From a virus, in the IMG/VR virus record IMGVR_UViG_3300032665_000210, positions 1-22,204 of that record: DNA of 22,204 bases; one strand, 5' to 3'. Below, piece after piece: positions 1 through 22,204 of the stretch; position 1 is the first letter of the stretch; every line of letters starts with the position of its first letter. The position numbers and the translations under genes are program-made. The notes beneath the pieces are model-generated. The model had not been told where the DNA came from. It was given only the letters and a program-made list of their open reading frames with translations, and did no database searches.

Positions 1-291
1 TGGATAAGACTGTCTAATAAAGTTAACGTCTTTGTTTAATAGATAACTGTAATTACCTGATGAATCAATTACAGCCAACGAATATGTTGATAAATAATCT
101 ATAGGACAAGACAAATAACTATTTCCAGATGTCATGGTTCCAATAACATTTTTACGCAACGATGGTAATTGAACTGAGTTATATATACGTTCTTCAGCCT
201 CCATTACAAAGACTGGAATATTTGCCACGAACAACTGTTCGGTGTTCTCAGCGTAAGACTGGATATTGTTATATAACTGTTCGTAATTCAT
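1..291 (-). CDS. Neck/tail adaptor-like structural protein, N-terminal part (partial)
   Basis: The frame opens at an ATG (289-291) and is still open at the left edge, so only the first 97 residues are visible. The protein starts MNYEQLYNNIQSYAENTEQ and continues with FVANIPVFVMEAEERIY and a LPSLRKNVIGT segment. I recognise this pattern from phage virion proteins annotated as adaptor, or as gp4/gp11-like neck proteins, in aquatic podoviruses. The expected role is joining the portal to the tail. It follows the 107-residue gene after 11 bp in the same direction and has only a weak ribosome site. The family name rests on recall of the motif, not on a search. Confidence 0.75.
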   Translation of the reverse strand, partial: MNYEQLYNNIQSYAENTEQLFVANIPVFVMEAEERIYNSVQLPSLRKNVIGTMTSGNSYLSCPIDYLSTYSLAVIDSSGNYSYLLNKDVNFIRQSYP

Positions 292-302
292 AGGGTTTAC
301 AC

Positions 303-626
303 TTAAGCCATCGGACCTCTAGACATACGACCTTTAGTAGCTGCACCAGCTCCACGCATTTCAATGCCAGACGTTTTTGGCTCTTTGGTTGTGCCATAGC
401 TAACACCGTTAGGAATAGGATCACGCAGATCTGCATCTTTTACAGATTTAGTAGTTGCATATGGAATATCATCTTCCATCGCTTGGAAGCTCTCTACTGT
501 GTATTTTTTGCCAGACATAGTATGCGGAGCAGCATAGTCAGAGGCTGGTTTGTCATTTTTAGCATGACCAGTATGAACAGCTGGGCTATTCTTTTTGGTT
601 GCTTTTACTGATTTATCGTATGCCAT
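303..626 (-). CDS. Small basic protein with C-terminal GAATKGR motif, function unknown
   Basis: This 107-residue protein starts MAYDKSVKATKK and is preceded by a GGAAGAGG ribosome site. It is hydrophilic, with no membrane segment and no cysteines. The C-terminal stretch MRGAGAATKGRMSRG carries a G-x-x-T-K-G-R pattern. That pattern recurs at the C-termini of the proteins encoded at 1266-1559 (KGRTKGRF) and 3512-4357 (RGHTKTKY). Similar short basic proteins occur next to neck genes in uncultured aquatic phages, but I know of no established function. It lies in the virion operon, starting just after the 64-residue gene stops, so a minor virion or assembly role is a reasonable guess. Confidence 0.75.
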   Translation of the reverse strand: MAYDKSVKATKKNSPAVHTGHAKNDKPASDYAAPHTMSGKKYTVESFQAMEDDIPYATTKSVKDADLRDPIPNGVSYGTTKEPKTSGIEMRGAGAATKGRMSRGPMA

Positions 627-627
627 A

Positions 628-822
628 TTAACGACCTCTTCCAGAAGATTTTTGGTTCATTGCACGAGCCATGTTGCGACCTACCGCTTTCATAGCTTTA
701 CCAGTTACTCCACCTTTAGCCATTTTAGTAGGCTTCATACCTGGGTGCATATGATGTTCATGTTTATGAACTTCTTTTTTTGCTTCTTTATCTGCAATCT
801 TAGTTACTTGCTTCTTGTCCAT
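628..822 (-). CDS. Small Lys/His-rich basic protein with MAKGG motif
   Basis: The protein has 64 residues. An AGGAG ribosome site sits 6-7 nt before the ATG. The N-terminal third (MDKKQVTKIADKEAKKEVHK) looks helical and charged. It is followed by a His/Met segment, HEHHMHPGMKPTKMAKGG, and a basic tail ending SSGRGR. The KKxVxxHEHxMH...KxGG arrangement resembles a group of very small phage proteins of unknown role that I recall from freshwater and marine viromes. It shares the AKGG/KKGG signature with three other genes of this operon. Nucleic-acid or metal binding is possible from composition alone. No catalytic motif is visible. Confidence 0.72.
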   Translation of the reverse strand: MDKKQVTKIADKEAKKEVHKHEHHMHPGMKPTKMAKGGVTGKAMKAVGRNMARAMNQKSSGRGR

Positions 823-831
823 TTTAAACTC

Positions 832-1266
832 CTAAGTTGTTGTAATGGTTACTGTACCGATTGTTATAACAGGAAGCAAGGAATTTGGCGTTAAATAACT
901 ATCAAAATAACTTGCTCCACCTACGGGATTCCAACCCCACTGAATCTGCCTACTACCATCGCTTGGATAACCTAAATTATCCACGTTAAACGCATTTGGA
1001 TCATAAGGATTTGTCATCAATCCTGATGTTCCACCAGCGTAATAACTGACATCTGGGCGTGGCTCCCGTACAGCTTGCGGATCATTCACAGGATATAAAC
1101 CAAGACTTAACTGTGGTTGATCTGGATCCCAACACTCAGGACATACTTTGATATTAAAAAGTTTGGTTTTAATAACCTCTTTTTTCAATTCTTTGAGCAT
1201 ATATCGAAAACCACAACGATCACATTGTGCTATTGCCCATTTGCCAGATGAATACTTATTTGGCAT
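832..1266 (-). CDS. Zinc-ribbon-containing phage structural protein
   Basis: This is a 144-residue protein. Near the N-terminus it carries two CxxC knuckles, CDRCGF (C15, C18) and CPECWDPDQPQL (C42, C45), separated by a lysine-rich helix. That is a four-cysteine zinc-ribbon arrangement. The rest is Pro/Gly/Tyr-rich (PQAVREPRPDVSYYAGG and later NPVGGASYF) and ends in a beta-prone Thr-rich segment, VITIGTVTITTT. The CDRCGF...CPxCWDPDQPQL signature recurs in virion gene clusters of uncultured podovirus-like phages, usually without a named function. Its start overlaps the stop of the preceding gene (TAATG), suggesting translational coupling. It may be a small connector or tail-associated protein, but this is unproven. 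Confidence 0.8.
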   Translation of the reverse strand: MPNKYSSGKWAIAQCDRCGFRYMLKELKKEVIKTKLFNIKVCPECWDPDQPQLSLGLYPVNDPQAVREPRPDVSYYAGGTSGLMTNPYDPNAFNVDNLGYPSDGSRQIQWGWNPVGGASYFDSYLTPNSLLPVITIGTVTITTT

Positions 1267-1559
1267 TAGACGAACCTACCTTTTGTACGACCTTTTCTTT
1301 CTATGCCATGACCTCGAATAACACCGCCTTTTTTGCGGTTTAATGGACTGTCTGGGTTAAATGGATTATTAGATCCTGGAACATAACCAGCACCGCCACC
1401 GCCTTTAGGAGAACTGCCTTTAGGTGTTTTATCGTAATACCCCATGTCCTTTAATCTTTCAGCATAGGTACGATCACGTTCAGCATCTACTTTAGCTCTG
1501 TGTTCTTGAGCCATTTTAGAAGCTTCATCTATAGCTTTTTGTTCTTCAGGGGTAGGCAT
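1266..1559 (-). CDS. Basic Gly-rich protein with C-terminal KGRTKGRF motif
   Basis: A 97-residue hydrophilic protein. The N-terminal half is a charged helix (MPTPEEQKAIDEASKMAQEH, then RAKVDAERDRTYAERLKDM). A Gly/Ser/Pro linker follows, and then the basic tail NRKKGGVIRGHGIERKGRTK with a final GRFV. The tail has the KKGG and G-I-x-x-K-G-x-T-K signatures that also occur in 3512-4357. Start and stop codons overlap with both neighbours (TAATG on each side), so it is firmly part of the virion operon. I do not recognise a function. The ordered helix plus basic tail would suit a protein that contacts DNA or another virion protein. Confidence 0.75.
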   Translation of the reverse strand: MPTPEEQKAIDEASKMAQEHRAKVDAERDRTYAERLKDMGYYDKTPKGSSPKGGGGAGYVPGSNNPFNPDSPLNRKKGGVIRGHGIERKGRTKGRFV

Positions 1560-2518
1560 TATCTTCCATGACCTCCGTAAAAAGACATCCTAGGAACAAA
1601 ACGAATAGCTGCTTTTTCCCTATCTTCTTGGGAAGCTAAATCCCATTGTTCCATGTACTCAGCTTTGAGCATTGGAATACGATTAGGATCTACCCCAGGG
1701 ATTTTGGAAGACAAGTAAAACGCTAGTCCAGCCACCATGCATGGGATGAATCTAAATGGAATGTCATTGGTATTAATACCAGTGCCAGCATCCTGAATCC
1801 TACGCATACGCCAGTAAACAAAAGTGTATTGGCTGCCTGGAGAGTTTGGAGTGGGCCAGACGTTAATACAAGGCAGATTGACCACGCTAATCGAAGCTCC
1901 AGTCGCATGAGCAGCTGGGGTAGTACCATTCTGACCACGATAGCAATTTAACATCTGTGGAGCCGTTGTAGAGACATTTGGGTAGTAAATAATCTCATTG
2001 TCTATCTGGATGTAGCCAGTGGCTGCTAAACCTGTTAAGTCAGATTGATTTAACTGAATAGTAGTGTCGGTAGCACTAATACCAGTGGTTGATCCATTAC
2101 CGTATAAGGTGTAATTGGTAGGATTGTTTTGTCCAGACTGGCGGTTAATCCATACTTGAATAGGTCTTCCTTGAGCCAATTTATTAGGCAAAGTCGAGTA
2201 GGTGTCCTCGGAAATGCGACTAATATTAATATCTATCTGGTTTTGCAAAGTACCAGTTCGGATAACTTGGCTCAATAAGTCGATGGTATCTATTGGCAAA
2301 GGGTAGGTAATCTGTCCAGTAACCATAGGAATTTGACCTTCTTGGATAGTCCAAAGGTTAATTCCACGATTTGCCCATTCAACGGTTAAAAGATTTAAAG
2401 ACCGTCTAGCTGTCCTAAAATCATAACCAGTTCTAAGTTCGACACCGCACCTCTCAAACGCCTCTTCAATGAGATCGTTCATGTTTAGGTCAAATACGGA
2501 TGTCCCTGAAGTAGCCAT
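1559..2518 (-). CDS. Head-tail adaptor protein (P22 gp4-like / tail tubular A-like)
   Basis: This 319-residue protein begins with a helical segment typical of adaptor proteins (DLIEEAFERCGVELRTGYDF, then RTARRSLNLLTVEWANRG). It ends with VYWRMRRIQDAG, PFRFIPCMVAGLAFYLS and KAEYMEQWDLASQEDRE, signatures I associate with neck adaptors that extend the portal ring. Between about residues 127 and 216 there is a Thr/Gly-rich beta module (ATDTTIQLNQSDL, GYIQIDNEIIYY, CYRGQNGTTPAAH) that looks inserted into the core. Similar modules turn up in many phage tail proteins. It follows the short KWIQ gene with a TAATG overlap. Confidence in an adaptor role is good. The exact homology to gp4 versus T7 gp11 is not settled. 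Confidence 0.8.
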   Translation of the reverse strand: MATSGTSVFDLNMNDLIEEAFERCGVELRTGYDFRTARRSLNLLTVEWANRGINLWTIQEGQIPMVTGQITYPLPIDTIDLLSQVIRTGTLQNQIDINISRISEDTYSTLPNKLAQGRPIQVWINRQSGQNNPTNYTLYGNGSTTGISATDTTIQLNQSDLTGLAATGYIQIDNEIIYYPNVSTTAPQMLNCYRGQNGTTPAAHATGASISVVNLPCINVWPTPNSPGSQYTFVYWRMRRIQDAGTGINTNDIPFRFIPCMVAGLAFYLSSKIPGVDPNRIPMLKAEYMEQWDLASQEDREKAAIRFVPRMSFYGGHGR

Positions 2519-2697
2519 TATTTATGCTTAAAGCCTTTAAGAGTTTCTGCTAAACGAGCACGTTGACCTAGCTTGCCAGGTTTTTTAGCAGCAGCAGCCA
2601 GTTTTTTCTCAGGAATAGTATGTCCTTCTTTTACTCCCAAAGCCTTACGCAACGCACCAGCTTTTTTGATAGCGTGTTGAATCCATTTTTCTGCCAT
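2518..2697 (-). CDS. 59-residue conserved basic phage protein (MAEKWIQ family)
   Basis: A short gene fills the 180 bp between its neighbours. The ATG is at 2695-2697 and the TAA at 2518-2520. The 59 residues start MAEKWIQHAIKKAGALRKAL and end LAETLKGFKHK, with a middle of IPEKKLAAAAKKPGKLGQRA. It is strongly basic and probably helical. I recognise the KWIQxAIKKxGALRKxLGVK...KKLAAAAKKxGKxGxRARLAxTLK pattern as a very common small protein in phage and plasmid genomes. No function is known to me. Its stop overlaps the adaptor start (TAATG). No strong ribosome site is visible, so it may be translated by coupling. Confidence 0.82.
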   Translation of the reverse strand: MAEKWIQHAIKKAGALRKALGVKEGHTIPEKKLAAAAKKPGKLGQRARLAETLKGFKHK

Positions 2698-2699
2698 GA

Positions 2700-3035
2700 T
2701 TAACTCGCAACATTTTGTTCTGGATCAACGGGAGCAGTAACTTCAACGGTTGCAGATGCTGGTTCTTCAACATTGATAGTTACGCTGGCTGGTGCTTCTA
2801 CAGGAGCAGCTTCAACAGCAGGAGATGCTTCAGCTACGGGAGCAACTTGTACAGGTTCTGATGCTGGAACTAAAGAAGCAGCAAAAGATGTTACCACTGG
2901 GGAATCTGAGAATCCCAAAGCTACTTTTTCACTAGCCAAATAAGCAGCAAATTCATTTAATAATTTGTGCTCTTCACCTTCCATTGCATGACCAGCACTT
3001 TTTACATAATTTACTACTTTTTCAAATAAGTTCAT
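2700..3035 (-). CDS. Ala/Val/Pro-rich acidic protein, function unknown
   Basis: The protein has 111 residues. The first 45 (MNLFEKVVNYVKSAGHAMEG, then LNEFAAYLASEKV) look helical and amphipathic. From about residue 55 it becomes a low-complexity Ala/Val/Pro/Glu tail (VQVAPVAEASPAVEAAPVEA, then TVEVTAPVDPE), probably disordered and acidic. Its ATG overlaps the stop of the previous gene (ATGA). It contrasts with its basic neighbours. I do not recognise a family. An acidic disordered tail beside several highly basic proteins raises the possibility that they interact, which is only a guess. Confidence 0.7.
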   Translation of the reverse strand: MNLFEKVVNYVKSAGHAMEGEEHKLLNEFAAYLASEKVALGFSDSPVVTSFAASLVPASEPVQVAPVAEASPAVEAAPVEAPASVTINVEEPASATVEVTAPVDPEQNVAS

Positions 3036-3295
3036 TTTTTCTTCCTTGCAGCTCGTAAGTTATCGACTAAATTAGGATAAGGTCTTCCAGCTGCTTTAGC
3101 CATTGCTTTCGCACTAGCTTTTTTAGCTGAAGACAATTTCTTTGGTTTCCCAAGGTCTTTTGGTCTTGGTTTATCCCAAACTTGCCCACCTTTGGCATAA
3201 AACTCAACAGCATCAGGATTATCCTTTCTCTGGATAATCTTTTTGCGTGGCATCTTAGATGGGTTAACTGCTCCCATCCCTCGGCTGGCTCTCAT
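3032..3295 (-). CDS. Basic protein (MRASRGMGA family), function unknown
   Basis: An 87-residue, very Lys/Arg-rich protein starting MRASRGMGAVNPSKMPRKK. In the middle is the stretch DAVEFYAKGGQVWDKPRP. The tail is KKLSSAKKASAKAMAKAAG followed by NLVDNLRAARKKK. The MRASRGMGAxxPxKMPxxK start and the YAKGG segment match a small family I recall from aquatic phages, where the function is unassigned. The start overlaps the stop of the His-rich gene upstream (TAATG), and its own stop overlaps the next start (ATGA). The composition suggests nucleic-acid contact. There are no cysteines or enzymatic motifs. Confidence 0.75.
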   Translation of the reverse strand: MRASRGMGAVNPSKMPRKKIIQRKDNPDAVEFYAKGGQVWDKPRPKDLGKPKKLSSAKKASAKAMAKAAGRPYPNLVDNLRAARKKK

Positions 3296-3498
3296 TACTT
3301 ATGAGCGTGACCGCCACCGCACATTGCTTCAACGTGCTCGTGGTGATGTTTGTGACCATGCATACCGCCATCATGCTCTTTCAAATGCTTTTCGTGAGCG
3401 TGATGTTTATGGATATGACCGCCATGAGCATGACCACCATCATGTTCTTTCAAATGATGCTCAATATGTTCGTGATGTTTTTTGTGTCCGTGTGACAT
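3295..3498 (-). CDS. Extremely histidine-rich small protein (25 of 67 residues His)
   Basis: This 67-residue protein contains 25 histidines (37 percent), plus Lys, Glu, Gly and one Cys. A 23-residue internal repeat is visible: HLKEHDGG occurs at residues 15-22 and again at 38-45. The rest consists of HxH, HHxH and HGG runs (for example HAHGGHIHKHHAH). A GGAG ribosome site sits 6-7 nt before the ATG, and the stop overlaps the next start, so it is very likely translated. The opposite-strand frames over the same DNA are shadows of this repeat structure. The composition points to binding of Ni, Zn, Co or Cu, or to pH-dependent charge. I know of no assigned phage function. The motif EHHxKEHxG is shared with the next gene. 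Confidence 0.82.
   Translation of the reverse strand: MSHGHKKHHEHIEHHLKEHDGGHAHGGHIHKHHAHEKHLKEHDGGMHGHKHHHEHVEAMCGGGHAHK
3368..3456. repeat. 69-bp-period direct repeat inside the His-rich gene
   Basis: Two 20-bp copies differing at one base (CCATCATGCTCTTTCAAATG at 3368-3387 and CCATCATGTTCTTTCAAATG at 3437-3456) lie exactly 69 bp apart. This is 23 codons and underlies the HLKEHDGG protein repeat. The flanking codons also repeat loosely. The pattern suggests growth of the gene by an internal duplication. Confidence 0.8.
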
Positions 3499-3511
3499 AG
3501 ATTTCTCCTAA

Positions 3512-4357
3512 TTAACAGTATTTGGTTTTTGTATGACCACGTTTAGCAATGCCATCAGCACGGCTAGATGTAGAACCACCATGAGCCATTTTCTTAATAT
3601 GACCACCATGTTTTTTACCAGAAATAGAACCAGATGTGCCAATAGTGTTGTCACCATCGTTATGCATCTTTGGTTTGCGATCTTCAGTATGACCACGTTT
3701 TTGGTCTTTAGACTCACCAAATTTACCGTGTTTGTTAGAACCAGCTTCAACATCATGCTTCATGCCACGAGGACCCATAGTTTCTTTTTCTTTCATATGA
3801 CCACGAGGCTCTGTGCTGGCTTCACGTTTAATAGCACCACCCATTGCATATTTCTTCATATGGGCTTTGCCACCATGACGCATACCAGCTGCTTCGTGCT
3901 CTTCTTCTTTAGCAAGTTTACGAAGTTCTTTAGCTTGATGCATTTCGTGTTCTTTTTCAGCATGAGCATGACCACCTTTAGCCATCTTTTTAGTGTGATG
4001 ACCTTCATGCTCTTTCATATGGTGTTCAGCCATCGCTAAATGGTGATGAGCTAAATGTTTGTGATGTTCTTTAGACAAGCCACCATGTTTCATGCCACCA
4101 GCCATAGGACCTGCTGGAGGTGCCATTGGAGCAGCTGCTGGAGTTGGCATGGCACGAGCTGCCATCATAGCCATCGCTGGGTTTACACTACGTTTTCTTG
4201 TTGCCATGTTGATTCCACCTTTTTTAAAATGTTTGCCTTTATCGGCTTTTGCAAAATCCTCACCTACCGATTGAGGAACTCCTACTTTTTTGGCAAAAGC
4301 CTTGTTGTGGGCTACTGCCTCCATAAAATCATGCTGTCGTTTGGACTTACTTGGCAT
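3512..4357 (-). CDS. Fusion-like protein: DUF3008-type N-terminus plus His/Lys/Met/Gly-rich body
   Basis: A 281-residue reading frame with two distinct parts. Residues 1-48 (MPSKSKRQHDFMEAVAHNKA, then KKVGVPQSVGEDFAKADKGK and HFKKGG) match a complete small phage protein of the DUF3008 type, as I recall it. Residues 51-281 begin with a second start, MATRKRSVNPAMAMM (ATG 4205-4207, with GGTGG 7 nt upstream). This part continues as low-complexity repeats of MKHGG, MRHGG, AKGGH and HHMKEHEGHH and ends GIAKRGHTKTKYC. The frame is uninterrupted, so both a full-length fusion and an internally started 231-residue product are possible. The ATG at 4357 overlaps the preceding stop (TAATG). Function unknown. 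Confidence 0.75.
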   Translation of the reverse strand: MPSKSKRQHDFMEAVAHNKAFAKKVGVPQSVGEDFAKADKGKHFKKGGINMATRKRSVNPAMAMMAARAMPTPAAAPMAPPAGPMAGGMKHGGLSKEHHKHLAHHHLAMAEHHMKEHEGHHTKKMAKGGHAHAEKEHEMHQAKELRKLAKEEEHEAAGMRHGGKAHMKKYAMGGAIKREASTEPRGHMKEKETMGPRGMKHDVEAGSNKHGKFGESKDQKRGHTEDRKPKMHNDGDNTIGTSGSISGKKHGGHIKKMAHGGSTSSRADGIAKRGHTKTKYC

Positions 4358-4596
4358 TATTTATGTCCTTCAATAAACCTGTCAAGCTTTGCTTCAATGC
4401 GGTCAAAGCGGTTGATAATTTGGTCCATATCATTACGCACTTCAATTTTAGTAATGTAATCACGAGCTATCTCCTCACGAGTCTTATTCAAAAGGATGCC
4501 TTGACGTGCAAGCTCATCAGCTTTCTCTTTAAGCATAAAGCTCACGATAGCACCTAAAACATATGCTAATACAGTTAATATCTCGAATATGGACAT
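4357..4596 (-). CDS. Small single-pass membrane protein with coiled coil
   Basis: This 79-residue protein has one N-terminal hydrophobic segment (about residues 3-22, IFEILTVLAYVLGAIVSFML). A charged helix follows (KEKADELARQGILLNKTREE) and then a heptad-like stretch, DMDQIINRFDRIEAKLDRFI. This is an N-anchored membrane protein with a coiled-coil tail. Phage genes of this shape include holin-, spanin- and immunity-like proteins, and also many unassigned ones. No dual-start or lipobox pattern is visible. A GGAA site lies about 8 nt upstream of the ATG. A lysis-related job is possible but not supported by any neighbouring endolysin in this window. Confidence 0.78.
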   Translation of the reverse strand: MSIFEILTVLAYVLGAIVSFMLKEKADELARQGILLNKTREEIARDYITKIEVRNDMDQIINRFDRIEAKLDRFIEGHK

Positions 4597-4845
4597 TTAA
4601 CATTTCCATTTTCTCAAAGATTTATTAATCCGACTATTTGGATCATGGGCTGTTTCCGAACTGGTTAATCGTTTTTTCATGCCTTCCATGCGAGCACAGA
4701 AAGACTTTTTACGGCTACCACCTTCTGGCTGTGGTGCTTTTAAATGAGCACCATGCTCTTTGTTATAAGAAGCTCTGCCCTTGGCATTTAAACCACCACT
4801 AGGGTTTTTACCCTCTGATCGTTGCCAAGCTGGTGTCTTTGCCAT
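4597..4845 (-). CDS. Small conserved phage protein (DUF6321-like)
   Basis: An 82-residue basic protein starting MAKTPAWQRSEGKNPSGGLN, then AKGRASYNKEHGAHLKAP. It continues KKSFCARMEGMKKRLTS and ends NKSLRKWKC. I recognise the pattern PAWQRxxGxNPxGGLNxKGRxSYxxExGxxLKAP...RKxSFCARMxGM...SLRKWxC as a short family widespread in cyanophage- and pelagiphage-type genomes. I believe it corresponds to DUF6321, from memory only. The family has no known activity. It is encoded between virion genes, usually near tail or structural genes. The two cysteines (SFCARM and the C-terminal WKC) are a conserved feature. The ribosome site is weak. Confidence 0.82.
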   Translation of the reverse strand: MAKTPAWQRSEGKNPSGGLNAKGRASYNKEHGAHLKAPQPEGGSRKKSFCARMEGMKKRLTSSETAHDPNSRINKSLRKWKC

Positions 4846-4847
4846 AA

Positions 4848-5699
4848 TTAGCTACCACTATCAATCAAAACACCACCAATGTTAATACCTACAGTACAAG
4901 CAACAGTACCACTAGGGGCAATTTGCCATTGAACATCCGTGCCAGCTGGATAAGCAAATGGGAAAGTGCGTTGGATATTAAATTGTTGCACAAATGGTGT
5001 ATTTAAAACTACTCTACGCACTAGCGTGGCAGATGAATTTAATACAGATGGATATTGAGCTACAGCCCTATATGTGCAGTAGTTTGCAGTATTACCAGTA
5101 AACGAACTATTTGCAGTAAATCTTGTCAATTGCAAAGTGGCGTTTGCTGGAACCGTATAAACAGACATTTGGGATGTGCCAATACTGATAGTGCTACCGT
5201 TGTAAGTAGTTGTATTGATCTGTGCATACTCAACAGCACCAGATGTTGCAGCTTGGTTTTGAATAGTAATTACGCCAGTGGGTTGTACTGTACTAGCCAA
5301 AGCTACGGAAATGTTGTTGATACGATAATATGATTTAACAGTTGCTACGCCTGTACCAGAAGTGCCACCTAAAGCAACAATCTCAGATATTGGGTTGTAG
5401 TTTGCATCCAATCCAGTAACTTGAATCAAAGCACCAGAGTCACCGTTTACTGTACTTGCAACATACATTACTTGTGCTGCTACTGGGAATATATAATTGG
5501 TGGTGGACGAGTTTTCCCACATGGTTACAAATAAACCAGCAGTTGTGCCAGTCGTTCCATAACCAAAAATATTTACAGGTGTATGACCAGTAATTTGGTT
5601 GCGTGATACTTGCAAATCAAATGGCTCATACTTAGCCTGACGGCTAATCGACTGCACCGAGTTATTGGTGCTTGGTATTCCACTTGGGCTTTGTGCCAT
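4848..5699 (-). CDS. Beta-rich virion structural protein
   Basis: The protein has 283 residues and follows a strong AGGAG site. The sequence is Ser/Thr/Asn-rich and beta-prone throughout. Recognisable segments are QVSRNQITGHTPVNIFGYGT, SGALIQVTGLDANYNPISEI and YYRINNISV. A family of phage structural proteins of unassigned detail shares the QITGHTPVNIFGYG and LDANYNPISE signatures. It is expressed as the first gene after an intrinsic terminator at 5718-5741, so it probably depends on read-through or on its own promoter. The sequence suggests a tail, head-decoration or fibre-base component. No enzymatic motif is visible. Confidence 0.78.
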   Translation of the reverse strand: MAQSPSGIPSTNNSVQSISRQAKYEPFDLQVSRNQITGHTPVNIFGYGTTGTTAGLFVTMWENSSTTNYIFPVAAQVMYVASTVNGDSGALIQVTGLDANYNPISEIVALGGTSGTGVATVKSYYRINNISVALASTVQPTGVITIQNQAATSGAVEYAQINTTTYNGSTISIGTSQMSVYTVPANATLQLTRFTANSSFTGNTANYCTYRAVAQYPSVLNSSATLVRRVVLNTPFVQQFNIQRTFPFAYPAGTDVQWQIAPSGTVACTVGINIGGVLIDSGS

Positions 5700-5717
5700 A
5701 TTAATCTCCTAAGTTTT

Positions 5718-5741
5718 AAAAAAGGGGAACCGTAGTTCCCC
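5718..5741 (-). terminator. Intrinsic terminator downstream of the 5753-6454 gene
   Basis: Read on the minus strand, a perfect 7-bp stem (GGGGAAC paired with GTTCCCC) is closed by the tetraloop TACG and followed at once by six T. The C(UACG)G loop belongs to the very stable UNCG tetraloop class. It lies 12 bp past the stop of the upstream gene and just before the ribosome site of the next gene. Confidence 0.9.
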
Positions 5742-5752
5742 AAGAGGATTAA

Positions 5753-6454
5753 TTAGTCAAAGTTACCGTATGGGTAAGTTGTCGCATTACCAATGTTCAT
5801 ATCTTGTTGTGCATATTTCAATGTAACAGCAATTTGACCAGATGTAGGAGCGGTCAAGCTGGTATTAGTAATCTTCAATGTCACAACAATCTGGCTAAAC
5901 CATGTAGGCTGTTGACCAGGTTGAATATTTTGAACGTCTTGTAATGTGCCATAAGCGTAATCTAACTGTGTGCCTACAAATGTTGCAGTGCCACGAGTTG
6001 CTGAAGTAATAGCAGCCATCGTTGCATACACACCTGTAGCGGTAGCAAATTTGTTAGAAACGTATGGTTGAATAGAGTTAGCAGTTACTGAACCGTCAGT
6101 TGGCAATGTGCCTACGTCAATGATTACATCAGTAATGTTTGAGTTTTGTGGAATCAAAAATGATACGCCACGATAAATAGTTCCAGAAGCATCTGCTGTA
6201 GGAGCAGTAGCAACAGTAGGACCATTAGTGCTATAAGCACCAGACTGTGGATTCCAAATAGTTGCTGCTTGGTTAGGAATATTGTCAGAAGTAACAAATA
6301 CACCAGAACCGCCACCATAACCAGCTTGACCTGCGGAGGTCACAGCAAAATCTAAAAAGGCTTGTTGAGCCAATAAGACTGGACCAACGTCACGTTGTGG
6401 ACCAAAACGATTATCACCCGATAAAATCGGACCATCAAATGTACTGCGACCCAT
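5753..6454 (-). CDS. Beta-rich virion structural protein
   Basis: I place the start at the ATG of MGRSTFDGPILSGDNRFGPQ (6452-6454), because AAGGAG sits 6-7 nt upstream. A longer frame from a TTG at 6472 would begin inside that ribosome site. The 233 residues are Gly/Thr/Ala-rich, with a C-terminal beta region (FSQIVVTLKITNTS, then GQIAVTLKYAQQDM). The opening GRSTFDGPIxSGDNRFGPxRxVG is a pattern I recall from uncharacterised structural genes immediately downstream of phage coat genes. It is bracketed by two intrinsic terminators, which may set its level apart from that of the coat gene. The role is probably a minor capsid or decoration protein. Confidence 0.8.
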   Translation of the reverse strand: MGRSTFDGPILSGDNRFGPQRDVGPVLLAQQAFLDFAVTSAGQAGYGGGSGVFVTSDNIPNQAATIWNPQSGAYSTNGPTVATAPTADASGTIYRGVSFLIPQNSNITDVIIDVGTLPTDGSVTANSIQPYVSNKFATATGVYATMAAITSATRGTATFVGTQLDYAYGTLQDVQNIQPGQQPTWFSQIVVTLKITNTSLTAPTSGQIAVTLKYAQQDMNIGNATTYPYGNFD

Positions 6455-6580
6455 AATAGGCTCCTTATGCAAAAGTACTTATGCCGATCTTTGCATCGTC
6501 TGCTGGGGCAGTGGTGGCATAAGTGAATCACCCAGATATAACAAGTTTACTACTTTATACAGTTTGTGCAATCTTTTTTC

Positions 6581-6612
6581 AAAAAAAATCCCCAGTTTTT
6601 TAGGCTGGGGAT
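6581..6612 (-). terminator. Intrinsic terminator downstream of the major capsid gene
   Basis: On the minus strand an 8-bp stem, ATCCCCAG with CTGGGGAT, encloses a 9-nt loop and is followed by a T tract (6581-6587, directly adjoining the stem). It lies 18 bp past the capsid stop codon. The remaining 126 bp up to the next start (6455-6580) hold no gene and no promoter I would call. Confidence 0.92.
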
Positions 6613-6630
6613 CAAACTCCTCACGAGAGT

Positions 6631-7533
6631 TTAGTATGAACCGTAAACACCTAATGGATCAGAAACACCAAAGGAATAACGCTCACGAGACTTGTATCTT
6701 ACGTTACCAGTATCGAAGTCGCCATCCATAGAGTTCTGGAGTGGTGTACGAACAAACATCTTCAAACCGTTTGGAACATCAGTGGTCAAGAACCATGCGT
6801 TGGTTGCGGTCAAGAAGTGGTTAATTGCGTAACCTTCTGGAACTGCACCATTGTTCTTAATTGCATTGATGTCGTTGTTGTTTGTACCAACACGCAATTC
6901 AGTTTCAAGCAAACGAGTTGCAACGAACTGTAATGCAGGTGGAATAATCAACTTCTTCGGTTTTGCAGCGATCAACAGACCACGTTCATCTGTCCAAGCA
7001 GCGATTTGAATAACAGCGTTTTCCAGCGCAGTTTCGTTCAAGTCAGCAGGAGTAGATGGAGTGTTGGCGTTAGTACCACCAGAAATCAAAGGATGTGCAG
7101 TAGAGAACAAAGGCTGACCGTCACCATAGGTGAACTGGCTATTAAAACCGTTATTCAATACAGCAGCAGCTTTAACCTGTTTGGTGTAAGCCATAGCACG
7201 AGCCAAAGCCTTGGTATAGCGACCAGATAACGAGTCATACAAGTTATCTTCGATTGCCTCTTCAGTCAAACTGAAGCCCAAAGCGATAGTTTCATGGTTG
7301 TAACGAGCTGTCCATGCTTCTTGTCCGTTGTCATAAGCGATGGCTTGGCCTTCGTTTTTGACTGGAGCAGCTGAGAAGCCTGACAGTTTTGTTTCTTCTT
7401 CAAAAGAACGCTCAGAGGTCTCGATTTCATAGATCTCTTTGTGTTCTTCACCGTAACGAGCATACTCAAGACCAAACAGGGCGTTTAATCCAGGTAATAG
7501 CTCTTTTAGTAGTTGTGCACGAGAAATAGCCAT
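6631..7533 (-). CDS. Major capsid protein (Mu gpT-like, HK97 fold)
   Basis: A 300-residue protein after a GGAG site. Diagnostic segments are KLSGFSAAPVKNEGQ (E-loop side), ALGFSLTEEAIEDNLYDSLS, the long helix RYTKALARAMAYTKQVKAAA, DGQPLFSTAHPL, and KPKKLIIPPALQFVATRLLE. The run of conserved elements matches the Mu-type major head subunit family (gpT) of HK97-fold coat proteins. It forms the icosahedral shell with the portal and scaffold candidates upstream. It lies directly before a strong terminator, as expected for the most abundant product of the operon. The length is typical, and no protease or delta domain is fused to it. Confidence 0.93.
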   Translation of the reverse strand: MAISRAQLLKELLPGLNALFGLEYARYGEEHKEIYEIETSERSFEEETKLSGFSAAPVKNEGQAIAYDNGQEAWTARYNHETIALGFSLTEEAIEDNLYDSLSGRYTKALARAMAYTKQVKAAAVLNNGFNSQFTYGDGQPLFSTAHPLISGGTNANTPSTPADLNETALENAVIQIAAWTDERGLLIAAKPKKLIIPPALQFVATRLLETELRVGTNNNDINAIKNNGAVPEGYAINHFLTATNAWFLTTDVPNGLKMFVRTPLQNSMDGDFDTGNVRYKSRERYSFGVSDPLGVYGSY

Positions 7534-7548
7534 TTAAATGCTCCTTAA

Positions 7549-8427
7549 TTAAACACCAGTGGCATTGAAGTAGCTGTGGTAACCGAAGTTCCAAGTTACT
7601 AATGCTTCTGGGTAGCCAGTGAAAGAAAACTGTGCATTTGTCGACTGAGCTGTTGTTACAGCTGTGTTGATAGTTACAGTTGTGCCGTTTACAGTTGTTA
7701 CATAGGTATTGGAACCAGCAGTAATGCCAGGACCAGAAATAACCATACCTGGGAGGATTGCAGTGTTAGCAGCAGATAAAGTGATCGTTGTGCTAGAAGA
7801 TGTAGCATTTTGGGTCACTGTAACAGCTGAAGCAGGTACAACGCCTACGATACGGAAAGGAGCCGATGTAGTCAAAGGTGTAATCGCTGATGTGCTTGTG
7901 GCAGCAGCAGAGATTGCAATACCAGCAGATGAATCGCCAGTAGTTGTCGAACCAGTGTTACCAGCAGCAGCACCAATGTAATAAGCATTAGAACCAACGA
8001 AAGCTGGGTTTAGGTATTGAATGGTTGTAGAACCACCAGTACCAGCTGGGTTAGACAAACAAACTGCTTGGAAAACAGCTTGAGGATCATCAACAACATA
8101 ACCAATAGCATCTGGAGCTGTTGTAGAAGCTTGCCAGAACTGATAACGATTTTTACCGTAGATTGGACCACCAGTTGTTGAATACTCGCAACCAACAAAC
8201 ACGCCAATTGTGCCGTTAACAGCAGAAGAAGCATTGTATGCCAATGTTGAAGATACTAAGTTACCAATGTTTGCACCAGTACCAATTGCTACAACGTCAC
8301 CGTTGAACAAGCTAGTACTGTAACCGTTGGTGATAGGGAACATACGGGTAGAACCCGCAAATACACGACCACCAATAAGGTTAACTGGCTTTAGCCCGTA
8401 AGGGGCTGCTACTGTAGGATAAGCCAT
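7549..8427 (-). CDS. Capsid-associated (decoration-like) structural protein
   Basis: A 292-residue protein with a GGAG site before the ATG. It begins MAYPTVAAPYGLKPVNLIGG with RVFAGSTRMFPI and ends ALVTWNFGYHSYFNATGV. The start (APYGLKPVNLIGGR) and the end are hallmarks of an unnamed protein encoded beside coat genes in many aquatic phages, often detected in virions. Residues about 203-269 are a Thr/Ser/Val-rich beta module (GMVISGPGITAGS, then NGTTVTINTAVTT) that looks inserted between FRIVGVVPAS and the C-terminal core. Its position between the scaffold candidate and the coat gene suggests a head decoration or assembly role. No catalytic motif is seen. Confidence 0.82.
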   Translation of the reverse strand: MAYPTVAAPYGLKPVNLIGGRVFAGSTRMFPITNGYSTSLFNGDVVAIGTGANIGNLVSSTLAYNASSAVNGTIGVFVGCEYSTTGGPIYGKNRYQFWQASTTAPDAIGYVVDDPQAVFQAVCLSNPAGTGGSTTIQYLNPAFVGSNAYYIGAAAGNTGSTTTGDSSAGIAISAAATSTSAITPLTTSAPFRIVGVVPASAVTVTQNATSSSTTITLSAANTAILPGMVISGPGITAGSNTYVTTVNGTTVTINTAVTTAQSTNAQFSFTGYPEALVTWNFGYHSYFNATGV

Positions 8428-8444
8428 ATAAATCTCCTAATAAG

Positions 8445-8897
8445 TTAAGAACCTTTACCAAAGGACACTGTAGACTTCCGTTCTTGGAACAGAGGCATAC
8501 GAGAATCGCTTTGCCGTAAAAAACTATTGTCTACTGCTTCTGCATTTGCTTGGGTTTGGTTGTTCTCATAATCCATCCTTGCCTTCACAAATTCCTCAGG
8601 AATTTTGCATAACAGTAAACCACCGATTTCGATATTGTCTTTGTATCGACTATCTGGATCGGTCAACATTCCATATTTCGGTTGCTCTTCAGCTCTGACT
8701 GCTTCCCAGCCTTCTCTTAGTTTGGAAGATAAGTTGCGAGGGTCAGCGTTGTTAAGCATCGAAACCCTAACCCAGCGATAAGCATAACCTGCTTGCTTGT
8801 CTGGTTCAGGTAACAACTCAGGGGGTTTCCACGCCATAGGGCGAGCCTCTTGTTGTCTTGTTTCAATTTCACGGGGGGTACGATTGTTATTAGCCAT
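8445..8897 (-). CDS. Conserved phage head-region protein, function unknown
   Basis: The protein has 150 residues. It begins MANNNRTPREIETRQQEARP. The recognisable core is GYAYRWVRVSMLNNADPRNL, then SSKLREGWEAVRAEEQP and IGGLLLCKIPEEFVKARMDY. The end is basic (RKSTVSFGKGS). The RWVRxSxLxxADxxNxxxKxREGWExVxxEExP pattern is common in genes between scaffold and coat genes of podovirus-like aquatic phages, without a named function. The ATG overlaps the last 8 bases of the scaffold-candidate gene, and GGAG lies 7-8 nt upstream. It may be a scaffold-associated or capsid-maturation factor, judged by position alone. Confidence 0.8.
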   Translation of the reverse strand: MANNNRTPREIETRQQEARPMAWKPPELLPEPDKQAGYAYRWVRVSMLNNADPRNLSSKLREGWEAVRAEEQPKYGMLTDPDSRYKDNIEIGGLLLCKIPEEFVKARMDYENNQTQANAEAVDNSFLRQSDSRMPLFQERKSTVSFGKGS

Positions 8898-9834
8898 TTT
8901 GGGACTCCGTTTTAACTAGTTCGTTGTAATATTGCTCTGGCGTAATTTTGAATTTCTTAGCCAGTTCCATTTGACGGGTGTTTAATGTGATCTTTTTTGA
9001 AGACGTTGACCTCGTTGCTGGAGCAACCACCGTGCTTTTACGAGTTGTAGCAGGAGATTTGGTTCCTGCTTCTTCCCCAAATTTCTCTGGGAAACGTCTT
9101 CTCATTTCGGTATCTATAGCGTTCCAGTAATGATCGGAGCCTGTCGGGACTCCCTCACGTTCCAGCCGCTTATGGATTCCCATAGCGAGAAAACTCATGT
9201 CATCGTCAGTGCCGTACCATTTGTTTTTGTCAAGCCACGATTGGGTTTTTGAGTCCAGTCGTGTTGGTTGGCTCTGCTGTTGAGGTATTTGTACATCAAC
9301 TTCAGAAGATTGTAAAGTATTTTCGTCATATTGTGGAACATAACGATCCATCTCTTGAGCTTTAAATTTAATTTCAGTTAAACGCTCTTGAGCTTCTACT
9401 AAACGCTCTGCATCGCCAGAGTCATAAGCCTCTTTGTATGCACGTCTTGCTTGATCAAGATCAGAGGCAATTTTTTCTTTAGCTGTTGATACATACACCT
9501 TTTCGCCATCAGAAAGTCGACCTTTAAGGCGTTTGTTTTCTTCAATAATGGTGTTAGCAACCCGAATAGCTTCTTCGTTTTCACGCTGGATAGCTTCTTT
9601 AGCCCTGCGTTCATCGTTAATCAGCTTTTTCATCTGCAAAAGGCGTTGTTTTGCCTCTTTAGAATAGGCTTCTAAGTCATCATTGTCGATTTCTTCAACG
9701 ATTTCTTTAGGAAGTGGTGCTGCATTAATACGATCTTCTTCTGGGGTATCGTCAACAATCTCTAATTCAACCTCTGGTGGGGTTGCATCATCACTTTCCA
9801 AAAAAGAAAAGTCTTGTTTTTCAAATTCAGCCAT
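8890..9834 (-). CDS. Scaffolding protein candidate (coiled coil)
   Basis: The protein has 314 residues. The N-terminal 60 are acidic. About residues 50-170 form a long charged coiled coil (QRLLQMKKLINDERRAKEAI, then KIASDLDQARRAYKEAY). The remainder includes SKTQSWLDKNKWYGTDDDM and a basic C-terminus with MELAKKFKITPEQYYNEL. An acidic start, a central coil and a small basic C-terminal helix-turn-helix are the usual layout of phage scaffolds. The gene lies between portal and coat genes, as in P22. GGAG precedes the ATG by 7 nt. Family membership was not tested by search, but the role fits both context and shape. Confidence 0.82.
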   Translation of the reverse strand: MAEFEKQDFSFLESDDATPPEVELEIVDDTPEEDRINAAPLPKEIVEEIDNDDLEAYSKEAKQRLLQMKKLINDERRAKEAIQRENEEAIRVANTIIEENKRLKGRLSDGEKVYVSTAKEKIASDLDQARRAYKEAYDSGDAERLVEAQERLTEIKFKAQEMDRYVPQYDENTLQSSEVDVQIPQQQSQPTRLDSKTQSWLDKNKWYGTDDDMSFLAMGIHKRLEREGVPTGSDHYWNAIDTEMRRRFPEKFGEEAGTKSPATTRKSTVVAPATRSTSSKKITLNTRQMELAKKFKITPEQYYNELVKTESQNG

Positions 9835-9845
9835 GTTTTTTCTCC

Positions 9846-10256
9846 TTAAACACGAGTAATTCCACGAGGATCTTCAACTACAGCCTCGACAGAATCGTCA
9901 TTAATTAATCGGAACTCACGACCATGAATCTTTAGGCGTGTGCCAGTGTTTGGTCTGGCAAGAATAAAGTCACCTTCTTGGCACCAAGGACCAGTAGGAA
10001 ACCTTTTTTCATCTTTGTAGCAATCAGGTCCCATTTTGATAACAAAAAAGACGGTGGAAAGCACTTCTTCCATTTGCAGTGTGGCATCCGCTTTGAGGAT
10101 TCCACCAGCGTGTTCTTTTTCAGCATCAGGAATACCAACAAGCATACGATAGCCTTGTGGCATGGGTAATTGTCTTGCTTTTTCTTCACCTGTTTGAGGC
10201 AAAGTCGTTACGTTACTCACATCATCGGGGTTTGAGCCGATTAGTATTTCACTCAT
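9846..10256 (-). CDS. GroES-like cochaperonin (Cpn10 fold)
   Basis: I use the ATG at 10254-10256 (GGAGA upstream). The frame extends one TTG codon further. In 136 residues, positions 34-130 follow the Cpn10 plan. QGYRMLVGIPDAEKEHAGGI matches the GroES start (RPLxDRVxVKR...E..SAGGIxL), with GGIL at 51-54 in the place of the hydrophobic mobile-loop tripeptide that contacts GroEL. Then come VFFVIKMGPDCY (the VLAVGxG strand), EGDFILARPNTGTRLKIHGR (VGDxVIFxxxxGxxxKxxGxE), and FRLINDDSVEAVVED. The role would be co-opting host GroEL to fold the coat protein, as T4 gp31 does. The GGIL loop and the order of strands make this a strong call without a search. Confidence 0.85.
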   Translation of the reverse strand: MSEILIGSNPDDVSNVTTLPQTGEEKARQLPMPQGYRMLVGIPDAEKEHAGGILKADATLQMEEVLSTVFFVIKMGPDCYKDEKRFPTGPWCQEGDFILARPNTGTRLKIHGREFRLINDDSVEAVVEDPRGITRV

Positions 10257-10443
10257 CAAAATTCTCCAAGTTCTTTTTAAGGTCTGAAATGTACATCCTT
10301 ACAGACAGAAGACCCGTTATCTGTCCGCAAGTCTTTTGGTAGTCAGCGTAGTCTTTGGCTACACCAGTACCAAGGGACTCTTCCAAGTCCCTTACTCTCA
10401 CATCTACCTGTTTGAGGAGATGATCTAGTATTTTTTCCTTCAT
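10249..10443 (-). CDS. Small conserved protein between portal and cochaperonin genes
   Basis: A 64-residue helical protein starting MKEKILDHLLKQVDVRVRDL. The middle is DYADYQKTCGQITGLLSVRM and the end is ISDLKKNLENFDE. The DYxDYxxxxGxIxGLxxxxxxIxDL pattern is frequent in short genes following phage portal genes. I believe it has no known function. Its ATG overlaps the portal stop (ATGA), and its last bases overlap the cochaperonin start, so translation is likely coupled across all three genes. The predicted long amphipathic helices suggest a small assembly factor. Confidence 0.78.
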   Translation of the reverse strand: MKEKILDHLLKQVDVRVRDLEESLGTGVAKDYADYQKTCGQITGLLSVRMYISDLKKNLENFDE

Positions 10444-12956
10444 TCAATTTCCTTTTTGGTTTTTTGAGCCTGGGTTTTTGCCATTTCAGCTAAGATTTTG
10501 AGCTTCTCTGACTGGCGTTGTTGATTCATCTGGGCTTTATTACTTCCTATTTGATGACCTAATTTCATTCCTTCTAATTCTTGTTTAGCAGCAAGGTTGG
10601 CTTTATCAGAAGCAGTTTTTGCTCCCACTTGCATACCAGCAATTTCTTTTTGCGCTGCAATACGCATTTTTTCAATTTCAATTTGATCAGCTTTACCAGC
10701 TGCATCCATAGCCAGTTTCTTCTGCTTAATGTCGATTTCCTGTGCTTTAAGCTGTAATTCTTTCATCTGCATCTGAACAATAGGATCTTGAGCAGCTTGC
10801 TGTGCCTGTTGTGCAGCCACCGCAGTCTGGTTCTGTTGCAATAGATTTTGAGCAGCTGGGACAGCCAGACGAGCAATTTGCATTTCTTGTTCTGGAGTCA
10901 TATGAACATCTGGATCATCGTCATCAGAATACGGAATGTTAATGCCCATTTGCATCTGCATTTGTCGCATATATTCAAGACCAACGTGTTCAGTAATGTG
11001 AGCTTGCATCGCTTGAATCATCATAGGAGCTTGTGGGTTTTGACCAATAGTTTGTTTGATCTTTGGATCATTCATAGCAGCCATATGAATCTGAATATGG
11101 GCTTGATGGTCTTGACCAATGAAGGCTTTTAATGGTTTGTTCTTTAAGGCGTTGACGTTTTCCGTTACTGGATCTGTAGGCTTCATGTCTTCTGGCAATG
11201 GAACCAACTTCTCTAGGTTCTTAATGCCGATGACTTCTAACATCTGACGATGTAAGTAAGGAAGGTTGTAAAGCTGGGGAGCTGTCTGGCATAACTGTAG
11301 GGCAGCTTGATACTGAACTACCTTTTGGCTCATGGTTGCTGCGTTTGGATCTGATACGGGAATGATATTGACCATATCGTAGTCAGATTTACGGGCTGTA
11401 CGATTACCGCTAGTAGGCTGGTAACTGTAATCTTCTGGAGCGTAGTCAGCAATGATTCTCTTAAGAAGTTTAAATTCTTGCTTCATGGAGTAATGAATAC
11501 GAGCTTGAATCGCAGACATGACTTTAAGTGTGCGTTCTAAAATTGCTAAAGTCGTACCCACTGGAGCTTGGCTGCTCATGTCTGATGCTTTTAAATCGCC
11601 AGAAGAAGCAAAACGTCTACCTTCTTCTACGATCTGGTTGAGCAACGTCATTAATGTTTGGCTTGGCTCTTTATACGGCAATGGCATGATGTTGTCTTTC
11701 ATCGCACCACTTGGAACATCTACGTCACGGAACTCACCTGGAGCTATCGGGGTATCGTCACCTTTGACACGCAACCCACGAGTCTTAAAGCCTCCAGGAA
11801 GATTGGACAATGACCCTGCATCAACCAGCTGACGAAGAATGGAAGTGCCCGATTTAGCAAAAGCTCCAATAAGATGAATAAGCCCGAAATGATAAAAGCC
11901 GAAGCCAGGGATATAGCCATAATGTACAAAATGCTGGCGTTTTTGGTGAGTTTTGTCATCTGGATCCCAGTTTCTACGGATTGCTAACACCTGTCCGTTT
12001 GATTTTTCAATGGTTACAACATAAGGAAGAGCAATGCCTGTTGGTTCGCCATGCTTATCTGTGTGCTCAAAACCTTCTAAATCAAGGTGGCAGTGCATTT
12101 CAAGGACTTTAAAACGGTCATCAGTAGATGCCCTAAAGCCTAATTTTTCTGCAATTTTCTTTTCAATCTCATCTAAGACGTTATCTGGCGATCCTAGATT
12201 TAAATCACGATAGAACCCTTCATACTGTAGGCGTTTAAGTTCGTTTTCTGTTTTACGCATCACATGGGTAATGCGTTCTGCGGATTCAAGACTAGAAGCA
12301 CCGTAAGGAACAACCAAATCTTCAGCAGGAATATACATTGATACTTGACGATCTAGGCTTGGATCTACATAAACCTTTTTAAATCCGTTACCTGAAAGTC
12401 CTACACCCCAGAGCATACGCTCATGTTCAGGGCGAAACTCTTGCATCACATCGGTAAGCTCATGGTTCATGTCTTCTACAACACGCTCACAAGCATCTTT
12501 TTTCTCTGATGTTTCTTTACCAACAATTTCGCCCTTGACTGGACCAGCTGCTGGAAAGGTTTCCATGATGGTTTCAGATTGGAATTTAATGACGGCTTCG
12601 GCTAAGACTGGATGGTAAACACCGCAAGCACCTTCCCAAGGTTCTGAACGCTCTTCAATCTTTAAGCCAAGAAGTTCTAAGCCATCAACATAGGTTTGAA
12701 TCCAGTCACGTCTAGAATCAATGTCCGATTGGAAATCTTCTAAGAGTTCGCTGGCAATTTGTAGTAAAACCGATTCAGGCAAATATTCAGCAAGGTTTGC
12801 ATCAAAGTCTTCAATCTCCTCGCCTTCCATTTGGATTTTTATTCCACCAACTTTTACGTCTACCTCTTCAGGGTCAACAATTTCAATTTCAACATCTGGT
12901 CCTTCTAAATCAGGTAAACCTTGGGGGGCTGCATACATTGCTTTATCGATTGACAT
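10440..12956 (-). CDS. Portal protein
   Basis: An 838-residue protein directly after TerL (8-bp gap). AAGGA lies 6-7 nt before the ATG. The core holds portal-type segments: DIDSRRDWIQTYVDGLELLG, PWEGACGVYHPVLAEAVIKF, GVGLSGNGFKKVYVDPSL, IPAEDLVVPYGASSLESAER, and GFGFYHFGLIHLIGAFAKSG. It forms the dodecameric DNA channel at one capsid vertex. The last 150 residues or so are a Gln/Ala/Lys/Met-rich helix (QTAVAAQQAQQAAQDPIVQM, then KELQLKAQEIDIKQKKLAM). That recalls the long helical barrel of P22-type portals, and the length (P22 portal is about 725) also points that way. The acidic N-terminus (residues 15-50) is an addition of unknown purpose. Confidence 0.93.
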   Translation of the reverse strand: MSIDKAMYAAPQGLPDLEGPDVEIEIVDPEEVDVKVGGIKIQMEGEEIEDFDANLAEYLPESVLLQIASELLEDFQSDIDSRRDWIQTYVDGLELLGLKIEERSEPWEGACGVYHPVLAEAVIKFQSETIMETFPAAGPVKGEIVGKETSEKKDACERVVEDMNHELTDVMQEFRPEHERMLWGVGLSGNGFKKVYVDPSLDRQVSMYIPAEDLVVPYGASSLESAERITHVMRKTENELKRLQYEGFYRDLNLGSPDNVLDEIEKKIAEKLGFRASTDDRFKVLEMHCHLDLEGFEHTDKHGEPTGIALPYVVTIEKSNGQVLAIRRNWDPDDKTHQKRQHFVHYGYIPGFGFYHFGLIHLIGAFAKSGTSILRQLVDAGSLSNLPGGFKTRGLRVKGDDTPIAPGEFRDVDVPSGAMKDNIMPLPYKEPSQTLMTLLNQIVEEGRRFASSGDLKASDMSSQAPVGTTLAILERTLKVMSAIQARIHYSMKQEFKLLKRIIADYAPEDYSYQPTSGNRTARKSDYDMVNIIPVSDPNAATMSQKVVQYQAALQLCQTAPQLYNLPYLHRQMLEVIGIKNLEKLVPLPEDMKPTDPVTENVNALKNKPLKAFIGQDHQAHIQIHMAAMNDPKIKQTIGQNPQAPMMIQAMQAHITEHVGLEYMRQMQMQMGINIPYSDDDDPDVHMTPEQEMQIARLAVPAAQNLLQQNQTAVAAQQAQQAAQDPIVQMQMKELQLKAQEIDIKQKKLAMDAAGKADQIEIEKMRIAAQKEIAGMQVGAKTASDKANLAAKQELEGMKLGHQIGSNKAQMNQQRQSEKLKILAEMAKTQAQKTKKEIE

Positions 12957-12964
12957 AAGGATCC

Positions 12965-14455
12965 TTAGTAATAACCTTTTTTACGCCTAAATTCTTGTGG
13001 CTCATCTGGCTCATCGCTTTGCAGCGTAATAAAGCCACCTCTTCTAAATCTTAACAGTGCTTGGGTTGTGGAGTCTACTAAGTCATCGTGATCTGAATTG
13101 GGAAATGCTGCTAATTCCTCTACTACTTCTTCAGCCCAGCGTTTTCTTGGTGCCCAAATTTTACCGCTTGCAAACAAATCAGATACGCTATTAACACGAG
13201 ATATTTTATCGTTACCCCTAGTCGGTGTAAACTCTTGAACAGGAATACCCATCCTTCTAAGTTCAAATATAAGTGGAGCACCAGATGCTTTCGCTTCAAC
13301 AATGAACGAATCTGGTTCCCAGTCTTTATACATATCATAGGCTCGCTGTTTAAGAGTGGGGAACTCCATTCTCTCTTTAAACGCATCCAATAAAATGATA
13401 TTAGCATCCGTTTTATCTTCATTTAGGTAAAAAACTCCCCAAGTCGTACACGCTGAATAGTCAGCCCGTTCTGATTTTGTAAATGCCGTATCCCAAGATT
13501 GGATAATGTAATCACAAGGGGGAGGGGTTTCTTTATCCCAGACCCTCCACCATTCCCGTTTTACAAGAGCACCTTCTTCAGAGGTCGGATCTTGTTGATA
13601 CTGGGCTTGCCACTTAGAAAGCGGTAGTTCTATCCTTAGTTTATCAAGTTCTTCGTAAGACCAAAACTCGGGCCAGAGGGGTTTTTCGTTTCTTTTTATC
13701 GCTGGAAGGCTGATGATTTCCCATTCATCACCGTCTCTGTCCACCATCGCTTGGCAGATTTTTCCCGTCAGATCCCTTTTAGACCAACGGGTCATCACAA
13801 CTACAATAGATCCTCCAGGCTGCAAACGCTGGCGAGGACCTGAAGTGTACCACTCGTACACCTTATCAAAAACGCTAGGATCCCCAGCTGCAAGTGCTGC
13901 TTCTTGCTCGGAATGAGGGTCATCAATAATGAGAAGATCAGCACCTTTACCAGTAACAGTACCGCCAACACCAATAGCAAAATACTCCCCGTTAGCATTA
14001 GTACTCCAACGACCAGCAGCCTTGCTATCCGATCTAAGAGCAACATTAGGGAATACTTTGGCATATGCCTCTCCGTCTACTAAGTTACGCACCTTTCGAC
14101 CAAAACCAACTGCAAGTTCAGCCGTGTTAGAACATTGAATGATTTTCTTATTAGGGAATTTTCCTAAGAACCAAGCTGGCAAAAGATAACTGGCAAACTC
14201 AGACTTAGTATGACGAGGTGGCATATTAATAATAAGGCGTTTAATTTTTCCACTGGCAATCTCCTCAAATTTTGTTGCCATTAATGCGTGATGTTCGCCA
14301 TGAATAAAATTGGGCCACATGGTTTCTACAAACGACATAAAGTCAATTTGCCCAGTTTCACGAGTTACTGCATCCTGATAAGCCAACGCCAATGGGCGTA
14401 GCTTTGCCTGATCCTCCTCAGGCAGCTGGTCAATGATGGCTAACAACTCATCCAT
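12965..14455 (-). CDS. terL: Terminase large subunit (ATPase plus nuclease)
   Basis: A 496-residue protein with the full terminase layout. Walker A is PPRHTKS (residues 79-85), Walker B with the catalytic acid is LLIIDDPH (174-181), and the coupling motif is VVVMTRW (218-224). An RNase-H-like nuclease follows, with D322 in SWDTAF, E388 in VEAKASG and D457-D458 in DHDDLVDS. It pumps DNA into the prohead through the portal and cuts the concatemer. Walker A has Thr where the family more often has Gly (PPRHGKS). I have seen this variant in aquatic phages and expect it to be active. The start overlaps the end of the LexA-like gene. The length is normal, and no intein or frameshift is seen. Confidence 0.96.
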   Translation of the reverse strand: MDELLAIIDQLPEEDQAKLRPLALAYQDAVTRETGQIDFMSFVETMWPNFIHGEHHALMATKFEEIASGKIKRLIINMPPRHTKSEFASYLLPAWFLGKFPNKKIIQCSNTAELAVGFGRKVRNLVDGEAYAKVFPNVALRSDSKAAGRWSTNANGEYFAIGVGGTVTGKGADLLIIDDPHSEQEAALAAGDPSVFDKVYEWYTSGPRQRLQPGGSIVVVMTRWSKRDLTGKICQAMVDRDGDEWEIISLPAIKRNEKPLWPEFWSYEELDKLRIELPLSKWQAQYQQDPTSEEGALVKREWWRVWDKETPPPCDYIIQSWDTAFTKSERADYSACTTWGVFYLNEDKTDANIILLDAFKERMEFPTLKQRAYDMYKDWEPDSFIVEAKASGAPLIFELRRMGIPVQEFTPTRGNDKISRVNSVSDLFASGKIWAPRKRWAEEVVEELAAFPNSDHDDLVDSTTQALLRFRRGGFITLQSDEPDEPQEFRRKKGYY

Positions 14456-14675
14456 TCAAATTCCTTAGTTTGATATACGCTGGTCTGATGCTACGAGAGT
14501 ACTTCATGTTCCCTTTGCAAACCCCTATTTCAATTAGGATTTTCATTTTCCTAGCCGTACCCCCACGCCCCCGATAACCTGTCATTCTCATCACGTCATC
14601 AATAGTCGGACCAAAGCCAAAGTCCTCCCAGAACTTTTCTATGACATGAAAGACTTCTTTTTGTGCAGGAGTCAT
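14448..14675 (-). CDS. LexA-type winged-helix DNA-binding protein (no peptidase domain)
   Basis: This 75-residue protein aligns by eye over nearly its full length with the N-terminal DNA-binding domain of LexA. It reads MTPAQKEVFHVIEKFWEDFG, then PTIDDVMRMTGYRGRGGTAR and MKILIEIGVCKG, then RSIRPAYIKL. LexA has the same order: LTxxQxxVLxxI...GxPPTxxEI...LGFxSxxxxxxHLxxLxxKGxI...RxI. The C-terminal S24 autoprotease domain is absent, so it could bind DNA without SOS-triggered cleavage. It sits between the terminase subunits with an ATGA overlap upstream. The target could be operators in 15978-16346, or it could have been re-used in packaging (for example as a DNA-recognition helper). Both are inference. 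Confidence 0.78.
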   Translation of the reverse strand: MTPAQKEVFHVIEKFWEDFGFGPTIDDVMRMTGYRGRGGTARKMKILIEIGVCKGNMKYSRSIRPAYIKLRNLNG

Positions 14676-14980
14676 TTGCCACAGTCCTCTTGCCCTGCAC
14701 CCCAGTTGGGATCATCTTTATAAGTAGGATATTTGTTTGCACTACCAGCCCCTTCGCCAGCTACCCAATGGTCATAGGCTTGCTTTTTACGAATACCAAA
14801 ATCTTTCAGCCCTCCTGGGAAAGACGAAATCGCTGCTGCATCTCTTAGTAACTTTAAGTGAGCGATCACTTTATCTAGAATAGCCACTTCCATCTCCTGT
14901 TGTTTTAACCAATCTTCTTTGTTCATACGATCCCTGCCCATAAGAAAATCACTGTTATCAGTATCAAAATGATTAGCCAT
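14672..14980 (-). CDS. Hypothetical protein between TerS and the LexA-like gene
   Basis: A 102-residue frame with its ATG at 14978-14980. The most ordered part is the helix NKEDWLKQQEMEVAILDKVI, then AHLKLLRDAAAISSFPG. The C-terminus is Gly/Asp/Tyr-rich (DHWVAGEGAGSANKYPTY). A second ATG at 14927-14929 (MNKEDWLKQQ) has an AGGGA site 5-6 nt upstream and is a credible alternative start giving 85 residues. The first ATG has only a weak site. The stop overlaps the next start (ATGA). I do not recognise a family. The position suggests a link to packaging. Confidence 0.65.
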   Translation of the reverse strand: MANHFDTDNSDFLMGRDRMNKEDWLKQQEMEVAILDKVIAHLKLLRDAAAISSFPGGLKDFGIRKKQAYDHWVAGEGAGSANKYPTYKDDPNWGAGQEDCGK

Positions 14981-15002
14981 TGTTCTCTATCCATATACCC
15001 CC

Positions 15003-15968
15003 CTACCCTTTTTGATTAGAAAAAGATGACGGGGGGGTTTCTAAAACAGTGTTTTTTTCCTGCCAGTTAGGATTTTGTACCCCCTCCCCCATAGGGATTA
15101 ACTGGTTAGGGTTAATACTTAGTACTTCGCAAGTATTTGATTCTAAAGGATTTGTCACCGTAACAGGTGTTAGGGTGAGATTTGTTGGTGATTGAATGTG
15201 TGAAATACTATGCAAATGATCCGCATCGAGCACGGGCAAAAAAGGGGTGGTGGCACTCGGTGGGGGGTCGGAAATGGGAAAAGAAGAGCCAGTATCCCCA
15301 GTTTCAGAGATGGAATCCTCTTGGGATTGTTCCTGATCATCCTGATCCTGATCATCATGCACCTCACGAGAGACCACATCGACTGGATCATTGATCTCAG
15401 CGAGCAGTTGCTCGGCTGTTCGCTTGGTCGATACCCTTAGACTATTACTGTTCTGTATCGCCAGTTGGACTGCTTCCATCAGCTTGGACTTGAGCGTGGT
15501 GCTATCCATCGTATGCACCAGTTCCCGTCTCTCAGTGAACAGTGCTACCTCAGTCATCTTGCCTACCAGCTCTAACGCCTTGAGTTGCTGAGCGGGGGGC
15601 AAGTCATCATTCAGAGCCATACTGGAGAGTTTATGGATTGCCATAGCCCTCAAACGAGGGGGTAGAAGATATTCCTCCACCTCTTTCTGTGCTTCCAGTG
15701 CCGTTATGTATGTAGCCACATTTGGGGAGCGTGAGAGCTTACTTGCTTCTACTCCAGCAGTCTCTCTCTTGCCCTTAGTGTTATACGCTCTGCGGTAGGC
15801 TTCGCTCTTGTTCCCAGTAGCCACGACTTGTTCAGCAAATGCCTTTTGTTTCTTGGTTAGCTTGATCCCTTGCTTAGACTGGCTACCGAGAATGATGGTC
15901 TCAATCGGCACTGCTTTCATGCCTTCTGCTATCTCTTTCTTGGTTAGTCTTCTCTTGGTGTTAGGCAT
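15003..15968 (-). CDS. terS: Terminase small subunit with extended low-complexity C-terminus
   Basis: I place the start at the ATG of MPNTKRRLTKKEIAEGMKAV (15966-15968). A TTG nine bases upstream (15977) is possible, and neither start has a clear ribosome site. The region KLTKKQKAFAEQVVATGNKS, then EAYRRAYNTKGKRETAGVEA and KLSRSPNVATYI, matches the helix-turn-helix of the phage small-terminase family that recognises packaging DNA. At about 321 residues it is much longer than the usual 150-200. The extra length is acidic (DDQDQDDQEQSQED) and then Pro/Ser/Thr-rich, probably disordered. The 3' end of the gene holds runs of 7 C and 7 A (coding strand), where assembly or frameshift errors could alter the last residues. 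Confidence 0.85.
   Translation of the reverse strand: MPNTKRRLTKKEIAEGMKAVPIETIILGSQSKQGIKLTKKQKAFAEQVVATGNKSEAYRRAYNTKGKRETAGVEASKLSRSPNVATYITALEAQKEVEEYLLPPRLRAMAIHKLSSMALNDDLPPAQQLKALELVGKMTEVALFTERRELVHTMDSTTLKSKLMEAVQLAIQNSNSLRVSTKRTAEQLLAEINDPVDVVSREVHDDQDQDDQEQSQEDSISETGDTGSSFPISDPPPSATTPFLPVLDADHLHSISHIQSPTNLTLTPVTVTNPLESNTCEVLSINPNQLIPMGEGVQNPNWQEKNTVLETPPSSFSNQKG
15155..15178. repeat. Palindrome copy 1, inside terS
   Basis: The arms are TCACCGTAACA and TGTTAGGGTGA, separated by GG, with one mismatched pair. Compared in opposite orientation with the intergenic palindrome at 16094-16116, it differs by one substitution and one inserted base. It encodes a TLTPVTVT stretch of the TerS tail. 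Confidence 0.75.
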
Positions 15969-15978
15969 AGTATTCAAT

Positions 15979-16028
15979 GGGTATATTTATACCCCCTGAG
16001 TATAGGACAGTTCTGTAAAGGACATCAA
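15979..16028 (-). promoter_or_regulatory. Candidate terS-operon promoter with two dyads
   Basis: On the minus strand, TTGATG (16023-16028) and TATACT (15999-16004) are 18 bp apart, a fair sigma-70 match. The spacer holds the dyad ACAGTTCTGT (16007-16016). The expected start site falls on a perfect 7+2+7 palindrome (GGGTATA-TT-TATACCC, 15979-15994). Dyads at both places are typical of repressor operators. The match to promoter consensus is by eye. Confidence 0.5.
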
Positions 16029-16093
16029 TAGTCTTATCTCCCTTACTCTTATCTCTCTCTACTGGAGTCATCACACTGTTCCGCTTCGCTCTT

Positions 16094-16116
16094 TCACCCT
16101 AACACTGTTAAGGTGA
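16094..16116. repeat. Palindrome copy 2, intergenic operator candidate
   Basis: The arms TCACCCTAACA and TGTTAAGGTGA flank a single central C, with one mismatched pair. It is nearly identical to the terS-internal copy (15155-15178) when read in the opposite direction. TCACC/GGTGA half-sites recall lambdoid operators. The binding protein is unknown. Confidence 0.75.
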
Positions 16117-16245
16117 GACCGCCTTTTAGGGTCATTCAGGCGAGCCATAGAGCCATGCTTCCCATTTTTATGAGCCTTGATACACAAGCAAGGCACTTCT
16201 CAGCTATATCAATCGCCTTGAAAGCCTTATTCTATATAGGGGTCA

Positions 16246-16293
16246 AAAATAATTAAAAAAAAGTTGTGCAAGTCAAGTTTTTTGGATTATCAT
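16246..16293 (+). promoter_or_regulatory. Candidate early promoter driving the rightward operon
   Basis: TTGTGC (16264-16269) and TATCAT (16288-16293) are separated by 18 bp. An A/T-rich tract directly upstream (16246-16263) resembles an UP element. The -10 box matches consensus at five of six positions and the -35 box only at its TTG. A start near 16300 would leave a leader of about 45 nt before the first gene. Part of this sequence (GGATTATCAnTT) recurs at 16631. Confidence 0.45.
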
Positions 16294-16346
16294 TTAATCT
16301 CATTCACTAGATGAATGAATAAACAAACCACCTACTAGGAGCAGAT

Positions 16347-16598
16347 ATGCAAACACTACAAGACACAATCGCTATATGGGATAAGCAGATAGACGAGGAG
16401 CAGATGATTGGGTTTGTTCGTCTTCATGCCAATACAAACTACAACAAAGGTTGGGATGCAATCGTGGAAGCATGGACAGATGGAGACATCCTTGAGTATC
16501 TATCTGAATCCAAGTTCGATATGGCTAAGACACTGGAAGCCATACAGGAATGGATCGATTTACGGGCTGAGATGGAAGAGAACACAAGATTCGAGTAA
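16347..16598 (+). CDS. First early-operon gene, hypothetical acidic protein
   Basis: An 83-residue acidic protein with an AGGAG site 6-7 nt before the ATG. Segments are MQTLQDTIAIWDKQIDEEQM, NYNKGWDAIVEAWTDGDI and ALEAIQ-like helices near the end (KTLEAIQEWIDLRAEMEEN). It looks all-helical and soluble, with no cysteines. The NKGWDxIVEAWTDxDI...EYL stretch recalls small uncharacterised phage and plasmid proteins, but I cannot name a family. As the first gene after the divergent control region it is probably among the earliest expressed. A 9-bp hairpin follows its stop. Confidence 0.8.
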   Translation: MQTLQDTIAIWDKQIDEEQMIGFVRLHANTNYNKGWDAIVEAWTDGDILEYLSESKFDMAKTLEAIQEWIDLRAEMEENTRFE

Positions 16599-16606
16599 TA
16601 CCTACT

Positions 16607-16627
16607 AACCCATGCACTGCGTGGGTT
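16607..16627 (+). terminator. Hairpin after the first early gene (weak terminator or attenuator)
   Basis: AACCCATGC and GCGTGGGTT pair over 9 positions (one G-U) around the triloop ACT, starting 9 bp after a stop codon. Only TTGTGG follows, not a T tract, so termination would be partial at best. It could instead be an attenuator or an RNA processing site. Confidence 0.4.
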
Positions 16628-16674
16628 TGTGGATTATCACTTGATAGTCATAACCAAACTGCTAGGAGTTCAAA

Positions 16675-16860
16675 TTGAAAAAAGTATTCATCATCGAAGT
16701 TCGGTCATGCGATGGTTCGGACAAGCTAATCAAGAGCCATGTATGCAGTGGTATCCGTTCAGCTAAACAGAAATTTAAAGAAGCCTTAATGATTGCCAGT
16801 CGTTTAAATATGTATGTTCGGTCATGCGATGAGCATGGTTCATCAGTTGAAATTTATTAA
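16675..16860 (+). CDS. Small protein with TTG start and repeated VRSCD motif
   Basis: This is a 61-residue protein. The only plausible start is TTG (16675-16677), with AGGAG 6-7 nt upstream. There is no in-frame ATG before residue 39. The protein reads MKKVFIIEVRSCDGSDKLIK, then GIRSAKQKFKEALMIASRLN and MYVRSCDEHGSSVEIY. The same VRSCD peptide at both ends is encoded by an exact 16-bp repeat. The beta-helix-beta layout resembles the small MPKY proteins further downstream. Function unknown. Confidence 0.75.
   Translation: MKKVFIIEVRSCDGSDKLIKSHVCSGIRSAKQKFKEALMIASRLNMYVRSCDEHGSSVEIY
16699..16831 (+). repeat. Exact 16-bp direct repeat within a small gene
   Basis: GTTCGGTCATGCGATG occurs at 16699-16714 and at 16816-16831, 117 bp (39 codons) apart. 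Both copies encode VRSCD. This much nucleotide identity exceeds what the shared peptide requires, so local duplication or gene conversion is likely. Confidence 0.75.
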
Positions 16861-16865
16861 GGAGT

Positions 16866-17228
16866 ATGAAATTGGACACACAAACTAAAACAATCGACTT
16901 ATCCCAGTTCTATGGCACTGAGTCGTATCACCGCACTAACCTGTTTACACCTAAGTTGGTTCACACTGATGGGGTTCAATACTTTGCCGATCAAGGTGGT
17001 TGCTACTGGTTCTTGGATATCGTTGCCAGTGAATACTATCCACTGTTAGCTAAAGAGCCACTGCTCTCCATCCAGTTAGCCGTTGAGGATGGGAAAGCAG
17101 ATATCTGCGTGGAAGACGGGGATTGCAACATCATCAAGCAAAAGCATATTGCCCTAACCGATTGCCCTGATGGGATGTATCGGTTCTTCCTTACGGACAA
17201 TGTTTTGATGCTTACTTCGGAGTATTGA
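16866..17228 (+). CDS. DUF6876-like protein
   Basis: The frame has 120 residues. LSQFYGTESYHRTNLFTPKL, then VHTDGVQYFADQGGCYWFLD and IVASEYYPLL, matches a family I know as DUF6876 (LxxFxGTExYxxH..L.YTDGVxxxAExxGAYWLxDxIAS). The end, DGMYRFFLTDNVLMLTSEY, also fits (xxxxxLxxENGVLxLPSEY). The family is common on plasmids and phages and has no known activity. The ribosome site GGAG is only 1 nt from the ATG but 7 nt from a TTG two codons later (16872), which may be the true start. It follows the TTG-start gene after 5 bp. Confidence 0.83.
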   Translation: MKLDTQTKTIDLSQFYGTESYHRTNLFTPKLVHTDGVQYFADQGGCYWFLDIVASEYYPLLAKEPLLSIQLAVEDGKADICVEDGDCNIIKQKHIALTDCPDGMYRFFLTDNVLMLTSEY

Positions 17229-17230
17229 TT

Positions 17231-17530
17231 ATGGCGGACTTGATTGACACTATGACAGTCAAGTCTCCCCTATTTCTTGAGGGAAGTTGGGGAGAGCGAG
17301 ACATTGGCACACATGAATCCACGCTGGAGTTGTATTTCAACAAGGACAACACTGGGTTTATCGAATGGGATATTCCTGATGTTGCCTTTGAATACATTGG
17401 TCTTTGGTTCGATATCGACAAAGATGGAAAACGCTCCCTATCTGAATACGATGGGGTTATGAGTCTCAATGACCATGCAATAGCACTGCTCCGCAAAAAC
17501 GGAGTTGAAGTAGGAAAGGACTTCGAATAA
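17231..17530 (+). CDS. Hypothetical protein, ends RKNGVEVGKDFE
   Basis: I choose the ATG at 17231 (99 residues). GGAG lies 8-9 nt upstream. A TTG two codons earlier would also be open. The protein is acidic and reads MADLIDTMTVKSPLFLEGSW, WDIPDVAFEYIGLWFDIDKD, and SEYDGVMSLNDHAIALLRKN. The L(T/S)xYDGVxxLxxxAIxLLRKxGxxVxxDFE ending recurs in uncharacterised phage and plasmid proteins, as far as I recall. DIDKDGKRSLSE resembles an EF-hand loop, but Arg sits at position 8 and no second loop is present. The stop overlaps the next start (TAATG). Confidence 0.78.
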   Translation: MADLIDTMTVKSPLFLEGSWGERDIGTHESTLELYFNKDNTGFIEWDIPDVAFEYIGLWFDIDKDGKRSLSEYDGVMSLNDHAIALLRKNGVEVGKDFE

Positions 17531-17712
17531 TGGATGCCATCATCTACAACACTGAGTTGGAGGTGGTGGCAGTTCATCGCCTACTTACTTTCATTGAAGC
17601 CTGTGAATGGGTCGAGCAGTATCTCGGTTGGCATGGTCTTGCTCGTATCAAAACTAAAGTTGACCACACCCGTAAAACAATCAAAGTCTTAGCTAAAAAG
17701 GAGTTTGCATAA
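17530..17712 (+). CDS. Small hypothetical protein
   Basis: The protein has 60 residues. It reads MDAIIYNTELEVVAVHRLLT, then FIEACEWVEQYLGWHGLARI and KVDHTRKTIKVLAKKEFA. A beta-helix-beta arrangement is likely, and the tail is basic. The AGGAAAGG site lies about 9 nt upstream, overlapping the end of the previous gene. Both ends overlap neighbours by one base (TAATG), so it is translated as part of a chain. I do not recognise a family. Confidence 0.75.
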   Translation: MDAIIYNTELEVVAVHRLLTFIEACEWVEQYLGWHGLARIKTKVDHTRKTIKVLAKKEFA

Positions 17713-17828
17713 TGTTTAAAGATCAAGAATGGATCATCAACGCAATACTGGTCGTTGCATGGGCATATATCGCCTTGTATGTATTTCCACAAGCAATTTA
17801 CCTATTCATTAAGACTGGAGGGTTCTGA
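17712..17828 (+). CDS. 38-residue single-span membrane protein
   Basis: This short gene occupies the space between two certain neighbours, with TAATG at its start and TGATG at its stop. The 38 residues are MFKDQEWIINAILVVAWAYI followed by ALYVFPQAIYLFIKTGGF. After a charged six-residue head, almost everything is hydrophobic, so it is an inner-membrane peptide. The precise junctions on both sides support it being real. Its role could be holin-like or membrane-modulating, or an inhibitor of a host membrane protein. None of these is shown by the sequence. Confidence 0.7.
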   Translation: MFKDQEWIINAILVVAWAYIALYVFPQAIYLFIKTGGF

Positions 17829-18052
17829 TGCACGAGCACGAGGGTTATGTATGGGATGAATACGATGCTCAAGGTATTTTTCTATGCCGAGTATGCGATG
17901 GATGCGTGGAAGAGAAGTTGAGCAAATACCGCCCTGAGATCCTTTCAGGGTATTCACAAAACGATGTAGATGAGCCAATAGAGCCTGATGATGAGTTTCC
18001 TAGTGAACGCTACATCTTGGCTGAGAGCAATAGTCGCAACAATCAATTTTAA
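17828..18052 (+). CDS. Small Cys-rich acidic protein (CRVCDxC family)
   Basis: A 74-residue acidic protein, MHEHEGYVWDEYDAQGIFLC then RVCDGCVEEKLSKYRPEIL. Cysteines C20, C23 and C26 (CRVCDGC), together with His2 and His4, could form a metal site. The rest is disordered and acidic (VDEPIEPDDEFPSER). I recall the opening HEHEGYxWDEYDAQGIxLCRVCDxCxxEKLSxxRPE from many phages and plasmids of Proteobacteria, with no assigned function. GGAGG lies 6-7 nt upstream, within the end of the membrane-peptide gene. Confidence 0.82.
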   Translation: MHEHEGYVWDEYDAQGIFLCRVCDGCVEEKLSKYRPEILSGYSQNDVDEPIEPDDEFPSERYILAESNSRNNQF

Positions 18053-18063
18053 GGAGCAATAAC

Positions 18064-18636
18064 ATGGGATGGACTGGGACACAATGCTTTTTCAAAATCA
18101 GTCGCAAAGACTTTTTGATCAAAGAATTTACGCAAGAAAACGATACCCACAAATGGTGGCTAACCAATATTTCAATGCGTGGTAACACCGCATATTGCAT
18201 TAGTTGGCAAGAGGAGAAAGCCACTGGGATCAAACACCATGAGGGCATGGTTATCCTGACGGAGAAACGCAGAGAAGATCCTGATTGGATCTATTACAAG
18301 AATATGGGGGAGACTGTATTGCCCTATTACTTTGACGCTCCTAAGAGCCTTATCACGACTCTAAACGCACTAGGAGAGCCATACAACGATAACGCTAAAC
18401 AATGGCGGGAGCGATGCTTGGAAAATGCCAGTGTCAAGAAGCCAAAGTTGAAGTTTGGGGATGTTGTGAAGTTTGCCCATCCGATGTCATTCTCATTCTC
18501 GACTGGGAGGGTTGAAGAGGACACCTTTACCTATGTTGAATACGGGACAAAGAGAAATGTATTTAAAACCCGTCAAGGGCATCTTTGCCGTATATCAAAA
18601 TTAACCAATAGGGAATTTACAGTTCTATCAAACTGA
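18064..18636 (+). CDS. DUF6927-like protein with C-terminal beta domain
   Basis: The protein has 190 residues, with an AAGGAG site 7 nt before the ATG. It begins MGWTGTQCFFKISRKDFLIK, and a second conserved stretch is YYKNMGETVLPYYFDAPKSL, then DNAKQWRERCLEN. The order MGWT...F..E...........Y.DM.E...P.......L...P......A.EWRxRC matches what I know as DUF6927. Residues about 130-190 (KKPKLKFGDVVKFAHPMSF, FKTRQGHLCRISKLTNREF) look like a small beta-barrel added at the C-terminus. Activity unknown. It is the longest protein in this operon and is followed by a structured non-coding gap. Confidence 0.8.
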   Translation: MGWTGTQCFFKISRKDFLIKEFTQENDTHKWWLTNISMRGNTAYCISWQEEKATGIKHHEGMVILTEKRREDPDWIYYKNMGETVLPYYFDAPKSLITTLNALGEPYNDNAKQWRERCLENASVKKPKLKFGDVVKFAHPMSFSFSTGRVEEDTFTYVEYGTKRNVFKTRQGHLCRISKLTNREFTVLSN

Positions 18637-18657
18637 TGAGCCAAGAGTAATGGCGAA

Positions 18658-18713
18658 ACAAGTAAGTATGAGACCGCAAAGTCGTATGACGAGACCGCAA
18701 ATTACTTACTTGT
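18658..18713 (+). repeat. Stem-loop enclosing duplicated GAGACCGCAAA motif
   Basis: Perfect 11-bp arms ACAAGTAAGTA (18658-18668) and TACTTACTTGT (18703-18713) flank a 34-nt loop. The loop holds GAGACCGCAAA twice (18670-18680 and 18691-18701, 21 bp apart) around a small GTC-GTAT-GAC hairpin. It lies wholly in the 103-bp non-coding gap 18637-18739. It could be an operator, an RNA element or an attenuator. There is no T tract for termination. Confidence 0.75.
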
Positions 18714-18739
18714 CTTTGATTAACTGCTAGGAGAATTAA

Positions 18740-18919
18740 ATGATTAAAAATGTTATTGCAAAGTGTATTGACCGCACAAGTTCTGATGAATATGTAGAGC
18801 ATAAGGTCGAATGGGATGTTGAAGACAATGGTTCTTCTGAACATAAATTTCAGTTTGTCTCTGCTACTGATCCACTAAATGCCATCAAATCTGTATTTGG
18901 CACTATCCATCCATTATAA
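18740..18919 (+). CDS. 59-residue hypothetical protein
   Basis: The ATG at 18740-18742 follows a GCTAGGAG leader with 7 nt spacing. The 59 residues are MIKNVIAKCIDRTSSDEYVE, then HKVEWDVEDNGSSEHKFQFV and SATDPLNAIKSVFGTIHPL. It is a small beta-rich acidic protein with a C-terminal helix, and its outline resembles the MPKY proteins downstream. I do not recognise a family. It is the first gene after the stem-loop at 18658-18713, so its expression may be controlled by that element. Confidence 0.75.
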   Translation: MIKNVIAKCIDRTSSDEYVEHKVEWDVEDNGSSEHKFQFVSATDPLNAIKSVFGTIHPL

Positions 18920-18929
18920 GGAGATTGAC

Positions 18930-19076
18930 ATGGGTTTAGATATGTATTTATCTGCAAAACGCTATTTGTGGAATAAGACTGATGATGTAATTGCCGAAAA
19001 AGTTGGCGAGGAGGGTCTTGACCGAGTGTTGGCATTACCTGACGAGTATTCATTCCACTATCAATCGAGTTGGTAA
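18930..19076 (+). CDS. MGLDMYL-family protein, short form
   Basis: I start at the ATG of MGLDMYLSAKRYLWNKTDDV (18930), because AAGGAG lies 7 nt before it. An upstream in-frame start at 18879 falls inside the previous gene. MGLDMYL is the hallmark opening of a widespread phage/plasmid family of unknown function that is usually well over 100 residues. Here only 48 residues are present (ending LPDEYSFHYQSSW), so most of the usual protein is missing. The next gene begins after 10 bp with its own ribosome site. The gene may be a decayed remnant or a minimal version. Confidence 0.75.
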   Translation: MGLDMYLSAKRYLWNKTDDVIAEKVGEEGLDRVLALPDEYSFHYQSSW

Positions 19077-19086
19077 GGAGATAACC

Positions 19087-19377
19087 ATGCAAAACATATG
19101 CGAAGACGGATATCAGGGCAATCACGATCCAGTATTAGATGAGTTTGGATTAGATGCTTACGAGCAGATTCAGATGAATTATGAGTCTCTTGACAATGGA
19201 TCAGTGGTTGTCAATTTTGATGTATGGGACACCGAGAATGACCAAGTTGTAAAGCAAGGGGGTTATGTCATGGTGCGTAAAGACGAAGACGACAAAGTGT
19301 TTGCCGTTGTCGTTATTGATGCCAATGGCGATAAGGTTGCAGAGGTTCATTTGCCATTTAACTTTTTGGAGTGCTGA
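19087..19377 (+). CDS. Acidic hypothetical protein
   Basis: The ATG at 19087 has AAGGAG 6-7 nt upstream. The longer open frame back to 18991 overlaps the previous gene and lacks a site. The 96 residues are very acidic, MQNICEDGYQGNHDPVLDEF then DVWDTENDQVVKQGGYVMV, ending DANGDKVAEVHLPFNFLEC. Alternating beta segments suggest a small beta-sandwich. Strong negative charge is typical of phage DNA-mimic inhibitors, but also of many unrelated early proteins. I recognise no family. Confidence 0.75.
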   Translation: MQNICEDGYQGNHDPVLDEFGLDAYEQIQMNYESLDNGSVVVNFDVWDTENDQVVKQGGYVMVRKDEDDKVFAVVVIDANGDKVAEVHLPFNFLEC

Positions 19378-19379
19378 TT

Positions 19380-19631
19380 ATGAAAGATATCAAAGATTAC
19401 GACAAATATTGGAATGATGAGGCCAAGAAACTATTGCTTCACAAACGCATTGTCAATGTTCGGTATTTAACGCAACAAGAGACTGAAGACATGGGTTGGC
19501 ATGAAAGGGTTGTTGCCTTTCAAACGCATGACGGATTGTGGTTTTTCCCCAGTTGTGATGATGAGGGAAACAGTGGGGGTGCGTTGTTTACTTCTGATGA
19601 AAAACAAAGTTGTTTACCAGTGATGAGGTAA
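19380..19631 (+). CDS. Small conserved phage protein (DDEGNxGGALFT family)
   Basis: The ATG at 19380 has GGAG 8 nt upstream. An earlier in-frame ATG at 19371 overlaps the previous stop. The 83 residues read MKDIKDYDKYWNDEAKKLLL, HKRIVNVRYLTQQETEDMGW, and FPSCDDEGNSGGALFTSDEK. I recognise the pattern YWxDEAxKLLxGKRIVxVRYLTxxExExMGW...FPSxDDEGNxGGALFT from many phage and bacterial genomes as a small protein of unknown function. The C-terminus SCLPVMR is also typical. It lies in a chain of small genes with 2-bp gaps. Confidence 0.85.
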   Translation: MKDIKDYDKYWNDEAKKLLLHKRIVNVRYLTQQETEDMGWHERVVAFQTHDGLWFFPSCDDEGNSGGALFTSDEKQSCLPVMR

Positions 19632-19633
19632 TC

Positions 19634-19819
19634 ATGCCTAAATACATTATCAGGGCTGAGACCAATGTGATGTATGAGAGGGTTATAGAAGCCACCAGTG
19701 AAGCCGATGCTTGGGAAAAGGGCAAAGCCCTACCTGAGTGCGACTTTCACTGTGTTGGCGAATATGACCATGTTGTCTACGATGTAGAACAAACCGATGA
19801 CGATGAGGATATCGAATGA
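19634..19819 (+). CDS. MPKY small protein 1
   Basis: The start is ATGCCTAAATA at 19634, with GAGG 5 nt upstream. The 61 residues are MPKYIIRAETNVMYERVIEA, then TSEADAWEKGKALPECDFHC and an acidic end, EQTDDDEDIE. The beta-helix-beta layout (first strand, A-x-S-E-A-D-A helix, second strand) is shared with at least two further proteins in this operon that begin MPKY. It resembles small DpnD/PcfM-like phage proteins in shape only. Function unknown. The stop overlaps the next start (ATGA). Confidence 0.78.
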   Translation: MPKYIIRAETNVMYERVIEATSEADAWEKGKALPECDFHCVGEYDHVVYDVEQTDDDEDIE

Positions 19820-20028
19820 AAAATGTTTACTTAGTTGAGACCAGTGAGACTTGTTTGGTTCACAAGCAATACTCCGTATGTGCTTACACGATGGAGCAAG
19901 CCAAAGACATTGTGTTGCGTGGTGATCTTTATGATGAATACGAGCAAATAGATCACTGGATTACCGATGATCTTGGAGTAAATGAAATAACCAATATCAA
20001 ACATTCAAGAGTTGTGGAGGAAGACTGA
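19816..20028 (+). CDS. Hypothetical small protein, MPKY-like fold
   Basis: The protein has 70 residues: MKNVYLVETSETCLVHKQYS, then VCAYTMEQAKDIVLRGDLYD and EYEQIDHWITDDLG. It opens with a strand (VYLVETSET), then a second strand and the helix TMEQAKDIVL. It is therefore like the neighbouring MPKY proteins, although its first residues differ. It is linked to both neighbours by overlapping stops and starts (ATGA and TGATG). No metal site or catalytic motif is visible. Confidence 0.78.
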   Translation: MKNVYLVETSETCLVHKQYSVCAYTMEQAKDIVLRGDLYDEYEQIDHWITDDLGVNEITNIKHSRVVEED

Positions 20029-20246
20029 TGTTTGAAGTTCAACACTACACCCTGTGCGATGGTTGGATTAACTGTTGGTCGGAGGAGGATGAAAACGGAG
20101 TAATGATCCCCTCCATTTATAGGACATATACCGAAGCCCTAGATGCCTTGAATGAATTTCTTGAAGATGAGTTGATGGAATTTAACGCTGGCAATATTGA
20201 TTCGATGTATGAATTAGACGAGTTCAGAATAATGGAGATTTTTTAA
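20028..20246 (+). CDS. Small conserved protein (MFEVQHYTLCDGWIN family)
   Basis: The 72-residue acidic protein reads MFEVQHYTLCDGWINCWSEE, then YRTYTEALDALNEFLEDELM and DSMYELDEFRIMEIF. The opening QHYTLCDGWINxW and the closing DEFRI are the marks of a small family common in phages and plasmids of Proteobacteria, with unknown function. The predicted fold is two strands, a central amphipathic helix and a final strand. A GGAGG site overlaps the end of the previous gene. Confidence 0.83.
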   Translation: MFEVQHYTLCDGWINCWSEEDENGVMIPSIYRTYTEALDALNEFLEDELMEFNAGNIDSMYELDEFRIMEIF

Positions 20247-20431
20247 TGCCTAAGAAAACATTGGAAGAAATTGAAGCAGAGATGAATAACATGGTTTTCC
20301 AATTAACGAAGCTATGCAAGATGGAGTATTACGACTGGCGATTAGAAGACAGGATGCACTATGGTCGGCTGATGGCTATGAAGCAAAGAAGATTGGCTGA
20401 ACAACAACATAAGAGGACTGAAAATGCCTAA
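20246..20431 (+). CDS. Helical small protein MPKKTLEEIEAEM
   Basis: This 61-residue helical protein reads MPKKTLEEIEAEMNNMVFQL, then TKLCKMEYYDWRLEDRMHYG and RLMAMKQRRLAEQQ. It is amphipathic and rather basic at the end, and probably a coiled coil or a helical hairpin. It starts ATGCCTAAG, like its MPKY neighbours, but lacks their beta strands, so it is probably not a paralogue. GGAG lies 8-9 nt upstream. Its last 8 bases overlap the next gene. Function unknown. Confidence 0.78.
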   Translation: MPKKTLEEIEAEMNNMVFQLTKLCKMEYYDWRLEDRMHYGRLMAMKQRRLAEQQHKRTENA

Positions 20432-20591
20432 ATACGAAGTTAGCTATACATCATGGGTAACGATTGAAGTAGATGCCCATGATGATGACCAAGCCCTTTC
20501 TATGGCTGATGCCATTCTTGACACCTTTACTGGTGCTGACTTTAGAGAATGTTGTGATTATCAAGGGATCAGGGAGGAATCAAATGCCTAA
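20424..20591 (+). CDS. MPKY small protein 2 (55 residues)
   Basis: The start ATGCCTAAATA (20424) lies inside the end of the previous gene. The 55 residues are MPKYEVSYTSWVTIEVDAHD, then DDQALSMADAILDTFTGADF and RECCDYQGIREESNA. A strand, a helix (DQALSMADAIL) and a strand give the same outline as the 19634 and 20584 genes. Its stop overlaps the start of the next MPKY gene by 8 bases, in the sequence AATGCCTAAATA that also forms the junction on its left. It looks like a tandem duplication unit. Confidence 0.78.
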   Translation: MPKYEVSYTSWVTIEVDAHDDDQALSMADAILDTFTGADFRECCDYQGIREESNA

Positions 20592-20781
20592 ATATCGAGT
20601 ATGCATAGCAAGAGAAGAGACTACCCTTTGTTGGATAGATGTTAATTGCAAGACTAAAAGCAAAGCTGAAGATATTGCTTGGAAAATGTTTAACGAGGAC
20701 TCTTCTATTTTGGAAAAGGGAGAGATGGTTCATGCCGATGAATACATTGACTATGTAACGGAGGTGCATGATGGACTATAA
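20584..20781 (+). CDS. MPKY small protein 3
   Basis: I place the start at ATGCCTAAATA (20584), because GGGAGG lies 6-7 nt upstream. The open frame begins earlier, at 20473, but that part is a shadow of the previous gene. The 65 residues are MPKYRVCIAREETTLCWIDV, then NCKTKSKAEDIAWKMFNEDS and MVHADEYIDYVTEVHDGL. The fold outline is the same as in MPKY proteins 1 and 2, with two extra cysteines (C7, C16). Function unknown. Confidence 0.8.
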   Translation: MPKYRVCIAREETTLCWIDVNCKTKSKAEDIAWKMFNEDSSILEKGEMVHADEYIDYVTEVHDGL

Positions 20782-20950
20782 CCAGTTGAAAGACTTGGTT
20801 GGCGAGGACAATGCCATTTCAGTCTATGACTATTTCAATGACTTTACAGTCGATAACCTAATCCAGTTGGTGCTAGATGGCTACACACCTAGCCAGTTGT
20901 TGAATTTAGCCAAACAGTTAAGAGAGGATTTAGATGATGAAGATGCCTAA
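20771..20950 (+). CDS. Small acidic helical protein
   Basis: Two consecutive ATGs lie at 20768 and 20771. I prefer the second because GGAGG is then 6 nt away (59 residues). The sequence is MDYNQLKDLVGEDNAISVYD, then FNDFTVDNLIQLVLDGYTPS and LLNLAKQLREDLDDEDA. It is all-helical and acidic. The end overlaps the next gene by 17 bases. I recognise no family. Confidence 0.75.
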   Translation: MDYNQLKDLVGEDNAISVYDYFNDFTVDNLIQLVLDGYTPSQLLNLAKQLREDLDDEDA

Positions 20951-21176
20951 CATGAACCGCCTACACCGATTCAAGGAATTACTTTGGGAAAGGTATGACG
21001 ATAGGATTCGAGACCAAGAGGATTGGTTTTACAAGGGATGGGGATGGGAAATTAACTTTGTAGAAAACAATGACCAAAGCAGTTGTGTTGCTTATCGGAT
21101 TAAAGATGGCACGACTGACTGGAGCGATTACATCATCCTTGAAAAGTATGTTAAAGAATGGAGGAAAGTGGTATGA
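20934..21176 (+). CDS. Hypothetical protein, Trp-rich
   Basis: The protein has up to 80 residues, starting MMKMPNMNRLHRFKELLWER with AGAGGA 5 nt upstream of the first ATG. Starts at 20937, 20943 and 20952 are also possible. The middle is RDQEDWFYKGWGWEINFVEN, and the end is DWSDYIILEKYVKEWRKVV. Seven tryptophans in 80 residues is unusual and suggests a compact core or a binding face. The stop overlaps the next ATG (ATGA). Function unknown. Confidence 0.75.
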   Translation: MMKMPNMNRLHRFKELLWERYDDRIRDQEDWFYKGWGWEINFVENNDQSSCVAYRIKDGTTDWSDYIILEKYVKEWRKVV

Positions 21177-21352
21177 ATAAATGGGAAGTAGTGCCATTTT
21201 TTGACTATGACGATTACTACCAAGTTGGTAGAACAGTCATGGTAGATGGAAAGTATAAATTTGAATCAAAAGGTATCAGGTATAGGGAAAAGTCTAAAGC
21301 TCAGAACCATGCCAATAAACTAAATAAGGAGTTAGCAAATGAACCAAGCTGA
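21173..21352 (+). CDS. Small basic protein, MNKWEVVPFFDY
   Basis: The ATG at 21173 forms an ATGA overlap with the previous stop, and GGAGG is 8 nt upstream. An in-frame start at 21158 lies inside the previous gene. The 59 residues read MNKWEVVPFFDYDDYYQVGR, VDGKYKFESKGIRYREKSKA, and QNHANKLNKELANEPS. Three beta segments and a C-terminal helix (KSKAQNHANKLN) suggest the same general layout as the MPKY proteins. A helix of this kind is common in small phage proteins of unknown role. Confidence 0.77.
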   Translation: MNKWEVVPFFDYDDYYQVGRTVMVDGKYKFESKGIRYREKSKAQNHANKLNKELANEPS

Positions 21353-21506
21353 TAAAGATGCAGAAAAGTGGATGGAAATGAATCAGAGAGTGCAATACCG
21401 CAACCTTATTAAAGCCAAAGAACTAGGCGATCTTTACTATATCGACCAACATGGCACAGTCATTGTCCATGATCCGAAAGCAGAGAATGAATCTAAAGAA
21501 CTGTAA
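21339..21506 (+). CDS. 55-residue hypothetical protein
   Basis: The ATG at 21339 overlaps the end of the previous gene (ATGA-like by 14 bases), with AAGGAG about 9 nt upstream. The 55 residues are MNQADKDAEKWMEMNQRVQY, then RNLIKAKELGDLYYIDQHGT and VIVHDPKAENESKEL. It is a charged helix followed by a short beta hairpin (LYYIDQHGTVIVHD). The 3' part overlaps the start of the sigma-4 gene in another frame. I do not recognise it. Confidence 0.75.
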   Translation: MNQADKDAEKWMEMNQRVQYRNLIKAKELGDLYYIDQHGTVIVHDPKAENESKEL

Positions 21507-21768
21507 GGGGAAAGTGCCAGTCTTTGTAGGAGGTGATGCCCCTTACAAGCTGGTGGATTTTCCGACTAGGGAGCAATTTGACGAAATGTTTAAGCGTAAC
21601 AATGTTGTTTTACGGGAGAAATACTGGAATGTTTTGAAGATGCGTTCACAAGGGCATACACTTATAGAAGTAGGAGGAATGTATACCCTTACTCGTGAAA
21701 GGATCAGGCAGATTGAAGCTAAGTTTTTAAGGAAAGTAGCAGTTTCTTTAGAGACTGAGACGCTTTGA
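21487..21768 (+). CDS. Stand-alone sigma-70 region 4-like protein
   Basis: Residues about 42-84 (LREKYWNVLKMRSQGHTLIE, then VGGMYTLTRERIRQIEAKFL and RKV) match sigma region 4 closely. TLxEVGxxxxVTRERIRQIEAKALRKL is the region 4.2 helix-turn-helix that reads the -35 box and touches the beta flap. Regions 1 to 3 are absent, so it cannot be a complete sigma factor. It may bind core polymerase or promoter DNA and redirect transcription to phage genes. The first 40 residues (KVPVFVGGDAPYKLVDFPTR) are a separate extension. The start is uncertain: the open frame reaches 21451, and I use the ATG at 21487, which overlaps the previous gene by 20 bases. Its 3' end overlaps the minus-strand primase gene. 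Confidence 0.83.
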   Translation: MNLKNCKGKVPVFVGGDAPYKLVDFPTREQFDEMFKRNNVVLREKYWNVLKMRSQGHTLIEVGGMYTLTRERIRQIEAKFLRKVAVSLETETL

Positions 21769-22204
21769 AATTACCTACTTTGACATGGTAATCATTAAAA
21801 TCATCCCCGATTGTTGGGGATATCCAATACGGCTTGCCTGTCTTTTTGGCAGTCATTTCTCCGACACTGTTGGGGTCATTATCAGCGATGATGATCCCAC
21901 TTTCGATGCTCCGACTTACGAACTCCATGTTGCTTGCACTAAAACAAATATAGACCGAATACGGCAGATTCATCTGTTTCATAATATCCCTGACGGAAAG
22001 ACCAGTGGCATAACCCTCGCAAAATATTGCAGTCCCTTTTGCTCCAATCGTGAAAGTTGCTCCTTTGCTCGTCTGTCCATGCAAGAACTTCTTGTTCCCC
22101 TCATGGTCGATGAGTTGGCATCCTATCAAGGTCTTACCACTTCTCATCGGAATGACTAAGATCTCTTTATCATCTTTGACCCAAACATTGCCATGTTCCA
22201 TAGG
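21719..22204 (-). CDS. TOPRIM primase-like protein, C-terminal part (partial)
   Basis: The frame is open at the right edge, so the upstream part is missing. At least 161 residues are visible. A TOPRIM core is clear: IFCEGYATGLSVRDIMKQ with the catalytic Glu (residue 62 counting from the ATG at 22201), then GIIIADNDPNSVGE with the DxD acids (107 and 109), and SPTIGDDFNDYHVKVG. The EGYATGLSV...FSASNM...ADNDPxxxGE...GDDFNDYH pattern is typical of phage and TraC-type primases that make primers for replication. The missing N-terminus probably carries a zinc-binding domain, but this is unseen. The ATG at 22201 is likely internal. Confidence 0.88.
   Translation of the reverse strand, partial: PMEHGNVWVKDDKEILVIPMRSGKTLIGCQLIDHEGNKKFLHGQTSKGATFTIGAKGTAIFCEGYATGLSVRDIMKQMNLPYSVYICFSASNMEFVSRSIESGIIIADNDPNSVGEMTAKKTGKPYWISPTIGDDFNDYHVKVGNFKASQSLKKLLLSLKT

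What the first reader, a model, noticed from the sequence alone, without database searches (positions are those of the whole stretch)
303..4357. Cluster of Gly-Lys/His low-complexity proteins with a shared C-terminal motif
Six genes (303-626, 628-822, 1266-1559, 3032-3295, 3295-3498, 3512-4357) are small or low-complexity and rich in Lys, His and Gly. AKGG/KKGG/HGG signatures recur in four of them. Three end in related tails: GIERKGRTKGRF, GIAKRGHTKTKY and GAGAATKGRM. Such a set inside a neck/tail operon, around a canonical adaptor, suggests one shared structural or DNA-condensing role, or a common targeting tail. I know similar small genes from uncultured phages but no assigned function.
Basis: partly seen in the sequence, partly recalled or inferred. 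Interest (0 to 1): 0.6.

Follow-up and report, generated by a model that had tools for sequence, protein, structure and literature searches.

The report
Shared C-terminal tag on phage proteins
A lineage of mostly uncultivated short-tailed phages puts the same short, positively charged tail on the end of more than a hundred kinds of otherwise unrelated small proteins made beside its head and neck genes, which looks like an address label, most likely for loading proteins into the virus particle, although that function is untested.

Summary
A 15-17-residue tail, RADG[IC]Ax[KR]GKT[KR]G[KR][MI]x, ends 419 proteins at 192 loci, 1-5 per locus; their bodies form at least 113 similarity groups. All 47 loci chosen by the adaptor alone, with enough upstream sequence, carry it; chance controls give 0-4 hits against 422. 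Codons differ between copies, so the protein is what is kept. Twelve of 126 DUF6321 proteins carry it as an add-on. A neighbouring lineage has another tail, KGQGxVxRxKKTRIC, on at least two bodies, one homologous to RADG-tagged proteins. Each tail type is one group in the capsid tree, with selection caveats. The third tail (303-626) is neither terminal nor modular. Best reading: a lineage-specific C-terminal recognition tag, most likely loading accessory proteins into virions. Recognition is well supported; the virion role rests on gene context and on a jumbo-phage relative of the N-terminal module found in virions by mass spectrometry. What reads the tag is unknown.

The parts
3512..4357 (-). 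Tagged protein 1 (281 aa): N-terminal module, Lys/His/Gly-rich middle, C-terminal tag
   Evidence: tail HGGSTSSRADGIAKRGHTKTKYC ends at the stop codon
3515..3565 (-). C-terminal tag of 3512-4357: SRADGIAKRGHTKTKYC
   Evidence: motif of 419 proteins at 192 loci
4220..4357 (-). N-terminal module (about 46 aa): predicted three-helix domain shared with phiKZ PHIKZ165.1 and with virion proteins of RaK2/GAP32/CBB-like jumbo phages
   Evidence: model pLDDT 83-94 over residues 1-40
1266..1559 (-). Tagged protein 2 (97 aa), downstream of the adaptor
1269..1313 (-). C-terminal tag of 1266-1559: GHGIERKGRTKGRFV
   Evidence: same sub-type (RGHGIExKGRTKGRxV) in L004, L006, L009, L010, L071
303..626 (-). 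Protein with conserved end RGAGAATKGRMSRGPMA; one orthologous family, not a modular tag
628..822 (-). Small basic protein, matched at 111 loci, no tag
832..1266 (-). Cys-rich, zinc-ribbon-like protein; only sub-threshold Pfam matches
1559..2518 (-). Head-tail adaptor (SU10/Pam1-like)
2518..2697 (-). Small basic protein, weak match to phrog_15706/phrog_20603
2700..3035 (-). Acidic Ala/Pro/Val-rich protein amid basic neighbours
   Evidence: matched at 9 loci
3032..3295 (-). Small basic protein, phrog_34011 (AGRPYPNLVDNLRA), usually next to the tagged genes; no tag
3295..3498 (-). His-rich 67-aa protein, restricted to close relatives
4357..4596 (-). Small protein beside the cassette, weak match to phrog_12220/7885/462
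4597..4845 (-). DUF6321 protein; untagged here, but some homologues in the lineage carry the tag as an add-on
6631..7533 (-). Major capsid protein (phrog_371)
8890..9834 (-). Scaffold-like protein (phrog_28737; role inferred from position)
9846..10259 (-). GroES-like co-chaperonin, named from annotated relatives
10440..12956 (-). Portal
12965..14455 (-). Terminase large subunit

Best explanation
The tail is a portable C-terminal recognition tag. In this lineage an open set of small, mostly basic, apparently disordered proteins is encoded by a variable cassette between the capsid and adaptor genes, and each ends in the tag. A phage component reads the tag and, most likely, brings its bearers into the assembling head, so that they are packaged and perhaps ejected with the DNA. 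Shown: the motif, its C-terminal position, its attachment to at least 113 body groups, conservation at protein level, confinement to the cassette, presence as an add-on in one body family, and a different tail on a homologous body in a neighbouring lineage. Inferred: that something binds it, that the outcome is entry into the virion, and that the cargo acts in the host.
For: Tag as a unit: 419 tagged proteins, at least 113 body clusters; the consensus of 150 tagged proteins is nearly empty except for the tail; tag identity is 57-86% across all levels of body identity and 66% between unrelated bodies; 0-4 chance hits against 422; 47/47 adaptor-selected loci carry it; of 19 long IMG/VR records 17 match a strict tag pattern, 1-5 times each, and none matches the reversed pattern; codons differ (median tag DNA identity 63% within a genome). 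Add-on: among 126 DUF6321 proteins most end ..WKC/WNC and 12 carry a terminal tag in differing versions. Lineage-specific: the YRKPT..EGEKDFLSKISTT body has a RADG tail in L072-L074 and a KGQG..KKTRIC tail in DSL-LC04 and relatives; each tail type is one side of a well supported branch in the capsid tree. Virion link: neighbours are capsid, adaptor and portal genes; the N-terminal module of the largest tagged family also begins CBB_322, found in CBB virions with 30 unique peptides and 43.57% coverage (PMC5259590); one tagged domain also lies inside an 825-aa multidomain phage protein.
Against: No tagged protein is known to be in a virion: no proteomics of a tagged phage was found. No binding partner was identified. 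Few bodies match anything: in 150, Pfam gave DUF6321 in 3 and one weak hit each to three other families, the Ntox43 one below its curated cut-off, so the effector idea is weak. The cultured relatives RW, CRP-901 and HTVC023P showed no tagged protein in the regions read, and a strict tag pattern gave no match in the whole CRP-901 and HTVC023P records, so the tag is not generally needed. Length beyond the motif varies, so an exact free carboxyl end is not required. AF2 gave no usable fold for the one body tried (pLDDT 43).
Confidence: 0.5

Rival explanations
1. The tails and the Lys/Gly-rich bodies are polycationic DNA binders that neutralise or condense packaged DNA; the tail is the active part and the bodies are dispensable spacers.
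For: Median pI of tagged proteins 10.1, mean tail charge about +4.9, body pI median 9.8. The N-terminal module is modelled as three helices; its top Foldseek names are mostly HTH DNA-binding proteins, but with E above 2.
Against: Charge alone does not explain residues that the search pattern did not force: Asp before the anchor Gly 87%, Ile/Cys after it 88%, Gly at +9 84%; nor Thr at +7 99%, where only Thr or Ser was allowed. Bodies have their own conserved families across genomes.
Confidence: 0.2
2. The tail docks small structural proteins onto a neck, portal or tail component, as minor structural parts rather than cargo.
For: The genes lie between capsid and adaptor genes and a tag is kept in all 47 adaptor-selected loci; tail type follows the capsid lineage.
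Against: 1-5 genes per locus with bodies that differ between genomes is unlike structural parts of fixed copy number; CRP-901 has only two genes between capsid and adaptor.
Confidence: 0.16
3. The tail is a C-terminal degradation signal read by a host or phage protease; the proteins are short-lived.
For: Many tails end in basic then non-polar residues (RMV, KMI, KIC), loosely like ClpX-recognised ends such as that of MuA (from memory, untested).
Against: The conserved part extends 10-15 residues upstream of the end, and about a quarter of tails run on well past the motif.
Confidence: 0.06
4. The shared 3' ends are a DNA element: a recombination joint for swapping gene cassettes, with the protein sequence a by-product.
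For: Bodies vary and the end is shared; a few genomes have near-identical tag DNA (5 of 328 within-genome pairs at 95% or more).
Against: Fourfold sites are close to random (43% identity within a genome, 33% expected from codon usage) and median tag DNA identity is 63% within a genome.
Confidence: 0.04

Closest known systems
T4 capsid targeting sequence (CTS) of internal proteins
   Same: A short terminal peptide shared by several small internal proteins; it can bring virtually any attached protein into the head (PMC7697877).
   Different: T4's is about 10 residues, N-terminal and cleaved by a head protease. This one is C-terminal, on a far larger and more variable protein set; no head protease was recognised in the window, and entry into the virion is untested.
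Capsid targeting sequence of phage P1 DarB
   Same: A targeting sequence reported to direct a heterologous reporter into the capsid (PMC9024508).
   Different: It belongs to one large antirestriction protein; here over a hundred body groups share one tail.
Encapsulin cargo-loading peptides
   Same: A terminal peptide that loads varied cargo into an HK97-fold shell (general knowledge; PMC7355545 located, not read).
   Different: No encapsulin-type motif was recognised; a shell as reader of the tag is only a guess; this is a phage with DNA in the head.
Polyvalent proteins of phages and conjugative elements (PMC5512222)
   Same: A body domain found tagged here also sits inside an 825-aa multidomain phage protein with HMADGG linkers; polyvalent proteins are thought to be delivered with the DNA.
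   Different: Here the units are separate small genes, each with its own tail. The 825-aa protein gave no Pfam or PHROG hit, so its class is by resemblance.
DUF6321 (PF19846)
   Same: A member sits beside the cassette, and some homologues carry the tag.
   Different: DUF6321 is one family without known function; the tag is not part of it.

Membership tests
Capsid targeting sequence, T4 type | Short terminal peptide shared by otherwise unrelated proteins | tested here: met
Capsid targeting sequence, T4 type | N-terminal position | tested here: not met
   C-terminal in the tagged proteins
Capsid targeting sequence, T4 type | Directs the protein into the head | not testable with these tools
   needs virion proteomics or reporter packaging
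Capsid targeting sequence, T4 type | Removed by a head protease | tested here: inconclusive
   No separate head protease was recognised among the window genes scanned, but weak homology could be missed
Encapsulin cargo-loading peptide | Binds an encapsulin shell | not testable with these tools
   No binding data
Polyvalent proteins | Several domains in one polypeptide | tested here: not met
   Tagged proteins are mostly short (median 138 aa); one tagged domain occurs in a multidomain protein elsewhere
P-loop NTPase (GxxxxGKT look-alike in the tag) | Conserved Walker A Lys in a folded NTPase domain | tested here: not met
   The Lys of GKT is His in the window's own 3512-4357 tag and Arg in 1266-1559; no NTPase family in the Pfam scan of 150 tagged proteins
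Stress-induced KGG repeat family | Match to its Pfam model | tested here: not met
   No such hit for the window proteins or 150 tagged proteins
DUF6321 | Match to PF19846 above cut-off | tested here: met
   4597-4845, E 2.4e-23; the two tagged window proteins do not match it

The most novel reading that the evidence does not exclude
Each lineage of these phages has its own C-terminal address code (RADG..GKTKG or KGQG..KKTRIC) that loads an open-ended, fast-changing set of accessory proteins into the virion for delivery into the host, so that a gene acquires a place in the particle simply by gaining the code.
Probability: 0.4. Interest if true: 0.85.

Novelty: new variant of a known kind. Interest (0 to 1): 0.72.

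Why it matters
Tailed phages inject proteins with their DNA, but signals for loading them are known for only a few phages. A tail that can be searched for by sequence would name the likely cargo of a whole lineage of uncultivated phages, and gives a direct experiment: does the tail carry a reporter into the particle? A different tail on a homologous body in each of two lineages is the type of evidence that separates a recognition signal from ordinary homology.

Tried and rejected
Walker A reading of GxxxxGKT: Lys is replaced by His/Arg in the window's own tags, and no NTPase family was found. A DNA-level joint: codons differ. The 303-626 tail as a member of the tag: one orthologous family. An ADP-ribosyltransferase-like reading of the L017/L201 body, suggested by eye: no Pfam hit, PDB sequence search not significant, AF2 model unusable; dropped. 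A toxin-like Ntox43 match in L009 (E 8e-4) is below its curated cut-off. A tagged acyltransferase in a Patulibacter MAG (L204): probably an assembly chimera, since the phage-like part starts at MKRYA close to a contig end; left out of the tagged set. tblastn of 1266-1559 and 303-626 in cultured phages: no match. Literature searches for PHIKZ165.1, Pag-Yong1 and related phages gave no proteomics of a tagged phage.
Full report
What the window is. The 22,204-base window is a whole virus record, classed as linear and so often a fragment. On the minus strand it carries terminase, portal, GroES-like, scaffold-like, capsid and adaptor genes. The nearest cultured relatives found through the adaptor include Phage DSL-LC04, pelagiphage HTVC023P, roseophages CRP-901/902, Caulobacter phages and Planktothrix phage Pag-Yong1. 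The adaptor search returned 80 related loci from IMG/VR.

Check of the observation. Two end in the same kind of tail: GHGIERKGRTKGRFV (1266-1559) and SRADGIAKRGHTKTKYC (3512-4357). The third, in 303-626, is internal: the protein ends GAGAATKGRMSRGPMA. Across the loci that ending belongs to one orthologous family (106 of 121 regex hits; most of the rest are RADG-tag proteins caught by the loose pattern). The other three genes lack the tag.

How big the pattern is. A first regex on the 81 loci then held gave 119 C-terminal hits, 118 of them on the plus strand, as expected since the loci were oriented by the adaptor. By tblastn with window proteins, all but two of the 118 new loci (the two are under 1.3 kb) contain recognisable genes of this phage group. 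The same scan of one genome for each of 84,980 bacterial and archaeal species gave five matches: three sit in phage-like stretches of contigs, one is probably a chimera and one encodes no tagged ORF. Pooled, 419 proteins at 192 loci carry the tag, 1-5 per locus.

Controls. In 12,263 ORFs the motif lies within 30 residues of the C-terminus in 422, against 1 for reversed peptides and 0-4 for shuffled ends. All 47 loci chosen by the adaptor alone with at least 2.5 kb upstream carry it. Of 23 records searched whole with a strict pattern, 17 matched, 1-5 times each, and the reversed pattern matched none. The records of L007, L019 and Pag-Yong1 gave zero because their tags (with GHTK or GRTK) fall outside that pattern, so a zero there is not absence of the tag. 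Some columns of the logo are forced by the regex; the unforced ones are Asp before the anchor Gly 87%, Arg-Ala before it 73-77%, Ile/Cys after it 88% and Gly at +9 84%.

The tail is a unit of its own. With the tail removed, the bodies fall into at least 113 similarity groups, the largest of 222, with 82 singletons. The number is approximate: low-complexity matches can join unrelated bodies and remote relatives can be split, and I did not test either. The alignment of 150 diverse members has no strongly conserved column outside the tail; tail columns are partly conserved by selection of the set. Tag identity hardly depends on body identity. The DNA differs: fourfold third-base identity is 43% within a genome against 33% expected, and median tag DNA identity is 63%. 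Selection is therefore mainly on the protein.

An add-on in one family. Of 126 DUF6321 proteins in the loci, most end ..WKC or ..WNC; 12 have an extra stretch of about 23 residues ending in the tag (a 13th, in L113, has a variant), in forms such as VRGGGCEIRGKTKG and KSADGIAQRGKTKG. Different forms on nearly identical bodies suggest more than one gain; I did not test this on a DUF6321 tree.

A second lineage, a second tail. Because DSL-LC04 carries a homologue of one tagged body with a different end, I scanned IMG/VR for that end. It gave 31 contigs of the same broad phage group. There the tail VT[ST][KR]GQG[KR]V[IMVT]R[STM]KKTRIC ends at least two different bodies. One, YRKPT..EGEKDFLSKISTT, is homologous to RADG-tagged proteins of L072, L073, L074 and L106. 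In a capsid-protein tree of 70 rows each tail type is one side of one branch (RADG 100/100, KGQG 100/96). Limits: the loci were chosen by tail or adaptor, untagged relatives are only three, and the root is unknown.

Virion link. Tagged genes sit among virion genes. The commonest tagged family begins with a small module, modelled as three helices, which also stands alone as PHIKZ165.1 in phiKZ-like phages and begins structural proteins of RaK2/GAP32/CBB-like phages. CBB_322, one of these, was found in CBB virions by mass spectrometry with 30 unique peptides and 43.57% coverage (PMC5259590). This supports the module, not the tag. A further body domain is part of an 825-aa multidomain protein in another phage contig, with HMADGG linkers, resembling polyvalent proteins, which are thought to be delivered with the DNA (PMC5512222).

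Mechanism, with what is shown and what is not. Shown: a portable, C-terminal, lineage-specific motif under protein-level constraint. Inferred: something reads it. Most likely, in my judgement, the reading happens in head assembly and the outcome is packaging, as for the T4 capsid targeting sequence, which can encapsidate virtually any protein attached to it (PMC7697877). Confidence that it is a recognition tag of some kind is about 0.85; that it is for virion loading about 0.5. The main rivals are DNA condensation and structural docking.

Comparison. It works like a capsid targeting sequence but is not a member of the T4 type: the position is different and packaging is untested. I found no description of this tail in the searched library, which holds only open-licence PMC papers.

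Noticed in passing
phages OL906435.1, PP438419.1, OQ594354.1: Three cyanophage records named after different hosts are all exactly 65,014 bases and match the tag and the adaptor alike; they may be one phage, possibly from a companion bacterium in the cultures.
   Followed up: no
L204 (Patulibacter MAG contig), 162-2003: An acyltransferase ORF ends in the phage tag near a contig edge, probably an assembly chimera at a shared MKRYA stretch.
   Followed up: partly
window 2700-3035: An acidic Ala/Pro/Val-rich protein lies amid very basic neighbours; matched at only 9 loci.
   Followed up: no
window 3032-3295: phrog_34011 protein usually sits between the tagged genes and the adaptor (167 loci) and gave no match in the KGQG-lineage loci; a possible partner of the RADG tag.
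   Followed up: no
L235:1390-3864 and 3864-5930: Two adjacent large multidomain proteins with HMADGG-type linkers follow a terminase gene.
   Followed up: partly
L208:732-989 (CRP-901 gp67): Annotated 'HVA1 family protein', small and basic, in the same phage group.
   Followed up: no
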